DNA of 64,000 nucleotides from Lysinibacillus sp. FSL W8-0992 (GTDB lineage: Bacteria; Bacillota; Bacilli; Bacillales_A; Planococcaceae), in the NCBI RefSeq assembly GCF_038008685.1, contig NZ_JBBOZQ010000001.1, positions 3,844,001 through 3,908,000 of the forward strand, in the 5' to 3' direction. Under the pieces are notes generated by a model. It saw only the letters and a program-made list of their open reading frames with translations. It did no database searches and was not told the origin of the DNA. Positions 1 to 64,000 of the stretch are shown here, one piece after another. A program made the translations under genes and the position numbers. Numbering within the stretch: position 1 is the stretch's first letter; the number at the start of each line of letters is the position of its first letter.

Positions 1-1404
1 TAAATCTGCGAGTTCTTCTTTTGCATGTGCATCCAGCCCCTTGGTCGGCTCATCTAGTAACAGAATTTTAGGTTCTATTAATAAAAGTTTTGCGAGAGCT
101 AGTTTTTGCTGTTCACCCCCACTTAAATCATATGGATGTCGATTTAATAAATGAGTTAATCGAAACATTTGGATAGTTTCCTGAACTTTATCATCTGTAA
201 CCTTATGTAAATGCGCCATATCATCTAACTCTTGATGTACAGTTTTTTGTACAAATAGTGTTTTTGGATCTTGGGGTAGTAAAGTCAAATATTGGTGATA
301 CAATTGTTTATTACTATATTTTTTTAAAGCTTTATTTAATAACATTACTTTGCCATGATAAGGCTTTTGTAGTCCAGATAGAATAGAAAGAACTGTAGAT
401 TTTCCTGTTCCATTCCCACCTATTATAGTTAAAAATTCGCCTTCCCTCACTTGTAAATTAAAATGATGAACAATATCAAGATCTTTCTTTTCATAGCGAA
501 ATGCAACATCGTTTGCTTCTAAAACAATATCTGTTTTATTTTGGGATTTTGTCGGAATAGTAATCAACTGAGATAAATTGTATTGCTGGCTCTGAAGCCA
601 ACGTTGGCCTTCGCGAATAGTAAGTGGAATATGCCCTGTACCATTTAACAAGTGAAAAATTTTAGTAGCAGCTGGCAATGCCGTTATCATTGCGTGTTTC
701 TCTGGTAGAGAATTTAAAATTTCCTTAGGTGGACCGTCAAATAAAATGCTACCTTCATCCATAATAAATACTCGATCAGCAAGGGGTAACACTTCTTCAA
801 GACGATGCTCAATTAATATAATTGTAATACCTAGTTCTCTATTTAAACGATGCAGTGTCTGGATAAACTCCAATGCAGCTATTGGATCTAATTGCGATGT
901 TGGTTCATCTAACAGCAGTAGCTTCGGCTGCATAACCATAATGGATGCTAAATTTAAAAGTTGCTTTTGGCCACCAGAAAGCTCGGTCGTTTTATGATGA
1001 AACCATTTCTGAATACCAAAGAAGTTTGCCATTTCAGCTACTTTCCTGCGAATTGTTGATGTATCGACACCTAGGCTTTCAAGTCCAAAAGCAAGCTCAT
1101 GCCATACTTTATCAGTAACAATTTGGTTATCAGGATTTTGAAATACATAGCCTATATCCGCTGCAGCCACTTCAGCAGTTAACTGTTCTAAGTCACAATC
1201 TTGATAAAAAATATTACCTGTCATTGAACCATGCGGTCGCAATTCTCGTTTGAAATGGCGAAGCAAAGTACTTTTTCCACAGCCTGATTGTCCTATGAGC
1301 ACTATAAATTCACCTTGCTGAATATTTAAGTTAATATTTTTTAATATAGGATTGGCTTCATTAGGATAAGTAAAACTTACATTGTCGATTTTAACGATCG
1401 CCAC
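1..1404 (-). CDS. ECF transporter fused ATPase (EcfA-A'), C-terminus outside window
   Basis: This gene encodes the energising subunit of an energy-coupling-factor vitamin importer, with two ABC ATPase domains in one chain. The reading frame is open from a GTG at 1404 to the left window edge (468 codons). Visible motifs are a first Walker A (GQSGCGKST, residues 38-46), a first signature (LSGGQ) followed by LLLLDEPT, a second Walker A (GGNGTGKST) and a second LSGGEQ with LLLDEPTKGLD. The fused arrangement resembles YkoD-type ATPases. It overlaps the EcfT gene by 28 bases and is the last gene visible in the B12-riboswitch operon. The substrate-binding S subunit is not in the window and would be expected just beyond base 1. 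ECF ATPase identity is firm; cobalamin specificity is inferred from the riboswitch and neighbours. Confidence 0.93.
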   Translation of the reverse strand, partial: MAIVKIDNVSFTYPNEANPILKNINLNIQQGEFIVLIGQSGCGKSTLLRHFKRELRPHGSMTGNIFYQDCDLEQLTAEVAAADIGYVFQNPDNQIVTDKVWHELAFGLESLGVDTSTIRRKVAEMANFFGIQKWFHHKTTELSGGQKQLLNLASIMVMQPKLLLLDEPTSQLDPIAALEFIQTLHRLNRELGITIILIEHRLEEVLPLADRVFIMDEGSILFDGPPKEILNSLPEKHAMITALPAATKIFHLLNGTGHIPLTIREGQRWLQSQQYNLSQLITIPTKSQNKTDIVLEANDVAFRYEKKDLDIVHHFNLQVREGEFLTIIGGNGTGKSTVLSILSGLQKPYHGKVMLLNKALKKYSNKQLYHQYLTLLPQDPKTLFVQKTVHQELDDMAHLHKVTDDKVQETIQMFRLTHLLNRHPYDLSGGEQQKLALAKLLLIEPKILLLDEPTKGLDAHAKEELADL

Positions 1405-2258
1405 TTTAATGCCCCCCTTATTTCGATTGCTAATGGAATAGCTAGCAAAATGCAATAGCTAGTATAAAACAAGATACTAGTGATTTCCCATTTAACTATC
1501 CCGAAAGTGGGATAATAATCAAATGTTGTTACACCAATGAAACTTGCAACTAAATTACTAATAAAGAGCAATGTAATTATTGTCAAAACGTAGCCATCTC
1601 TACGTTCGAAAATAAATATAGAAAAAGCAGTCCTCTTAGTAACGCCATAGCCACGAGCTTTCATTGAATCGGCAGTATCAATGGCATTTTCTAACGCCCA
1701 AGTAATTAAAATAGATAAGATACGAATTATACATTTGATGCGATGCCATAGAGAGCCTGAAGTATAATCCATTCCGATTACTTTTTGCGCTAGTACAATT
1801 TGCTTTAATTGCCGCCTAAAACGGGGCACTAATCGCAATGAAATTGACAATGTTAGTGAAATTACTGGTGACACTTTTCCAAATAAATAAATAAATTTAT
1901 CTGACGTCATTAGGACATTATAACTGCTAAACCATAGCATAATAGAGACAATCATTGTGGAAATTGCGATACCATATGTAATCGCCTCTAACGTAAGTGG
2001 GTTGCCATTTATATAAAGTAATACAAGTTGACCATTATGGCTAATCAAAGGGTTAATAATTGCCATTATGAAAAATAGAGGTACATATATTTTCCAGTCT
2101 TTAAAAAAAGACCGCCTGCGTAAAGCAAAATTTAAGCTTATTGCAAAGAAAATTGTAATAGCTAAATAGACTGGATGCATAAAAAACATGGATAAGCCAA
2201 TAGTAGCGGCAAAAAAAGAGAAAAGAACAATAGGATGATATGTCTCAAATGCCTTCAT
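1377..2258 (-). CDS. ECF transporter transmembrane component (EcfT / CbiQ family)
   Basis: This is the integral membrane coupling subunit that links the ECF ATPases to a substrate-binding S protein. The 293-aa product has about five hydrophobic segments. Its cytoplasmic stretch around residues 145-205 contains the A-R-G motif (SMKARGYG) that in EcfT proteins contacts the ATPase. The ATG at 2258 overlaps the stop codon of the upstream lipoprotein gene (TAATG), and the 3' end overlaps the ATPase gene, so the three genes are translationally coupled. The neighbours suggest cobalamin as substrate. The family call is strong; the substrate is an inference. Confidence 0.9.
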   Translation of the reverse strand: MKAFETYHPIVLFSFFAATIGLSMFFMHPVYLAITIFFAISLNFALRRRSFFKDWKIYVPLFFIMAIINPLISHNGQLVLLYINGNPLTLEAITYGIAISTMIVSIMLWFSSYNVLMTSDKFIYLFGKVSPVISLTLSISLRLVPRFRRQLKQIVLAQKVIGMDYTSGSLWHRIKCIIRILSILITWALENAIDTADSMKARGYGVTKRTAFSIFIFERRDGYVLTIITLLFISNLVASFIGVTTFDYYPTFGIVKWEITSILFYTSYCILLAIPLAIEIRGALKWRSLKSTM

Positions 2259-3112
2259 TAGTTACCATCCCAATGATTTCCTAAGTCTCGCCCTAAATCA
2301 ACTGTATAGTGCCATTCAATTACATCGCCATCCTTTAATACGTACTGACTGCAGCCATAATTGGGATAAACACCGTTTACTTTATACATCCAACCACTTA
2401 ATTCCCCCGCACTAAATTCGTATAAATGATTAATTCCCTCTACATAGACACTATTATAAATATTTTCGTTTGCTCCTTGGTATTCCATCTGAATTTTATA
2501 CTCCTTTGTTGCACGCTGTAATACATCCCACACAGTATCCTTCTCTGAAAGAAGTTCGTATGTTGTTGGCTTCAAAATAATACCATTCTTAGGTACATAT
2601 TTCTCACTTTGGAGGTTCGAATCTAACTTATCCCAATGCTTTAGTAACGTATCAACGCGAATCGCAATGGTTACAGTGCGTTTTTGGGTAGCTGGCTGTT
2701 GCTGAACTTCATTTGGTGGCGTAACTGTATTTGTTTTTTCTTTATCGCCAGTTTTATTAGTAGCTTTTTGTTCAGTTTTTGTATTTGGAGCTTTTGTGAC
2801 TTCTTGCTTTTTCTCAGCTTCCTTTTTTGGTTGTTCCACTACTTCTTGGTTTTCTTGCTGTACTTCTTGCTGAGGTTTGTCCTGCTTCTCATTTTTGGAA
2901 TTCTCATCGATTCCAGACTTCATTTCAGCTTGTTTCTCTTCGTCAACTGAAGGAGTTTCTTCTGTTGCTTCATGTTGTTCAGTAGTAGATTTGGGCTCAA
3001 CGCTCCGTTCCTGCTCTTGCATTTGCTCAAATTTCTCTACCGTTTGAATATTACATGCTGTTAAAAAAATAGTGAGTACTAATAATAGTAATAAGGGTAA
3101 TTTTATTTTCAT
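2258..3112 (-). CDS. Lipoprotein with C-terminal DUF4430 (transcobalamin beta-domain-like) module
   Basis: The 284-aa product begins with a lipoprotein signal peptide with lipobox LTAC (Cys20), so it should be tethered to the outer face of the membrane. Residues about 30-150 are a Lys/Glu/Gln-rich low-complexity spacer. Residues about 165-284 form a DUF4430 domain, recognisable by SGWMYKVNG, the GD-x-x-EW-x-YT segment and the terminal DLGRDLG. DUF4430 is described as resembling the C-terminal domain of transcobalamin and intrinsic factor. The gene lies one base after the SLH toroid gene, with a GAGGAG ribosome site inside that gene's 3' end, and abuts ecfT. The likely role, inferred from context, is to receive cobalamin from the wall-anchored proteins and pass it to the ECF importer. 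Confidence 0.85.
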   Translation of the reverse strand: MKIKLPLLLLLVLTIFLTACNIQTVEKFEQMQEQERSVEPKSTTEQHEATEETPSVDEEKQAEMKSGIDENSKNEKQDKPQQEVQQENQEVVEQPKKEAEKKQEVTKAPNTKTEQKATNKTGDKEKTNTVTPPNEVQQQPATQKRTVTIAIRVDTLLKHWDKLDSNLQSEKYVPKNGIILKPTTYELLSEKDTVWDVLQRATKEYKIQMEYQGANENIYNSVYVEGINHLYEFSAGELSGWMYKVNGVYPNYGCSQYVLKDGDVIEWHYTVDLGRDLGNHWDGN

Positions 3113-3113
3113 A

Positions 3114-4652
3114 TTACTCCTCTACTACCTTTAAGAAATTGACATACATTTTAGACGCATGGGCGCGTGTTATAAAGTTTTTTGGATTATACGCACCATT
3201 GGAGCCTTGTGCAACTCCAAAATCATATAAAAATGTAATTGCTTGTTGCGATTCCTTTGATAACTTCGCAATATCATTTAAAGGGGCATTTACATTGGAT
3301 ACATACGGATTTCCTGTTTTATGTGTATATGCATTTGCTAGAATTACTGCTAATTCCTCACGAGTAATTGGTGAGGAAGGTAGAAATTTATTTGACGTAG
3401 TCGCTAATAAATTAGCCTCGTAAGCAGCAGCAATTTCTTGTTTTGTTTCAGTATTATACGAGTTTATATCCGTGAAAGGGGCATTTCCGGAACTTGTTAG
3501 ATGCAGAGCGCGAACTAAAATCGATACTGCCTGTACACGAGTTAAATTGTTATCTGGTCTGAATGTATTGTCTTCATAACCTTTTAATAAGCCCTTGTCT
3601 ACTGCAGCTTCAATATCAGTCTTCGCCCAATGCGATTGAATATCCTTAAAACTCACCTTAGTCGGAGGAGCTGTAGGTTGGCTTGGCTTGCCTGGTGTTG
3701 ACGTATTACTTGGCTTTTTATCAGATGTATCATATAGCTTTGTTTTGCTTAAAAGCAGACGGTTATATGCTGCCAATGTATAAGAGGCCTGCTCAGTTGC
3801 CATACCATTGGCTACTGATTCAGTTAATACATGTTTAAATCCACCATCTTGGGCATTGTAAAAAGTAAAAAAGCTTGTAAATAACTTATTAAAGCGTTGG
3901 TCTTTGTTCGGATCAATATTTAAGCTAGCAAGTGCTGTAATTACTTGGGCAACACTTTCTAAATTTGTAGTTCCCCAGCTTTGGTAACTTCCATTAGCTC
4001 CTTGCAAGTTTTTTAAAGTATCAAGTGCTTTATTAATAGAAACCTTAACATCTGATCTGTCTTTATAAGTGGAGAGCGCTTGAATAGCCATAGCTGTCAT
4101 ATCAGGATCTGCTTTCACACCAGATAAATCCCAACCGCCGTCAGGCAATTGCTTTGATAAAATATGCTGGATAAGTTTTTCTCGTGTAGTTGTTGCTGTT
4201 TTGGAAAGCTCAAAGCTCCATGTATCTAAAGCGATTAGTGCAAAAAAAGCCCCATTCGGACCTTGCCATACAACTTTATCAAAGTCGCTTAATTTTTCCA
4301 CTAAATTGTAGCCACCTACATTAGTAGGGTCTTTTCCAATGGCAGTGAGTGCAATAATTAAACGTGAGTACTCCGTATATTTACGGTTGTGTAATTCTCC
4401 TTTTACAGTTTTTACATGCTTCTCGACGTTTTCATAATATTTTTCAAAATAGCCTTTTGGAACATTGTATTCTCCCCTTGCAAGCGCAATAACAAACCAC
4501 TCATCACCAAAAGAAGGATTAGGTGCTTTGTTAACTAAAAACTGACCAGTTATTTTATAACTATCCATTGTTGATACTTGCTGTGCGGAGACTGGTGCCG
4601 CCATAGTAAGCAACAAAACAAGTACCATTATAAACTTAGATATTCTTTTCAT
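3114..4652 (-). CDS. SLH-anchored alpha/alpha-toroid (terpenoid-cyclase-fold) surface protein
   Basis: The 512-aa exported protein has a signal peptide (residues 1-24, ending PVSAQQ) and a helical toroid of the prenyltransferase/squalene-cyclase repeat type (about 30-310). Toroid repeats include QLPDGGWDLSG and DPDMTAMAIQAL. A Pro/Ser linker and three SLH domains (about 330-512) follow, which bind secondary cell-wall polymer. The toroid is highly similar to the one in the upstream 1,960-aa protein, with identical stretches such as RKYTEYSRLIIALTAIGKD, so the two are paralogues. The start at 4652 is chosen because GGAGG lies seven bases before it; the ATG at 4667 has none. Intrinsic factor and transcobalamin also use an alpha6/alpha6 toroid as their larger cobalamin-binding domain. 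Enzymatic cyclase activity is unlikely in an exported wall protein. Confidence 0.85.
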   Translation of the reverse strand: MKRISKFIMVLVLLLTMAAPVSAQQVSTMDSYKITGQFLVNKAPNPSFGDEWFVIALARGEYNVPKGYFEKYYENVEKHVKTVKGELHNRKYTEYSRLIIALTAIGKDPTNVGGYNLVEKLSDFDKVVWQGPNGAFFALIALDTWSFELSKTATTTREKLIQHILSKQLPDGGWDLSGVKADPDMTAMAIQALSTYKDRSDVKVSINKALDTLKNLQGANGSYQSWGTTNLESVAQVITALASLNIDPNKDQRFNKLFTSFFTFYNAQDGGFKHVLTESVANGMATEQASYTLAAYNRLLLSKTKLYDTSDKKPSNTSTPGKPSQPTAPPTKVSFKDIQSHWAKTDIEAAVDKGLLKGYEDNTFRPDNNLTRVQAVSILVRALHLTSSGNAPFTDINSYNTETKQEIAAAYEANLLATTSNKFLPSSPITREELAVILANAYTHKTGNPYVSNVNAPLNDIAKLSKESQQAITFLYDFGVAQGSNGAYNPKNFITRAHASKMYVNFLKVVEE

Positions 4653-4720
4653 TAGAGTAACCTCCATCGATAAAAGGGTACTAACCCAAATACAAAATGC
4701 ATTTGGGTTAGTGAAGAAAT

Positions 4721-7700
4721 TTACATAATGCCTGAGATATTTAACGTCCGTTTTAAAATTTTCGCTGTTTGTCCACGTGTAATTGGCGAGCTAGGGTCAA
4801 ATGAACCATCCAGCTTACCTGTCATAATATCAAGGCTATTTAATAGCTTAATATAAGGTAAGTATTCAGCGCTAATACGACTAGCATCATTGTAATTAAT
4901 CTCTCCTGCGGTTTTCACATCAGTATTTAAATATTCTAGAATGCGTGCCATAAATGCAGCTGCTTGCTGACGTGTTATTGGCGCATCAGGCTTAAATGTT
5001 GAAGCAGTTGATCCTTTTGTAATACCTGCCTCATATAGGGCTTGAATATCTGCCTCATACCATTTGCCTTTTGTATCATTAAATGGATTTTCACCTATAG
5101 TTTGTAAACCAAGGGCACGGCTAATTAATACTGCAAATTGGGCACGCGTAATTGGTTTATTTGGCTCAAACGTCTCTGGTGTAGTTCCTTGGATTACGTG
5201 ACGACTCACTAAAAATTCAATTTCTTCTTTGTTTGCTAACTGTGCAATGTCCTTAAATGTTACTGTATTTTCAGTTATAACGAATGTACCGCTTATTTTT
5301 GTGAACAAAACAATTTCACCATTCACTATTTTATGTGGAACAGGTTTATATTCCCCATCAACAAGCTGTAAAACGACTGTATTTGATTTGATTTCGCTAT
5401 CCAATAGTGTAACTTTCAAATATTCTTTTCCTAAAGTAATAGGCTTTGTTTTACCGTTTGTAGACTCAATACCGAATGAAACAGAGAATTTTTTATCTTT
5501 AGTATCCTTTGTTACTTCGACTGTTAACTCCTCGTTTTCAGCAAGTTTAATGCTATTAAAAATTGAAGTAGGGACTTCTATCTTGAAATTCTGTTTGCTT
5601 TGAATAACTATCTTTTGAATGTTCTTTTTAATATAATCTTGAATATTTTCAGATTTAATAATTGCTTTGTTACTACCATCTTCAATAGTAATTTCAGCTA
5701 ATGAACTATCTTTATTTGGTTCTTCAGACACTGCATCATCGTCTTTATTATCTTTTTCTGTTTCTTCAGTACATTGTTTATCATCGGCCTTACATTTTAC
5801 TTCTTCTTTACATTTATCTGTTTCTTTCTCTTTACATTCTTTATTTTCTTCACCTTCACCTTTACCTCCACTTTCGATACCATCAACATATCCACCGATA
5901 TCCTTACCTAAATCAAGTGTGTATAGCCATTCCACAGAATCCCCAGGTGATAATTTATAGAGTCCTGCAGAATAAGAAGGGAATTGACCATTTACACGAT
6001 ACATCCAACCACTTAAAGGACCGCGGTCGAATTCATAAAGGCCCGCAATACCATCGATATATGTGCCATATTGTGTTTCTCGATAGCTTAAATCGATACC
6101 ATTTTCAGTTGTCACACGTTTTAATGCATCGAATACTGTATCTCCGGTATTTAGTTGAACAGTAGTTGTTCTTAATGGAATCTCGGAAGAAGAAATTCTA
6201 ATTAAAAATGTTGCATAACCACTTGGGATACTTCCCCCTGGGTTAGATGGATTTCCACCTTCTCCCGGGTTTGAAGGGTTTCCTCCATCTCCTGGGTTAG
6301 ATGGGTTCCCACCTTCTCCTGGGTTAGATGGATTATTAGACTTCGTATCGGACGTATCATAAAGTGCTGTTTGCCCGTTTAGCAGACGATGATAGGCTGC
6401 TAATGTATAGCCAACCTGCTCGGTAGCCATTCCGTTTGCTTGCTTTTCGTTTAAATCGTGTTTAAAGCCACCGTCTTCTGGACTGTAATAAGTCATAATA
6501 TTAGCAATTACTTTATTAAAGCGAGGATCTTTATTCGCATCAATGCCTATGCTCGCAAGTGCAGTAACAACCTGAGCAGCGCTTTCAACATTTTCCATAC
6601 CCCATGATTTATAGCCACCATTCTCTAATTGCATAGCAGCCAACGTATCTAATGCATTATTAACAGCTATCTTAACTTTTGAATTGTTGTTATAGTATGG
6701 AGCTAGTGCTTGTATAGCCATAGCTGTCATATCTGGATCAGACTTTGTTCCTGATAAAGCCCAGCCGCCATCAGCTAATTGCTTGCTTAAAATGTGCTCC
6801 ATCAGCATTTCAGGAGTTGTTGTAGCTGTTTTTGGTAGCTCAAAGTTCCATGTGTTAAGAGCAATTAACCCAAAATACGCACCATTTACACCTTGCCAAA
6901 TTACTTGGTCAAAATCAGATAGTTTTTCAACTAAGTTATAACCACCGACATTTGTTGGATCTTTACCAATTGCAGTAAGGGCAATAATTAAACGTGAGTA
7001 TTCTGTATATTTCCGTTTATCGAGTACGCCATTTTTTGCAACAACATGGTCAACGACATTTTTATAATACGTTTCGTAATATTCTTTCGGTACTTCATAG
7101 CCTCCGCGAGCTAATGAAATTATCCACCACTCATTATCGAATTTAGGGTTAGGTAGTTTATCTACCATGTATTGACCAACAGTTTTATAAGCCTTCAAAG
7201 TTGTTGTATCAGCATTAGTTTTTGTTCCAACTTTTTTCGCTTCATTAAATATCGTTGTGGCCTGATTTAGTGCTAAAACTTTCGCATCAATAATATCTTG
7301 TTCCGCTGTATTATCTGCTATTAATTGTTGGGCAGATAAAATTATATTTGTATAGGCATCTTGTACAGCTTGAGTAACCCAAAAATCAGCAGGGTCTATA
7401 TTTTTTCCATCAGTACTTATTTTTACAGAACCCTTGTTTTGTTCTGCTTTCTCAATTGCACTTTGTAATACTGATTTATCAATGACTACTTTTTCATCTG
7501 AAATAATCGAAATTTCTGGGAAGATGCTGTAGTAGCCTTCTCGAGCTGATGCATTAAGGTTAGGACTCGCTCCAGTTATTGGATTAATATTGTGGTGTTC
7601 ACCTATTGGACTTCCAAAAAAGCTCAGACGAATATGCCCATCTCGTAACTTGTATTCACCCTTATGTTCTTGTGGAATTGTAAATGTAACACTGTTTGCC

Positions 7701-10603
7701 TGCGTTGCCATATTGTATTGTCTTGCATCGCCCGAAACAAGAGTATTTTCAGGACCAGCGAAAAATCTCAGCTGACCTTGGAAGTTATAAATACCAGAAA
7801 GTTTATTCGCAGGGAAAGACAAGCCTTTTAAAGTAACTTTAACTTTATCTCCAGGTACTATTTTTTCATTTGCTGCTGTTAAGTTTTCAATTGTTACATC
7901 AAGTGGACGTGCTGTCATCACGTGATACTCAGCTTTTCCATCTTTTTCAACCTTAACTATATTACGTCCTTCAGTTAATAAAACTGTGAAAGAGCCATTT
8001 CCACTAGATTGAACACTTTCTGTTGAAAATTCACCATTTCCATAGGATGCTGTTCCTATACTATGATTAATTTCCGGACGCAAAACGCTTACTGAGCTTC
8101 CAGAAGTCGGAGTAAAAGTATAATATGCTCCTTGTTCGCCTTGAACATAGTAAACACTATCAATATCAGCATCAAAAACACCATTTTGTAAGTTTAGAAG
8201 GTCCCCACCTTTTTTACCTTCATTAATTTTTTGATTACGTTCTTTGTTACTTTCTATACCTGTAGAAATACCTGTTTCACCTTGACCAACAGTCACAACA
8301 AAGAGACCGACATTTTCTGGCCAAATAGCACTAAATGCATCATTCGCATCACTAATGTATCCGGAACCATTAACCTTCAATGCGTCATACGTCACTTTTA
8401 CAACAGCTGTACCATTTTTCAATGCTTTGACTGTCGAATAACTTCCTGGCTTACCAGGATCAATTTGAATTACATCATCGCCTGTTATGATTTCATAATG
8501 GAAATCAGGCTCAAAGAAATAGTTGTTAATTCCTTCTATTAATGCTTGCCAGCTTCGTAATGTTAGTAAATTGAAGCTTTCTCCTTGGTTTAACTTCAAA
8601 TGATTTTGCTCATTAATATTTAAATAAATATTACCTTCAAGATATGTTCCTTTATTTAAAATTGCTGTTGGCGATTGAATTGAGAGCTGTTGTTTTGTAA
8701 TTGCCAATGTTGCATTTTGAGCATTTGCTTTAAATGTACCTACATTTGTAAGTTTTCCTGCTTGGCTAACTCGGTAGTTATAATCACCATTGTTTGTTAA
8801 CTTGAAAGAAAATGTTTTTGTACCATCCGGGTTAATCGTAGCTACCCCTTCAGGCAGGACTTCTTCAAATGCAATAAAGTGTTTAATTTTTTTTCCTACA
8901 AATAATTCAGCATCTTCAGGGACTGTAAACTTAATATCCCCAGAAAACGGAATAGCTGCACTAATTGTTTGAGCTGTGGCCGAAAGTGTTACTGTAGTGC
9001 TATTACTAACTGGAACATATTGTGTATGCTTTGCATCTGGCTCAAACGTATAGTAGATTTTTTCCCCTACTAGAGCTAGTACTGGAGTCTGTCCTTGTGT
9101 TGTTACTTTACCTAGTTTTAATGACGTATCGTTCGGTATTTCTTGCCCAACTTTTACAGTGTAATCGCTATTAACATTCCAACTTGTATTACTAGCTTTA
9201 AAATTAAGCTGGCGGAATTGAAATTCTTGATTTGATTCTGCTTTTACTGTTAGCTGACCACCGCCAACACTGTTATGATTGCTATCAAATCCTTCGTAGC
9301 GATAACTTCCTACTGGTATAGTTGCTGTATAAACATTGTATGTCCCTTCAACACCAGAGCCTATGTTTATTTCTTGCTCATTCGTATCATAAAGCTTTAA
9401 CATCACAGCTTTATGTGCCACAGTAATTTTCACTGTGCTAGTAATATCCGTTTGTAAACCAGGTTTTTTACTAAATGCATTTGTGGCTTGATTTAGTGCT
9501 AAAACTTTTGCATCTATTTCTTCTTGACTGGCATTTTCATCTGCGATTAGTTCCTGTGCGTCTATAATTTCATTTGTATATGCATCTATTTCAGCTTGAG
9601 TAACCCAGTAATCAGTAGGAGCTACATCTTTTCCATCTAAACTTACTTTCACAGAAGCTTTTGTTTGTTCAGCTTGTTGAACCGCTGTTTGCAAAGCTGT
9701 TTTATCAGCTTTAACGATTTCTTCCCCTTCTCCATTTAAAGCAGCATTTAAATGGGTAAGTGCTGCATCCACATTTGTTTGACTACTCTCCATATTTTTA
9801 AGCTGCACGTAGGCGGCGTCATAAGAAGACTTTACTTGTTCATTTGCTAAAATTTCGTTTTTAGTTGGCGAGCTATTAATTTCGGCAATTTTCGCTGTTA
9901 ACTCGTCTTTATTCGCTGGAGTAATTAAACTACTTCCCTCTAAGCCACCACCTAAATCTGCTCCATACCCCCATACTGTAAACTGCCATCTAATGATATC
10001 ACCATCTTCTGGGAACCATTCAGAAGCACCTCGAGGAATAAAGTTATTATTTACAGCTACCATCCAGCCCGACATAGTTGTATAGTCCATTTGATTTAAC
10101 CAGTCGGATTCTATTCTTCCATCAACTGGACCAGATTCATCAAGAATGTATTTTGGGACGCTCACTTCTCCAGGATCAGGATCAAAGACCCCTGATAAGT
10201 AAAAGCTTTCTTCTACAGACCCTGTAATGTCATAGTTGCCTTCTCCTAACAGGTTAACTATAACCTTAGCTATATTATCCCCTTCATAAAAAGGAACACG
10301 AACAGGTTCCTTTATGTATCCCTGCCCAAGTGTAAACTTCTCTACGGAAACCGTCACATAACCTTTAGGTTCAGTATTATTAAATATCGTCGCACTATCA
10401 TTACTGGTAATAGGAGATAGTTCGCTTTCCGTTTGCTCGGTCATTTCTTTCTCTAATGATTCTTCATTAGTTTGAATACTAGAATCTGTTTCTAACTCAC
10501 TAGCATCATTTTGTTGTGTCTCAGCGAATGCAACGGGTGATAATAACGAAAATGATAAGATAAAGACAATCGCTATATTCAACCATTTTTTATAAAAGTC
10601 CAT
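4721..10603 (-). CDS. Giant SLH surface protein: DUF4430 - FIVAR - beta region - toroid - DUF4430 - 3x SLH
   Basis: The 1,960-aa protein has a signal peptide cleaved near AFA-ET (residue 27). A first DUF4430 domain lies at about 79-218 (SGWMVAVN, DGDIIRWQFT). Three FIVAR-like helical modules lie at about 230-287, 297-378 and 1042-1122, and a long beta-rich region spans about 380-1040. An alpha/alpha toroid follows at 1137-1415, then four NPSNPGEGG-type linker repeats and a second DUF4430 at about 1463-1570 (SGWMYRVNG, DLGKDIGG). A charged segment carrying four cysteines, a beta module and three SLH domains (1783-1960) complete the chain. Toroid, Gly/Pro linker and DUF4430 reproduce the domain order of intrinsic factor. 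The ATG at 10603 is preceded by GGGGGG; an upstream in-frame ATG at 10642 lacks a ribosome site. It is the first gene after the cobalamin riboswitch. Cobalamin binding is inferred, not shown. Confidence 0.87.
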   Translation of the reverse strand: MDFYKKWLNIAIVFILSFSLLSPVAFAETQQNDASELETDSSIQTNEESLEKEMTEQTESELSPITSNDSATIFNNTEPKGYVTVSVEKFTLGQGYIKEPVRVPFYEGDNIAKVIVNLLGEGNYDITGSVEESFYLSGVFDPDPGEVSVPKYILDESGPVDGRIESDWLNQMDYTTMSGWMVAVNNNFIPRGASEWFPEDGDIIRWQFTVWGYGADLGGGLEGSSLITPANKDELTAKIAEINSSPTKNEILANEQVKSSYDAAYVQLKNMESSQTNVDAALTHLNAALNGEGEEIVKADKTALQTAVQQAEQTKASVKVSLDGKDVAPTDYWVTQAEIDAYTNEIIDAQELIADENASQEEIDAKVLALNQATNAFSKKPGLQTDITSTVKITVAHKAVMLKLYDTNEQEINIGSGVEGTYNVYTATIPVGSYRYEGFDSNHNSVGGGQLTVKAESNQEFQFRQLNFKASNTSWNVNSDYTVKVGQEIPNDTSLKLGKVTTQGQTPVLALVGEKIYYTFEPDAKHTQYVPVSNSTTVTLSATAQTISAAIPFSGDIKFTVPEDAELFVGKKIKHFIAFEEVLPEGVATINPDGTKTFSFKLTNNGDYNYRVSQAGKLTNVGTFKANAQNATLAITKQQLSIQSPTAILNKGTYLEGNIYLNINEQNHLKLNQGESFNLLTLRSWQALIEGINNYFFEPDFHYEIITGDDVIQIDPGKPGSYSTVKALKNGTAVVKVTYDALKVNGSGYISDANDAFSAIWPENVGLFVVTVGQGETGISTGIESNKERNQKINEGKKGGDLLNLQNGVFDADIDSVYYVQGEQGAYYTFTPTSGSSVSVLRPEINHSIGTASYGNGEFSTESVQSSGNGSFTVLLTEGRNIVKVEKDGKAEYHVMTARPLDVTIENLTAANEKIVPGDKVKVTLKGLSFPANKLSGIYNFQGQLRFFAGPENTLVSGDARQYNMATQANSVTFTIPQEHKGEYKLRDGHIRLSFFGSPIGEHHNINPITGASPNLNASAREGYYSIFPEISIISDEKVVIDKSVLQSAIEKAEQNKGSVKISTDGKNIDPADFWVTQAVQDAYTNIILSAQQLIADNTAEQDIIDAKVLALNQATTIFNEAKKVGTKTNADTTTLKAYKTVGQYMVDKLPNPKFDNEWWIISLARGGYEVPKEYYETYYKNVVDHVVAKNGVLDKRKYTEYSRLIIALTAIGKDPTNVGGYNLVEKLSDFDQVIWQGVNGAYFGLIALNTWNFELPKTATTTPEMLMEHILSKQLADGGWALSGTKSDPDMTAMAIQALAPYYNNNSKVKIAVNNALDTLAAMQLENGGYKSWGMENVESAAQVVTALASIGIDANKDPRFNKVIANIMTYYSPEDGGFKHDLNEKQANGMATEQVGYTLAAYHRLLNGQTALYDTSDTKSNNPSNPGEGGNPSNPGDGGNPSNPGEGGNPSNPGGSIPSGYATFLIRISSSEIPLRTTTVQLNTGDTVFDALKRVTTENGIDLSYRETQYGTYIDGIAGLYEFDRGPLSGWMYRVNGQFPSYSAGLYKLSPGDSVEWLYTLDLGKDIGGYVDGIESGGKGEGEENKECKEKETDKCKEEVKCKADDKQCTEETEKDNKDDDAVSEEPNKDSSLAEITIEDGSNKAIIKSENIQDYIKKNIQKIVIQSKQNFKIEVPTSIFNSIKLAENEELTVEVTKDTKDKKFSVSFGIESTNGKTKPITLGKEYLKVTLLDSEIKSNTVVLQLVDGEYKPVPHKIVNGEIVLFTKISGTFVITENTVTFKDIAQLANKEEIEFLVSRHVIQGTTPETFEPNKPITRAQFAVLISRALGLQTIGENPFNDTKGKWYEADIQALYEAGITKGSTASTFKPDAPITRQQAAAFMARILEYLNTDVKTAGEINYNDASRISAEYLPYIKLLNSLDIMTGKLDGSFDPSSPITRGQTAKILKRTLNISGIM

Positions 10604-10660
10604 TTCTTTCCCCCCAATTTTTATAGATGAATGCGCTTGCAATAACTAGAAAATAAAAAA

Positions 10661-10689
10661 GATGCTTCTCTAATAAAAGAGAGAGCATC
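10661..10689 (-). terminator. Riboswitch expression-platform terminator
   Basis: On the minus strand GATGCTCTCT pairs with AGAGAAGCATC around a short loop, followed directly by a run of T (10650-10660). It lies between the cobalamin aptamer and the giant surface-protein start, so it should be the intrinsic terminator that forms when the vitamin is bound. Confidence 0.8.
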
Positions 10690-10784
10690 CAAGGAAAACA
10701 GAAAAAGGCTCAAAATACTATTTGCCTGTCCATCTATTTGCCGTAAATTCTCCTAGCTTCCGAAGAGATTTAATACGATGAAAT

Positions 10785-10952
10785 AAAGGCAGGTCTCCTG
10801 GCTTGTGTACCCTAATCAGAACCTTCCCATCTACTTGAGGCATTTTTCCTCGTTTGACAGTGGTGTTTTCTGGGGTCATCTACACATACAGTTGCGGAAA
10901 CAGCTTCGGATTTGCACCGAATTCCCTATTAAGCTCTTAAAAGAGCACCTTT
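10785..10952 (-). promoter_or_regulatory. Cobalamin (adenosylcobalamin) riboswitch
   Basis: The minus strand carries the conserved cobalamin aptamer landmarks in order: AAAGGTGC, AATAGGGAA, CGGTGCAAATCCG, CCGCAACTGT, CCACTGTC, GGGAAGG and AAGCCAGGAGACCTGCC (the B12 box). It precedes the five-gene surface-protein/ECF operon and, with the terminator at 10661-10689, should switch that operon off when cobalamin is plentiful. This is the main evidence that the operon handles vitamin B12. Confidence 0.96.
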
Positions 10953-11146
10953 ATTCTGCATTCGCTATTCACTTAATGCTAAGTTTAGCATAGTTTCCAT
11001 TTTTTCAAAATAGTTAAAAAAAACAATCATTAATAATTATCTAAAAATAATGAAGTTGAATCTGCTTATATTTGCATTGATATCGCATATTATGTTCTTC
11101 TTATTTGCAATTCTATATTTAAGCACAAAAGTATTATCAATAAAAA

Positions 11147-11173
11147 ACGCCAGAGCAATAATACTCTGACGTT
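11147..11173 (-). terminator. Intrinsic terminator of the DUF418 gene
   Basis: Minus strand: AACGTCAGAG, a loop, CTCTGGCGTT and a T run. It lies eight bases after the stop of the gene ending at 11181. The 11,000-11,146 stretch holds nothing else recognisable. Confidence 0.8.
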
Positions 11174-11180
11174 GAAATCA

Positions 11181-12224
11181 TTATTTTGTCGTTACTTTTC
11201 TTCCGTACGTCATCCATCTCCACACTTTTTCCAATGGCCCAATTTTGAAAAATTTAAAATAAATGATACTAAAGATGATTTGAATTACAAAAATCATAAT
11301 GGCAATGATGACAATATAGGAAGTCGAAAGTACTTCGAGTCCCATGAGCGATATAATAGCTAACCCTATAAAACTCTGAGCTAAGTAATTTGTAAATGCC
11401 ATCTGACCTACCCGTCCAATTGGCTGTAGCATTTTTACAACATTTTTGTGTTCTAGAATCAGGAATAAACTCGCTAAATAAAAATATGTAGTCGGGATTA
11501 CACCTAAACCTAGTACTAATTGAAGCTTTTGATCATCATTTTGAGATGCAAACCAAATCCAACTAGATATAGCTACAAATATTGGAGCTGTTACATATAA
11601 GACCAACTTTATTTGTTTGGTAAGTTGTCTCACATTTCTTATCCAGTCAGCTTTTGCTACTAGAAAACCTGTTAAAAACATAATAAAAATAGTTATTGTA
11701 TCATTCCCTAGTACATTGAAAACTGTTGAAAGGATAGCTAAGTTTGGCAAAAACATTTGCCCAAGTATGCTTACAATGTGAACAGTAATTATGCCAATAA
11801 GCCAGTTACGAATTGTATCAATCTGCGCTCGATAAAATGGTAGTAAGAACAAACCTATTACTGCATATGCAGAAAGGATGGAACCCCAGAAAAAAAATAT
11901 GTGCACAATCCCAATAACAAATAATGCTAGTAAACGTCTTGCAAAACGCCATCGAGGCTTATCACCTCTTGCTTCAGCGCGTGAAGCAAAAATATAAAAA
12001 CCGACACCGAAAAGAAATGAAAAAATGGAAAAGAATTTTTTCTCAATGAATATATCAATTAGTGTATCAATCACACTATTGAATTTACTATAGGCTGGCA
12101 CCGGTCCTCCTTCAACTACTATTTGATAAGCACCTACATTAATAAATAAAATACCAAATAACGCTAATCCCCGAATAATATCTAAGGACACAATTCTTTC
12201 TTTTTGTGTAACGGATGGATTCAT
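11181..12224 (-). CDS. DUF418 family polytopic membrane protein (YeiB-like)
   Basis: The 347-aa membrane protein has about nine hydrophobic segments. Its N-terminus (RIVSLDIIRGLALFGILFIN) is the hallmark of the DUF418/YeiB family, distantly related to acyltransferase-3-type membrane proteins. The segment FSFLFGVGFYIF and the C-terminal GQMAFTNYLAQS also fit this family. The ATG at 12224 has AAGGAG eight bases upstream. Its biochemical role is unknown; members are often described as putative transporters or membrane acyltransferase relatives. It is a single-gene unit ended by the hairpin at 11147-11173. Confidence 0.85.
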   Translation of the reverse strand: MNPSVTQKERIVSLDIIRGLALFGILFINVGAYQIVVEGGPVPAYSKFNSVIDTLIDIFIEKKFFSIFSFLFGVGFYIFASRAEARGDKPRWRFARRLLALFVIGIVHIFFFWGSILSAYAVIGLFLLPFYRAQIDTIRNWLIGIITVHIVSILGQMFLPNLAILSTVFNVLGNDTITIFIMFLTGFLVAKADWIRNVRQLTKQIKLVLYVTAPIFVAISSWIWFASQNDDQKLQLVLGLGVIPTTYFYLASLFLILEHKNVVKMLQPIGRVGQMAFTNYLAQSFIGLAIISLMGLEVLSTSYIVIIAIMIFVIQIIFSIIYFKFFKIGPLEKVWRWMTYGRKVTTK

Positions 12225-12392
12225 GCTTTCAACTCCTTATCTTCAATACTGCAATTCATGCTCCTTGGCTATTATATCTAGGCAACCTTACAGCAGTTTG
12301 TTGATTAGCTTACAAAAACCTTAACTGAAGGATTTCATTTATCTTAACGATTTATTTAAAATTGCAGTTTCTTAGTCAAACAATAAAAAAAA

Positions 12393-12415
12393 GGTCTGGA
12401 TTAATTTCCAAGACC
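12393..12415. terminator. Orphan hairpin with flanking A/T runs
   Basis: GGTCTGGA pairs imperfectly with TCCAAGACC and has A-rich and T-rich flanks. No gene on either strand obviously ends here, so it may be a remnant. The rest of 12,225-12,584 shows no gene. Confidence 0.4.
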
Positions 12416-12584
12416 CTTCTTTTATTCATATTATTATCAAGCGTAGTCTAATGCATTAGTGGCTAATGAAATGTGAAATTTCGTCTCAATATTTTTCATG
12501 TTTTCCTTAGTTTTTCATCCCTTTTCAAAAGTTAAGACAACATATTTTATAGTATGTAGACTATTTTGAAAAGAGGTGACCAAG

Positions 12585-12848
12585 GTGAATAGGAATAGAA
12601 GATTAAGATTTTGTTATCCTGGCTATAAATATTGCGGACCTGGATGTTCAGGACCTGGTTCACCAACAAATGCTGTTGACTCTTGTTGTAAGAAGCATGA
12701 TGCTTGTTATTCAAAATATGGTAGAACAAAAAATTGCGATGAATTATTTCAGCAATGTTTATTAGCACATATGAATACCAATAGCAAAATGGGCAGAGAT
12801 GCTAGACTGTTCTTCAAAGTTTTTGATTTGCGTAATAATTTCTTTTAA
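12585..12848 (+). CDS. Small phospholipase A2-like protein
   Basis: The 87-aa Cys-rich basic protein contains YCGPGCSGPG followed by VDSCCKKHDACYSKYG. This matches the Ca-binding glycine loop and the catalytic D-x-C-C-x-x-H-D-x-C-Y motif of phospholipase A2, including the His-Asp pair. No signal peptide is visible. The GTG at 12585 is chosen because AGAGGTG lies a proper distance upstream; an in-frame GTG at 12576 overlaps that site. It stands alone between terminators. Homologues in bacilli and parvovirus VP1 share the core, and a lipase or a structural spore/phage role are both possible. The fold call is good; activity is unknown. Confidence 0.75.
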   Translation: MNRNRRLRFCYPGYKYCGPGCSGPGSPTNAVDSCCKKHDACYSKYGRTKNCDELFQQCLLAHMNTNSKMGRDARLFFKVFDLRNNFF

Positions 12849-12854
12849 ACGTCA

Positions 12855-12892
12855 AAAGCCAAGAATGAACAACAAGTTTCATTCTTGGCTTT
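12855..12892 (+). terminator. Intrinsic terminator after the PLA2-like gene
   Basis: AAAGCCAAGAATGAA pairs with TTCATTCTTGGCTTT around a seven-base loop, seven bases after the stop codon. Confidence 0.8.
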
Positions 12893-12969
12893 AAAGAAAT
12901 ATAAATGTCTATTGCCGTTGATTTCCGCTACGGGCGGCACTTTTCACAAAATTTTTTAAAAATTGTTTG

Positions 12970-12982
12970 AGTGCCTGGCACT
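12970..12982. repeat. AGTGCCWGGCACT palindromic repeat, copy 1
   Basis: This 13-bp palindrome is preceded on the plus strand by AATTGTTTG. Read on the minus strand it continues AGTGCCAGGCACTCAAACAATT, the same extended motif found at 23456, 23585, 35719 and 35826. It lies just downstream of the AraC-family gene stop. Confidence 0.75.
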
Positions 12983-12995
12983 TTTATGGGCACTT

Positions 12996-13868
12996 TTACT
13001 TAATTGGAATCCAAATTTCCGAATAGAGATTTTCGCTTGTAGGATCTTCCTCTGTATAAACCTCTAATTCAGGTGTTCCAGCAGGCTCATATGGATTCGA
13101 CGGGAACCATTCGGAGAAAATTTGCTTCCATGCATTTTGCATCGCATCCGGCATTGGGCCATGTACTTCAAACACAACCCATTTTGATGCTGGCACTTCC
13201 ATCGCTAATAAATTTTCCGGTACATCCGCCCCTACGTGATCTGTTCCAATCCAATAATCGATTAAATTATTTTCTTTATAGTTTTCGTCTGGTACACAAA
13301 CACCCAATACCCCTTTAATTTGTCCATCATTTAATGCAAATAGTTGCTCGTCCATTCCTTGACGATTTACTTCATCCCAAAATACAGGAATACCTTGCAA
13401 ATTCTCGCCTTTTTGGCAATTATACGTTCTTTTTACTCCTACAACTTGGAACTTTTCTTTTTCTACAATGTTATACTTCATTGGTTCTGCTCCCTTCAGA
13501 CTCACCTGGATTACAAGGCGGTTATATGATTGTAATGGTCCTTGCTGTTTTCGTGCTTCACTCGGCGTTACGTTATGTTGCTTTCGAAATGCTTTTGTAA
13601 AAGCTTCGGGAGAGTCGTAGCCATATTTGAAGGCGAGATCGATTACTTTTATATCTGTATTGATTAATTCCTGTGCTGCTAAAGTCAATCTTCTTCGTCT
13701 TATATAATCCGCAATTGACATATCCGTTAAAATAGAAAATGTTCGTTGAAAATGAAATACAGATGCATTCACTTCGTTTGCGATTTGCTCCATTGTAATC
13801 GTTTCTTGCAAATGCTCTTCTATATAATTTATTGCTTTTTGAATCGACTCAATCCAACTCAAACTCAA
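12996..13868 (-). CDS. AraC-family transcriptional regulator with GyrI-like ligand domain
   Basis: The 290-aa cytoplasmic regulator has two helix-turn-helix motifs of the AraC type in residues 8-110. The second recognition region reads AFKYGYDSPEAFTKAFRKQH, the AraC signature. Residues about 125-290 match a GyrI-like/SOUL-type effector-binding domain, as in Rob and BmrR-type sensors of hydrophobic compounds. Translation probably begins at the TTG at 13868 with AAGGAG upstream; no better ATG exists. It is divergent from the aminotransferase gene. Likely a drug- or metabolite-responsive activator; its target is unknown. Confidence 0.88.
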   Translation of the reverse strand: MSLSWIESIQKAINYIEEHLQETITMEQIANEVNASVFHFQRTFSILTDMSIADYIRRRRLTLAAQELINTDIKVIDLAFKYGYDSPEAFTKAFRKQHNVTPSEARKQQGPLQSYNRLVIQVSLKGAEPMKYNIVEKEKFQVVGVKRTYNCQKGENLQGIPVFWDEVNRQGMDEQLFALNDGQIKGVLGVCVPDENYKENNLIDYWIGTDHVGADVPENLLAMEVPASKWVVFEVHGPMPDAMQNAWKQIFSEWFPSNPYEPAGTPELEVYTEEDPTSENLYSEIWIPIK

Positions 13869-14279
13869 ATGCCCTCACTCCTTGCTTAAAGATTAACGTA
13901 TTCTAGTTTTTTCTTCCTGTCTTTTTATGCTATCTTTGGACTGGTCCACTCAGTTGTATGCATAGTCTACTACATATCGACAATTTTCCAATCCTTTACT
14001 TAAAAGTACTACTACTTCAATAATAATCATTTATACAAGGCAATAACATAAAAATTTCAAGAAGTATCATGAACATTTAAGTGAGCGAAAAGCATCAACG
14101 GTAGCGTAACGCTACGAATAAAATCTTTGCAATAAGTGTTATTTGTTGCTGAAAAGTAAATAAATCAGCAATTTTATTAATTATTAGTAGATTCTTAGTA
14201 TTTAATTAATTTAAAATAAACAGTATTATTAAGTATTATAGATATTTCATCTAATGACACAATACGCGGAGGATATGAC
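13869..14279. other. AT-rich intergenic region between divergent genes
   Basis: The region has no convincing ORF. A short inverted repeat (GTAGCGT-AACGCTAC, near 14101-14115) is present. No T-box, riboswitch or clear operator was recognised, although the divergent regulator and aminotransferase promoters must lie here. Confidence 0.5.
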
Positions 14280-15344
14280 ATGTTAGAGATAACAAAAGAG
14301 ATAACAACAAACCCAAAAGAAAAACCTGCAGCAGACCAATTAGGTTTTGGTCAATTTTTTACAGATCATATGTTTATAGTCGATTACACAGAAGGCATGG
14401 GTTGGCATGATCCACGTATTATCCCGTATCAGCCGCTTTCACTAGATCCTTCGGCAGCAGTTTTCCATTATGGACAAGCTGTATTTGAAGGATTAAAAGC
14501 TTATGCAACAGTGGATAATAGGGTCCTTTTATTCCGTCCTGACCGTAATTTTAACCGCTTAAATCATTCGAATGAGCGTATTGTCATTCCAGCAATTGAT
14601 GAAGAATTGGCGTTAGAGGCGTTAAAGCAGTTAGTAACATTGGATCGTGAATGGGTTCCAAAGGCACCTGGAACATCTCTTTATATCCGTCCATTTATTA
14701 TTGCTACTGAGCCACACTTAGGTGTACACCCTTCTAAAAACTATAAATTTATCATCATTATGTCTCCATCAGGCTCGTACTACAAAGAGGGCATTAATCC
14801 AGTAAAAATCATGGTGGAACAACATTTTGTAAGAGCTGTAGTTGGCGGCACCGGCGAAGCAAAAACTGCTGGTAACTATGCGAGCGCCTTAAAAGGACAA
14901 GAAATTGCGAATAAGGAAGGCTACTCTCAAACTTTATGGCTAGACGGTAAAGAACACCGTTACATCGAAGAAGTAGGTAGCATGAATATATTCTTCAAAA
15001 TAAACGGAACAGTCATCACACCAGCATTAAATGGTAGCATCTTACCTGGAATTACACGTAATTCAATGCTTCAAGTATTAAAGGAGAAAAACATTCCAGT
15101 CGAAGAACGTCGTATTTCAATTGATGAAGTGGTAGAGGCTTATCATAATGGCACTTTGGAAGAAGCATTTGGTACAGGAACAGCTGCGGTTATTTCACCT
15201 GTTGGAGAATTAAAATGGCAAGATGAAAAAATAGTGATTAATAACGGTGAGATTGGTGAAGTTTCACAAATGCTTTACGAAACATTAACAGGCATTCAAA
15301 ATGGCACGCTTGAAGATACATTTGGTTGGACGATTAAATTATAA
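14280..15344 (+). CDS. ilvE: Branched-chain-amino-acid aminotransferase
   Basis: The 354-aa PLP-dependent fold-type IV enzyme reversibly transfers amino groups between Leu/Ile/Val and 2-oxoglutarate. Family features are the GQAVFEGLKAY segment, the PLP lysine in GEAKTAGNYA (about Lys195), EEVGSMNIFF and the phosphate-binding GTGTAAVISPVG loop. Length and layout match the longer bacterial/eukaryotic-type BCAT (as B. subtilis YbgE/YwaA). The ATG at 14280 has GGAGGA upstream. It is monocistronic, ended by the palindromic terminator at 15353-15394. Confidence 0.93.
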   Translation: MLEITKEITTNPKEKPAADQLGFGQFFTDHMFIVDYTEGMGWHDPRIIPYQPLSLDPSAAVFHYGQAVFEGLKAYATVDNRVLLFRPDRNFNRLNHSNERIVIPAIDEELALEALKQLVTLDREWVPKAPGTSLYIRPFIIATEPHLGVHPSKNYKFIIIMSPSGSYYKEGINPVKIMVEQHFVRAVVGGTGEAKTAGNYASALKGQEIANKEGYSQTLWLDGKEHRYIEEVGSMNIFFKINGTVITPALNGSILPGITRNSMLQVLKEKNIPVEERRISIDEVVEAYHNGTLEEAFGTGTAAVISPVGELKWQDEKIVINNGEIGEVSQMLYETLTGIQNGTLEDTFGWTIKL

Positions 15345-15352
15345 AAATATAC

Positions 15353-15394
15353 AAAAAAGTGTTAGATTGATCGAAATCAATCTAACACTTTTTT
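15353..15394. terminator. Bidirectional terminator / 42-nt palindromic repeat, copy 1
   Basis: AAAAAAGTGTTAGATTGA pairs with its exact complement around TCGAAA. The 18-bp arms end in A and T runs, so it can terminate from both sides. The same arms recur at 45043-45084 and 61478-61517. Confidence 0.85.
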
Positions 15395-15456
15395 ACTGTG
15401 ATCGTTTTTGTAGCACAACATAAGCCACTAATATAATCGTCTCCGTTTTTTGTCGT

Positions 15457-15813
15457 TTAATGATATTGGAATAACACCAAAATAATTGGACCTTTTTCGC
15501 TTTCCCAAAGCTCAACAAAAAAACAATATCCATTTGGGAAATCATTTAAATATGCCTCATCATCAAGGCAAATGTTATTTTTATACTTAGTAGCCCATTC
15601 TGACTTAACATCATGTATTAATAAACACTCTAATGTACTTTTTCGTTCCGTTTGATAGTTACAGATAAATACTTCTTCTACTTCGCCATTAAAAATCATT
15701 TGTCCAAGTTCCTGCAACGTAAAATTATTAGAGTAGATTTTACTTGCCACTACTACTTCATTGTTATAAATCTGATTTTTTTCCTTGTCTATGAAGTAGC
15801 CTTTTTTTATCAC
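15457..15813 (-). CDS. Hypothetical protein, 118 aa
   Basis: A soluble acidic protein with no recognised family. No signal peptide or membrane segment is visible. The start is a GTG at 15813 with GAGGTG eight bases upstream, which supports real translation. It shares orientation with the next gene upstream (tautomerase-like) but is separated from it by 41 bases. Function unknown. Confidence 0.6.
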
Positions 15814-15854
15814 AGTAGTTCACCTCATCTAGTTTATTAATCGTCTAAAAAAGC

Positions 15855-16250
15855 TCAAACATTTACTTTATAATTCAATGCTAACTCATCCCCAGGTAGT
15901 CCTCGTATCCCCCAGTTATGCTTAGGTGTTTCAAAAATAGTAATTTCTATATCCTGAGGAGCTATACTTAATTGACTGTTAATTTTTTCAAACAGCAATG
16001 CGAGTAATTGTTTTTTCGTTTCTATCGTACGACCTTCGAACATACTAATTTCAATAATGGTATATGCTTCAGTTCTTTCACTAGGAAAATAAAAATCTTC
16101 TTTATTCATTGGGAAAAAACGATGAAATTTCTTATCGGATGGCAATCCCAGTGCCTCCATCATACAAGAATGAATAATAGTCGATAATGCTGCCTTAATA
16201 GGATCTAAACTGTCCTTAATACCATATATTTTAATTTGACTCATGCTCAT
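15855..16250 (-). CDS. Tautomerase/MIF-superfamily-like protein lacking Pro1
   Basis: The 131-aa protein resembles the larger tautomerase-like family (Tautomerase_2 type). It shows a beta-alpha-beta start (SQIKIYGIKD), a central FFPMNKEDFYFP segment, YTIIEISMFEGRT, and a C-terminal IEITIFETPKHNWGIRG. Active tautomerases use an N-terminal proline after Met removal, whereas this protein begins MSMSQIKIYG with no proline. Either the start is elsewhere, which is unlikely given AAGGTG just upstream, or the catalytic residue has been lost. Function unknown. Confidence 0.65.
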   Translation of the reverse strand: MSMSQIKIYGIKDSLDPIKAALSTIIHSCMMEALGLPSDKKFHRFFPMNKEDFYFPSERTEAYTIIEISMFEGRTIETKKQLLALLFEKINSQLSIAPQDIEITIFETPKHNWGIRGLPGDELALNYKVNV

Positions 16251-16459
16251 CTCACCTTTCTCTTCTAACCACCCATTCTATTCTAAAATGTATGACCTTT
16301 TTTATCCGCATCATTATCTTAACATATATATCCATTTTGGTTAAAAATAACACTGAGAAGAAGTATTTTTAAATTGGGCAAACTTTAATAAATGAACGAT
16401 GTATGAAGTCCAAAATAAGGGCAAGAATAAAAGTATAAAATTCCATTATGAGGTGAAGT

Positions 16460-16627
16460 ATGAAAAAATTAATTATCGGTACTTTTACAGCAATCCTAAC
16501 AACAGGATTATTATTTGGGTGTGGTAATGCGAAAGAAAAAACGGAGCCTAACGATACTGAAGCACCTTCGACACACAAAGAACATATGGATGATCAAAAC
16601 AAAACTGATGACAAATCTAAGGAGTAA
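16460..16627 (+). CDS. Small predicted lipoprotein, 55 aa
   Basis: This short ORF encodes a lipoprotein signal peptide (MKKLIIGTFTAILTTG) with lipobox LLFGC (Cys21) and a 35-residue hydrophilic tail rich in Lys, Asp, Glu and Thr. AGGTGA stands immediately upstream at a workable distance, and a terminator follows 28 bases after the stop, which together support a real gene. No family was recognised; small membrane-tethered tails like this are common in bacilli. Confidence 0.72.
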   Translation: MKKLIIGTFTAILTTGLLFGCGNAKEKTEPNDTEAPSTHKEHMDDQNKTDDKSKE

Positions 16628-16655
16628 GTCTTCCTTAAATTCATCAGACATAAAA

Positions 16656-16685
16656 AAACCAGCTCTAATATAATAGAGCTGGTTT
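16656..16685 (+). terminator. Intrinsic terminator after the small lipoprotein gene
   Basis: AAACCAGCTCTA pairs with TAGAGCTGGTTT around six bases, ending in TT. Confidence 0.8.
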
Positions 16686-16986
16686 TATCATTAAATTTAT
16701 TATCGGAATGTGTGAATTTTATTTTAAAATTTTTGATATTATCCTTAAGCCTCTAATAACCCGCAACAATCTGAGTTATTTTCTGAAACTGTAGTTGTTC
16801 AAGCGTTGTCCATTCAACAAATTTTTATATTAGCTTCCAATAAAAACACATACCGAGAGCGACTTCTAACCGCCATCCATTACCTTAAAATCATACAATG
16901 TAGTTTTGGTTCAAAAAAAGTTGTTGAATTATTTGGAAGCGGAGTCTTATCCCTTCTATCAGAGGTGTTATAATTTTAATAGGAGA
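16686..16986. other. Intergenic, nothing recognised
   Basis: AT-rich stretch between convergent genes with no ORF, repeat or structured RNA that can be supported. Confidence 0.5.
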
Positions 16987-17868
16987 CTAATGAATACTAG
17001 TAACATTCTCTTTTTTTACTAAACGAACTAATAATTTCTTTTGTATTACGCATTCTTTAAAACGTCTATTAATAATATTTTGCATCGATGTATTATCTAC
17101 ATCAGTAAAAAATGTCACGAACATATTCTCTTCTATCGCCCTTTTGACAACGGGGGCATACACTAACATCCCCCCTCCTCCCAATCTGGTAGCGGGCAAA
17201 CGCTTCACATAAGAATGGGGTAAAAGTATCATGTTCTGCGCAACTCTCTCAGCAATGCACCACCCCACTAAATCTCCTTCAAGAAATAAAGCAAAGCTAA
17301 ATTCTTCATCGACAACGCCTAAATTCTGAACAAAAGGATAGACATGATCATCAAACTTATTCTTATTAGAAATTGCTTCTCTAAATATCTCACTCACATG
17401 CTGACTCCAAGGTACTACTGTTAAACTAGTAGGTATTTTTAAATTCCATAACCATTCATTTTGTTGTATTCGATTAAAATCCAGCACATATTTTTCTATG
17501 CCTTGTACATTCCCACTCCAACCTTGATTGGTTAATATATTTATGAAGTCATCAGATTTACTGTTCATAGTAAGCGTTATTTCTGTTATTAAAAAGCCGA
17601 TCTTTTCAAAATAATTTTCCGCTTCATTATATAGTTGCATAACAAAATGATGGGCATTCTCCTCATCATTTACAACTAAATGTGTAATCGCTGCTGACTT
17701 ATTATCAAAATTGATGTCTGCAATAAGGATACCTATTGGACGTGTATGATCAACTAAACCTATTCCCCATAAACTTGCGTCCATTAATTGCAACCTTTTA
17801 AAATGATTAGGATTCAAAAAAGTTAAAAACATACTATAATTACTTGAAGTAAGATTTAAAATTTCCAT
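16987..17868 (-). CDS. GNAT-like N-acetyltransferase, tandem domain
   Basis: The 293-aa soluble protein probably contains two GNAT-fold halves. The first (about 1-140) includes a beta-bulge-like segment GIGLVDHTRPIGILIADI and a following ITHLVV strand. The second (about 150-285) includes FALFLEGDLVGWCIAE and a glycine-rich RLGGGGMLVYAP segment where acetyl-CoA pyrophosphate would bind. The ATG at 17868 sits after AGAGGTG; the in-frame GTG at 17877 is part of that site. The substrate cannot be told. The family call is moderate, based on pattern only. Confidence 0.62.
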   Translation of the reverse strand: MEILNLTSSNYSMFLTFLNPNHFKRLQLMDASLWGIGLVDHTRPIGILIADINFDNKSAAITHLVVNDEENAHHFVMQLYNEAENYFEKIGFLITEITLTMNSKSDDFINILTNQGWSGNVQGIEKYVLDFNRIQQNEWLWNLKIPTSLTVVPWSQHVSEIFREAISNKNKFDDHVYPFVQNLGVVDEEFSFALFLEGDLVGWCIAERVAQNMILLPHSYVKRLPATRLGGGGMLVYAPVVKRAIEENMFVTFFTDVDNTSMQNIINRRFKECVIQKKLLVRLVKKENVTSIH

Positions 17869-17888
17869 TAATTTCACCTCTTAAAAAT

Positions 17889-17914
17889 AAGTAGCCTAAG
17901 TTATTAGGCTACTT
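17889..17914 (-). terminator. Intrinsic terminator after the truncated FN3-like ORF
   Basis: Minus strand: AAGTAGCCTAA, four-base loop, TTAGGCTACTT, then ATTTTT. It lies directly after the stop at 17922. Confidence 0.75.
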
Positions 17915-17921
17915 GGAAATA

Positions 17922-18327
17922 CTACACTTCGTCAAATGACTCTGTTACCGGATTAAATACAAGGTTGGCAAAGTGGGTATTTTTGTAATTTTTAGTTAAA
18001 GCATACTTATTCTCAGTAGTTCTTAATTCATAACCTGCAGTTACAGCCGTTTCTACACCATTAGTTGCTTCAATGAAATAATAATATGTCGTAAATGGTG
18101 TTGCTGTATCATCATTCCAGCGTTGTGTACCACTCGCAATGCTTGAATGTAAAACAATTGCCCCTACTAAACTATTGCTTGTGTTGCGTTTTATCGTATA
18201 AGTAACCGTTCCTACAGATGATTGATTATCTGTCCAAGTAATTGTATTTCTAACGCCACCCGGTGATAAATCTATTGAACTTCCACTCACATTTGTTACA
18301 GGTAAAAATACGCTATTCTCGTTTTAT
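17922..18327 (-). pseudogene. C-terminal fragment of a fibronectin-III-like surface or phage protein
   Basis: The frame is open from a stop at about 18328 down to 17922 but has no ATG and no ribosome site; the only possible start is an internal GTG at 18290. The readable product (about 122-133 aa) resembles a beta-sandwich repeat: TYTIKRNT, TTYYYFIEATNG. The motif after it (NLVFNPVTESF) looks like the tail of a longer protein. Its 3' end still has a terminator. The 5' part appears to have been lost next to an apparent intron scar, so I read it as a remnant. Confidence 0.6.
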
Positions 18328-18344
18328 CCATCTCTATATCTCGG

Positions 18345-18412
18345 TTTTATAACGAGCCTTCACCGTGCAGGCAACTTTCATCGCACACGGCGATCCGTCA
18401 GCGATAGATCTT
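18345..18412 (-). mobile_element. Probable group II intron remnant
   Basis: Minus strand: GCCGTGTGCGATGAAAGTTG followed by CCTGCACGGTG. This matches the conserved CCGTGTGCGrTGAAAGTyGC...GCACGG hairpin seen in bacterial group II introns. No reverse-transcriptase ORF or domain V is present, so only a scar remains. It touches the truncated FN3-like ORF, which suggests insertion or deletion here. Confidence 0.5.
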
Positions 18413-18651
18413 TAAGTTTTATTTCCCCGTAGTTAATTATAAATTAATTATAGTAATGACAATACTGACAAATGTTAATATTAATGTTAATTCTTGAAAA
18501 TTTATTCACTTCTAAAACTTATAATATTATGCCGTTTGCTGAAGATTAACTCTGTAATTTTTGTCTTAACAGTATTAGTCTCTAGAAAAAAACTTAAATT
18601 AATACTGTCTCTTTCTTCTTACTCTTACTTGCAACACCCAACACTTCTTTT
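18413..18651. other. AT-rich spacer, nothing recognised
   Basis: Region between the intron-like scar and the glnA stop. No ORF or clear terminator. Confidence 0.5.
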
Positions 18652-19986
18652 CTAATACATCGTCAAATACTCATCACGTTCCCAGTCATGGACGCGTGTG
18701 CGGTATTTGTTCCATTCAATTTCCTTCGCTTCTGTGAACTTCTCAAAAATATGATTGCCAAGTGCGTCACGTACAATATGATCCATCTCTAGCTCGATTA
18801 GTGCGTATTCTAAAGAAGATGGTAAACTATCAATGCCATTTAATTCACGATCCGCGCGGTTCATTTTATAAATATTTCGATCTACAGCATCTGGTGGTGT
18901 TAAACCTTTACGTATCCCATCAAGGCCAGATGCTAAAATAACAGCCATCGCTAAGTATGGGTTAGCCGCTGGATCAACAGAACGTAACTCAATACGAGTT
19001 GAAAGACCTCTTGCTGCCGGGATGCGAATAAGTGGTGAGCGGTTTTGGGCTGACCAAGCTACATAGCACGGTGCTTCATAGCCTGGAACTAAACGTTTAT
19101 AAGAATTTACTAAAGGGTTTGTCACAGCTGTAAAGCCGTGAACATGCTTCATAACCCCTGCCATAAAGCTGCGAGCAGTTTCGCTCAATTGTATTTCTGC
19201 ATGTTCATCATAGAAGGCATTTTTATCACCTTCAAACAATGAAAGATTGAAATGCATCCCTGAGCCATTAACGCCAAATAACGGTTTTGGCATAAAGGTT
19301 GCATGTAAACCGTGCTGTGCAGCGACTGTCTTAACGACGAGTTTGAACGTTTGTATATTATCACACGCTTCAATAGCACTTGCATATTTAAAATCAATTT
19401 CATGCTGACCAGGTGCAACTTCGTGATGTGACGCTTCAATTTCAAAACCCATGCCCTCTAGCTCAAGCACAATATCACGTCGACAGTTCTCGCCTAAATC
19501 AGTGGGCGCTAAATCGAAATACCCACCACTATCATTTAATTCAAGTGTTGGATGCCCTTTATCATCTAGTTTAAATAAGAAAAATTCTGGCTCTGGACCA
19601 AGGTTAAACGAGCTAAAACCTAAATCTTCCATTTCCTTTAATACCCGCTTAAGGTTGGAACGTGGATCACCTTCAAATGCTGTACCATCTGGTCGTGCAA
19701 TATCACAGATAAAACGTGCTACCTTACCTCTTTCCGCTGTCCATGGAAAGATAACGAATGTATCTAAGTCGGGACGTAAATACATATCAGACTCCTCAAT
19801 ACGAACAAACCCCTCAATCGATGAACCATCAAACATGACCTTATTGTCTAATGCCTTCGCTAATTGACTAACTGGTATTTCCACATTTTTTATTGAGCCC
19901 AATATATCAGTAAATTGTAGGCGAATAAATTTCACATTTTCTTCTTTCACCATGCGGATAATATCATCTCTTGTATGATGTTTCAT
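18652..19986 (-). CDS. glnA: Glutamine synthetase, type I (GSI-alpha)
   Basis: The 444-aa cytoplasmic enzyme makes glutamine from glutamate, ammonia and ATP. The length equals that of the B. subtilis enzyme. Signatures visible are [10 protein letters not shown] (substrate loop), EPEFFLF, the ATP-binding [17 protein letters not shown] and [13 protein letters not shown]. No adenylylation-type extension is seen, consistent with feedback-inhibited GSI-alpha regulated through GlnR and TnrA. Unlike in B. subtilis, no glnR gene lies upstream; instead there is about 890 bp of noncoding DNA with a perfect GlnR/TnrA box 92-108 bp before the start. Confidence 0.97.
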
Positions 19987-20077
19987 TCTTCACCACTCCA
20001 ATTTGTCATTTTTCTTAACGTGTTTTTTTGTAACTGCTTTTAAATTACACTAAAACAACAAACAAGCGCAATGGGCA

Positions 20078-20094
20078 TGTAATGTTTTATTACA
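20078..20094. promoter_or_regulatory. GlnR/TnrA operator upstream of glnA
   Basis: TGTAATGTTTTATTACA fits the TGTNA-N7-TNACA consensus exactly and is palindromic. It lies 92-108 bases before the glnA start codon. Confidence 0.78.
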
Positions 20095-20883
20095 TATTTT
20101 TTTTCGAATAAATTTATCTTTATTTTAGATGTATAGTTATATTAGGTTGGACCTATATATTGACATCAACTAAAATAAAACTTAATGATTACTAAAAACT
20201 TTCTTTTATAGAACATTAGTCTTGCATTCTTTATATTTTACTGGTACATTATAAACTAAATATAAATTCAATAGTACTTAATAGGATATTTTTACTATTC
20301 TATATACCAATCACTATTAAAGTAATTGAATAATTCGAAAGTAGCTTTTATAATAATGACGTCGGTGGATAAAGGCCTTATGATTCCATCCAGTACCAAA
20401 CAAAACTCCCTTTCAAATGGTCTAAACTACCAAATTGAAGAAAACTTCGCAAACTCCAGGCAAATGATTTAGCATCGCCTTAAAATTCTTATTTAACACT
20501 TTGTCACCAATATTAAGTATCCATATTCAAAAGATACATAGACTTACAAGCCTTTTTACTGCTATAGGGGTGACAAAAACCATAGGGTGAAAACAGTATT
20601 AGTCAACGATATTCATTCCTTTATCACACATAACTATTTTTATAGAAATGACATTAATTCTCTGCGTTTAAATGTTAGTAATCTTAAAATACATGAATTT
20701 CTTAAACACCGCTAAAGTATAGAAAACACAATACCTATTATACTGGATGGGTTTAGACATGCGTTTTCATTCCTATTCTTTCTCAATATAATGGCGATGA
20801 CCTATTTAACTTTACTTACATTTTACTGGATATCACTAGCGAAAATGTAAATGTAATTTTACGTACAAGATAGGTGATTGGTA
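20095..20883. other. Long noncoding gap between glnA and the GHKL kinase gene
   Basis: About 790 bases without a supportable ORF. Some reverse-strand frames around 20,370-20,490 read like broken coding sequence, with multiple stops, so decayed gene remains are possible. No terminator, repeat or riboswitch was recognised. Confidence 0.45.
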
Positions 20884-21312
20884 ATGAAATTTACACTGCG
20901 AGTTCAAGCAAATCGACAAGCAGTTCATTTTATAGATAATGTGATGGAAAACTATACAAATATTTATAGTATACCCTTCAGTAAAGAATTGAGATTTGTT
21001 TTACACGAATTAGTAATTAATGCTATTGAAGCAATGGAAAAAATCGATACACCCTCTTCCTACGGCAAAATTCAAATTCAAGTTTTGCAAAACGATGAGG
21101 AGATTACATTAACAGTCATCGATGAAGCACAAGGCATTACTGAAAATGATTTAAAGAAGGCATTACAATTCGATCCTAACGAACACTATTATAATTATAC
21201 AGATCGAGGTCGAGGATTATTTTTTGTCAAAAATATGGTTGATTCTATTTGGTTTAAACATATTTCAAGAACCAAATTTTTAGTCGGTGTTTCCAAGAAA
21301 ATTCATGAATAA
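20884..21312 (+). CDS. GHKL ATPase / RsbW-like anti-sigma or switch kinase
   Basis: The 142-aa cytoplasmic protein has a HATPase_c fold like RsbW and SpoIIAB. The N box is LHELVINAIEAM (Glu and Asn), the G1 box VIDEAQGI (Asp and Gly), and the G2 box TDRGRGLFFVKNMVD. Proteins of this size act as serine kinases that phosphorylate a partner STAS protein and may bind a sigma or output factor. The ATG at 20884 has AGGTGA six bases upstream; a TTG at 20878 is worse placed. It is followed after 29 bases by a chemoreceptor and then a STAS gene, so the three form an operon. The sigma partner, if any, is not in the cluster. Confidence 0.82.
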   Translation: MKFTLRVQANRQAVHFIDNVMENYTNIYSIPFSKELRFVLHELVINAIEAMEKIDTPSSYGKIQIQVLQNDEEITLTVIDEAQGITENDLKKALQFDPNEHYYNYTDRGRGLFFVKNMVDSIWFKHISRTKFLVGVSKKIHE

Positions 21313-21341
21313 AGTACATCTGTAATTAGGAGGGACTTTTT

Positions 21342-23036
21342 GTGAAATGGACAATCCGTAAAAAAATGAACTTACTTATTCTTACCTGTATTTTGTTAAT
21401 GGTTTCTCTTATAGCAATAATTGATTTTTTTGAAGCTAAAAAGAATTTTTTAGAAAGTGCAAATGCCAAACTTTTATCGGATTTACAATTAAGTTATCAA
21501 TATTTTGATGTTAAAATTCCTGGAGATTGGGACATTAAAAATAATGAATTATATAAAGGCGATGTTAAAATTGCTGGCAATTTCGATATTGTAGATGAGA
21601 TTGGCAATCTAGCAGACGGTAATTTTGTGACAATCTTTCAGCACGATACACGAATTAACACAACTATTGTGGAAAACGGTATACGACAAGTGAACACGAA
21701 GGCTCCTAAAGAGCTTACTACTGCTGTGTTAGAGCAAAAAGAACGTTTTATCGGTACAGCTAATGTATTAGGTAGTATGTATCAAGTTGCGACAGAGCCA
21801 ATTTTCAATAGCAAAGGCGACATCATCGGTATGTGGTCGACAGGCACGCCATCAGCGCCCTATATTAACATTGCTACAAAATATGTCCTTGAGAATGTGG
21901 CCATTTCATTAGGAATAGCGATTTTGATGTTTGTTAGCATTAGTTGGTTTTTACAGCGCCAAATTATTGGACCAATTAATCAATTAAGTTTAAATGCTAA
22001 AGAACTTGCTAATTTAAATTTAAACGTAAAAATATTAAATCCTAAAGGAAAAGATGAAATCGCCAATTTAGCACAAGCATTTAATAGTATGAAGCAGCGT
22101 TTAACAGAAACAATGACCATTGTCTCGAATAGCGCAAATCAAATAGCTAGATCCTCGCAGACATTAGCCGAATCATCACACCAAACAAGTGAAGCCTCAA
22201 ACCAAATTGCCTTAACAATGAACGACATTTCAAATGGTACCACCATTCAATCAGACCAGGCTGAACGTATTGTTATGATGATGAAAACAACGATTGAGGA
22301 AGTAACCAATAGTTTAGAAAAAGCAGAAGCAACTTTAAATAGAGCAATTCAATCTACCTATATCGCCCACAAAGGAGAAGATGCTATTAGTGAAGCAATT
22401 AAACATTTAAATACAGTCACTCATACGGTTTCTTATGCAACCGATTCGATTCAAAAACTAGGCAAACGTTCCGAAGAAATAGGTGGAATTATTACTGTCA
22501 TAACGGGTATTGCGGAGCAAACAAATTTATTAGCTTTAAACGCGGCCATCGAAGCTGCTCGAGCCGGAGATCAAGGAAAGGGCTTTGCTGTAGTCGCATC
22601 AGAAGTTCGTCAGCTTGCTGAGCAGTCAAGTTTGGCTTCTGGTCAAATTACAGATTTAATTAAAAACATACAAGCCGAAACTGCTGTGACCGTCCGAACT
22701 ATGGAAAGTAATTTACTAGCAGTAGAAGAACAGGTGAACATCATTAGTAAAGGCGGACATGCCTTACAAGAAATCGTTGAACATGTTGTTGAAACAGAAC
22801 AAGGTGTGAAACAAATGAAATCTGCATTCACGCATGTCAATGACAATTCATTAGGTGTTCAACAGGCAATACATGATATCTCACGCATTCTAGAAGATTC
22901 TGCGGCAGCTTCCGAAGAAATGGCAGCTACGTCTGAAGAACAACATGCAACTGTAGCTGAGATTTCACATAAATCAGAGGAGTTAGCGGAAATTTCTACT
23001 AAACTACAAAACGAAGTAAATAAATTTAAATTTTAA
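21342..23036 (+). CDS. Methyl-accepting chemotaxis protein with Cache sensor
   Basis: The 564-aa transmembrane receptor has TM1 at about 10-28, an extracellular single-Cache-like sensor at 30-185, TM2 at 186-206, and HAMP at about 207-260. The cytoplasmic methyl-accepting signalling coiled coil (265-564) carries the conserved hairpin tip EQTNLLALNAAIEAARAGD. It reports ligand binding to CheA/CheW or, given its position between a GHKL kinase and a STAS protein, to a partner-switching pathway. AGGAGGG precedes the GTG start at 21342. The ligand is unknown; Cache domains often bind small organic acids or amines. Confidence 0.93.
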   Translation: MKWTIRKKMNLLILTCILLMVSLIAIIDFFEAKKNFLESANAKLLSDLQLSYQYFDVKIPGDWDIKNNELYKGDVKIAGNFDIVDEIGNLADGNFVTIFQHDTRINTTIVENGIRQVNTKAPKELTTAVLEQKERFIGTANVLGSMYQVATEPIFNSKGDIIGMWSTGTPSAPYINIATKYVLENVAISLGIAILMFVSISWFLQRQIIGPINQLSLNAKELANLNLNVKILNPKGKDEIANLAQAFNSMKQRLTETMTIVSNSANQIARSSQTLAESSHQTSEASNQIALTMNDISNGTTIQSDQAERIVMMMKTTIEEVTNSLEKAEATLNRAIQSTYIAHKGEDAISEAIKHLNTVTHTVSYATDSIQKLGKRSEEIGGIITVITGIAEQTNLLALNAAIEAARAGDQGKGFAVVASEVRQLAEQSSLASGQITDLIKNIQAETAVTVRTMESNLLAVEEQVNIISKGGHALQEIVEHVVETEQGVKQMKSAFTHVNDNSLGVQQAIHDISRILEDSAAASEEMAATSEEQHATVAEISHKSEELAEISTKLQNEVNKFKF

Positions 23037-23069
23037 TCTTTTAACTAAATGACACGGAGGAGCACTGAA

Positions 23070-23456
23070 ATGAGTAAGAATAACATGATAAATATTGATT
23101 CAAAGACTGATTATATTTCAATCGCCTTTACAGGGAATTTAGAATATGGATTAATCGATGAGTTAAAAGAGGAGCTACATGCTATTAGTTTAGATACAAA
23201 GCATGGCTATGTAATTGATATGCAAAGGGTAACGAATATTGATAGTACTGGTTTTGGTATGATTATTAATTTCGCAAAGAAAGTTACGATTGCCGAAAAG
23301 AAAATCGCCATCATTGTGACAGATGATTTTATTCGTAAACTGTTCGCGATCTCACAATGTGACAAAGTATTCCCCATTGCAAAAAGTGAACTGCAAGCGC
23401 AGCAAATGATTAAAGAAAAAAACTGGTTAGGTGAGCTTGCCCTAAGTGAATATTAA
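23070..23456 (+). CDS. STAS-domain anti-sigma factor antagonist (RsbV/SpoIIAA-like)
   Basis: The 128-aa cytoplasmic STAS protein carries the antagonist motif NIDSTGFGMIINFAK, with the phosphorylatable Ser after Asp. Such proteins are released by dephosphorylation and sequester their GHKL kinase, here most likely the protein encoded at 20884. The ATG at 23070 has GGAGG eight bases upstream; an ATG at 23049 lacks a site. The stop codon is embedded in an AGTGCCAGGCACT repeat. No PP2C-type phosphatase is in the cluster, so the switch must be reset by an enzyme encoded elsewhere. Confidence 0.88.
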   Translation: MSKNNMINIDSKTDYISIAFTGNLEYGLIDELKEELHAISLDTKHGYVIDMQRVTNIDSTGFGMIINFAKKVTIAEKKIAIIVTDDFIRKLFAISQCDKVFPIAKSELQAQQMIKEKNWLGELALSEY

Positions 23457-23468
23457 GTGCCAGGCACT
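23456..23468 (+). repeat. AGTGCCAGGCACT repeat, copy 2
   Basis: Perfect 13-bp odd palindrome followed by CACACAATT. It overlaps the STAS stop codon. Confidence 0.75.
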
Positions 23469-23532
23469 CACACAATTTTGAATTCTCCCAGAAGTAAAAA
23501 TCTACCTAGCCTGCTGTGAGAACGTATAAACG

Positions 23533-23570
23533 AAGCCGCAACAATCGCGCGATAGCGAGTGTTGCGGCTT
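23533..23570. terminator. Hairpin between convergent STAS and symporter genes
   Basis: AAGCCGCAACA pairs with TGTTGCGGCTT around 16 bases (themselves able to fold). There is no strong T run, so it may be a terminator for the plus-strand operon or part of the repeat-bounded segment. Confidence 0.55.
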
Positions 23571-23584
23571 ATATTGTGTCTGCA

Positions 23585-23597
23585 AGTGCCAGGCACT
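23585..23597 (+). repeat. AGTGCCAGGCACT repeat, copy 3
   Basis: Identical palindrome followed by CAAACAATT, same orientation as copy 2 and 129 bp from it, so the hairpin at 23533-23570 is bracketed by the pair. Confidence 0.75.
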
Positions 23598-23616
23598 CAA
23601 ACAATTTCATTCAATA

Positions 23617-24963
23617 TTATTTTTGTAAAAGCATATTTAATAAAACAACGATAATAACGATCGGAACGACTACTAACATTAGCACGCGATAAGTCTTATA
23701 AAATCCCTGCCCCATTTGACTTCCCATGAGCAATTCCTTCTTCACAAAGCTTTTATCTACTACATAGGCAATAAAGATCGCAATCAATAAATTGCCCAAT
23801 GGTAGCATTAAATTGGACACTAAATAATCAGTAGCATCAAAAATCGACTTTCCGAAAATGGATACATCCGCTAATAAGCTAGATGATAATGCCGATGGAA
23901 TGGAAGCAATAAAAACAACAACTCCTAGCAACATCGTTAAGGCTGAACGTGACATATGCCACTTCTCCATAAATGCTGCAACAATGATTTCATATAAACT
24001 AAATGATGACGTTAACGTCGCAAATAAAAATAGTAATAAAAACAGCGCTAAAAATAGTTCACCAAAAGGCATTTGACTAAATGCTGTCGGTAGCACCATA
24101 AATAATAAGCCAGGCCCAGCTTGTGGCTCTAAATCAAAGGCAAACACTACAGGGAAAATAGCTAGTCCTGCTAAAAATGACACGAGCACAGTCAGTAAAA
24201 CTACTGAGCCAGCAGAGTTTGGTAAACTAACATCCTTTTTCAAATACGAACTATATGTAACCAAACAAGAGAACCCTACTGCCAAACCGAAGAATGACTG
24301 CCCTAACGCCTCTAATAACGCTTTACCCGTTATATTTGAAAAGTCTGGCCATAAGAAGAATTTCACACCTTCCATTGCCCCATCTAATGTTAACGCACGA
24401 ACAACAAGAACAATAAACATAACAAATAATAATGGCATCATCCACTTATTTGCTTTTTCAATGCCGTTTTGTACACCTAGTGAAATGACAAGTACATTTG
24501 CCAGTGTAAATAACGCTAAACCTAGTAACGTAATCCACGGAGTACTAATAATTTTTCCAAATAACTCACTGGGATTAACCGTTGAATCAATAACAGCCCC
24601 AGATACACCTAGGCCACTATAAATAAATATCCAGCCCCCTACAACACTGTAAAAGGTTAATAATAGAAAACAGCCAAGTACACCCATGCGTCCAACCCAA
24701 GCCCAAGCAGGTTTCGTTGGAACAACCTTTTTATAGGCTGTTATCGCCTCTGATTGCGTACCACGCCCTAAAATATACTCGGATAATAACATCGGTAGGC
24801 CAATCAACAAAGTGAACACCACAAATATAAGGAAAAATGCGCCGCCACCACTTTGCCCTGTGACATATGGTAGCTTCCATATTGCCCCTAGTCCAATCGC
24901 AGCACCCGCCGATGCTAAAATAAACCCTAACTTACCGGACCATTGTCCATTGTTTTCACTCAT
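23617..24963 (-). CDS. Sodium-dependent neurotransmitter-symporter family transporter
   Basis: The 448-aa membrane protein of the SNF/NSS (LeuT-fold) family has about 11 hydrophobic segments and imports an amino acid or amine with sodium. The TM1 signature (FILASAGAAIGLGAIWKLPY) with the unwound sodium/substrate site is clear, as is GGGAFFLIF. The ATG at 24963 is chosen because the family starts there and GAGGAG lies upstream; an ATG at 24996 would add 11 untypical residues. Monocistronic. Substrate not deducible. Confidence 0.93.
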   Translation of the reverse strand: MSENNGQWSGKLGFILASAGAAIGLGAIWKLPYVTGQSGGGAFFLIFVVFTLLIGLPMLLSEYILGRGTQSEAITAYKKVVPTKPAWAWVGRMGVLGCFLLLTFYSVVGGWIFIYSGLGVSGAVIDSTVNPSELFGKIISTPWITLLGLALFTLANVLVISLGVQNGIEKANKWMMPLLFVMFIVLVVRALTLDGAMEGVKFFLWPDFSNITGKALLEALGQSFFGLAVGFSCLVTYSSYLKKDVSLPNSAGSVVLLTVLVSFLAGLAIFPVVFAFDLEPQAGPGLLFMVLPTAFSQMPFGELFLALFLLLFLFATLTSSFSLYEIIVAAFMEKWHMSRSALTMLLGVVVFIASIPSALSSSLLADVSIFGKSIFDATDYLVSNLMLPLGNLLIAIFIAYVVDKSFVKKELLMGSQMGQGFYKTYRVLMLVVVPIVIIVVLLNMLLQK

Positions 24964-25077
24964 CTCTTCAATCTCCTCAAATCTAACTAATCTCACATTA
25001 ATTGTACATTAAAATAGTAATTTAGACTAGTCAATTCCTGAAGATTCCAGTATGCTATTAGATCTATACACAAAAAA

Positions 25078-25102
25078 CCCCGAGTAAGAATAAACTCGAG
25101 GC
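25078..25102 (-). terminator. Intrinsic terminator of ribU
   Basis: Minus strand: CCTCGAGT, loop TTATTCTT, ACTCGGGG and TTTTTTG, directly after the ribU stop. Confidence 0.85.
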
Positions 25103-25110
25103 TTAATTTA

Positions 25111-25698
25111 TTATTTTGATAAATACATTGTACGTTGTTGTTCAATCCATCTACGCATCGTTGTGAACAGTAACACCATGATAGCTGTTAATAGAACACC
25201 TTTTACGATATTAAATGGCAAAATACCTGCAATAATCATTTTATATAATGAATCGCCAACTACTGGCTCCATACCTAAGAAATAAGTGTACATCGGTAAA
25301 AATACTGCGTAATTTAAAAAGCTCATTCCTACTGCCATAACGATTGTTCCTGTTGCCAAACCTCCGACAAGACCCGCAATTGTTTTAAAACGGTTAAAAA
25401 CAAATGATACTGGTAAAATAAATAATATACCTGTCACAAAGTTTGCAATATGTCCAACCGGAACCCCTGTAGGCGTACCCGAGAAAATCCAATCCAGTAT
25501 ATTTTTAAATAGTTCTACTAAAATACCCGCAACTGGACCCATTGTGATAGCTGCAAGTAAAGCTGGCATATCACTGAAATCCACCTCTAAAAATGCTGGG
25601 AACGGCGGAATCGGGAAATTAAAAAGCATTAATAAAAACGAAATACTACTTAGCATACCAATCGTAATAAACGATTGCAGTTTGATATTTTTCTTCAT
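25111..25698 (-). CDS. ribU: Riboflavin ECF transporter S component RibU
   Basis: The 195-aa membrane protein has about six segments and binds riboflavin outside the cell for import by the shared ECF module. Family features are the N-terminal helix with GMLSSISFLLML, FLEVDFSDMPALLAA, the KNILDWIFSGTPTGVPVG stretch and a basic C-terminus. Its control by an FMN riboswitch with a terminator (25779-25802) confirms the substrate. No EcfA/T gene adjoins it, as expected for group II ECF S subunits that share a common module. B. subtilis names are ypaA and fmnP. Confidence 0.95.
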   Translation of the reverse strand: MKKNIKLQSFITIGMLSSISFLLMLFNFPIPPFPAFLEVDFSDMPALLAAITMGPVAGILVELFKNILDWIFSGTPTGVPVGHIANFVTGILFILPVSFVFNRFKTIAGLVGGLATGTIVMAVGMSFLNYAVFLPMYTYFLGMEPVVGDSLYKMIIAGILPFNIVKGVLLTAIMVLLFTTMRRWIEQQRTMYLSK

Positions 25699-25778
25699 TG
25701 AAAACTCTCTCCTCTTTGCTGATTCAATCTTGCAAGAAGAAAGGTTACGACGTAATCGATTGTTTTTTCACGAAAAAA

Positions 25779-25802
25779 CCCTTATGCACATCAGCATAAG
25801 GG
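25779..25802 (-). terminator. FMN-riboswitch terminator
   Basis: Minus strand: CCCTTATGC, loop TGATGT, GCATAAGGG, TTTTTT. It lies between the FMN aptamer and ribU and is the likely off-state platform. Confidence 0.85.
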
Positions 25803-25927
25803 AGAAAAGGCATGATTAAATAACGCCATTACTAGCTATTTTTTGTGCATACAGTGTAATTAGTAGACACACTGAAAAAAACGCTCGCACATAGCTTAAT
25901 TCGTAACAACGAATGACGATCGTACCT

Positions 25928-26119
25928 TCATCTTCTCCCATCCAGACTATACTGTCGGCCTTGGAATCGCACCAAGTCAGCCATGCAAAAAAATCTTTGC
26001 ACAGGTCGCGGGCTGAAGAGCCATTTAGTAAATCATGCGAGCTAATGTAGTTTAGTACAACACTAGCGATTTACAACTCTATTACCGCCGGTCGGGATTT
26101 TCACCCTGCCCCGAAGATG
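25928..26119 (-). promoter_or_regulatory. FMN riboswitch (RFN element)
   Basis: Minus strand shows the RFN landmarks in order: ATCTTCGGGGCAGGGTGAAA, CCCGACCGGCGGTAAT, AGCCCGCGA, GATTCCAAGGCCGACAGT, ATAGTCTGGATGGGAGAAGA. One arm is enlarged by about 60 bases, as many natural RFNs are. It represses ribU when FMN is high. Confidence 0.97.
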
Positions 26120-26282
26120 AATCAATATTATTTTATAAATTAACTATAATGTTTTATTACATAAAAGTAAATACTTCTGCTTAAAAAATTCCGATTAAAT
26201 TTGTATGTTTTAATGAATGCTTCTATAAAAGGGCCATTTGATTTTCGAGTTCAGGTAATTCGAATTCAGCCATGAACGACGA

Positions 26283-26385
26283 ATTCCGCGTTTTAGCACT
26301 GGGATTCCGCGTTTCAGAGCCTGAATTCCGCGCTTCAACAGCCGGATTCCGCGTTTCAGCACCCGATTTCCGCGTTTTCCCCATC
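26283..26385. repeat. Tandem array, five units of exactly 21 bp
   Basis: ATTCCGCGTTTCAGCACCCGG-type units begin at 26283, 26304, 26325, 26346 and 26367, each 21 bp from the next, with drift in the second half of each unit. No ORF fits. Related 21-bp arrays occur at 52050 and 61202. Bases 26120-26282 hold nothing else recognised. Confidence 0.8.
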
Positions 26386-26399
26386 AGACAACTCATACA

Positions 26400-26433
26400 A
26401 AAAACAGCTACCTCATAAAAGATAGCTGTTTTT
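26400..26433 (-). terminator. Terminator after rsiX
   Basis: AAAACAGCTA and TAGCTGTTTT flank a 12-base loop, with T-rich tails on both strands; it sits six bases past the rsiX stop. Confidence 0.85.
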
Positions 26434-26438
26434 CTTTG

Positions 26439-27737
26439 TTACTGCATTGTTTGTTTATTTGCACCTACAGGTATCGGTAAAAAATTTGTTAAATCAAAGC
26501 CTTCCCAACTATCCTGTACGACGTTATCTAAGCGTAGCTTTTTATCAAAGCTTGAAGCTGTCAGCATCATGGCCTCGATTAATTGCGTTGCCCGCACAGC
26601 ATCCATTGTCATCAAATCCAGCGGTGCGTCAAAGGTGATGACAACACCACCATCTTCTTCTTTCACTGTGTACGTTACATTTTCAGGGATGACAGGTACA
26701 TAAATATCATCTTTTTTATCACGCATGGCGATAAGTGCCTCTGTAACAGTAGGATATGTTTGGTGGAAGTCGGGCGATAAATATTCAGTACCATTTTCTT
26801 CTGTATATAAATAATAGTTGTAATGATTATCTTTCGTTAACTGTATAGGCTCACTTGGCTCACCAACCTGCGAAAATTCATAAGGAGAACCATCTGCATT
26901 TTTTAACGCAATCGCTTTATATTCAGAGTCGGAAAAAGTATCTTTTAACGAGCTTAAATATTTTGTTACAGAAGCTGAAGCTACATCGTAATCATTTTTT
27001 TTAGGTAAGACGTGAACTAGCGTCTCACCCTCTTCCTTCAACTCACCTTTGTATGGATGATAATTAGCAAAACCAAGTGCTTCCTCATCAATTTGTGGTG
27101 CGTATTTTTCATACATTTGTAGAGTTGTCGGCTTTTTCTTTCCAAAATCAGCCGTTAATTTTTCGTTCGGGATTACATAGGTCATTGGTATGCTATCAGC
27201 ATTGCCACCTGGTAAGCCGATTCTAAATACTACTGCATTTGCTAAATCGTCTTCGTAAACTGATGTCCGAAGCGATAGCATTCGTGCATGTTCGGCACCG
27301 ATATTCGCTTTCATCACACCATCTGCATTTTCATTTTCTTGTATAGCTCGATCCTCTTGCATCGTAGAAAAATTTTCAGGAGGGGCATTTGCCTCATCCT
27401 TAACTGGATTATTATTTGTTAAAAACACGTACCCTGCTATTGATAGTACAAAAACAGCTGCAATACTACTAAAAATAGGTAACTTACTCTTTTTACGCTT
27501 TTGCATCGGCTTGATGCTTTCATTCTCATGAGCAGCAATAGACCGCTCTTGCTCTTCAAGCACTTTTGAATCTATTGGTTGTTGCATTGCTTCTTGAAGA
27601 TGTATATTATCTTGCAGACGTGAATCTGCTAGCAATCGTTTCAACACTTCTTCTTTCGAACGGTTATCAGTCAGCTTCGGGGCATTCTTCAACATTTGTT
27701 CTAGTTGTTCATCGTCGTCAAATTGTTTATGAGTCAT
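26439..27737 (-). CDS. rsiX: Anti-sigma-X factor RsiX-like protein
   Basis: The 432-aa single-pass membrane protein has a cytoplasmic N-terminus of about 88 residues, a TM helix at about 89-107 (FSSIAAVFVLSIAGYVFL) and a large extracellular domain. The gene overlaps the ECF sigma gene by four bases (ATGA), the usual arrangement of a sigma and its membrane anti-sigma. Position after resDE and partner to sigX match B. subtilis, where RsiX is about 370 aa; this one is longer outside the membrane. It should hold SigX until an envelope signal arrives. Confidence 0.85.
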   Translation of the reverse strand: MTHKQFDDDEQLEQMLKNAPKLTDNRSKEEVLKRLLADSRLQDNIHLQEAMQQPIDSKVLEEQERSIAAHENESIKPMQKRKKSKLPIFSSIAAVFVLSIAGYVFLTNNNPVKDEANAPPENFSTMQEDRAIQENENADGVMKANIGAEHARMLSLRTSVYEDDLANAVVFRIGLPGGNADSIPMTYVIPNEKLTADFGKKKPTTLQMYEKYAPQIDEEALGFANYHPYKGELKEEGETLVHVLPKKNDYDVASASVTKYLSSLKDTFSDSEYKAIALKNADGSPYEFSQVGEPSEPIQLTKDNHYNYYLYTEENGTEYLSPDFHQTYPTVTEALIAMRDKKDDIYVPVIPENVTYTVKEEDGGVVITFDAPLDLMTMDAVRATQLIEAMMLTASSFDKKLRLDNVVQDSWEGFDLTNFLPIPVGANKQTMQ

Positions 27738-28267
27738 TGCCTTTTCGCCTCCTGTTCCCTAACCTGTTGTAGCTGTTGCCTTAAAAATTTAATGGCTCGA
27801 TGTTGCGTCGTCTTAACCTTTGCTTCTGTCCAATCAAGTATTTGCGCTGTTTCAGCAATCGATAAATCTTGGAAAAAGCGCATAATAATCACCATTTTTT
27901 GATCCCCTGTACAATTTTCAAGTGCAGACTCTATTTGCATTAATTCATCACTGGCCTGTAGCATATCTTCCGGTGATGGTGTGGTTGAATGTAGTTGTTC
28001 CGTTTCCCAGTCAAAAAAATCGAGCGAATGTTTTTTCCGCACTGCCTGCTTTCTAAAATGATCTATTGCGACATTTTTAGCAATAGCAAAAAGCCATGTT
28101 TTTTCACTGCTATTTCCTGCGAATTGTTCATACGATCGCAGAACACGAACGTACACCTCATGTGATAAATCCTCAGCAAGTGTACGATTTTTCACTAGAT
28201 AAATAAGAAACTGGAACACGTCTTGATGGTATGAATCGTATAATCGATGGAACACGGAGTCATTCAA
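27734..28267 (-). CDS. sigX: ECF-family RNA polymerase sigma factor SigX
   Basis: The 177-aa group 4 sigma factor has region 2 at about 8-75 (YLVKNRTLAEDLSHEVYVRV, then KTWLFAIAKNVAIDHFRK). Region 4 at about 115-170 carries the helix-turn-helix ILDWTEAKVKTTQHRAIKFL. In B. subtilis SigX controls envelope charge and lipid genes. It lies downstream of resE in the same order as B. subtilis, but 180 bases of noncoding DNA separate them, so it likely has its own, perhaps autoregulated, promoter. Confidence 0.9.
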   Translation of the reverse strand: MNDSVFHRLYDSYHQDVFQFLIYLVKNRTLAEDLSHEVYVRVLRSYEQFAGNSSEKTWLFAIAKNVAIDHFRKQAVRKKHSLDFFDWETEQLHSTTPSPEDMLQASDELMQIESALENCTGDQKMVIIMRFFQDLSIAETAQILDWTEAKVKTTQHRAIKFLRQQLQQVREQEAKRQ

Positions 28268-28450
28268 AGCACTCCACCCCCGTTCTCATAGTATTTGTCG
28301 TCTAACGCTCGCACAAGTTACATCTTAATTAATGATTTTTTGCTCAAAATTTCGCTATGTGCCATTCCCTGCACTAAAACTACATACAATCAGCTAACAG
28401 ACTTTGGCATTAAGTTTTCGAATCAATGGGCTTCTAACGGACAATGTTAG

Positions 28451-30226
28451 TTAGTCGAAGGGTAAATAGAAAGTAAAGGTTGTTCCTTCTTTTAATACAC
28501 TATCGACCATAATATTTCCAGAATGTGCCTTTACAATGTTTCGAGCAATAGCAAGCCCTAAACCTGTTCCCCCTTTAGAACGTGTACGCGCTTTATCAGC
28601 CTTGTAAAAACGCTCAAAAACATATGGTAAATCTTCCTGTGGAATACCATGTCCTGTATCCTGAACTGAGATTTTAGCAAATGTCGGTTCCTTCTCTACT
28701 TTCACAAAGACAGAACCTTCATCTGTATGACGCAGTGCATTATCAACTAAGTTCGTTAACACTTGTTCAATACGATCCTCATCCATGCTTATGACCGCAT
28801 CTTCCTCAAACTCACTATTAAATAGGAGCTGTACATGCTTCTCTTTTGCTACTTGTGCAAATTTTTGCGTAATGCGCTCAAATGTCGCATTAATCGGTAC
28901 TTCATCTTTGTATAATGTCATATGTCCAGATTCCATCCGTGCTAAATCCAATAAATCTGTAACTAAACGTCCCATACGCTTTGATTCATCATAAATAATT
29001 TTAGTAATCTCATTGCGCTCTTCTTGATCTTGTATAAAATCATCATCCATTAGCGCTTCTGAGTAGCCCTGAAGCATTGAAATAGGTGTCCGTAGCTCAT
29101 GTGAAACATTGGCAATAAAGTCTGAGCGAAGCTTTTCTAGACGATGCTGTTCTGTCATATCACGGATAACAGCAACAGCTCCTCGTATCAATTCCCCACT
29201 ATAGAGCGGGCTAATCGTAAATGTATAATAATTTCCATCCATCTCAATTTCTTCTTCCAGCTTATCTTCAAACATTAATACATGATCAAGCATATGATAT
29301 AGTTCAGGTGGAATAGGCTTGGCACTTTGCGAGCCTTTATTGACAAACCATTTTTGCATTAAGCGTTCCGCAGGTGGATTGCTGAGTAAAATAGTACGAT
29401 CCCGATTAAACGTTATAACAGCATCAGTCATAGAAGTTAAAATATTGGATAATTGCTCATTTTCTTGATTGATTACTTCTAAATTATGCTTTAACTGGCG
29501 CCCCATTTGATTGAATGCAACCGCAAGCTGTCCAATTTCATCGTTTTGCGTTGTCGGCATTTTTGCCTCGAAATTACCTTTTGCAATTTCAAATGCTAGC
29601 TCGCGCATTTTTCGTAGCGGCGAAGTAATACGTGATGAAAGGAAAAATGCAAAGAATGTCGTTAACACAAAGGCAATGAATGCCGCTAAAAAGACAATTT
29701 TCGTAGTCTCTTTGGACGTTTTATGTAACGCATCTGGACTTTGGTAAATAAATACAGCACCATGCACTTCATTTTCTACGTTTAGTGGGAAACCTAACAC
29801 GACATACGATTCCATTTTTTCTTTATCAGTCGAGGAAGGCATCATCATTTCCTTAATGATTGGATCATCTGATTTGAAAACTTCATGGAACGCTTTATTC
29901 GCTAAAATTGCGCCTTGAATTTCTTTTTTGTTAACGCCTTCCTGCATCGCAAATGTTACTTCTAGATGATTAATGGCGATAAGCGCATTTGTACCATCAG
30001 GTAAAATATCTGTTAATAGTTGCGAAGTCGATTCGGCTGTTTCATTGTCATCCACTATACTCGCTATTGTTGCAGCCGTTTGACGCAACGAAATCTCGGC
30101 TTGCTGCATATGATAGTTTTGAAGGAATTCGAGCATTAAAACCGTGAAAACAAATAATACAAATGAAACGAGAAGCAATATGGTTACCCATAGCTTCCCG
30201 ACAACACTGTTCCATATTCTATTCAT
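28451..30226 (-). CDS. resE: Sensor histidine kinase ResE
   Basis: The 591-aa membrane kinase has TM1 at about 10-33, an extracellular sensor to about 170, TM2 at about 172-195, HAMP (about 196-248) and a PAS-like region (about 260-365). HisKA follows with phospho-His in SHELRTPISML (about residue 375), then HATPase_c with the N box (LVDNALRHT) and GTGLGLAIARNI. It phosphorylates ResD in response to oxygen limitation or nitric oxide. The ATG at 30226 with GAGGTT upstream overlaps the resD 3' end by eight bases; the longer in-frame start at 30268 is buried in resD. Confidence 0.94.
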   Translation of the reverse strand: MNRIWNSVVGKLWVTILLLVSFVLFVFTVLMLEFLQNYHMQQAEISLRQTAATIASIVDDNETAESTSQLLTDILPDGTNALIAINHLEVTFAMQEGVNKKEIQGAILANKAFHEVFKSDDPIIKEMMMPSSTDKEKMESYVVLGFPLNVENEVHGAVFIYQSPDALHKTSKETTKIVFLAAFIAFVLTTFFAFFLSSRITSPLRKMRELAFEIAKGNFEAKMPTTQNDEIGQLAVAFNQMGRQLKHNLEVINQENEQLSNILTSMTDAVITFNRDRTILLSNPPAERLMQKWFVNKGSQSAKPIPPELYHMLDHVLMFEDKLEEEIEMDGNYYTFTISPLYSGELIRGAVAVIRDMTEQHRLEKLRSDFIANVSHELRTPISMLQGYSEALMDDDFIQDQEERNEITKIIYDESKRMGRLVTDLLDLARMESGHMTLYKDEVPINATFERITQKFAQVAKEKHVQLLFNSEFEEDAVISMDEDRIEQVLTNLVDNALRHTDEGSVFVKVEKEPTFAKISVQDTGHGIPQEDLPYVFERFYKADKARTRSKGGTGLGLAIARNIVKAHSGNIMVDSVLKEGTTFTFYLPFD

Positions 30227-30941
30227 TGACAACCTCAAATTTGTAACCAACGCCCCAAACAGTAACAATCATTTTTGCAGCGTTTTCTGATACACGATTG
30301 AGCTTCTCACGTAATCGCTTAACATGTGTATCTACTGTACGTAGATCCCCAAAGAAATCGTAATGCCAAACCTCTTTTAGTAATTGTTCACGGTCAAATA
30401 CTTTGTCTGGAGATTTTGCAAGGAAATACAATAATTCATACTCTTTCGGTGTTAAATTTACTTCGATTCCCTCTGCAGTTACACGGTGTGCATCATGATC
30501 AATCATCAAGTGTTGGAATACCACTAAATCTTTTGATGAAGATGCATTTGTTGTAGGTGAAAATGCTTGTGAGCGACGCAAAATAGCTTTTACACGTAGC
30601 ACTACTTCACGCGGACTAAATGGTTTTACAATATAATCATCTGCCCCAAGCTCGAAGCCTTGTACACGGTTCGCTTCCTCACCTTTTGCAGTTAATAAAA
30701 TAATTGGAGTTGCAGCACGTTCTCTAATTTCTGCACAAACTTCTAGCCCATCTTTTTCAGGCATCATAATATCTAGTAAAATACAGTGATACTCTTTTTC
30801 TAAAGATTTCTCGATCGCTTCTTCACCATTCTCTGCTTCGTCGACTTGGTACCCTTCGCGCTCCAAATACATTTTTAATAAGCGGCGAATGCGATCCTCA
30901 TCGTCTACTACTAATACTGAAATATTCTCTGACACTTTCAC
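30219..30941 (-). CDS. resD: Response regulator ResD (OmpR family)
   Basis: The 240-aa cytoplasmic regulator has a receiver domain (about 6-120) with Asp13/Asp14, phospho-acceptor Asp57 (LLDIMMPEKDG) and Lys in VKPFSP. A winged-helix DNA-binding domain (about 135-238) contains LTPKEYELLYFLA and GDLRTVDTHVKRLREK. With ResE it controls respiration and cytochrome biogenesis genes, including resABC upstream. A terminator at 31010-31037 separates it from resC, so resDE has its own promoter. Confidence 0.96.
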   Translation of the reverse strand: MKVSENISVLVVDDEDRIRRLLKMYLEREGYQVDEAENGEEAIEKSLEKEYHCILLDIMMPEKDGLEVCAEIRERAATPIILLTAKGEEANRVQGFELGADDYIVKPFSPREVVLRVKAILRRSQAFSPTTNASSSKDLVVFQHLMIDHDAHRVTAEGIEVNLTPKEYELLYFLAKSPDKVFDREQLLKEVWHYDFFGDLRTVDTHVKRLREKLNRVSENAAKMIVTVWGVGYKFEVVNE

Positions 30942-31009
30942 GATCCCTCTCTTCCAAACTTTCTCTATCCTCTATTGTACATGGTACACAACGTCTTGAA
31001 AAGAAAAGA

Positions 31010-31037
31010 AAGCCCTTTCGCCGCAGCGAAAAGGCTT
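31010..31037 (-). terminator. Terminator after resABC
   Basis: Minus strand: AGCCTTTTCGC, loop, GCGAAAGGGCT and a T-rich tail, 15 bases past the resC stop. Confidence 0.8.
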
Positions 31038-31051
31038 TTCGTTTCCCATTG

Positions 31052-32233
31052 TTACGCGTAGGAGTGTAAACCTGCAAGAATTAAGTTAACAGCTATTAGG
31101 TTAAATAAAATAATACCAAAACCAATTAGTGCTAACCAAGCAGATTTTTCACCTTCCCAGCCCTTAGATAGACGTAGATGTAGGAATGCTGCATAGAATA
31201 ACCATGTAATAAGGGCCCATACTTCTTTCGGGTCCCATCCCCAGAAACGACTCCACGCAAGTTGTGCCCAAATCATCGCAAAGATGAGTGCACCTAACGT
31301 GAAAACAGGGAAACCAATAATAACAGATCGATAACCAATTTCATCTAATAATTGCAGATTTACACGTTTAACAAGCGGCTGGAACAATGCGCTAATTCGA
31401 CGACGTGCAATAAGACGAATTAACAAGTATAGTAATGACCCTACCAGTAAAGACCAAACAACTGTTGTTAATTTTTTCGCATTAATGAGTGCAGGCATTT
31501 CTACTAATGGAGACATGCCATGCTCCTCAACTGCCTCATAATCGTGCATGCCAAAAATTGGTGGCAAATTATAAGTAATTTGACGAGATACACCTTCTTT
31601 ATCAAGATACGTGTATTTTGATTCGTAATCCATAACACTAAATGTAGATGAAACAGCAACAAAGCCAATTACAACAACTAAACAGTACATAACGGCTTCA
31701 AGCCAAAAACGTTGCTTTGAAGGCTTCTTTAAATCAACAACTTTTAATAAGTAAATTAAACCTGCAACTGCACTAATTGCTAAAATGGATTGACCCATGG
31801 CAGCTGTAATAACGTGAATTGTTAACCAATAACTTTGTAATGAAGGTACTAATGGACTTACTTCGCTCGGGAACATCGACGCATATGCAATAATTAAAAG
31901 CGCTACAGGTAACGCTACAAATCCTAATGCTGTCAGACGATAAATAAAGTAGATTAAAATGAATGCTGCAACGATAAACATCCCGAAAGCAGTTGTAAAT
32001 TCAAACATATTACTTACAGGAGCGTGCCCTGTATGAATCCAACGTGTAATAAAATAACCAAGTTGTGCAAGGAAACCAACAATCGTCACTGTAATTGCAA
32101 GTTTACCCCATTTATCAGTATTTTTACCGGAAGCATTGGATTGTTTAATTGCACCGCCAAATAATAAGGTTGCTACTAGATAGGCTACAAATGCTACAAA
32201 TAATAGATTCCCACTTAAGTCAATCAAACTCAT
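31052..32233 (-). CDS. resC: Cytochrome c biogenesis protein ResC (CcsA-type)
   Basis: The 393-aa polytopic membrane protein carries the tryptophan-rich heme-handling motif ([14 protein letters not shown]) and flanking conserved His residues typical of the CcsA/CcmC/CcmF superfamily. With ResB it exports heme and ligates it to apocytochrome c (system II). It overlaps resB by four bases (ATGA), so the two are translationally coupled. Confidence 0.95.
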
Positions 32234-33903
32234 AAGGTGTTGTCACCTTCCTTTTTATTATTGCCATGGCTTGTGGACTTTTCATCCTCTTCTGCTATAT
32301 CTAACTGGTCATTATATTGTGGTAGACCAGCAAATGCAGTCACGGCATCTAAATCTTTTTTCATGCTAAACATATTTTTGTTTACGTGGGCAGCCATCAG
32401 TAATTTACCATCTGGCTCTACTTGTAACCAAAGACGACGGTGATTCCAATATGAACCAATCGCAACGCCAATCATGAAAATAATACCACCAACAAATAAA
32501 ATAGGGATTGTGCGGTCTTTACGTATCGTAAAGCCTGACATATCTCGTGTTTCCACACTTGCAAATTTCATTTTGTATTGATTTTCGCCTAGTGGCTCTA
32601 GTGTTTGTTTAATAGCAACAAAGCTTGTTTCACCCTCTGGTGTTTCTGGTGTTGTCATTTTAAATAGAAATGCTGGATTATTAGGAACGGACGTCGCAGT
32701 TTGCGGTACACCATTTTCAAACCCAGAGAAGTCTGGCGTGTAGACAAGTAGTTTAACAGATGTACCATTTCCTAAATCATAGTCCTTTTTAGGGTTTGTT
32801 AAATCGATTTCTACTTTACCAAGTGATTGCTCAGTTGTTTTATTTACTAGTTCAAAATTCATTTGCTTCAATTCATTTAAACGATAATCCATTTGATATA
32901 ATGCGTAGCCATCTTCTTTTAACGGATGGTTAACTCGAATTGAATAATCTCTAACCTTTTCTAGATTATCCGTATCACCAGCAATTGCATCTTCAGGCTG
33001 TTTGTATAACGTAACATTAGTTTGGAAGTTTTTCGCAACGACGTTCACGCCTTGTTTCAGCTGTTCGCCTTGTGGTGTATTATCATGTGTTTCTAAAATA
33101 AATTCATGATTTTCAATAAAATAACCTTCCATACCCGTTATTGCACGTGTTTCACCTTCACGTACCCATATCGATTCATCGACATAAAAACCAGGAACTA
33201 AACGCAACATAACCCCTGCTAAAAAGATAATGAGGCCTACATGATTTATGTACGGACCGTATCGCGCGAAACGCCCTTTTTCTGCTAACAAAGCACTTCC
33301 ATCTCGACGAACATTATATTTCATCTCAGTCATTTTCTTTTCAACTTTATTAAGCATCTCTTCAGGACTTTCAGTTACTTGTCCTTCCGCAACAATACGT
33401 TGGCGCTTCATAAAGCTTTCATGGCGCTTTACTCGTTGATTTTTCAATGATTTATAAAGTGGTATACCACGGTCAAGACTTGCAACAATAATCGATACCG
33501 CAAGCATCCCAACTAAAATTTGGAACCACCAAGAGCTATATAAATCTGAAAGACCTAATGTATAATAGATTTTCCCCACGAAACCATAAACATCCTCGTA
33601 ATATGCTCCCTTTTCAATGTCAGAAGCTTTTACGTAAAACTCTTGCGGTAATAAGGTTCCAATTGAAGCTGCTATTAATGTGATAATAATTAAAGCGATT
33701 CCAACTTTAACACTAGAGAAAAAATTCCAAATTTTATCGACAATTGTTTTGTTGTACGTTTTTGAGCGAATAGCCGTACCATCATAGCGCATATCGACAA
33801 CTTTATTCTGTTTTTCTTCTTCGGTTAAAGGACGACCACATTTCTCACAGAGCTTCGTGCCAAACGGATTACTATGTCCACAAGCACAAATGATATTCTC
33901 CAT
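32230..33903 (-). CDS. resB: Cytochrome c biogenesis protein ResB (CcsB-type)
   Basis: The 557-aa protein is the partner of ResC in system II cytochrome c maturation. An N-terminal zinc-ribbon-like segment (CACGHS... CEKCGRP, residues 6-24) precedes TM helices around 60, 110 and 200. A large extracytoplasmic domain (about 230-460) and a last TM ([15 protein letters not shown]) follow. The B. subtilis protein has the same zinc-ribbon start, so this is not a fusion peculiar to this strain. The ATG at 33903 is nine bases after AGGGG; a TTG at 33909 lies too close to it. Confidence 0.94.
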
Positions 33904-33916
33904 CGTCAATTACCCC

Positions 33917-34450
33917 TCATTTTGGCTTTATTAATTCCATGTAAGAAGCGATATTCGCCTCTGTCATTTCTCCAGTCGTAATTTTAACTACCTTACCATC
34001 TGGATCAATTAAAACAGTTGCAGGTAAATTCCCAACATTATAGGCAGTCATAACACTTTTTGTTTTGTCAATTACTACAGGAAATGTAAGATCGTACTTA
34101 TCGACAAAATTTTGTACTTCAAAATCTGTTTGTGCAATGTTGACAGCCAATGTTTGAACACCTAGGTCTTTAAAGACTTGATACTGGTTGTTCATAGCTG
34201 GCATTTCCTTCTCACATGGCTTACACCAAGTTCCCCAGAAATTCAAAAATACCCCCTGCCCTCTATAATCAGACAGTTTGTGTTTCTCTCCATTTAAATC
34301 TACTAACGTGAAGTTCGGTGCTTCAGAGCCAACTGCTACTAACTCTACCTTATCCTTTGTCGCTGTCCCGTAAACAGTGTACCCTATGGCAAGCGCCAAA
34401 ATAACTAAAATAATGGTACGGGTTACAAGACGTTTTTTCTTTTTCTCCAA
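33917..34450 (-). CDS. resA: Thiol-disulfide oxidoreductase ResA
   Basis: The 177-aa membrane-anchored thioredoxin-fold protein has an N-terminal TM helix (about 10-29) and an extracytoplasmic AhpC/TSA-thioredoxin domain with active site WCKPC (about residue 74). It reduces the heme-binding cysteines of apocytochrome c before ligation. The TTG at 34450 is favoured because AGGGGG lies nine bases upstream; an in-frame TTG at 34471 overlaps that site. It is the first gene of resABC. Confidence 0.93.
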   Translation of the reverse strand: MEKKKKRLVTRTIILVILALAIGYTVYGTATKDKVELVAVGSEAPNFTLVDLNGEKHKLSDYRGQGVFLNFWGTWCKPCEKEMPAMNNQYQVFKDLGVQTLAVNIAQTDFEVQNFVDKYDLTFPVVIDKTKSVMTAYNVGNLPATVLIDPDGKVVKITTGEMTEANIASYMELIKPK

Positions 34451-34725
34451 GTTAATAAACCCCCTACTCAAATACGCCTCGAGGTAATTATGTCGATATT
34501 TCGCATTTGAACAAGAAACATCTGTTATATCTCCCCGAGACTTACTTTGTTCAGCGTCTGCTGGATAAATTTAAAACTGGTGTACTATTCTCACCTATTA
34601 TAGCAAAATGATACAAATTAACTTAGTTATTAATTATGAATGATTTATGAACGTTTCCACACGAGGAAAGTGAAAAACTCACTATACGTATAACGGTATG
34701 TTCACCTTCCATCGCTAATGTCCGT

Positions 34726-35457
34726 TTAGCCGAGTTGTCCCGTTTCAGCTAACACGCGTAATTGCTTGACTTCATGCTTCGACAATTCACGGTATTCTCC
34801 TGGTGTTAAACCATATAAATCTAAAAACGCAAAACGTTCACGTTTCAGTTTAACTACTGGTGTACCGATTGCCTCAAACATACGACGCACTTGACGATTT
34901 CGCCCTTCGTGAATAGTAATTTCACAAATCGCCTTGCCTGCTTGCTCATCAAAAGAAGTCATACTCACTTTTGCTGGTGCTGTTTTGCCATCTTCTAGTT
35001 TAATACCACGTTGTAGCTTTTTTAGACCCTCAATTGTAGGTATACCTTTTACTCGCGCAATGTACGTTTTATCAATTTTAAATTTCGGATGCGTCAACAT
35101 AAAAGAAAACTCTCCATCATTTGTCAGTAATAATAATCCAGATGTATCATAATCTAGACGACCAACAGGGAAAATACGTTGCGGAATATGCTTAAATAAA
35201 TCTGTGACAGTTTTGCGTCCTTTATCGTCCGTTACAGCAGAAATTGTTCCACGTGGTTTATATAGTAAGTAGTAGACTTTATCTTCTTTCTCAAGTTTGA
35301 CACCCTCTACTTCAATTGTATCCGAGTTGGAAACTTTTGTTCCTAGCTCACGTACAACAACACCGTTTACCTTTACTTTACCTTCTACAATCAATTGCTC
35401 TGCTTTACGCCTTGAAGCGACACCCGCATAAGCAATAACTTTTTGTAATCTTTCCAT
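34726..35457 (-). CDS. rluB: 23S rRNA pseudouridine synthase RluB
   Basis: The 243-aa cytoplasmic RNA-modifying enzyme has an S4 domain (about 1-60, RLQKVIAYAGVASRRKAEQL) and a RsuA-family catalytic domain with GRLDYDTSGLLLLTND, which contains the catalytic Asp. Next to resA as in B. subtilis. The gap to resA (34,451-34,725) has no gene. Confidence 0.95.
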   Translation of the reverse strand: MERLQKVIAYAGVASRRKAEQLIVEGKVKVNGVVVRELGTKVSNSDTIEVEGVKLEKEDKVYYLLYKPRGTISAVTDDKGRKTVTDLFKHIPQRIFPVGRLDYDTSGLLLLTNDGEFSFMLTHPKFKIDKTYIARVKGIPTIEGLKKLQRGIKLEDGKTAPAKVSMTSFDEQAGKAICEITIHEGRNRQVRRMFEAIGTPVVKLKRERFAFLDLYGLTPGEYRELSKHEVKQLRVLAETGQLG

Positions 35458-35718
35458 TCTTTCACCTCTAGTTAAAAATGTAACCTTTTTAAGGTTATTT
35501 TTCCCGTCAATCTGTGAAAATTATGTCATACTTTTGTGTAATATAAAAGAGAAACTAATTTTGTACTAGTAATACGATAATTCTAAATAGTGTATTATTT
35601 GCTAGTTTATCGATTATTTGTCTTAGCGTAACATAAAGATTCATCGATGTTTGCTATTTATTTCTAATATGGACGAATCAACAAAATGCAAATCGCATTT
35701 AGAAAAGATATTTTATAA

Positions 35719-35731
35719 AGTGTCAGGCACT
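35719..35731 (+). repeat. AGTGYCAGGCACT repeat, copy 4
   Basis: AGTGTCAGGCACT followed by CAAACAATT; one base differs from the perfect palindrome. Confidence 0.7.
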
Positions 35732-35825
35732 CAAACAATTCTGAATATTCACGACACTATCAACAACCTTATCCAAGTAAACATCTACTTACACTTCTGT
35801 CGGAACGCACACAAAGGTCCGTCTT

Positions 35826-35838
35826 AGTGCCAGGCACT
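35826..35838 (+). repeat. AGTGCCAGGCACT repeat, copy 5
   Basis: Perfect palindrome followed by CGAACAAT, 107 bp from copy 4 and in the same orientation. The 35,458-35,850 gap holds nothing else recognised; spmA/spmB are absent here. Confidence 0.75.
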
Positions 35839-35850
35839 CGAACAATAAAA

Positions 35851-35875
35851 AAAGCTGCACTCTTTAGGCAGCTTT
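35851..35875 (-). terminator. Terminator after hypothetical membrane protein gene
   Basis: Minus strand: AAAGCTGC, loop, GCAGCTTT, TTTTATTG, four bases past the stop at 35879. Confidence 0.8.
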
Positions 35876-35878
35876 TTA

Positions 35879-36469
35879 TTATTCATTTTCACTATATACA
35901 TTTTCGATTGTAATGCCACTTTTACTTAATTCATAATTGATAAATGCCTTCGCTTTTGCTAACTTCGCCGTTAAAGATTGTTCGATTGTCGAACCATCGT
36001 TTAATGTGAATATAAGCTTATCTGGTTTAGTTACGCCATCTTTCTGCACATTTGTTTGTTCGACTTTAACAATCTCTTTCCAGCTTGTCGAGTCTTCTTG
36101 CAAGCTAAAAAAATTATTCGTATGTAACCCTTTTTCATCAATAATTTGATAATGATTGATACATAAAAATAAAATCGCTAGAACGAGCAGCCATGATGTA
36201 CCAACGATTGTTCGTTGGACATTTCTCCCCTTTTTTGTAGTGGGAGTAATCAATAAATTTATTAATAAAATTATTGCCATCGCAATTAAGACAAACATCA
36301 AAATAATATATGCTTTAAAAATGGTCTCAAAAAGGTAATATTCGTGCGGTCGGTAAAGAAGCTCTTGAATGGGAAATAGCAAAATAAATGGTGCTGTAAA
36401 GCTTGAAAGAAATAAAATAATGATAATAGCGATTTGAGTTTGCTTACGGTTATTTTCACTAGTAGCCAT
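35879..36469 (-). CDS. Hypothetical membrane protein with PH-like C-terminal domain
   Basis: The 196-aa protein has three TM segments (about 12-33, 48-70, 85-105) and an extracytoplasmic or cytosolic C-terminal beta domain. Its pattern ENKGL-type turn, SWKEIVKVE and LIFTLNDGSTIEQSL resembles bacterial PH-like modules. It occupies the place where spmA and spmB sit in B. subtilis. No homologue recognised by name; function unknown. AGGAGG precedes the ATG at 36469. Confidence 0.7.
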   Translation of the reverse strand: MATSENNRKQTQIAIIIILFLSSFTAPFILLFPIQELLYRPHEYYLFETIFKAYIILMFVLIAMAIILLINLLITPTTKKGRNVQRTIVGTSWLLVLAILFLCINHYQIIDEKGLHTNNFFSLQEDSTSWKEIVKVEQTNVQKDGVTKPDKLIFTLNDGSTIEQSLTAKLAKAKAFINYELSKSGITIENVYSENE

Positions 36470-36579
36470 AATAGTATACCTCCTAATGCTTCCATATTAT
36501 AACTCTCATTATTTTACACCATTTACAATAAATATAAAATAGTTTCTAGTAAACAATATACCATATTATGCATTATAAA

Positions 36580-36614
36580 AAATCAGCGCATCGCTTTTAA
36601 CGATCCGCTGATTC
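36580..36614 (-). terminator. Terminator overlapping dacB stop
   Basis: Minus strand: AATCAGCGGATCG, loop TTAAAAG, CGATGCGCTGATT, TTTT. The left arm lies inside the last codons of the gene. Confidence 0.85.
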
Positions 36615-37667
36615 TACTTTAACAGGCGTTGCATAAATACGCTCTTCCCCGATAAATATCGAAAGTACTGCTTCCTTTCTTTTTCTGGACACTTGAAGTA
36701 CTTGCCTAACTGTCTTTTTTTCCTCTTTGTTTAATTGCAATTGAATTGGTTGCTCTAAACGGATAGCCAGTTTATCGTTGACATTGTATTTCCCCTTTTT
36801 CACAACCGTCTCCATATTATAATTTTTCCAAACCTCATTCGCTAAACCTCGATGCATATTCCAGTCATCAGATTCATTTAAAGTGACAACAATACATGTT
36901 TGCCCATCTTTATGAAAAGCAGTTGCCAATGTTCTTCCAGCGACCTTTGTAAAACCAGTCTTTCCAGCAAAAGCAGTACCTGTTGCTGATTTTAATGAAC
37001 TTACAGGTTGCTCCGTCTCATCATCTACATCAGCTGCGACTCCTGAGCCTTCTCGTAATAAGCGGTGTTTATTTTCCCACAGCATGCCGTTTTCTGTATT
37101 GGCACGATAAAGGACAGTAGATGCAATTTTTTCAAAGGTTTTATTTTGGAGAGCTAACCTCAACATCTCCGCTGTATCTCTTGCAGAAGATAAATGCTCA
37201 TCATGATGCAAGCCAGACGGGTTCATAAAAACTGTATTTGTGAGGCCAGCAATCACCGCTCGTTCATTCATTAATTTGACAAAACCTTCAACTGAACCAC
37301 CTGCATGCTCAGCTAATGCAGTTGCAGCATCATTGCCAGATCGGAGCATTAAGCCATAAAGCAAGGTTTCAACTGTTACCGTCTCACCAGCTTGCAAATA
37401 AATAGACGAACCTTCAGCCATTGCAGCCCTTGGAGAAATGACTACTTCATCTTGTAGATCACTGTTTTCAATGGCGACGAGAGCTGTCCAAATTTTTGTT
37501 AAACTTGCGATTGGGAGCCTTGCATCACTATTAGTACCTGATAATACGCGGCCTGTGTCGCCGTCTAACACAACATATCCGCTTCCGCCTCTTGCCAAAC
37601 CATTTTGTGGAAAAACTAAAATTCCAACTACTACCATGAACAACATTACTCGTAGTAACCGTAGCAA
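36597..37667 (-). CDS. dacB: D-alanyl-D-alanine carboxypeptidase, DacB-like (PBP5*)
   Basis: The exported serine peptidase trims pentapeptide side chains of peptidoglycan. Active-site motifs are ASLTKIW (S-x-x-K), RSGNDAA (S-G-N) and GKTGFT (K-T-G). Position between scpB and rluB matches the sporulation cortex enzyme DacB of B. subtilis. No good ATG start exists: the TTG at 37667 follows AAGGAG at proper spacing and gives a classic signal peptide (MLLRLLRVMLFMVVVGILVF). A longer ATG frame to 37736 has no ribosome site and would add a second hydrophobic stretch. The partners spmA and spmB are missing. Confidence 0.8.
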   Translation of the reverse strand: MLRLLRVMLFMVVVGILVFPQNGLARGGSGYVVLDGDTGRVLSGTNSDARLPIASLTKIWTALVAIENSDLQDEVVISPRAAMAEGSSIYLQAGETVTVETLLYGLMLRSGNDAATALAEHAGGSVEGFVKLMNERAVIAGLTNTVFMNPSGLHHDEHLSSARDTAEMLRLALQNKTFEKIASTVLYRANTENGMLWENKHRLLREGSGVAADVDDETEQPVSSLKSATGTAFAGKTGFTKVAGRTLATAFHKDGQTCIVVTLNESDDWNMHRGLANEVWKNYNMETVVKKGKYNVNDKLAIRLEQPIQLQLNKEEKKTVRQVLQVSRKRKEAVLSIFIGEERIYATPVKVESADR

Positions 37668-37746
37668 CAAGCCACTCCTTATTATAAGTGATAGATAAGT
37701 AAAAACTATTAAACTAAAAAGGAAAGCGACGAGCACATTTCCTCTA

Positions 37747-38343
37747 TTACTTAACGCCGTTAAAAGTTTCTTGGAATTTGGTCATAAATAAATCCGTTTC
37801 TTGCTCTGTATCTCCATTTTCCTCCTCAGGTAATGGAGGCATTTCTTCAATACTATTTAAACCAAAGTAATTTAAGAACTCTTTCGTTGTGCCATATAAA
37901 ATAGCACGTCCAGTTCCCTCTGAACGGCCAACCTCTTTCACTAGCCCTCTGGAAGCCAGTGTTTGCAGTGGCCGTTCACATTTTACGCCTCGTAAATCTT
38001 CAATCGCTACCCTTGTAATAGGTTGTTTATACGCCACTATAGCCAATACTTCTAAGGATGCCTGAGATAATGATTGTGCTGTCGGATTCTCTACTAATTT
38101 TTGTATCGTATCTGCAAGCTCATGCTTTGTAATTAACTGGTAAACGCCAGCCATTTCTTTAATTGTAATTCCTCTATTTTCATCTTCGTCAAATGCTGTA
38201 CGTAATGCATCCATAGCTTGTGCAACAACTTCTTCTGCATCACCAAGTAAGTGTGCTAATTGCTTAATCGTTAAGCCATCATCTCCCACAACAAATAATA
38301 AAGCTTCAATTCTACTTTGTAGGATCATTGTTTTCGTCATCAT
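37747..38343 (-). CDS. scpB: Segregation and condensation protein B
   Basis: The 198-aa cytoplasmic protein has two winged helices that, with ScpA, bridge the SMC heads in chromosome condensation. Family motifs EALLFVVGDDGLT, LEVLAIVAYKQPITR and EDLRGVKCE are clear. Overlaps scpA by 32 bases with GGAGGAATGGG as ribosome site, so translation is coupled. Confidence 0.96.
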   Translation of the reverse strand: MMTKTMILQSRIEALLFVVGDDGLTIKQLAHLLGDAEEVVAQAMDALRTAFDEDENRGITIKEMAGVYQLITKHELADTIQKLVENPTAQSLSQASLEVLAIVAYKQPITRVAIEDLRGVKCERPLQTLASRGLVKEVGRSEGTGRAILYGTTKEFLNYFGLNSIEEMPPLPEEENGDTEQETDLFMTKFQETFNGVK

Positions 38344-39091
38344 CCCATTCCTCCTTCTGTAATGTGACCGTTAGTTCTTCAAAATTACCGTCTTGCTCTA
38401 CAATGACAATCTGACGTTTCATCAGTTCCAGCAGTGATAGAAACGTTAAAATCAGTGTTGGTTTATCTTCATAGGGAAAAAGCTCGAAAAATGATGCACG
38501 TCCACCTGTGGAACGTAAAGAATTCACAACCGAACGCATTTGATCTTTAACCGAGCGTTCCTGTCTCGTGACAGTTGTTTTTAATGGCTTTTTTAATTTT
38601 TTTCTGCGCATCAGCTTTTGGAAGGCACCAAGCATATCATATATATTGACATTCATATCGAACAACGCCATTTGCTCATCTGATGCCAATCCCGATAAAT
38701 CTGTTGGTGGTCTCGTAAACACCTGCGCTCTATCTGATTCAAGCTCCTGTAAGTTGCCTGCCGCTTCTTTATATTTTTTATACTCTATTAAACGTTGAAC
38801 CAGTTCCTCACGAGGGTCAGGTCCATCGACTTCAATTTCCGCATCCTCTAGCTCTCCTTCATGTATCGGTAAGAGCATACGACTTTTTATGGCTAAGAGT
38901 GTAGCAGCCATCACTAAATACTCACTCGCCTCATTTAATTCCAGTACCTGCATCGCATGGATATGATCTATATATTGTTGCGTAATTTCAGCCATTGGAA
39001 TATCATAGATATCAATTTCCAATCTGTGAATTAAGTGCAATAATAAATCAAGAGGTCCTGAAAAGGCTTCTAATTTTACTTCATAAGACAT
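38312..39091 (-). CDS. scpA: Segregation and condensation protein A (kleisin)
   Basis: The 259-aa kleisin joins the SMC ring. The N-terminus has the conserved FSGPLDLLLHLIHRLEIDIYD pattern (residues 9-29) that binds the SMC neck, followed by EYLVMAATLLAIKSRMLLP. The C-terminal winged helix (about 190-245) binds the SMC cap. Upstream and coupled to scpB. Confidence 0.96.
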   Translation of the reverse strand: MSYEVKLEAFSGPLDLLLHLIHRLEIDIYDIPMAEITQQYIDHIHAMQVLELNEASEYLVMAATLLAIKSRMLLPIHEGELEDAEIEVDGPDPREELVQRLIEYKKYKEAAGNLQELESDRAQVFTRPPTDLSGLASDEQMALFDMNVNIYDMLGAFQKLMRRKKLKKPLKTTVTRQERSVKDQMRSVVNSLRSTGGRASFFELFPYEDKPTLILTFLSLLELMKRQIVIVEQDGNFEELTVTLQKEEWDDDENNDPTK

Positions 39092-39146
39092 TATTTTACC
39101 ACCCTGATCTTCAATGTTCTTTTAGTATAGTGGAAAGGAGTCCAAA

Positions 39147-39650
39147 ATGCATCCACAGCACCATACTTTATTTATTGATTACTGTGCCTATTTCAATGGC
39201 AATGGGGATTTTTTTGAATGCCATGAAGTACTCGAGGAATATTGGAAGGACATCGCGCCTGGCAATAAAAATCATCCTCTTGTAGGTTATGTTCAATTAG
39301 CGACAGGATTATATCATTGGCGTCGCGGCAACGCAACTGGTGCTTTCAAAATCCTACATAAAGCACTCAATAATTTTCAACTCAATAAAGGAAATGTGTT
39401 TTTTCATGAAATAGACTACACAATTCTTATCACAAAATTAACCGAAACGCTCAACAACATTCGAATGGGCAAGTCCTTTCAAGCGTTTCAATTACCACTA
39501 ATGCCCGCTTTACATGATTTAGTGATGGCGCGCATACTACTTTTACCGGAAAGTAGCGCTGATTATCTTCTTCATAAACATATGCTCCGTGATCGCTCAC
39601 ATATTCTTGCTGAACGACAAGAAAGCAAACAAAGAAAAAGCAGACGTTAA
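39147..39650 (+). CDS. DUF309 domain protein (YpuF-like)
   Basis: The 167-aa cytoplasmic helical protein belongs to DUF309. The motif FFECHEVLEEYWK and the later YVQLATGLYHWRRGN carry the conserved His/Glu/Arg pattern. B. subtilis ypuF lies at the same place between ribT and scpA. AAAGGAG precedes the ATG. It converges with ribT, sharing the four overlapping bases at the stops. Role unknown. Confidence 0.85.
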   Translation: MHPQHHTLFIDYCAYFNGNGDFFECHEVLEEYWKDIAPGNKNHPLVGYVQLATGLYHWRRGNATGAFKILHKALNNFQLNKGNVFFHEIDYTILITKLTETLNNIRMGKSFQAFQLPLMPALHDLVMARILLLPESSADYLLHKHMLRDRSHILAERQESKQRKSRR

Positions 39651-39669
39651 TTTTCGTCTGCTTTTTCTT
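39632..39669. terminator. Bidirectional terminator inside two convergent stops
   Basis: AAGAAAAAGCAGACG pairs with CGTCTGCTTTTTCTT around TTAATTTT. The hairpin encodes the last codons of both DUF309 and ribT and ends each transcript. Confidence 0.85.
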
Positions 39670-40018
39670 CATTACATTGTATACATTTTTGAACAAATTC
39701 ACGCGTTTCATCCGTTGCACGCACATGTTCGTATTGGCCAAGTTCTGCTACTTCTTGTAGCATTTCTTTTGCCACACCTTCACCTCTATAAGATGGAACT
39801 ACAGAAACGTGCTGAATAGTTGCTGTGTTATTGTCTACTACAAGCCCGACGATACCAACATACTCATCGTTCTTTTTCCATAAATATAATACCCAATTCT
39901 CATCATTTTCATAAGATTGGATTGTCTCTGTGAGCTTTTTAATGTCTTTTTCGTTAGGCATAAACGAGAGTAGCCCCATCGCTATTTTCTCGAAAGCTTT
40001 TTTATATCGAATTAACAT
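39647..40018 (-). CDS. ribT: RibT, GNAT-family protein
   Basis: The 123-aa small GNAT acetyltransferase-like protein is highly similar in memory to B. subtilis RibT (IRYKK-FEKIAMGLLSFMPN). The acetyl-CoA loop VVPSYRGEGVAKEML (Q/R-x-x-G-x-G/A) is present. In B. subtilis ribT ends the riboflavin operon; here no rib genes adjoin, so only the synteny with scpA remains. Substrate unknown. Confidence 0.88.
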   Translation of the reverse strand: MLIRYKKAFEKIAMGLLSFMPNEKDIKKLTETIQSYENDENWVLYLWKKNDEYVGIVGLVVDNNTATIQHVSVVPSYRGEGVAKEMLQEVAELGQYEHVRATDETREFVQKCIQCNEEKADEN

Positions 40019-40104
40019 ATTTGTCTATTCCCTCTTTTTCTAGCTGTACATAATCTTTGACTATCCTACACGATTTGTACTATTACCGCAAGCCAATTTC
40101 TGTC

Positions 40105-40221
40105 TTACGAACCAGGGCCGAGAATACCTTTTGATGCTAACACCCAATAGACAACGCCCCACAATAAAATAAAAGTCGTCATGGACGCTAATAATACCCA
40201 TTTATTTTTTCTCAAATTCAT
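40105..40221 (-). CDS. 38-aa single-TM peptide coupled to lysA
   Basis: The ATG at 40221 overlaps the lysA stop (ATGA) and GGGTG lies close upstream inside lysA. The product starts MNLRKNKWVLLAS, has one hydrophobic helix (about 8-29) with basic N-terminal flank, and ends KGILGPGS. Overlap with lysA and a membrane-type sequence free of stops argue for real translation. No known family. It could be a small regulatory membrane peptide or a chance ORF. Confidence 0.6.
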   Translation of the reverse strand: MNLRKNKWVLLASMTTFILLWGVVYWVLASKGILGPGS

Positions 40222-41543
40222 TCACCCTTTTTTAACGTTAACGGGAGATCATTTTGTACAATATCTTCATAACTTTCACGTTTAATGGCTAATTGGTGCT
40301 GTCCATTTTCTACAAATACCACTGCTGGACGTGGTACACGATTGTAGTTGCTCGCCATCGAATAGCCATATGCCCCTGTACAGAAGATTGCTAGTACATC
40401 ACCTGAAGCTGCTTCTTGTAATTTTGCATCGATAATCAATTTATCGCCCGATTCACAAAGTTTTCCAGCTACAGTGTACGTTTCTTCTTTAGGTGCATTG
40501 GCTTTACTCGCAATGACCGCCTCGTATTTCGCATCGTAAAGTGCAGGACGAATATTATCACTCATTCCACCATCAACTGCAATGTAGTTCCGTACATCTG
40601 GTACTGTTTTTTGAGAACCTATTGTATAAAGTGATGTTCCTGCATCGCCAACCAGTGAACGACCTGGTTCAATCCAGATTTCTGGCATCGTTAGCCCAAG
40701 TACCGTTGCTTTATTTTTCACAACTGTAATCATGTCCTCAACATATACTTGCGGCTCAAGCGGTGCGTCTTCTTCTGTATAGCGAATACCAAAGCCCCCA
40801 CCTAAGTTTAACACAGTGCACGTAAAACCGTGAGTCTTGTTCCAGTTAGAAATCTTGTCGATTAATTTTTCTCCCGCTAAACCAAAGCCAGCTGTATCAA
40901 AAATTTGAGAGCCTATATGGCAATGTAAGCCTAAAAGCTGTAAGTATTCATGTTTAAATGTTTGCTCGAATGCTTCATCTGCTTGGCCGTTGTTTAAGTC
41001 AAAGCCAAATTTAGAATCAGCTTGCCCTGTCGTAATGAAATCATGTGTATGTGCCTCAACACCTGGTGTGACACGTAACAAAATACGCATGTTTTGCTGA
41101 CGGCGCTCTGAAATTTCTTTTAAAAGCTTAATTTCATAGAAGTTATCTACTACAATACAACCAATTTTTGAGTCAAAGGCTAGCTCTAATTCGGCAATAC
41201 TTTTATTATTGCCATGGAAGTGAATGCGCTCTGCAGGGAATCCAGCTTTTAATGCTGTAAATAGCTCCCCTCCAGAGACAACATCCAATGATAGATTTTC
41301 CTCTGCTGCTAATTGATACACCGCCACACATGCAAATGCTTTTGAAGCATAAGCTACTTCTGCTTTTACACCTAGTTTTTTAAATGTATCGATAAAGCTG
41401 CGTGCACGCTTCCGAATAAGCGCCGTATCGTACACAAAAAGTGGTGTACCGTATACTTTTGCAAGCTCTAATGTGTCTACTTGTCCTATTGTTAAATGTC
41501 CATCTTCAGAAATCGCTTGTGTTCCATATAAATGCATTTGCAT
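40218..41543 (-). CDS. lysA: Diaminopimelate decarboxylase
   Basis: The 441-aa PLP fold-type III enzyme converts meso-diaminopimelate to lysine, last step of lysine synthesis. PLP lysine is in VAYASKAFAC (about Lys67), the glycine-rich NLGGGFGIRY loop binds phosphate, and CESGD supplies the active-site cysteine. In B. subtilis lysA also follows the spoVA genes, which matches the upstream spoVAF here. Terminates into a coupled 38-aa ORF rather than a terminator. Confidence 0.97.
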   Translation of the reverse strand: MQMHLYGTQAISEDGHLTIGQVDTLELAKVYGTPLFVYDTALIRKRARSFIDTFKKLGVKAEVAYASKAFACVAVYQLAAEENLSLDVVSGGELFTALKAGFPAERIHFHGNNKSIAELELAFDSKIGCIVVDNFYEIKLLKEISERRQQNMRILLRVTPGVEAHTHDFITTGQADSKFGFDLNNGQADEAFEQTFKHEYLQLLGLHCHIGSQIFDTAGFGLAGEKLIDKISNWNKTHGFTCTVLNLGGGFGIRYTEEDAPLEPQVYVEDMITVVKNKATVLGLTMPEIWIEPGRSLVGDAGTSLYTIGSQKTVPDVRNYIAVDGGMSDNIRPALYDAKYEAVIASKANAPKEETYTVAGKLCESGDKLIIDAKLQEAASGDVLAIFCTGAYGYSMASNYNRVPRPAVVFVENGQHQLAIKRESYEDIVQNDLPLTLKKGE

Positions 41544-41641
41544 CTCTCCCTTTTCACGTATCCATTTTGTAACAATTGCACCTCATGGTGTACCCAAAAA
41601 CTTAGTTTTGAAAACATCCAATCGAGACATTATCTTTTACG

Positions 41642-41683
41642 AGCATGTCAATGGCTCATTGCTCATACCATTTGGGCATGCTA
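41642..41683 (-). terminator. Possible terminator between spoVAF and lysA
   Basis: AGCATG/CATGCT ends and AATGG/CCATT inner pairs form an interrupted hairpin. The T tail is weak, so the call is tentative. Confidence 0.4.
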
Positions 41684-41760
41684 ACAAAAATAATTTTTGC
41701 AAAAATCACAAAATACTATAGGTGAACTTTATCACATGAAAAAAGTGAGTGCAACGGCTC

Positions 41761-43203
41761 CTATGATCTTTTTCGCTGTTTGGAATCGACAACAAAAGGT
41801 CTTAATGCATCCGATGTCATTGGGAAACGGATAATTACCCGAAGCATCGCTGTTGGGAAAAAAGGTACGAGCGGCCACAAATACGGCGCTTGTAACGGAC
41901 GTAATGAACATAAATACGTAAATAATATAAATAACCCAATGAATAATCCATCCGCCCCCCAAATGCCTGTCATAAGGAGCAAGAAAATTCTAAAGAGCTT
42001 AATGGAAATACTTAGCTCATAGGATGGAATAATAAATGTAAATATCGCTCCTACTGCTGTATATAACACAACTTCTGATGAGAAAACGCCAACATCAATC
42101 GCGATTTGTCCAATGATTACCCCTGCTACTAATCCCATTGCAGTGGACAATGGCGTAGGGGTATGAATGGCGGCCATCCTTAAAAATTCAATCCCTATAT
42201 CAGCTATTAGAATTTGCAGTAATATTGGAATATGTGATTTTTCCTGACTACCTAAAAAGGACAAGGTGTCAGGTAATAACGATTCGTTCGTTACAAATAA
42301 GTACCATAATGGTAGTAATAGTAACCCCATAATCGTTCCGAAATAACGCATAAAACGAACAAATGTCCCAACAATTGGCGCTTGTCTGTATTCTTCAGCG
42401 TGCTGCAATAAATGGAAAATTGTAATAGGTACTAAAATAACTGAAGGTGAAGTATCCACCATAATGGCCACATGGCCCTCTAATAAATGAGCAGCGACAA
42501 TGTCGGGTCGTTCTGTATAACGTACAAATGGTATTGGGTGAAACTTTTGCTTAAATAGCCACTCCTCTAGAGATTTATCGGCCATTGTCAAACCATCATG
42601 GTTAATTTGACCAAGACGCTGTCGCAATTTATCGAGCATTTCCTCATTTGCAATATCCTTCATAAACGCAATTGCGACATCGGTTTGACCGATTTTGGAT
42701 ATTTTATGTAGCTCGAAACGTAAATTACTGTTGCGAATGCGTCGACGCACTAAAGCTGTATTTTGTGAAATCCCTTCCGTAAAGCCATCCCTTGAACCAC
42801 GTATTACCTTTTCATTATCAGGCTCTTCTGGTGATCGGCCTGGATAATTTCGCAGCTCAGCAACATAACAGTAACCACCTTTAGTGATAAATGTTACTTG
42901 TCCACTTAAAATGGCGAGCAAATAGGCTTTACGCTCTGTTTCTTCAGAACGACCATGAAAATTGAAAATTGTTTCAAAATATTCTTTCTCATCGTCAATA
43001 TCGATGTCTTCTTCAGGTAACATACTAGATAGTAGCTGTGTTAGGGCTTCCCCATCTACAAGCCCACTAATATATGCACAAAGAACCGGCAAATCTTTGA
43101 CAAATAAATGCTTAATTCCAACGTCAAATGATTCGCCGTCCCCAAATTGCTCTTTAAGAAAATCTTCGGCTTCTTCTAAGCTGTTAAATAGTTTATTTGT
43201 CAT
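41761..43203 (-). CDS. spoVAF: Spore germination protein SpoVAF (GerA family)
   Basis: The 480-aa protein of the GerA/SpoVAF family has a large soluble N-terminal domain (about 1-270, with RGSRDGFTEGISQNTALVRRRI) and about five TM helices after residue 275. Such proteins sit in the spore inner membrane and assist germinant-induced ion and DPA release. It starts 15 bases after sigF, so it is in the spoIIA transcript or a nearby sigma-G unit. The spoVAA to spoVAE genes that usually lie between sigF and spoVAF are absent. Confidence 0.9.
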   Translation of the reverse strand: MTNKLFNSLEEAEDFLKEQFGDGESFDVGIKHLFVKDLPVLCAYISGLVDGEALTQLLSSMLPEEDIDIDDEKEYFETIFNFHGRSEETERKAYLLAILSGQVTFITKGGYCYVAELRNYPGRSPEEPDNEKVIRGSRDGFTEGISQNTALVRRRIRNSNLRFELHKISKIGQTDVAIAFMKDIANEEMLDKLRQRLGQINHDGLTMADKSLEEWLFKQKFHPIPFVRYTERPDIVAAHLLEGHVAIMVDTSPSVILVPITIFHLLQHAEEYRQAPIVGTFVRFMRYFGTIMGLLLLPLWYLFVTNESLLPDTLSFLGSQEKSHIPILLQILIADIGIEFLRMAAIHTPTPLSTAMGLVAGVIIGQIAIDVGVFSSEVVLYTAVGAIFTFIIPSYELSISIKLFRIFLLLMTGIWGADGLFIGLFILFTYLCSLRPLQAPYLWPLVPFFPTAMLRVIIRFPMTSDALRPFVVDSKQRKRS

Positions 43204-43218
43204 GGTGTCACCATTTTC

Positions 43219-44007
43219 TTAGATGTCTTTTTCTACTCCATGTTCGACTGTGGCACTCGTGGCCATCCAGCTTTTTAACTGCGCTAAAATCTTTTTCTCT
43301 AAACGAGATACTTGTACTTGTGAAATACCAAGCCTGTTGGCAATTTCAGTTTGTGTACAGTCTGAAAAATATCGTAAATAAATAATGGATTGCTCTCTGG
43401 GGTCTAATCTTGTTAGCACTTCTTTAAGCGGAATATACTCAAATGGTTGCTCAGATTTTTCATCCTTCATTTGGTCCATTAACGTAATAGAATCCCCTTC
43501 ACTTTCATACAATTGCTCATGTAAAGAAGCAGGATCCCTTAAAGCATCCGATGCCGTTACGATTTCCTCTGTCGTAACACCAAGTACTTGTGCTAAATCT
43601 TGAATGGTCGGTGGATGCTCATTGTTCTTAATAAATTCGTCAGTTGCATGGCGTATTTTAAAGTTAAGCTCACGAATCGAGCGGCTCACCTTCACCATGC
43701 CATCATCCCTTAAGAAGCGCTGTATTTCGCCGATAATCATCGGCACCGCATATGTGGAAAACTTCACATCGTATGCTAGATCAAACTTATCTACAGATTT
43801 CATAAGCCCTATACAGCCAATTTGAAATAAATCTTCGAGCTCCACGCCCCTTGTAGTAAAGCGTTGGACGATGGACCATACAAGTCTCGTATTCCCCTCA
43901 ATCATTCGTTTACGAGCTTCATGGTCGCCCTGTTGTGAACGCGCAATTAAATCACGCATTTCCTCCTGTGACAAAAGCTTATCGGACGACTGTTCTATCG
44001 GCTTCAC
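43219..44007 (-). CDS. sigF: Sporulation sigma factor F
   Basis: The 262-aa sigma-70 factor is the first forespore-specific sigma. Regions 2 (EDLFQIGCIGLMKSVDKFD; KFSTYAVPMIIGEIQRFLRD), 3 and 4 (QTEIANRLGISQVQVSRLEK) are intact. It is held by SpoIIAB and freed by dephosphorylated SpoIIAA. GTG start with GAGGTT upstream, ten bases after spoIIAB. Confidence 0.97.
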   Translation of the reverse strand: MKPIEQSSDKLLSQEEMRDLIARSQQGDHEARKRMIEGNTRLVWSIVQRFTTRGVELEDLFQIGCIGLMKSVDKFDLAYDVKFSTYAVPMIIGEIQRFLRDDGMVKVSRSIRELNFKIRHATDEFIKNNEHPPTIQDLAQVLGVTTEEIVTASDALRDPASLHEQLYESEGDSITLMDQMKDEKSEQPFEYIPLKEVLTRLDPREQSIIYLRYFSDCTQTEIANRLGISQVQVSRLEKKILAQLKSWMATSATVEHGVEKDI

Positions 44008-44017
44008 GATAGCAACC

Positions 44018-44458
44018 TCACATTACCGCCGTGCGAACCGAGTAAAATTTTTTCGTAAACGTTACTGTTGTACCTTGTTGCCATTTAGACATTACTGTCA
44101 GTTGATCTGAAAAGCTATCCATAATTGTAAAGCCCATTCCGGAACGTTCCATTGCACTTTTCGTTGTAAACAAAGGTTCCATTGCTTGACTCACATCTGC
44201 AATACCAACCCCGTTATCCATTACAGATACGGTTACAATATCATCTTCGCGCTTTGCATGAACTGTAACAACACCTTTGCCATCCTCTTCGTAACCGTGG
44301 ATAATGGCATTGGAAACAGCTTCCGAGACAACTGTTTTAAATTCTGATAGTTCATCAATTGTTGGGTCTAATTGTGCGATAAAGCCCGTAATAGCCACAC
44401 GTGCCAAAGCTTCATTTTCGCTAATTGCTAAAAAAGTTAATGTCATTTCGTTATCCAT
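44018..44458 (-). CDS. spoIIAB: Anti-sigma F factor / serine kinase SpoIIAB
   Basis: The 146-aa GHKL protein binds and inhibits SigF and phosphorylates SpoIIAA. N box VVSEAVSNAIIHGYE, G1 box MDNGVGI and G2 box RSGMGFTIMDSF are visible. Overlaps spoIIAA by eight bases. Confidence 0.96.
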   Translation of the reverse strand: MDNEMTLTFLAISENEALARVAITGFIAQLDPTIDELSEFKTVVSEAVSNAIIHGYEEDGKGVVTVHAKREDDIVTVSVMDNGVGIADVSQAMEPLFTTKSAMERSGMGFTIMDSFSDQLTVMSKWQQGTTVTFTKKFYSVRTAVM

Positions 44459-44804
44459 TTACAATCCCCCTAACTCGATCAATCGCTTCTTCCTCTGTTG
44501 CATCCATCATCCACGGACCTAAACCTGAAAATTGAAATACTTTTCGCATTGTCGGCGATGGATTCAATAAAATTGTTCTTCCAGCCACTGCCTCTAATTC
44601 ACGCATCCGACCAAGCACAAGGCCTACACCCGAACTATCCATAAACGATAGTCGCTCGAAATTCCAAATGATGGTCGTTACAGCGCCTTGAAAAATTGCT
44701 GTAGAAATTTTAGCCCGAATTTGCTCAACTGCATGATGATCGAGCTCACCAAATAAACGTATAACCACTGTCTCTCTCGTTACCATTTCTAATTGAAAAT
44801 GCAT
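44451..44804 (-). CDS. spoIIAA: Anti-anti-sigma factor SpoIIAA
   Basis: The 117-aa STAS protein has GELDHH near the N-terminus and the phosphorylated serine in SFMDSSGVGLVLGR. The start at 44804 is chosen because GGAGG is eight bases upstream and it matches the usual length; an in-frame ATG at 44834 would lie inside the sigma-H promoter. It heads the spoIIA operon, and no dacF gene precedes it. Confidence 0.95.
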   Translation of the reverse strand: MHFQLEMVTRETVVIRLFGELDHHAVEQIRAKISTAIFQGAVTTIIWNFERLSFMDSSGVGLVLGRMRELEAVAGRTILLNPSPTMRKVFQFSGLGPWMMDATEEEAIDRVRGIVNG

Positions 44805-44825
44805 GAACATCGCCTCCTCCTCGTG

Positions 44826-44855
44826 CAATTCCACATTCCATATAACAAATCCTTG
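44826..44855 (-). promoter_or_regulatory. Sigma-H-type promoter of spoIIA
   Basis: Minus strand: CAAGGATTT, 12-base spacer, GTGGAATTG, close to the sigma-H consensus RNAGGAWWW-N11-12-RNNGAATWW. It lies 22 bases before the spoIIAA start, as expected for the sigma-H-driven spoIIA operon. Confidence 0.65.
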
Positions 44856-45042
44856 CTGTTGACATAACTAGTGCCAAGTCCCTCGAAATAGTGTAAAATC
44901 GACATTCTTATTGCTTTTAGGTTAAGTGCAGTATGGGATAATTAAGAAGGTTTTAAACGTGGTCTACATTTTTTGTAAGTGTAACTGCGTAGGAGGCTTT
45001 TATATGTAGGTAATTGGTAAAATAGTTGCCGAACAACAAAAG

Positions 45043-45084
45043 AAAAAAGTGTTAGATTGACTGCAGTCAATCTAACACTTTTTT
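45043..45084. terminator. Perfect 42-nt palindrome, repeat copy 2 (terminator-like)
   Basis: AAAAAAGTGTTAGATTGA, CTGCAG, and the exact complement: every base pairs. It follows GAACAACAAAAG, a flank shared with the copy at 61478. It could end the drm-pdp transcript. Confidence 0.85.
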
Positions 45085-45094
45085 GCAATGTCGT

Positions 45095-45230
45095 TGATAA
45101 TTTACTAAGGAGGACGCTTTCCACGGGCACACTGTAAGCCACAACCGTCGCTATCGCTTCACCAGTTGCGTCTTGCATGCCTCCCGCAGAAGTATACGCC
45201 TCCGCTACCATCAACTAGCGTATTCTGTTT
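45095..45230. repeat. Intergenic repeat-like element
   Basis: GC-richer segment with GGACGCTTTCCACGGGC, CTGTAAGCC, TGCGTCTTGC and CTCCCGCAGAAGTATACGCC, phrases of an interspersed intergenic element I recall from bacilli. Ends GGAGG-ACGC and TACGCCTCC are roughly inverted. A short frame across it (44942-45214, minus) is not credible as a gene. Confidence 0.5.
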
Positions 45231-45235
45231 TTTAT

Positions 45236-46486
45236 TTATGCAATTGTATAAGCTTGCTGTACTTTATCGACTGTTTCCTCATTGATTTCACTGTTTGAAT
45301 ACAGATAAGCAATCGTTTCACCAGCCGTTACACGGTCACCTTTTTTTGCGACTAGTTGAATACCCGCATCATAATCTAGTGCGGATTCCTTCGTTAAGCG
45401 ACCTGCACCAAGACTAACGCTTGCCTCACCAATCATTAATGCATTAATAGACTCTACAACGCCTTCTGACGCTGCTGTTACCGCAATCTTATGAGCCGTG
45501 TCATTTTGCACAATATCCGCTAAATCTCCGCCTTGTGCCACTATAAATTCCTCAAACTTAGCCGCTGCAGATCCGTCCTCTAACACTTTCTTAACTGCCG
45601 CTACTGCTGTTGCTTCATCCACTCCAGCTGCAATCTGATACATAAGTGAAGAAATAATGATGCACTCCTCAAATAAATCAGCGTGCGTCTCCTCTAAACG
45701 ACCACTTAGTAAGGCATATGCCTCCACTACTTCAAGCTTATTACCAATCATTTTTCCGAGTGGATTATCCATATCACTAATATGTGCGACTACTTTACGT
45801 CCTAGTTTTTCACCAATCGCTGTCATCGCCTCAGCTAATTTTTTAGCTTCTTCTTCAGTTTTCATAAATGCGCCAGAACCACATTTGACATCTAACACAA
45901 TGCCATCTGCGCCACTTGCAATTTTTTTACTCATAATAGACGCAGCAATTAACGGAATAGAATCGACAGTACCCGTTACATCACGCAATGCATAAAGTTT
46001 TTTGTCTGCTGGCACGAGATTACCCGTTTGACCAGCAACAGCAATTTTATGTTTATTGACATTATCAATAAATTCTTGTGAAGACAGCTCTGTTTTTAAG
46101 CCTCGAATCGATTCTAGTTTGTCAATTGTACCACCTGTAATACCAAGGCCTTTACCACTAAACTTCGCCACTGGAATGCCTAGTGAAGCAATAATCGGTG
46201 TTACGATTAACGTTACTTTGTCACCAACACCACCTGTTGAATGTTTATCAATTTTAAAGCCTTCGATCGAAGTTAAATCAATGACATCTCCTGATTCAAT
46301 CATTGCCTTCGTTAAATAAAAAGTTTCTTCATCTGTCATGCCAATTAAGCGAATGGCCATTAGCAAAGAGCTTGCCTGATAATCTGGAATAGAACCTGTT
46401 GTATAGCCTTCAACAAAGTATTGAATTTCTGCCTGTGAAAGCTCCTTACCTTGTTTTTTCTTTTCAAATAGTTGCACCATATTCAT
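45236..46486 (-). CDS. pdp: Pyrimidine-nucleoside phosphorylase
   Basis: The 416-aa cytoplasmic enzyme splits uridine, thymidine and deoxyuridine into base and (deoxy)ribose-1-phosphate. KHSTGGVGDK, GLGITGGTIDKLE and LVPADKKLYALRDVTGTV are diagnostic. About 15-18 residues shorter at the C-terminus than B. subtilis Pdp. It follows drm after 13 bases with AGGAGG; drm then isomerises the sugar phosphate. Confidence 0.96.
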   Translation of the reverse strand: MNMVQLFEKKKQGKELSQAEIQYFVEGYTTGSIPDYQASSLLMAIRLIGMTDEETFYLTKAMIESGDVIDLTSIEGFKIDKHSTGGVGDKVTLIVTPIIASLGIPVAKFSGKGLGITGGTIDKLESIRGLKTELSSQEFIDNVNKHKIAVAGQTGNLVPADKKLYALRDVTGTVDSIPLIAASIMSKKIASGADGIVLDVKCGSGAFMKTEEEAKKLAEAMTAIGEKLGRKVVAHISDMDNPLGKMIGNKLEVVEAYALLSGRLEETHADLFEECIIISSLMYQIAAGVDEATAVAAVKKVLEDGSAAAKFEEFIVAQGGDLADIVQNDTAHKIAVTAASEGVVESINALMIGEASVSLGAGRLTKESALDYDAGIQLVAKKGDRVTAGETIAYLYSNSEINEETVDKVQQAYTIA

Positions 46487-46499
46487 GGAAAATTCCTCC

Positions 46500-47681
46500 T
46501 TATTTTAAATCATTTAAGAAACTTTTACCGAATGGTGGTGCTTCTACATTGAAGTTTTCAGCGACAGTTGCGGCAATATCTGCAAAAGTCTCACGTAGAG
46601 CTAGCTCGCTACCACCTTTAAAACGTGGTGAATAGATAATTAGTGGTACGTATTCACGTGTATGATCTGTGCCAGGGAATGTCGGATCATTTCCGTGGTC
46701 AGCTGTAATCATAAGTAAGTCATCTTCTGTCATTGCCTCTAAAATTTCAGGAAGGCGTGCATCAAATTCTTGTAGGGCATTGCCATAGCCAAGTGGATCA
46801 CGACGATGTCCAAAATTCGCATCAAAATCTACTAAATTTAAGAAGCTTATCCCGTGGAAATCACGTCGTGCAACCTCTGCAAATTGGTCCATGCCGTCCA
46901 TATTATTTTTTGTACGAACTGCATCAGTAACCCCTTCACCATTGAAAATATCTGAAATTTTACCGATAGCGATTACATCTAATCCTGCATCCATTAATGC
47001 ATTCATCGTTGTGCGACCAAATGGCTTTAACGCATAATCATGACGATTTGGCGTACGCGTAAAGTTACCTGGTGTACCGATAAATGGTCGTGCTATAACG
47101 CGTCCTACTAAGTACTCTGGCTGCAATGTTAATTCACGTGCAATTTCGCAAATTTTATAAAGTTCTTCAAGTGGAATGATTTCTTCATGTGCAGCAATTT
47201 GTAATACAGGATCAGCAGATGTGTAGACAATGATTGCCCCTGTGTCCATATGTTCTTGCCCAAAATCATCAATCACTTGTGTGCCACTTGCTGGCTTATT
47301 ACATAGTACTTTTCGGCCTGTACGTTGTTCAAGCTCCGCAATAAGTTCAGCGGGGAATCCTTCTGGGTACACTTTAAATGGTTTATCGATGTTAAGACCC
47401 ATAATCTCCCAGTGACCTGTCATTGTGTCTTTCCCAACAGATGCTTCCTGCATTTTACCGTAGTATGCTTTTGGCGCATCCACTGCTTGCATTCCTTGAA
47501 GCGCCTCAATATTTGCTAAGCCAAACGATTCCATAACGGGCATTGTAAGCCCATTCATTTTTTCAGCGATATGGCCTAATGTATGTGCGCCTACATCTCC
47601 GAATTTAGCTGCGTCTGGTGCCTCACCAATCCCAACTGAATCCATTACAACGACATGGATTTTTTTAAATGGTTTATTCAT
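46500..47681 (-). CDS. drm: Phosphopentomutase
   Basis: The 393-aa alkaline-phosphatase-superfamily enzyme (also called deoB) interconverts (deoxy)ribose-1- and 5-phosphate. Metal-binding [12 protein letters not shown], the phospho-Thr site KDTMTGHWE, and [18 protein letters not shown] are intact. First gene of drm-pdp; the purine phosphorylase gene found between drm and dacF in B. subtilis is replaced by pdp. Confidence 0.97.
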
Positions 47682-47814
47682 AATTGTTGCCTCCTAATCT
47701 CACGACTCCATTTTACCAAAAACAAGCTAAAGGATAAAGGTCAGACATCCGACTAAGGTAAATATTTATTCTTTTATACGAAAAGAGACTCGATCCATCG
47801 CTTATTTTTCTATG

Positions 47815-48720
47815 TTAAGCACGTGGATGGTACTGCTTATATACCTCAGAAAGTCTCGTTTTACTAATATGCGTATAAATTTGGGTTGTAGAAATATCTG
47901 CATGACCTAGCATCTCCTGCACTGCACGTAAATCAGCTCCATTCTCTACTAAATGGGTAGCAAACGAATGGCGTAAAGTATGCGGTGTAAGCTCATGCTG
48001 GATGCCTGCCTTTAATGCGTGCTCCTTCATTAATTTCCAACAACCTTGTCTAGTTAAACGTTTTCCACGTTGATTTATAAAAAATGCATCTGTTTTTGGA
48101 TATTTCCCTTGTAATGTTCCTCTTGCGCCATCTAAATAAACACTTAAAGCAGAAAGGGCGCTTTTTCCTAGTGGAATGATGCGTTCTTTGCCGCCCTTTC
48201 CAAATACACGTACAAAGCCCATTGTCAGATGAATATCAGCTAAATCAAGTGCAATCAGCTCACTAATACGCATACCAGAGCCATATAGCAGCTCTAGCAT
48301 CGCCACATCACGAATACCTTGCGGCTTACTGCGGTTCGGCGCTGTCAGTAAAGCTTCTATTTCTTCTATGGAAAGGATATTCGGAAGTTTTTGTTCAATC
48401 GTTGGCATTTCTAAATGGACTGTTGGATCTGATTCTGTTCGCTTTTCTCGAAGTAAAAATTGGTGGAAACTACGAATCGATGAAATATGGCGCGCAACAG
48501 TACGGCTTGTCTTCCCTTGCATACGCAGTTGTTCTAAATGACGTAATATAGTTGTCCGTTCAACATGCCGAAAATCAGTCATCCCTTCAGCTTCTTGCAA
48601 AAAATGTACATAGTTTTCTAAGTCTCGGCGATAGGATGCTAATGTATTAACGGATAATTGCCGCTCTACCTGGATAAAATGGATATAATCCTCTATTGCA
48701 TATTGAAATTCATTCATCAC
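47815..48720 (-). CDS. xerD: Tyrosine recombinase XerD
   Basis: The 301-aa site-specific recombinase resolves chromosome dimers at dif with XerC. The core-binding domain is at 1-90; the catalytic domain has Arg in SGMRISELI, Lys in FGKGGKER, H-x-x-R in PHTLRHSFA, His in LGHADIS and Tyr in TQIYTH. Core-genome synteny with fur and drm makes an integrase of a mobile element unlikely. Confidence 0.95.
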   Translation of the reverse strand: MMNEFQYAIEDYIHFIQVERQLSVNTLASYRRDLENYVHFLQEAEGMTDFRHVERTTILRHLEQLRMQGKTSRTVARHISSIRSFHQFLLREKRTESDPTVHLEMPTIEQKLPNILSIEEIEALLTAPNRSKPQGIRDVAMLELLYGSGMRISELIALDLADIHLTMGFVRVFGKGGKERIIPLGKSALSALSVYLDGARGTLQGKYPKTDAFFINQRGKRLTRQGCWKLMKEHALKAGIQHELTPHTLRHSFATHLVENGADLRAVQEMLGHADISTTQIYTHISKTRLSEVYKQYHPRA

Positions 48721-48841
48721 AACGCCCCCTCACTGTCAATTATTCTCTATTTTAGCACGCCTATAAAAAAAGTGCGAAAGGGCTCACTTCAATCGAATTG
48801 ACTAGTTTAATAGAAAGTCCAAGCATACAAGTGAAAAAACA

Positions 48842-48889
48842 AAAAACTGCCTAATGTAATCTATACGTAAGATTTCATCAGACAGTTTT
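48842..48889 (-). terminator. Terminator after fur
   Basis: Imperfect 18-bp stem: AAACTGTCTGATGAAATCT pairs with AGATTACATTAGGCAGTTT, then T run, directly past the fur stop. Confidence 0.85.
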
Positions 48890-48892
48890 TCG

Positions 48893-49357
48893 TTATTGTT
48901 CTTCATTCGTTTCGTCGGTTTTATCATGACAACGCCAGCAAATACCGTGGAAAGTTAGTCGGTGATCTTTTATAATAAAGTTCCAACGTTTCTCAACAAC
49001 GGCTTCCACATCCTCAAGTAAATCTTCTTGAATTTCATCTACAGCACCGCACTCGATACAAACTAGATGATGGTGGAAATGTGCAGCTCCTTCTTGGCGC
49101 AAATCATAGCGTGATACGCCATCGCCAAAGTTGATTTTGTCGACGATTTTAAGCTCTGTTAGTAATTCTAATGTTCTATAAACAGTAGCCAGACCTATTT
49201 CAGGTGCCTTATCTTTTACTAAAAGATAGACATCCTCTGCACTTAAGTGGTCCTCTTCGTGCTCTAGCAAAACAGCAACTGTTGCTTCTCGCTGCGGCGT
49301 CAGCTTATAACTAGCACTATGCAACTGTTTTTTAATACGATCAATACGGCTTTCCAT
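48893..49357 (-). CDS. fur: Ferric uptake regulator Fur
   Basis: The 154-aa iron-dependent repressor matches B. subtilis Fur closely from MESRIDRIKKQLHSASYKL onward. HFHHHLVC, two CxxC pairs (CIEC, CWRC) and PEIGLATVYRTLELL (recognition helix) are visible. The ATG at 49357 follows GGGGGG; the ATG at 49378 adds seven unrelated residues. Confidence 0.96.
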   Translation of the reverse strand: MESRIDRIKKQLHSASYKLTPQREATVAVLLEHEEDHLSAEDVYLLVKDKAPEIGLATVYRTLELLTELKIVDKINFGDGVSRYDLRQEGAAHFHHHLVCIECGAVDEIQEDLLEDVEAVVEKRWNFIIKDHRLTFHGICWRCHDKTDETNEEQ

Positions 49358-49456
49358 GTGACGCCCCCCTAAACTCATTTCATTATACCAAAGGAGTAAA
49401 TCCTATTACAAGATAGTGAGTAGATTTCAAATGCATTTATGCTTTTAGCTGTTTCT

Positions 49457-49969
49457 TCACTTGAGTACATACGATATTACAATAAACTCAGCAACTATTA
49501 TGATGAAAAAAGCGATAAAATTCAACAAAATTGTCCGTCCATTCATCTTTTTCCCGATTTTTCGCTTCGACCAGGCGGGTACAAGTAAATTACATAATAC
49601 TAGCAACAATATACAATAGATAAGCTGAAATGGAAACCACCAAATCGTATATAGCCAAAACGCCTCAAGTTTTTGCAGTAAAAATACGGAGCTAAATCCA
49701 AAAAAAGTTGCGCGCATCGCGACTGTAACACGTACTAAAACTTTCAAGACACTATGTGTAGCAAGTAACAATACAATTCCGACTGAAGCGGCGACAGGTA
49801 GCACTAAACGAAAAATAGATTGCCTGTCCACATCTGCTAAACGAGGTTCTATAAATAAAATAAAAGGCTCTGCATTCGCCCCTCCAATAATATGAAAGCA
49901 GATGACGCCACAAACGAAGCTCACTGCAACAATTGATGCGTGATAAAATAGAGAAACCGTACGAGACAT
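49457..49969 (-). CDS. spoIIM: Stage II sporulation protein M-like membrane protein
   Basis: The 170-aa protein has five hydrophobic segments and lies between fur and nudF, the place of spoIIM in B. subtilis. The segment FFGFSSVFLLQKLEAFWLY resembles the G-F-x-x-G-F-L motif of SpoIIM. It is shorter than B. subtilis SpoIIM (about 214 aa) and sequence likeness is weak, so the name leans on synteny. SpoIIM forms the engulfment complex with SpoIID and SpoIIP. The ATG at 49969 has AAGGAG at good distance; the ATG at 49975 is too close. Confidence 0.68.
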   Translation of the reverse strand: MSRTVSLFYHASIVAVSFVCGVICFHIIGGANAEPFILFIEPRLADVDRQSIFRLVLPVAASVGIVLLLATHSVLKVLVRVTVAMRATFFGFSSVFLLQKLEAFWLYTIWWFPFQLIYCILLLVLCNLLVPAWSKRKIGKKMNGRTILLNFIAFFIIIVAEFIVISYVLK

Positions 49970-50034
49970 TAGCATGCTCCTTTTCTATCAAGGTTTGTAC
50001 AGCTTATGCTCGTCCGCTTCTATTATGCTAAACT

Positions 50035-50580
50035 TTATTTATCTTGTTGCAATGCAAACCAAAGCACGGCAAACGCTGTCTTAGCGTCATATATACGCCC
50101 ATCAGCGACCATCGCTTGTGCCTCTTCCAACGAAACTTCTAGTAATTCGACAAATTCATCTTCATCTAGTTCTGCGCTATTTTCAATCTGATATAAATCT
50201 GTTCCTACAAATAGATGAATCACTTCATCTGCAAAGCCTGGTGAAGTGGCAAACGCTTGTAAATACTCGAATTGATGTGCACCATAGCCTGTCTCTTCTT
50301 CTAGTTCTCGACGAGCAGTATAAATCGGTTCCTCACCTATTTCAAGTTTACCAGCAGGAATTTCTACAATAGAACGCTCAAGCGCTTTACGATATTGCTC
50401 AACCATAACGAGCTTGCCTTCGTTGGTAATGGCAATGATTGCTACCGCACCTGGATGCTTAATAATTTCACGCTTAGCCGACTTGCCATTTGGTAATGTG
50501 ACATCATCGACCTGTAACTTAACGATTTTCCCATCATAAATTGATGTCGTTTGTGTCGTTCTTTCTTCAAACTTTTTCAT
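50035..50580 (-). CDS. nudF: ADP-ribose pyrophosphatase NudF
   Basis: The 181-aa Nudix hydrolase has the full Nudix box GKLEIGEEP-x-RRELEEETGYG (G-x5-E-x7-REUxEExGU). It cleaves ADP-ribose to AMP and ribose-5-phosphate. The ATG at 50580 fits the family N-terminus and has GAGGTT upstream; longer in-frame starts up to 50781 run back into the divergent reductase gene. Divergent from the aldo/keto reductase, as in B. subtilis yqkG-yqkF. Confidence 0.93.
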   Translation of the reverse strand: MKKFEERTTQTTSIYDGKIVKLQVDDVTLPNGKSAKREIIKHPGAVAIIAITNEGKLVMVEQYRKALERSIVEIPAGKLEIGEEPIYTARRELEEETGYGAHQFEYLQAFATSPGFADEVIHLFVGTDLYQIENSAELDEDEFVELLEVSLEEAQAMVADGRIYDAKTAFAVLWFALQQDK

Positions 50581-50656
50581 TGCCCATAACCTCGCTTGTT
50601 CTTCAGATATGTTCATTGTACCATTACAAGTAGAGAAATCGAAGGAGGGCATTCGT

Positions 50657-51556
50657 ATGAAAAAAAGACAGCTCGGCTCAAGTAATTTATTTATTTCAGA
50701 AATCAGCTTAGGAGGTATGTCTCTTTCGACAAACAAAAATAATGCAGCAGCCATTATCGAAATGGCACTAGATGCTGGCATTAATTACATTGACACAGCA
50801 GATTTATATGATTTTGGTGCCAACGAACAAATTATTGGTACCGTTTTGGGCAAACGTCGACAAGATATGATCGTCGCAACTAAAGTAGGCAATCGTTGGT
50901 CACAAGGTGTGGACGGCTGGCATTGGGATGCCTCCCCTACATATATTAAAGAGGCCGTGCATCAAAGCCTGAAAAGACTAGGTACAGATTACATTGATGT
51001 CTATCAACTACATGGTGGTACGATAGAGGACGATTGGGATGGCATTATTGATACATTTGAAAACTTGAAAAAAGACGGTGTAATTCGAGAATATGGCATT
51101 TCCTCGATTCGACCTAATGTACTAAAACGTTTTTTACCAGCTAGCTCTGCAAAAAGTGTCATGATGCAATATAGTGCGTTAGATCGTCACCCCGAAGAAT
51201 GGCTAGATTTTATTGCCAGTGAAGGTGCTTCGGTAGTAACACGCGGCACCGTTGCAAAGGGCTTATTAACAAATACTTGGAAAGAGCGCTTGCAACGTGT
51301 TAACGGTTATCAAACCTATACACTAGATGAATTAACCATGACATTAACAGACTTAGCAAAACACTATGAAGATTTACATGCATTAGGGCTTGCCTTTAAT
51401 TTGAAGGAACCTACTATTGCTTCAACTGTGATTGGTGCTAGTTCACAGGAACAACTTGTCCAAACACTTACAGCCTACGAAAAAGTCAATTCCATTACTA
51501 ACTTTGACGTAGCTAACAAACTAACAAAAGAAGAACAATACGCAGACCACCGATGA
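50657..51556 (+). CDS. Aldo/keto reductase (YqkF-like)
   Basis: The 299-aa NADPH-dependent oxidoreductase has a TIM barrel with GINYIDTADLYDFG (Asp and Tyr catalytic), Lys in VATKVGN and His in VYQLHGG, plus the C-terminal cofactor loop STVIGASSQEQL. The ATG at 50657 follows GGAGGG by eight bases. Its stop overlaps the VanZ-like gene (ATGA). Substrate unknown. Confidence 0.92.
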   Translation: MKKRQLGSSNLFISEISLGGMSLSTNKNNAAAIIEMALDAGINYIDTADLYDFGANEQIIGTVLGKRRQDMIVATKVGNRWSQGVDGWHWDASPTYIKEAVHQSLKRLGTDYIDVYQLHGGTIEDDWDGIIDTFENLKKDGVIREYGISSIRPNVLKRFLPASSAKSVMMQYSALDRHPEEWLDFIASEGASVVTRGTVAKGLLTNTWKERLQRVNGYQTYTLDELTMTLTDLAKHYEDLHALGLAFNLKEPTIASTVIGASSQEQLVQTLTAYEKVNSITNFDVANKLTKEEQYADHR

Positions 51557-52017
51557 AAAAATGGCTAATTTTACTGCTCCTTTTAGTTATTCTCGCCATT
51601 TCCTCTAGCATGAGCTACGAACAACAGTCTATTATTCCTGAGCTTGAGGAACTTTTGGTCAATAAACCTTTTGAAGCACAACTGTCAGTATTAAAAATTC
51701 CATATTGGAATACAGTCGTGTCTGTTGAGGAGCGGGGCTACTTTGAATTTGTAGAATTTCTAATTCGAAAGTTTACGCATTTTATAGGTTTTGGATGTAT
51801 TGCACTCGGAATCTACTTTGCATGGGGAAAACGGCGTTTTGCCGCGGGCGTCGCCATTGCCCTTACGGCAGTGATTGCGATGCTAGATGAATTCCGCCAA
51901 AGCTTTACACCTGGACGAACAATGAACGGGCAAGATGTCTTAGTAGATACAGCTGGGGCTATTGTTTTTATTAGCATCGCCTTAGCCGTGAAGAAAATAC
52001 GGATGTTTAGAAAATAA
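51553..52017 (+). CDS. VanZ-like family membrane protein
   Basis: The 154-aa membrane protein has an N-terminal TM, then three TM helices with the VanZ signature (RKFTHFIGFGCIALGIYFAW, DEFRQSFTPGR, QDVLVDTAGA). VanZ itself gives low-level teicoplanin resistance; most homologues in bacilli are of unknown role. Translationally coupled to the reductase gene. Confidence 0.88.
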   Translation: MKKWLILLLLLVILAISSSMSYEQQSIIPELEELLVNKPFEAQLSVLKIPYWNTVVSVEERGYFEFVEFLIRKFTHFIGFGCIALGIYFAWGKRRFAAGVAIALTAVIAMLDEFRQSFTPGRTMNGQDVLVDTAGAIVFISIALAVKKIRMFRK

Positions 52018-52049
52018 TTATTTATCGTATATAAGCAAAGGATTTTTAT

Positions 52050-52099
52050 CGGCGATTCTCACGAGTCTACCGGCGATTCCAGGCACTCTATCGGCGATT
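52050..52099. repeat. 21-bp phased array (CGGCGATT at 52050, 52071, 52092)
   Basis: Three CGGCGATT cores exactly 21 bp apart, with CACGAGT between the first two. The reverse complement of the 61,202-61,425 array has the same phrases (ATCGGCGA, CACGAGT, ACCGGCGATTC). Confidence 0.75.
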
Positions 52100-52105
52100 A
52101 ACAAA

Positions 52106-52141
52106 AAAACAGTGAATCTCTCATACGAGATTCACTGTTTT
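52106..52141. terminator. Bidirectional terminator
   Basis: AAACAGTGAATCTC and GAGATTCACTGTTT around TCATAC, with A and T tails; serves the convergent VanZ-like and YqkE-like genes. Confidence 0.88.
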
Positions 52142-52154
52142 TACTAATCTAAGA

Positions 52155-52424
52155 CTAAAACTTAGAGCCTTTATCACCGTACTCGTTTAATAATTCTTCA
52201 AACGATTTGTTTTTCTCACGCTGCTTGCGCTCAAAGGCTAGCTGTGCTTGACGCTCTTCCTCTGCCGCCTGCTCTTTCGCTGATAAATCTTGTTTTGCAG
52301 CTTTTAACTTCGCTAACACATCGCCACCAAGCTGGTCGGCTAATGTCACAGCTTCTTGCTTTGGTAAACTAGCTGTGAAACTATCATCTACACGCTGCTG
52401 TTGTTGTTTTCGTTTTTTTCCCAT
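52155..52424 (-). CDS. YqkE family protein (DUF3886)
   Basis: The 89-aa highly charged, helical protein starts MGKKRKQQQQ and ends FEELLNEYGDKGSKF, a layout seen in the YqkE family near nudF in B. subtilis. Coiled-coil potential in the E/Q/K-rich middle. The ATG at 52424 follows AAGGTG; an ATG at 52463 lies inside the thiolase gene. Function unknown. Confidence 0.82.
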   Translation of the reverse strand: MGKKRKQQQQRVDDSFTASLPKQEAVTLADQLGGDVLAKLKAAKQDLSAKEQAAEEERQAQLAFERKQREKNKSFEELLNEYGDKGSKF

Positions 52425-52446
52425 TACTTTCACCTTCTTACTAACA

Positions 52447-53631
52447 TTAAGGGCGTTGAACAACTGTTGCTACACCTTGTCCACCACCGATACATAATGT
52501 GGCAAGGCCCGTTTTTGCATCACGCTTCTCCATCTCATGTAGAAGTGTGACTAAAATTCGCGCCCCGCTTGCACCAATTGGGTGACCAAGAGCAATTGCT
52601 CCCCCATTTACATTTAGTTTATCATGATTGAAGCTTAGTTCGCGATCTACAGCAATTGATTGTGCCGCAAACGCTTCATTCGCTTCAATTAAATCTACAT
52701 CTACTAAAGTTACATTCGCCTTTGCTAACGCTTTTTTCACCGCAGTTACTGGACCAGTCCCCATAATTGAAGGATCTACGCCAGAGCTCGCATTTGCTGA
52801 AATTTGTGCCATTGGCTTAATCCCTAACTCTAACGCCTTCGCTTTTGACATCACGACAACTGCTGCTGCACCATCGTTAATACCAGAAGCGTTCGCTGCA
52901 GTTACTGAGCCGTCCTTTTTAAATGCAGGGCGCAGCTTTGATAAGGATTCCGCTGTAACACCTGCACGTGGAAACTCATCTTGATTAAAAATAATAGCAT
53001 CGCCTTTTCGTTGAGGAATTTCCACAGCAACGATTTCATCATTAAATTTACCAGCAGCAATAGCTGCTTCTGCACGTTGTTGTGAACGTGCTGCGAAAGT
53101 ATCTTGCTCCTCACGTGTAATTTCATACGCATCACATAAATTTTCCGCAGTAATGCCCATATGATAATCATTAAATGCACACCATAAACCATCATGAATC
53201 ATCGTATCCACGACTTTTTGATCTCCCATGCGGAAGCCTTCACGTGCATTTTTTAATACATACGGTGCTTGGCTCATATTTTCAAAGCCACCAGCTACAA
53301 TGATGTCAGCATCGCCTGCTACAATTGCCTGTGCTGCTAAATGCACTGCTTTTAAGCCTGAGCCACATACTTTATTAATTGTTAAAGCAGGCACTGTATT
53401 TGGTAATCCCGCTGCAATCGATGCTTGACGAGCCGGATTTTGTCCTAGTCCAGCCGATAAAACATTCCCCATGATGACTTCATCGACTTGCTCACCTGCT
53501 ACGCCAGCGCGCGCTAATGCTTCTTTAATAACGATACTTCCAAGAGTTGTTGCCGGCACATCCTTTAATGTTCCTTGGAATGAACCGATTGCAGTACGCA
53601 CGGCACTAACAATCACTACCTCGTTTGTCAT
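52447..53631 (-). CDS. Acetyl-CoA C-acetyltransferase (thiolase)
   Basis: The 394-aa biosynthetic-type thiolase condenses or cleaves acetoacetyl-CoA. The nucleophilic Cys is in [11 protein letters not shown], the second catalytic set is GHPIGASG (His) and CIGGGQG (Cys). The ATG at 53631 has GGGGAG upstream; the in-frame ATG at 53658 does not. A fatty-acid or ketone-body route is likely, but no partner genes adjoin. Confidence 0.94.
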
Positions 53632-53890
53632 AATCATTCTCCCCTTTTCCCCGTTCAAAAATCAACACTGCATGCATATGCTACTAGCAGATAACTATAT
53701 TTTAACAAATATTTTGACGATTTTCGATAACGGAAATAATCGCAGTATTTCAAAGGTTGTTGTAAAATGTTGTCGTGTTTTAAACAAATATAGTTGGGAA
53801 CATTACAATTAAGAAACATGCATTTACCTTATGATAACTTAGGGACGAATGCCTAGACATACAAAGAAACAAGTCGTGGAGGTATTGAAG

Positions 53891-54862
53891 ATGAAAAAGA
53901 AAATGCTTTTATTTTCAGGTATTACAACGACGCTCGCCGCTGCTGCAACGGGGCTGTTCGGCTTTGCGCTTTCTAATAAATTAATGTACATTCAGCAAAA
54001 AGACCCCGATTTTATTCGTGAACGCGAAACAACTGCCAAACGTTTTGACGAAGCTTGGTACAATAAAAATTTTAAATGTGAATTAAATATTGACTCTCCT
54101 AATGGCTACTCCATTCGCGGCATTATGTTCCAACCACTACAAACAAATAATACGATGATTATTTGCCATGGGGTTACAGAAAATAAAATCAACTCGGTCA
54201 AATATGCACGTCTTTTCGAACGACTAGGGTACAATGCCGTTATTTTTGACCATCGAAGACATGGGGAGTCAGGCGGCAAAACAACAAGCTATGGTTATTA
54301 TGAAAAAAATGACTTAGATGCTGTTGTAAAAACCGTGAAAGCGATGATTGGTGACAATGCCATCCTCGGTATTCATGGAGAATCAATGGGTGCAGCTACA
54401 ATGCTGTTGTATGCGGGAACGGTTGAAGATGGTGCTGATTTTTATATTGCTGATTGTGCCTTTTCAGATTTTTCAATGCTGCTTAAACAAATTGCAAAGA
54501 CTGAATTTAAATATGGTTCTATCATTCCGATCCGTTTCGCTGATTTCTTTATACGACTACGTGATGGTTATTCATTTAAAAGTGTAACGCCCTCTGAAGC
54601 TGTCACACACATTGAAAAGCCAGTTATCTTTATCCATAGTATTCCCGATACATTTATTCCAGCTTCCATGTCACTCGATTTATATAATAAAAAGACTGGA
54701 CCGAAAAAGTTAAAGCTTTTTGATAAAGGTGCGCACGCTCAGTCCTTTAATGAAAATATGGCTGAATATGAAGATCTGATACATGACTTTTTAGAAAGTT
54801 TTATTTATCAAAAAATAAATCACGATTCTTCCTCATCCAATGTCATTCCTTTTCATCGTTAA
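53891..54862 (+). CDS. Alpha/beta hydrolase with N-terminal membrane anchor
   Basis: The 323-aa protein has an N-terminal hydrophobic segment (about 5-27), then a serine-hydrolase domain with nucleophile elbow GIHGESMGAA (G-x-S-x-G), Asp in SIPDTF region and His in GAHAQSF. The ATG at 53891 is preceded by GGAGG eight bases upstream; the ATG at 53849 is not. It resembles YqkD of B. subtilis, which is near this locus. Likely an esterase or peptidase acting near the membrane; substrate unknown. Confidence 0.88.
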   Translation: MKKKMLLFSGITTTLAAAATGLFGFALSNKLMYIQQKDPDFIRERETTAKRFDEAWYNKNFKCELNIDSPNGYSIRGIMFQPLQTNNTMIICHGVTENKINSVKYARLFERLGYNAVIFDHRRHGESGGKTTSYGYYEKNDLDAVVKTVKAMIGDNAILGIHGESMGAATMLLYAGTVEDGADFYIADCAFSDFSMLLKQIAKTEFKYGSIIPIRFADFFIRLRDGYSFKSVTPSEAVTHIEKPVIFIHSIPDTFIPASMSLDLYNKKTGPKKLKLFDKGAHAQSFNENMAEYEDLIHDFLESFIYQKINHDSSSSNVIPFHR

Positions 54863-54865
54863 ATG

Positions 54866-54928
54866 AAAAACCTTGCAAGCAAAATGTCCATCTGACTTAA
54901 AGGACATTTTACAATTGCAAGGTTTTTT
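54866..54928. terminator. Long bidirectional terminator hairpin
   Basis: AAAACCTTGCAA...TTGCAAGGTTTT with inner AAAATGTCC/GGACATTTT, between convergent hydrolase and luxS genes. Confidence 0.88.
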
Positions 54929-54929
54929 A

Positions 54930-55400
54930 TTATTCTGCAAAAACGATATGCCATTCATCACGTTTTGCTAAAAATTCTTTTGCAAGTGCCTGTGCACCTT
55001 CAAGACTATGACTTGCTGCCCAGCCACATTGCACTTCATTACATGCTGGTACTGCTGTTGCATTCGTGACATCTGTAAATGTTTTTTCTAAAATCGTTAG
55101 CAATTCATCATAATCATTATGATTAATCAACGATACATAAAAGCCTGTTTGACAACCCATTGGACTGAAATCGACAATATGGTCGGAATAATTGCGAATA
55201 ATATCAGCCGATAAATGCTCTAAAGAATGGAGTGCTGGCATTTCCATATGCTCCTTATTAGGCTGTTTTAAGCGAATATCGTATTTATAGACTTCATCGC
55301 CACTTTTTCCTACTTTTACACCTGCTAAACGAACATAAGGTGCTTTAACTTTCGTATGGTCTAAATCAAAACTTTCCACATTTGTTTTTTCACGTTCCAT
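54930..55400 (-). CDS. luxS: S-ribosylhomocysteine lyase LuxS
   Basis: The 156-aa metalloenzyme converts S-ribosylhomocysteine to homocysteine and the AI-2 precursor DPD. Zinc ligands are in HSLEH and in VQCGWA (Cys); the catalytic Cys is in [14 protein letters not shown] precedes the ATG. Monocistronic. Confidence 0.97.
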
Positions 55401-55700
55401 TGCTAACAGCTCCTTTTCTTACAATACTAACTATTATAACCGGTTTTCTATGAAATGTGTAAATTTTTAAAATAGAATGATAATTTAGCTGTATCCTACA
55501 CAAATTTTCAAAATAATAACAGTCTAAATCTTTCCCCTTTTGAAAAAATATTTTCGCACTTTTTATTACTGTTATTCTGATACCCTAATTAATAAAGGTT
55601 TTATCAAGTAAAAAATTTTTTCTTCTCATTTGTCAAAAAAATTTTCTGTATTTACTAACTTTTCTTGAAATAGTAGTATCATAGCAGTTTCAACTTTCTA

Positions 55701-55842
55701 GATCGCTGAAACCAATGGATGCGGGGGAACCAAATTTTTTGGATGAACATTCAATCCAAGGGGTGAATCCTTGTTAAGGTAGGGCTACTCAAAGGCCCGA
55801 ATCCGTCAGCTAACCTCGTAAGCGTTAAATGAGAAGGAAGAT
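55701..55842 (+). promoter_or_regulatory. c-di-AMP riboswitch (ydaO-yuaA type)
   Basis: Conserved landmarks in order: ATCGCTGAAACC, GCGGGGGAACCAA, GGGGTGAATCC, TAAGGTAGGGCTA, GGCCCGAATCCGTCAGC, TAACCTCGTAAGCGT, GAGAAGGAAGA. These match the ydaO element nearly base for base. It lies 233 bases before the MFS start. A clean terminator between them was not seen; only a weak CTTGTA/TACAAG pair at about 55847-55877. Confidence 0.95.
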
Positions 55843-56075
55843 GGAGCTTGTACTATTTGAAAATGATGTATCTACAAGTCTTAGGGCTTTAAACATACTT
55901 ATGATCAATACAACCTCCAAAACTCCCCATCATTACTTTTTATTGAATTAGAAAGCGTGATGAAACGATCGTGGGTAACACCATTTATTATGTTAGAGAT
56001 ATTTGAAAACGGATTCAACACCACTTATCTCCATCGTATTGCCCTGATTATTAAGTGAAAACGGAGGAAACCAAT
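55843..56075 (+). other. Riboswitch leader remainder
   Basis: A 36-codon frame (ATG at 55841) exists but its ribosome site is the riboswitch tail, so it is doubtful. No other gene. GGAGG at the 3' end serves the MFS gene. Confidence 0.4.
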
Positions 56076-57344
56076 ATGACTACTCAACAAGGAAAAAAAG
56101 GCATCTTTTATGGATGGTGGATTGTAGTGGCATGCGTCATGATTATGACATTTTTGTATGCACCAATTATTAATTTAGTGTCACTTTATACTGTCCCTGT
56201 AACAGAAGATTTGGGAATTGGAAGAACTGAATTTATGACGTATTATACGATTATGGCTTTAGTATCAATGATCTTCTGTCCAATTGCAGGAAAAGTGATG
56301 AGGAATATGGACATTCGTCTTTACTTGACGATATTTACAACACTAGGCACCATTTCATATGTAGGATTTTCATTTGCAACGACTGCGATGCACTTTTATT
56401 TATTCGCAGTGCTAATGGGGGCTTCATTAGCAGGAGCTGCTCTTATTCCTGCACCAGTATTAATAACAAATTGGTTTAACGAAAAGCGTGGATTATGTTT
56501 AGGGATTGCACTAGCAGGTAGTGGTCTTGGCGGTGTCATCCTTAGCCCTGTCCTAAACTGGCTTATTACAGATTATGGTTGGAGAAGTGCTTACCTCATT
56601 ACGGGCATTTCAATGTTTGTGTTAATCGTACCTATGGCATTATTTGTTATTCGACTTAAACCTGCAGATAAAGGTCTTGTTCCGCTAGGTGAAATAAAAA
56701 ATATAACGACTTCTTCACAAACAGTAGAAGGGCTTTCACAAAGGGAGGCATTTAGATCCGTATCATTTTGGGCACTTTGTGCGGCAATTGTTGTCGGTGG
56801 TATTGTCGTGAATGGTATGATCATTAACCTCGCACCTTATTTAAAGGATATTGGTGGCACACCTCAACACGCTGCAATATTGCTTTCTTTAGGTTCAGCA
56901 ATGGTCATCGTCGGAAAATTATTAGTCGGTCGCTTATACGATAAATTAGGTACCATCACAACATTACTTATTATTTGTGGCTCTGGTTTAGTAAGCTTTT
57001 TATTTTTGATGAGAGGCGACCTATTAATACCTGGTATCCTGTATACGATATTTACTGGATTTGGTGCGACGGCCGTTACAGTTACACCTGCTTACTTAAC
57101 TTCATCACTATTTGGGGAAAAAGAATATAGCGCGAAATTCGGGATTGTCTCATTATTTTCATCACTAGGCGCTGCACTAACACCAATTGTTTCTGGCGCA
57201 ATTTATAATATAAATCATTCCTATGGATTACTGTTAAATGTCTTAATTGTACTTTCAATCGTGTTATTTGGATTGTTTGTCATTGCCATTAAAACAAAAC
57301 CTAAATTTAATACAACTTCAGATATGGAATATTCATTAGACTAG
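56076..57344 (+). CDS. MFS transporter (OFA / monocarboxylate-like)
   Basis: The 422-aa transporter has 12 predicted TM helices. The N-terminus FYGWWIVVACVMIM is typical of the oxalate/formate antiporter-like and monocarboxylate group of MFS, and ITNWFNEKRGLCLGIALAGSGLGG is the inter-helix motif. The ATG at 56076 has GGAGG upstream; a GTG at 56055 overlaps it. Operon with an M20 amidohydrolase 14 bases on, and under a c-di-AMP riboswitch, suggests uptake of an N-acylated or carboxylate solute. Confidence 0.92.
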   Translation: MTTQQGKKGIFYGWWIVVACVMIMTFLYAPIINLVSLYTVPVTEDLGIGRTEFMTYYTIMALVSMIFCPIAGKVMRNMDIRLYLTIFTTLGTISYVGFSFATTAMHFYLFAVLMGASLAGAALIPAPVLITNWFNEKRGLCLGIALAGSGLGGVILSPVLNWLITDYGWRSAYLITGISMFVLIVPMALFVIRLKPADKGLVPLGEIKNITTSSQTVEGLSQREAFRSVSFWALCAAIVVGGIVVNGMIINLAPYLKDIGGTPQHAAILLSLGSAMVIVGKLLVGRLYDKLGTITTLLIICGSGLVSFLFLMRGDLLIPGILYTIFTGFGATAVTVTPAYLTSSLFGEKEYSAKFGIVSLFSSLGAALTPIVSGAIYNINHSYGLLLNVLIVLSIVLFGLFVIAIKTKPKFNTTSDMEYSLD

Positions 57345-57358
57345 AGAGGTGTATTCAT

Positions 57359-58531
57359 ATGACTAAACATGAAACATTAATATTGGCGGAAAATTTTCAA
57401 GAAGAATTCATTCATCATCGCAGACATTTACACCAACATCCTGAAATTGGATTTGAACTACCGAATACAGTCGCATACGTTGAAAAAACATTACTTTCCA
57501 TGGGCCTAACACCTCAAAAAGTAGGACAAGCAGGGCTAGTTGTAACGATTGGTAATGGCAACGGGAAAACAATTTTACTAAGGGGCGATATGGACGCATT
57601 ACCGATGGAAGAAAACACGGATTTACCGTTTAAATCAACAAATGGATTTGCACATACTTGCGGTCATGACATCCATACGACGTTCATGCTCGGCGCAGCA
57701 AAGCTTTTAAAAGAGAAAGAAAAAGAGATTCATGGTACTGTCAAAATTATGTTCCAGCCCGCCGAGGAAATTGGTCTTGGCGCAAAGGATATGATAGAAA
57801 ATGGCTTACTCGAAAATCCAAAAGTTGATGCTGCCCTTGCCCTCCATGTCACTCCAGATTTAGAAGTAGGGAAATTTGGTTACAAACCTGGCATCGCCGC
57901 TTCATCATTAGATGGCTTCTTCCTAAAAGTGCAAGGCAAAGGCGGGCACAGTTCTGAGCCTCAAAATGCCATTGATCCTTTAATGATTGTCAATGCGATA
58001 TACAATCAAATGAATACATTAGTCAGCAAAGAAATTGATCCTAAAGAAAGAGCCGTTCTCGTTATTGGTAAAATGGGTGGCGGCACAGTAGCAAATATAA
58101 TTCCAGATACAGCACATTTAGAGGCTACACTACGCTCTTTCAAACCAGAAGTTAGGGATCATCTATTTAATAGAGTTCAAGAAATTATAGATGCGACAGT
58201 GAAAATGATGCGTGGAACATATGAATTAAAGACTATCTCTACCCCATCACTTTATAATAATGAAACACTGTGCAAACAAGTCGTACCTTTTGTGAAAGAA
58301 ATTTTAGGGGAAGACAATTTACAAATTGACGCTGAACCATTAGCAGGCACCGAAGATTTCTCTTACATTAGCCAACAAGTGCCAACAATGTTTATGTGGG
58401 CTGGCTCCAACGGATTAGGTGACAACAACTACCCACTACACAACCCAAATATTATGTTAGACGAAGGTGTTATTCCATTAGGGGTAGCGGTCGTTGTGCA
58501 TAGTGCTATTAGTTGGTTAAATCAGGCTTAG
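57359..58531 (+). CDS. M20 family amidohydrolase (hippurate/N-acyl-amino-acid hydrolase type)
   Basis: The 390-aa di-metal enzyme has RRHLHQHPEIGFE, GDMDALPMEE, FAHTCGHDIHT (metal ligands), QPAEEIGLGA (catalytic Glu and metal), and the lid-domain motif GKGGHSSEPQNAIDP. The C-terminal metal site is AGTEDFSYI. It releases amino acids from N-acyl groups. Coupled with the MFS protein it forms an import-and-hydrolyse pair. GAGAGGTG precedes the ATG. Confidence 0.93.
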   Translation: MTKHETLILAENFQEEFIHHRRHLHQHPEIGFELPNTVAYVEKTLLSMGLTPQKVGQAGLVVTIGNGNGKTILLRGDMDALPMEENTDLPFKSTNGFAHTCGHDIHTTFMLGAAKLLKEKEKEIHGTVKIMFQPAEEIGLGAKDMIENGLLENPKVDAALALHVTPDLEVGKFGYKPGIAASSLDGFFLKVQGKGGHSSEPQNAIDPLMIVNAIYNQMNTLVSKEIDPKERAVLVIGKMGGGTVANIIPDTAHLEATLRSFKPEVRDHLFNRVQEIIDATVKMMRGTYELKTISTPSLYNNETLCKQVVPFVKEILGEDNLQIDAEPLAGTEDFSYISQQVPTMFMWAGSNGLGDNNYPLHNPNIMLDEGVIPLGVAVVVHSAISWLNQA

Positions 58532-58546
58532 CCTTTTCTAAAGTCC

Positions 58547-58588
58547 AGAAGGTAGAAGAACTCTAAAATTTGAGTTCTTCTACCTTCT
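58547..58588 (+). terminator. Terminator after MFS-M20 operon
   Basis: AGAAGGTAGAAGAACTC, loop TAAAATTT, GAGTTCTTCTACCTTCT, then TTTTTTC. Confidence 0.88.
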
Positions 58589-58744
58589 TTTTTCTTGTTC
58601 CTATTAAAGCTTATATCATCTACTGACATTTAGCCTCTACAACAAATTTACCGGTATCAATATCCTCTTAAGTAAATGACATAGCAAAGCATGCGCTCTA
58701 TTGTTTCATCTTTCATTATAACGAACGCCACCTTTTCTTCAGCT

Positions 58745-60154
58745 CTATACAGGAATTTTCCAATCTCGGTTCACAGAAGTTCCTAAATATTCATCTGAGT
58801 AATTTGAAACTACTTCTTTTTGCGGGAATTTATTCAAATACCATCGTTTCATTAGTATATAGTAAATGAAAACAGATATAGGGAAACCTACGAAATACAT
58901 GTAATCTATGAACACTATAGCGAGTACACTACTAATGAGCCACGCTAGCATACCTGCCAAGTTTACCCCACGATTGTATGTAAATTGCCCCTCCTGCCTA
59001 TATAAATCTGTCACATGTAAACGACGCTTACGAATTATGTAGTAATCACAAATGATTACACCCGCTAATGCTGACATTGTTGCACCATAATATCCTAAGA
59101 AAACAAATAATTTATCTAAAACTAACCATGGTTGAAAAACTGTACCAATAATTCCTGCCAAAATAATGCCCCATGCATAAGATAAATTAAATTTAGCTCC
59201 TGCATTTACAAATGTTAAAGATGCGGGTATTAGATTTGCGGCAGAATTGGTTGACCATTGTGCTAAGACAACTAGTAATAAAATGATTACCATAATCCAA
59301 CCAGTTGCAAGCTGTTGCACTACTTCAATAGGATTCCAGTTGCCAGTAGCTAAAAAACTTACTGCTCCAATTATACCGATAAATGTTTGGACAGTTGGCA
59401 AGGCTAACAAATGAGGGATGTAACTATTTGTATTTCTCCGGAACCAATTGCGCTCATTTCTTGGTGCTTTCACATAACGCGTTAGATTTGGTATATCCAC
59501 TGCAAGTAAAGACCAGAAGCCCATATTAGCAGCCATAATAAGCAACCATGTTGTTTCAGCTGAACTGCCCTCATACGTAAAAATATTTATCCCTTCTACT
59601 GTAGCTATACTTGAAATCTTCACAAAAATCCAAATTGAAATCAAAATAATGGAAGGTGCTGCAATAACGGCAAATCGATCGATTGCCTTAATACCAAAGG
59701 CGGTATTCGCTATTTGAACACCCGCAAACACAACATACCATACAAACCAAAAATCAAATCCCGTTAAATTTGCCACAATATAGTTAATGGCCGTTGCGCC
59801 AAGATATGTTTGAATACCGAACCAAATACAAGCGACTATACCTCTTATTAACGATGGAATATGCACACCTACAGTGCCAAAAGGTGCTCTTAAATAAGCT
59901 GCAAACGATAAACCATGCTCAATACCAATATCTCCGGTTAAACTCGCGACAATCGCTATTAGTACATTGGCAACAAAAATTGCGCCCGCTAATTGCCAAA
60001 GCGTCATCGATTCAATACCATTTGCTCCAATTTGGAATGTTGCAATAATGACCGCCATTCCGACCCAAATATTAAAAAAACCTAGACCTGTAATAATGCG
60101 ATGCCTTCTTAAAGTGGGCACGATATCCTTGGTAATTAATGTGTTGCGTTTCAT
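58745..60154 (-). CDS. NCS1 family nucleobase/allantoin/hydantoin permease
   Basis: The 469-aa transporter has 12 TM helices. NCS1 features include the N-terminal RRHRIITGLGFFNIWVGMA, FGTVGVHIPSLIRGIVACIWFGIQT, and NTNSYIPHLLALP. It imports cytosine, uracil, allantoin or hydantoins with a cation. It follows the nitrilase-family gene after 23 bases, so the pair is one operon under the sigma-54 promoter at 61059-61075. Confidence 0.93.
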   Translation of the reverse strand: MKRNTLITKDIVPTLRRHRIITGLGFFNIWVGMAVIIATFQIGANGIESMTLWQLAGAIFVANVLIAIVASLTGDIGIEHGLSFAAYLRAPFGTVGVHIPSLIRGIVACIWFGIQTYLGATAINYIVANLTGFDFWFVWYVVFAGVQIANTAFGIKAIDRFAVIAAPSIILISIWIFVKISSIATVEGINIFTYEGSSAETTWLLIMAANMGFWSLLAVDIPNLTRYVKAPRNERNWFRRNTNSYIPHLLALPTVQTFIGIIGAVSFLATGNWNPIEVVQQLATGWIMVIILLLVVLAQWSTNSAANLIPASLTFVNAGAKFNLSYAWGIILAGIIGTVFQPWLVLDKLFVFLGYYGATMSALAGVIICDYYIIRKRRLHVTDLYRQEGQFTYNRGVNLAGMLAWLISSVLAIVFIDYMYFVGFPISVFIYYILMKRWYLNKFPQKEVVSNYSDEYLGTSVNRDWKIPV

Positions 60155-60177
60155 AATTCTCCCCCCTGATTAAAACT

Positions 60178-60978
60178 TTATTCGCTTGGATGAAAAACGG
60201 CTTTATTTAAATCTCTTAAATAAGGTACTTCTCTTCGTTGTTGAATGACTCGTTGTAAATTGATTGTTGCTACAATGCATTCATCCTCCTGTACAGCTTC
60301 GGCTAGGACATTGCCTTGTGGATCAATAATTCTACTTTTCCCACCAAAATGTGTTGTCTGTTTTTCACTTCCTGAACGATTGGCCGCAATAACAAAACAA
60401 CCATTTTCGATAGCCCTTGCTCTACTCGCTATGTCCCACACGTAGTAACGCTTTTCGCCAAATGCTGAAGGGTATACGAGAATATTAGCTCCTTGTAATG
60501 TTAAAATTCTGGCTCCCTCTGGAAATCCAATTTCATAGCAAATTTGTAAACCTATTTTCAAATCATCTTTATGGATAACTGACAGTGCATCTCCTCTATT
60601 AAATCTAAGATTTTCTTGATCCCAAAGATGTGTTTTTCGATATTTGCCCAATATGCCATTTTTCGCTATGACGAAAGCGGTATCAAAAATTGTACCTTCG
60701 ATTTCCCCTCGTTCTAAAATACAGCCGATCATTGTAACATCGTGTTGAGTCGCAATACGCTGTAAATAGTCGGTCGTTTCCCCTGGAATCGTCTCAGCAT
60801 ATTGCCAATCTTGTTCTTCAACCCGATAACCCGTATTAAATAATTCAGGTAATACAATGAGTGTTGCCTGTTGTTCAAGCGCTTGTTCAATTAACATTTG
60901 CGCCTTTTGTAAATTGCCAGCTTTATTGCATAATTCACAATTCATTTGTACAGCTGCTACTACATGTTTCAAAGTCAT
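60178..60978 (-). CDS. Carbon-nitrogen hydrolase (nitrilase superfamily)
   Basis: The 266-aa enzyme has the Glu-Lys-Cys triad: LPELFNTGYRV (Glu), GKYRKTHLW (Lys), LQICYEIGFPEGAR (Cys). Omega-amidase or carbamoyl-amide hydrolysis is likely; paired with an NCS1 permease it may degrade a ureido compound or amide. The start is ambiguous: ATG at 60978 lies very close to GGGGAG, and TTG at 60972 is better spaced. Confidence 0.9.
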   Translation of the reverse strand: MTLKHVVAAVQMNCELCNKAGNLQKAQMLIEQALEQQATLIVLPELFNTGYRVEEQDWQYAETIPGETTDYLQRIATQHDVTMIGCILERGEIEGTIFDTAFVIAKNGILGKYRKTHLWDQENLRFNRGDALSVIHKDDLKIGLQICYEIGFPEGARILTLQGANILVYPSAFGEKRYYVWDIASRARAIENGCFVIAANRSGSEKQTTHFGGKSRIIDPQGNVLAEAVQEDECIVATINLQRVIQQRREVPYLRDLNKAVFHPSE

Positions 60979-61058
60979 CACTCCCCATGCTTTAGTAAAT
61001 TAATGACGGCCTATATCAACTACATACAATAGTCCTCCTTTCCTTTACAATTTTTCTT

Positions 61059-61075
61059 AGCAAAAATCGTGCCAA
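61059..61075 (-). promoter_or_regulatory. Sigma-54 (-24/-12) promoter
   Basis: Minus strand reads TTGGCACGATTTTTGCT, an exact match to TTGGCAC-N5-TTGCW. It lies about 80 bases before the nitrilase-NCS1 operon. A sigma-54 activator gene (63017 on) is encoded 2 kb away on the same strand. Confidence 0.82.
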
Positions 61076-61201
61076 CTTTTCAAGGTTTAAAATAATGTTA
61101 GAAACCCACTTATATTGCCAATTTTTTAAAGGGAAAAATGAAAACTTTGTAGCAAAGTTATGCGTTTCGGCATAGTAGCAATGCAATTTAGTGTTTATAC
61201 T

Positions 61202-61425
61202 AGTAGAATTTCTTGAATCGCCGGTAAAACTCGTGTTTTCGCCGATAGAACCATATAAATAGCCGGTAAAACTCGTGTTTTCGCCGGTAGAATCATATAA
61301 ATAGCTGGTAAAACTCGTGTTTTCGCCGGTAAAATCATATAAATAGCCGGTAAAACTCGTGTTTTCGCCGATAGAATCATATAAATAGCTGGTAAAACTC
61401 GTGTTTTCGCCGGTAGAATAACGTG
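61202..61425. repeat. Tandem array, five 42-bp units (two 21-bp half-units each)
   Basis: GGTAAAACTCG recurs at 61223, 61265, 61307, 61349 and 61391, exactly 42 bp apart. Each unit contains two GCCGGTA/GCCGATA-type cores 21 bp apart. Several frames are open across it because 42 is divisible by three; none shows gene-like features. Confidence 0.88.
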
Positions 61426-61477
61426 TATCCTGCACTGTGCGGAAAGTGACTGACATAAGAGAGACCATCAGAACAAC

Positions 61478-61517
61478 AAAAAAGTGTTAGATTGATTGCA
61501 GTCAATCTAACACTTTT
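61478..61517. terminator. 42-nt palindromic repeat, copy 3 (terminator-like)
   Basis: AAAAAAGTGTTAGATTGATTGCAGTCAATCTAACACTTTT: same arms as 15353 and 45043, one mismatch at the centre; preceded by GAACAACA. It ends the isochorismatase gene on the minus strand. Confidence 0.82.
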
Positions 61518-61533
61518 CCCCTAACTATAAAAT

Positions 61534-62037
61534 TCATTCTATAAATTTCAAAAATCTGTTACTCCATATATTTTCATAAAAATCAATTGTCTCTTGTGCT
61601 GACATAAATGGGTTATGGATGGTAGAAGTCGCTTTACGTACCATAAAGTTTTCATATCCCAAGCCATGGGCGAATTTAATCGTTGCATCCATACAGTATT
61701 CTGTTTGAGCGCCGCAAAATTCAATTCGCTGCACAGCTAATTCGTCTAAAATTGTTTTTAAGCTTGTTTCGTAAAAAGAATTTGCATGTTCTTTTCTAAC
61801 CAAGTAATCTTGCTTTTGCACATCTAGATCGACATGAATCGCCCAAAGTTCCTCTTCTGGTACGAGTTCTTCATCACAATGTTGAACAAAAATAATTGGT
61901 TTTTGGTGTTCTCGATATAAAGCGATTCGATTATTTACTTTTGTGAGTAAATTTTGTAAATCAAATAAATGCTCGTTACTGAAACACACGCCATTTTGTA
62001 AATCGATAACGATTAAAACATCTGCACTAGTCTTCAT
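61534..62037 (-). CDS. Isochorismatase-family cysteine hydrolase
   Basis: The 167-aa enzyme has the Asp-Lys-Cys triad: VIDLQNG (Asp12), VRKEHANSF (Lys) and CGAQTEYCMDAT (Cys after E-Y). This is the nicotinamidase/isochorismatase-like hydrolase fold acting on amides or enol ethers. Monocistronic, with GGAGG before the ATG. Substrate unknown. Confidence 0.9.
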   Translation of the reverse strand: MKTSADVLIVIDLQNGVCFSNEHLFDLQNLLTKVNNRIALYREHQKPIIFVQHCDEELVPEEELWAIHVDLDVQKQDYLVRKEHANSFYETSLKTILDELAVQRIEFCGAQTEYCMDATIKFAHGLGYENFMVRKATSTIHNPFMSAQETIDFYENIWSNRFLKFIE

Positions 62038-62166
62038 TATCTTGCCTCCTCTATTTATACAAAAATTCTATCATTTGAAAACGGTATAAAGATATAGCAT
62101 GACATTCAATTAGTTATGCTACATTATAATATACATCAGTTAATTTTAATCAGAGGAGGAATTTAC

Positions 62167-62385
62167 TTGAAATTCATTAAAATTAGCCTTACATGTCTTA
62201 TCGTTTACATATTTGTGCATAGCCTCATTAAAAATGATTTTTTATATAGTCCAATATCCTCGCTATTACTCGGCTGCTTATTAGCAATTGTAGGATTAGA
62301 ACAATTTAAAAAAAGACGCAATTGGGGTTATTTATTTTCAGCAGTATCTTTGCTAGTAATCGTAGTAAGTATTTACTCATTTTAA
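62167..62385 (+). CDS. Small membrane protein, DUF3953-like
   Basis: The 72-aa protein has three short hydrophobic segments. GLEQFKKRRNWGYLF and a final LLVIVVSIYSF resemble the DUF3953 family of bacilli. TTG at 62167 is chosen because GAGGAGG lies seven bases upstream; an ATG at 62116 has no ribosome site. Function unknown. Confidence 0.7.
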   Translation: MKFIKISLTCLIVYIFVHSLIKNDFLYSPISSLLLGCLLAIVGLEQFKKRRNWGYLFSAVSLLVIVVSIYSF

Positions 62386-62420
62386 CCCCAAATACTAGTC
62401 ATTTATTATTTCATAAAAAA

Positions 62421-62464
62421 AGAGAAAATACCTTGCTCGACGTAACACAAGAGGTATTTTCTCT
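62421..62464. terminator. Bidirectional terminator
   Basis: AGAGAAAATACCT and AGGTATTTTCTCT around an 18-base loop, between convergent small genes. Confidence 0.82.
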
Positions 62465-62471
62465 ATATTTT

Positions 62472-62912
62472 TTACTCGAAGCTTTGCATCTGCATATTAG
62501 GACAGCGTTTACTTAATTCTGCAATGAACTCCGTTTTATTGTCTGGTGAAATCTTTATACTACTAAAGCTTGTAGATTCCACACATAATTCGAGTCCTTG
62601 ATCTGTTGGTGAAATTTTATAACCAGTGAATTCATCTGTTGTCGGAGAAACCTTTGTTATATTTTGATAAGGGATTCGACGTTTGAATGGTCCACCTTTA
62701 ATACATAAATACTCTTTATAGAAAACATATTGTATCGAAGTGCCATACCACCAAACAAAACCTCCAGCAACAAGAAAGAGAACAGCAATCAGCAGTAAAA
62801 TTGCAAACGGTAATTGTTTATACAAAGGAAGCAATGGGATTGAACCCATAATGACAACGACTAAAAATATACCGGTTAACAAAAACATGTTTACCTTCGT
62901 GCGAAAAACCAT
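62472..62912 (-). CDS. Membrane protein with PH-like domain
   Basis: The 146-aa protein has two TM helices (about 10-28, 37-56) and a C-terminal PH-like domain (about 60-140) with YKEYLCIKGGPFKRRIPYQNITKV spread over residues 68-91, the usual turn of bacterial PH families such as YyaB/YdbS-type proteins. Function unknown. Confidence 0.75.
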   Translation of the reverse strand: MVFRTKVNMFLLTGIFLVVVIMGSIPLLPLYKQLPFAILLLIAVLFLVAGGFVWWYGTSIQYVFYKEYLCIKGGPFKRRIPYQNITKVSPTTDEFTGYKISPTDQGLELCVESTSFSSIKISPDNKTEFIAELSKRCPNMQMQSFE

Positions 62913-63016
62913 TCGTCCATCACCCTTTCTTATATACTTACATTATAAGCAACAATCCATAAAATTGTAATTATTTTCAAAGATGCACTTTGTAATCGAG
63001 TCTGAATTACGCTTTT

Positions 63017-64000
63017 TTATCGAATATTATATTTAGCAATTTTTCTACTAATTGTTGATTGATTCACTTCTAATAATTTTGCCATTTCCACAGTTGTTTT
63101 ACATGTTTCAAATGCCATCTGCAATAATTCTTTTTCAGCAAATTCTACACACTCTTTTAAGGGCATAATTTCTTTTACGAGTACAGACTTGCTCTTCTTA
63201 GTTTCATTCAGTGCAATTGCGAGTATTTCGCTTGTCAAATCATCTGAGTCGCTCATAACATAACTTCGTTCAACTACATTTTGTAATTCTCTAATATTAC
63301 CAGGCCACTCATACTCGGTTAACTTTTCGGTAAAGGTTGAATTGAATGTTTTGGATGTATGGTATTTGTTATTTAATGTAGTTAAAAAATGCGTCGCTAA
63401 AGAAAGTATATCTTCCTTGCGTTCACGTAACGGGGGTAAATGAATTGGAATAACATTTAAACGGTAATATAAATCTTGTCTAAACTTTCCTATATCAACC
63501 TCTTCAGCAAGATCTCGATGTGTTGCTGCTATAAACCGCACATTGATATGGATTGCTTTAGTACTACCAATACGTTGTAGCGTTCTTTCTTGTATTACTC
63601 TAAGTAATTTTATTTGAAGTGAAAGAGGCATATCCCCAATTTCATCTAATAACAAAGTGCCGTGATTAGCAAGCTCTAGTAACCCTTTTTTCCCCTCTCT
63701 ATTTGCTCCAGTAAATGCACCTTTTTCATAGCCAAATAACTCAGATTCTAATAAGTTTTCGGGTATAGCACTACAATTGATTTTAATAAAAGGCTTATTT
63801 TTCCGATAGCTCATTTCATGAATAAAATTGGCAAAAACCTCTTTGCCAACACCGGTTTCTCCTAAAATTAAGACGGTCGAATCTACTGCTGCTACACGTT
63901 TTGCAAGTTTAACTGCTGCCTCTAGTTTTTTACTTTTATAAACGAGCGAACTCGAAGGTGCCTTCCTATCGTTTTGTAATTTTGACAATTCACGTTGATA
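63017..64000 (-). CDS. Sigma-54-dependent transcriptional activator, N-terminus outside window
   Basis: The frame is open through base 64000 (327 residues visible, stop at 63017). AAA+ domain: Walker A GETGVGKE, the sigma-54 contact loop GAFTGA, Walker B LLLDEIGD, and the arginine-finger region [12 protein letters not shown]. The C-terminal Fis-type helix-turn-helix contains [24 protein letters not shown] at 63988 is in frame but is probably not the start, because the upstream coding continues and a sensor domain normally precedes the AAA+ domain. It may activate the promoter at 61059-61075. Confidence 0.93.

Follow-up and report, generated by a model that had tools for sequence, protein, structure and literature searches.

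In a bacterium belonging to Lysinibacillus or close to that genus, what enters the cell through an operon that sets two toroid-SLH proteins and a DUF4430 lipoprotein beside the parts of an ECF transporter, and where might the extracellular proteins fit in such a system? The operon lies at the left end of the window, i.e. the whole stretch of 64,000 nucleotides analysed here, and continues beyond its edge into the neighbouring genome sequence.

Riboswitch, operon genes and the CbrT partner

The features, all on the reverse strand within the window, are as follows.

10967-10771 (-): full-length cobalamin riboswitch aptamer (RF00174, positions 1-189), 105.1 bits (gathering score 31.5)
10690-10650 (-): terminator-like hairpin (10690-10660) and T run, between the aptamer and the start codon
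10603-4721 (-): 1,960-aa exported SLH protein, comprising DUF4430, a long middle region, toroid, Gly/Pro linker, second DUF4430 and SLH
9977-10093 (-): first DUF4430 of the 1,960-aa protein, near its N-terminus (profile positions 33-71, E 1.4e-5)
6329-7195 (-): alpha/alpha toroid of the 1,960-aa protein, about residues 1137-1425
5918-6145 (-): second DUF4430 of the 1,960-aa protein, residues 1487-1562 (profile positions 1-71 of 72)
4739-5281 (-): SLH domains of the 1,960-aa protein, three stretches, about residues 1775-1955, best 1840-1882; outer limits estimated from the NF033190 match at 1777-1952
4652-3114 (-): 512-aa exported protein with toroid and SLH, which supplies the "alpha half" in the recurring pair of genes
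3112-2258 (-): 284-aa lipoprotein with DUF4430, which supplies the "beta half" in that pair
2258-1377 (-): EcfT transmembrane protein (CbiQ family), 26.6 bits, cut-off 25
1-1410 (-): first part of a fused EcfA-EcfA' ATPase, with a provisional start codon, running off the left edge
Outside the window, after the EcfA-EcfA' gene (G000:C1:3843773-3843078 = L004:7773-7078): S component, a CbrT homologue

The same-strand aptamer upstream of the operon confirms the riboswitch that the earlier note had named, and the domain content given there (two toroid-SLH proteins, a DUF4430 lipoprotein and ECF parts) is borne out by profile matches. DUF4430 (PF14478) was matched at 91.0 and 69.5 bits against a curated cut-off of 23.8, and the toroid of the 512-aa protein passes the Prenyltrans cut-off (32.5 against 26.5 bits), while the toroid-type matches of the 1,960-aa protein stay under that of Pfam. 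The start of the 284-aa protein carries the lipobox LTAC, read by eye. From the 512-aa gene through the S component, successive genes overlap or are separated by one base. The surface proteins are predicted to reside at the wall and membrane. The N-terminal DUF4430 of the 1,960-aa protein is an addition to the domains noted earlier.

The hairpin downstream of the aptamer folds with -14.8 kcal/mol (z -4.25), a value equalled by none of 200 shuffles; having a bulged stem, it was absent from the list of a consensus terminator scan. Together with the T run it is likely the expression platform of the riboswitch.

The transporter has the make-up of an ECF-CbrT complex. Completed from the genome, the double ATPase matches ECF_ATPase_1 with 390 bits in two stretches, so that EcfT is accompanied by two EcfA ATPases, and the S component found CbrT in the PDB (6fnp_A, E 1.9e-10, query residues 58-228) as its sole match below E 0.2. 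ECF-CbrT transports cobalamin and cobinamide, according to the available text of PMC5997447. Furthermore, in a count that started from CbrT alone and not from toroid or DUF4430, 40 of the 41 strong CbrT homologues in 200 sampled genomes have a toroid/DUF4430 cluster 2.5-5.1 kb upstream, and the operon of the 41st leaves its contig inside ecfT. Outside the window's family, 74 loci were counted: of those with room on the contig, 62/67 had EcfT, 54/57 EcfAA' and 43/46 CbrT. CbrT and EcfAA' form one fused protein in 35 of 79 loci.

A genome search for the toroid/DUF4430 pair under cobalamin riboswitches, as the earlier note had proposed, found a same-strand riboswitch upstream of 58 of 62 clusters from 40 genomes, in 57 cases within 4 kb. 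For the four clusters without one within 12 kb, a rescan at E up to 0.1 found none; clusters G048:C1:381694 and G152:C1:1844631 have a same-strand riboswitch about 13-14 kb upstream, with which they perhaps share one long operon, and the contig of cluster G101:C35 gives just about 5 kb of upstream sequence. The direct scan of distant loci covered 38 of 79 and divided evenly, with a same-strand upstream riboswitch in 19 and none on the scanned stretch in the other 19. Among the 41 left out, L035-L038 and L051 lie on contigs that match in length those of G140, G097, G188, G076 and G022, which the genome survey covers.

The B12 uptake system claimed by the earlier note thus gains support from an operon that ends in a CbrT homologue and from relatives that are often under cobalamin riboswitches. 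Judged by gene content and order, the riboswitch, CbrT homology, profile-level similarity and conservation, the operon is probably an importer of cobalamin (or corrinoids), consisting of a dedicated ECF-CbrT and extracellular proteins that are predicted to bind B12 and pass it on.

B12 synthesis and the nature of the ligand

The window's genome encodes CbiC and has a corrin methylase gene under riboswitch control, and further riboswitch-controlled genes belong to periplasmic-binding-protein importers; hence the CbrT operon need not be the sole source of B12. This differs from the SLBB/transcobalamin-like proteins treated in PMC1796856, whose carriers are said, in the accessible part of that paper, usually to be without B12-synthesis enzymes: here CbiC occurs in 13 of 40 carriers, the window's genome included. 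The idea that carriers are B12 auxotrophs was rejected for the 200-genome sample, as CbiC was equally frequent among the others (53/160; odds ratio 0.97, p 1.0, with related genomes in the sample not being independent, and with G007 and G127, which have weak toroid matches only, tallied as non-carriers).

These genes bear on the identity of the ligand, which could be another corrinoid or a precursor (cobinamide or other cobamides) that a likely B12 producer salvages as an analogue. Such a cell would fit the CbiC gene, the controlled methylase and the additional importers, and cobinamide is accepted by both CbrT and TC-beta (PMC5997447 and PMC5599065, as far as their available text goes). Cobalamin itself, on the other hand, suits riboswitch control and CbrT homology, although these do not tell corrinoids apart, and we regard a ligand other than cobalamin as unlikely.

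Resemblance to intrinsic factor and transcobalamin

The animal carriers IF, HC and TC are soluble secreted proteins that serve receptor uptake. Human IF, HC and TC (2PMV, 4KKI, 2BB5/2BB6) and the bacterial unit share a toroid, a linker and a beta domain in this order, but the animal proteins are single chains and their alpha domain belongs to PF01122, which the bacterial toroid misses. In hhalign, toroid plus DUF4430 matched IF/HC/TC over both domains in the same order with 95.7% and 96.7% probability in two runs, the second scoring 80.5 against 20.9 for the best of 60 column shuffles. Taken singly, DUF4430 against the animal beta domain scored 49.1 (shuffles at most 16.6; probability 95.3%), and the toroid against the animal alpha domain 41.4 (shuffles at most 19.9; probability 71.5%), the toroid being the less secure of the two. 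Conversely, the C-termini of IF and TC match DUF4430 at E 0.0029 and 1.2e-4 (18.4 and 22.9 bits, cut-off 23.8).

A toroid-only profile (A3) reached 29% in one alignment and 37-43% in another, the former in a register that departs from the joint alignment. The PF01122 cut-off was reached by none of 43 toroids, one of which matched at E 0.17, nor was it passed in any of 12 genomes, and PDB sequence searches with the lipoprotein and with toroid+DUF, toroid and DUF4430 profiles returned no IF or TC chain. The toroid instead retrieved terpene cyclases and alpha-2-macroglobulin-type proteins, squalene-hopene cyclases being its best solved sequence relatives. DxDD, the catalytic motif of class II terpene cyclases, occurs in just 1/43 toroids; by this motif the toroids fall outside that class. 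Thus, of the IF/TC domain plan claimed earlier, the order and the profile similarity over both domains hold, whereas the sequence comparisons speak against a close match of the alpha domain. The toroids have invariant polar residues (Q101, D155, T157, E204, Q208 and H246 in 43 sequences) and a DxTxM motif in 43/43, which falls on the animal VDTxAM in the joint alignment and elsewhere in the toroid-only one. The pattern W-x7,9-P-x2,4-G-x3-Y, devised after viewing the alignment and hence descriptive only, is found in 34/43 bacterial and 4/4 animal sequences.

Recurrence likewise favours part of the layout noted earlier: the association of toroid with DUF4430 stands, but the fused giant is not its recurring form, as a toroid gene is followed by a separate DUF4430 gene in 76 of 79 loci, a figure partly due to selection since the loci were picked by a toroid+DUF query. 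In 20 of these 76 pairs the toroid protein has a DUF4430 of its own. A lipobox in every DUF4430 protein was rejected (lipobox-like motif in 21/83, 4.4 expected from shuffles); in 75/83 the domain is preceded by a hydrophobic segment, and 5/83 show neither feature.

Two readings of the pair may be considered. We hold it possible, though tentatively, that in Gram-positive bacteria the pair is a split transcobalamin: adjacent genes would encode an alpha half bound to the wall and a beta half tethered to the membrane, the two would enclose B12, and the loaded complex would thereby dock on the dedicated ECF-CbrT. The unstable toroid-only register and the 20 toroid proteins with their own DUF4430 keep us from rating it higher. 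Human TC-alpha and TC-beta, made separately, co-elute only in the presence of cyanocobalamin (PMC5599065, available text). If the split reading is true, B12 itself would be the glue between the halves, and external binders would be added to an ECF transporter, a type in which the S component is regarded as the binding protein.

Alternatively, the DUF4430 protein alone might bind B12 for ECF-CbrT, leaving the toroid-SLH proteins another role, e.g. as a wall scaffold or in keeping the transporter in place at the wall. The stronger beta match, the low toroid-only values and the closeness of the toroid sequence to terpene cyclases would agree with this, as would the unaided binding of cobalamin by TC-beta (PMC5599065, in the part available) and a protein table for Lactobacillus that prints the name "additional lipoprotein component of putative cobalamin ECF transporter" (PMC9963975), where DUF4430 is not ascribed to this protein. 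The invariant toroid residues and the pairing of toroid with DUF4430 genes, albeit in loci so picked, argue against it, and we consider it rather improbable.

Proposed mechanism and known systems

In the importer that we favour, scarce B12 would cause the riboswitch to permit read-through of the terminator; the extracellular proteins would most likely hold B12 between them and hand it to CbrT, through which EcfT/EcfAA' would power import, and the fused giant, which has an alpha-linker-beta unit itself, may act as an auxiliary binder on the wall. That the operon carries cobalt instead is highly improbable: EcfT matches Pfam CbiQ, and cobalamin riboswitches can govern cobalt importers, as for the CbiM gene of this genome, but the S component is CbrT-like rather than CbiM-like and that CbiM gene is a separate, riboswitch-controlled one.

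B12 scavenging by toroid-DUF4430 proteins is not new as an idea, having been predicted for toroid-SLBB proteins by Burroughs et al. in 2007 (PMC1796856). The available text of that paper describes exported toroid-SLBB (DUF4430) fusions whose operons also contain CbiO/CbiQ-like genes and, in some cases, another SLBB protein, proposes such Gram-positive proteins as the source of animal transcobalamin, and contains no occurrence of the words riboswitch, S-layer or SLH. In the literature consulted, we found no published account of a CbrT partnership with toroid proteins, a toroid/DUF4430/CbrT unit, a riboswitch survey, the split reading or carriers with B12-synthesis genes. With CbrT constantly close by, a gene set that recurs and a split layout, the 2007 prediction becomes directly testable. 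If right, the importer would show how bacteria with a thick wall capture, across that wall, a vitamin that is both large and scarce, would give an ECF importer external receptors, and would be a bacterial counterpart, perhaps the ancestor, of the human B12 carriers.

Among known systems, BtuCDF is alike in its high-affinity capture of B12 outside the membrane and ATP-driven import (available text of PMC5997447), but its transporter type is unrelated to ECF-CbrT. The ECF-CbrT of Lactobacillus delbrueckii (6FNP) shares the parts CbrT, EcfT, EcfA and EcfA'; the words lipoprotein and "extracellular binding" are absent from the accessible text of PMC5997447. According to the same partial source, the ECF module of L. 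delbrueckii is common to several S components, whereas here the complete module is encoded in the operon, and in that species, cbrS adjoins cbrT.

The operon and its genomic setting

The operon at the left end of the window continues past its edge, and the following features frame it.

10967-10771, minus: full-length cobalamin riboswitch, 105.1 bits
10690-10660, minus: bulged hairpin with a T run, between the riboswitch and the start codon of the 1,960-aa protein, z -4.25
7773-7078 of L004, the region of the genome past the window edge: S component, with CbrT (6fnp_A, E 1.9e-10) as its sole PDB match below E 0.2

The 1,960-aa protein, which carries SLH domains and two matches to DUF4430 (an SLBB domain), is followed by a 512-aa protein with an alpha/alpha toroid and SLH domains, a 284-aa DUF4430 lipoprotein, EcfT and a double ATPase (EcfAA'). 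From the 512-aa gene onward, each gene overlaps its neighbour or is separated from it by a single base. The operon is cut by the window edge and continues in the genome with the S component; PMC5997447 describes CbrT as a demonstrated S component for cobalamin and cobinamide. An earlier note had placed SLH/toroid proteins, a DUF4430 lipoprotein and ECF parts under a cobalamin riboswitch, and all of these were found; of the two DUF4430 matches in the 1,960-aa protein it had named the second, which stands, and had passed over the first. About 1.2 kb past the operon end, short repeats open in several frames (e.g. GFYRRFAPGYR) occupy L004:5370-5890.

One ORF was tested behind each of the genome's ten other cobalamin riboswitches, which revealed uptake-type ORFs (three periplasmic binding proteins, a FecCD permease and CbiM) as well as a corrin methylase, a B12-independent methionine synthase, a ribonucleotide reductase large chain and a DBI_PRT phosphoribosyltransferase; a 270-aa ORF headed by such a riboswitch (G000:C1:3008172-3009387, L114) had no Pfam match at E 0.001. 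The genome also possesses CbiC and four proteins with B12-binding domains above cut-off. As CbiC occurs in 13 of 40 genomes carrying toroid/DUF4430 versus 53 of 160 others, the system as a mark of auxotrophy is ruled out in this sample.

Riboswitches and partner genes in relatives

The toroid-DUF4430 stretch, used as a query against 200 genomes sampled from the order, matched 42 (40 strongly), and every listed matching genome belongs to the window's family. All 42 contain cobalamin riboswitches (3-14 per genome). Among the matches listed, from 40 genomes, a same-strand riboswitch lies upstream of 58/62 toroid/DUF4430 clusters (57 within 4 kb, one at 10.7 kb), where our own arithmetic for genomes of 2.8-5.3 Mb gives a chance expectation well below 1%; a rescan of the other four clusters at E up to 0.1 found none. 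A second, looser search in named genomes yielded at least 567 relatives, with 79 loci among the matches listed: five from the window's family, the remainder mostly from Paenibacillus and Clostridia, with many metagenome bins and two labelled Alistipes. The 38 loci that were scanned are all outside the window's family; in 19 of them a riboswitch on the same strand lies upstream within the stretch examined, and at locus L079 one is found on the opposite strand only (6191-6444, minus), where it stands before a divergent toroid-DUF4430 gene that flanks the operon. The sole element of another riboswitch class at these 38 loci was one TPP element. In both searches, of the kind that the earlier note had proposed, the pair frequently lies behind cobalamin riboswitches.

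A toroid gene followed by a separate DUF4430 gene was present in 76/79 loci, a figure partly due to selection because the loci were picked with a toroid and DUF4430 query; the toroid protein lacks a DUF4430 in 56 of these pairs and carries its own in 20. ECF genes played no part in that selection, and outside the window's family the loci with room contain EcfT in 62/67, EcfAA' in 54/57 and CbrT in 43/46 cases; CbrT is absent despite room from three of the 79 (L050, L055, L075).

CbrT and toroid/DUF4430 proteins co-occur almost without exception in the 200-genome sample, as seen with a query of CbrT alone, which is less bound by selection and matched 44 genomes, 41 of them strongly. For 40 of the 41 strong homologues, a toroid/DUF4430 cluster lies upstream at a distance of 2.5-5.1 kb; the 41st, in genome G113, has EcfAA' and an EcfT truncated by the contig end, and searching that genome with the toroid-DUF4430 query found no toroid elsewhere. 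The remaining three matches are a weak relative without the cluster (G179, E 1.4e-15) and two with stop codons. Furthermore, CbrT and EcfAA' form a single ORF of 830-1027 aa in 35/79 loci (e.g. L046, L048, L049, L088, L108, L109), CbrT being the C-terminal part in the six loci inspected, and an S component fused in this way could hardly be exchanged.

Likeness to the animal B12 carriers

An intrinsic factor (IF) sequence with one difference from 2pmv_A served as query and yielded haptocorrin and transcobalamin (TC) sequences. DUF4430 (PF14478) matches the C-termini of IF (E 0.0029, 18.4 bits) and TC (E 1.2e-4, 22.9 bits), both below the curated cut-off of 23.8. When profiles of 93 bacterial and four animal sequences were compared, toroid, linker and DUF4430 aligned with the animal carriers in a single run at a probability of 95.7% (96.7% in a rerun, score 80.5, against 17.2 for the reversed animal profile and 20.9 for the highest of 60 column shuffles). 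By domain, DUF4430 against beta scored 49.1 (shuffles ≤16.6), toroid against alpha 41.4 (shuffles ≤19.9), and the crossed pairs 12.1 and 13.4. Counting against the likeness, a toroid-only profile (43 sequences) reached 29%, 37% or 43% across runs, the 29% alignment lying in a different register: the joint alignment sets DxTxM, found in 43/43 bacterial toroids, onto VDTxAM of all four animal sequences, whereas the 29% alignment does not. Searches of the toroids with PF01122, the animal alpha domain, gave no match above cut-off, and PDB searches led to squalene-hopene cyclases.

Taken together, these scores and controls make the kinship of DUF4430 with the animal beta domain firm, while the PF01122, PDB and profile comparisons do not single out the IF alpha domain, among toroids, as the closer relative of the bacterial one. 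The DUF4430-transcobalamin likeness stated in the earlier note holds, and the proposed IF/TC plan of toroid, linker and DUF4430 is upheld by the joint alignment and the beta half, but only weakly by the toroid taken alone. A cyclase-type enzyme is an unlikely reading of the toroid, since 42/43 lack the DxDD motif.

Earlier predictions and a possible relay

CbrT was reportedly predicted by Rodionov et al. in 2009. Bacterial toroid-SLBB fusions in CbiO/CbiQ operons were described by Burroughs et al. in 2007, who proposed that such proteins scavenge B12 and that they passed from bacteria to animals (PMC1796856). An entry in a lactobacillus proteome table names a further lipoprotein component for a putative cobalamin ECF transporter, and the same paper separately has a DUF4430 protein beside rtpR (PMC9963975). 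Within the open-licence PMC literature, judged by title or abstract, we recognised no experimental study of these bacterial toroid/DUF4430 proteins. Given this and the 2007 prediction, the system is a variant of a kind already predicted, now with firmer context and a putative B12-binding step.

SLH domains occur in nine of ten toroid-bearing proteins, hand-picked and all with long further regions; of 54 ORFs with a toroid only, 14 end in a C-terminal tail of at most 150 aa and must be anchored in some other way, if at all. A hydrophobic segment precedes the domain in 75/83 short DUF4430 proteins, and the pair looks suited to two locations, wall and membrane. A wall-bound alpha half (toroid) and a membrane-bound beta half (DUF4430) would need to come together around the ligand, for which there is precedent, as TC-alpha and TC-beta, produced separately, are reported to co-elute solely in the presence of cyanocobalamin (PMC5599065, which cites the same behaviour for intrinsic factor). 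We hypothesize that B12 would be captured by the toroid or the fused giant protein, that the DUF4430 protein next to the transporter would close around it, and that it would be handed over to CbrT.

Elsewhere in the window, a 90-aa ORF (12576-12848, plus) containing CCKKHDACY matches phospholipase A2-like domains (PF08398, E 1.8e-9), and FMN and c-di-AMP riboswitches are located at 25926-26122 (minus) and 55694-55840 (plus), respectively.
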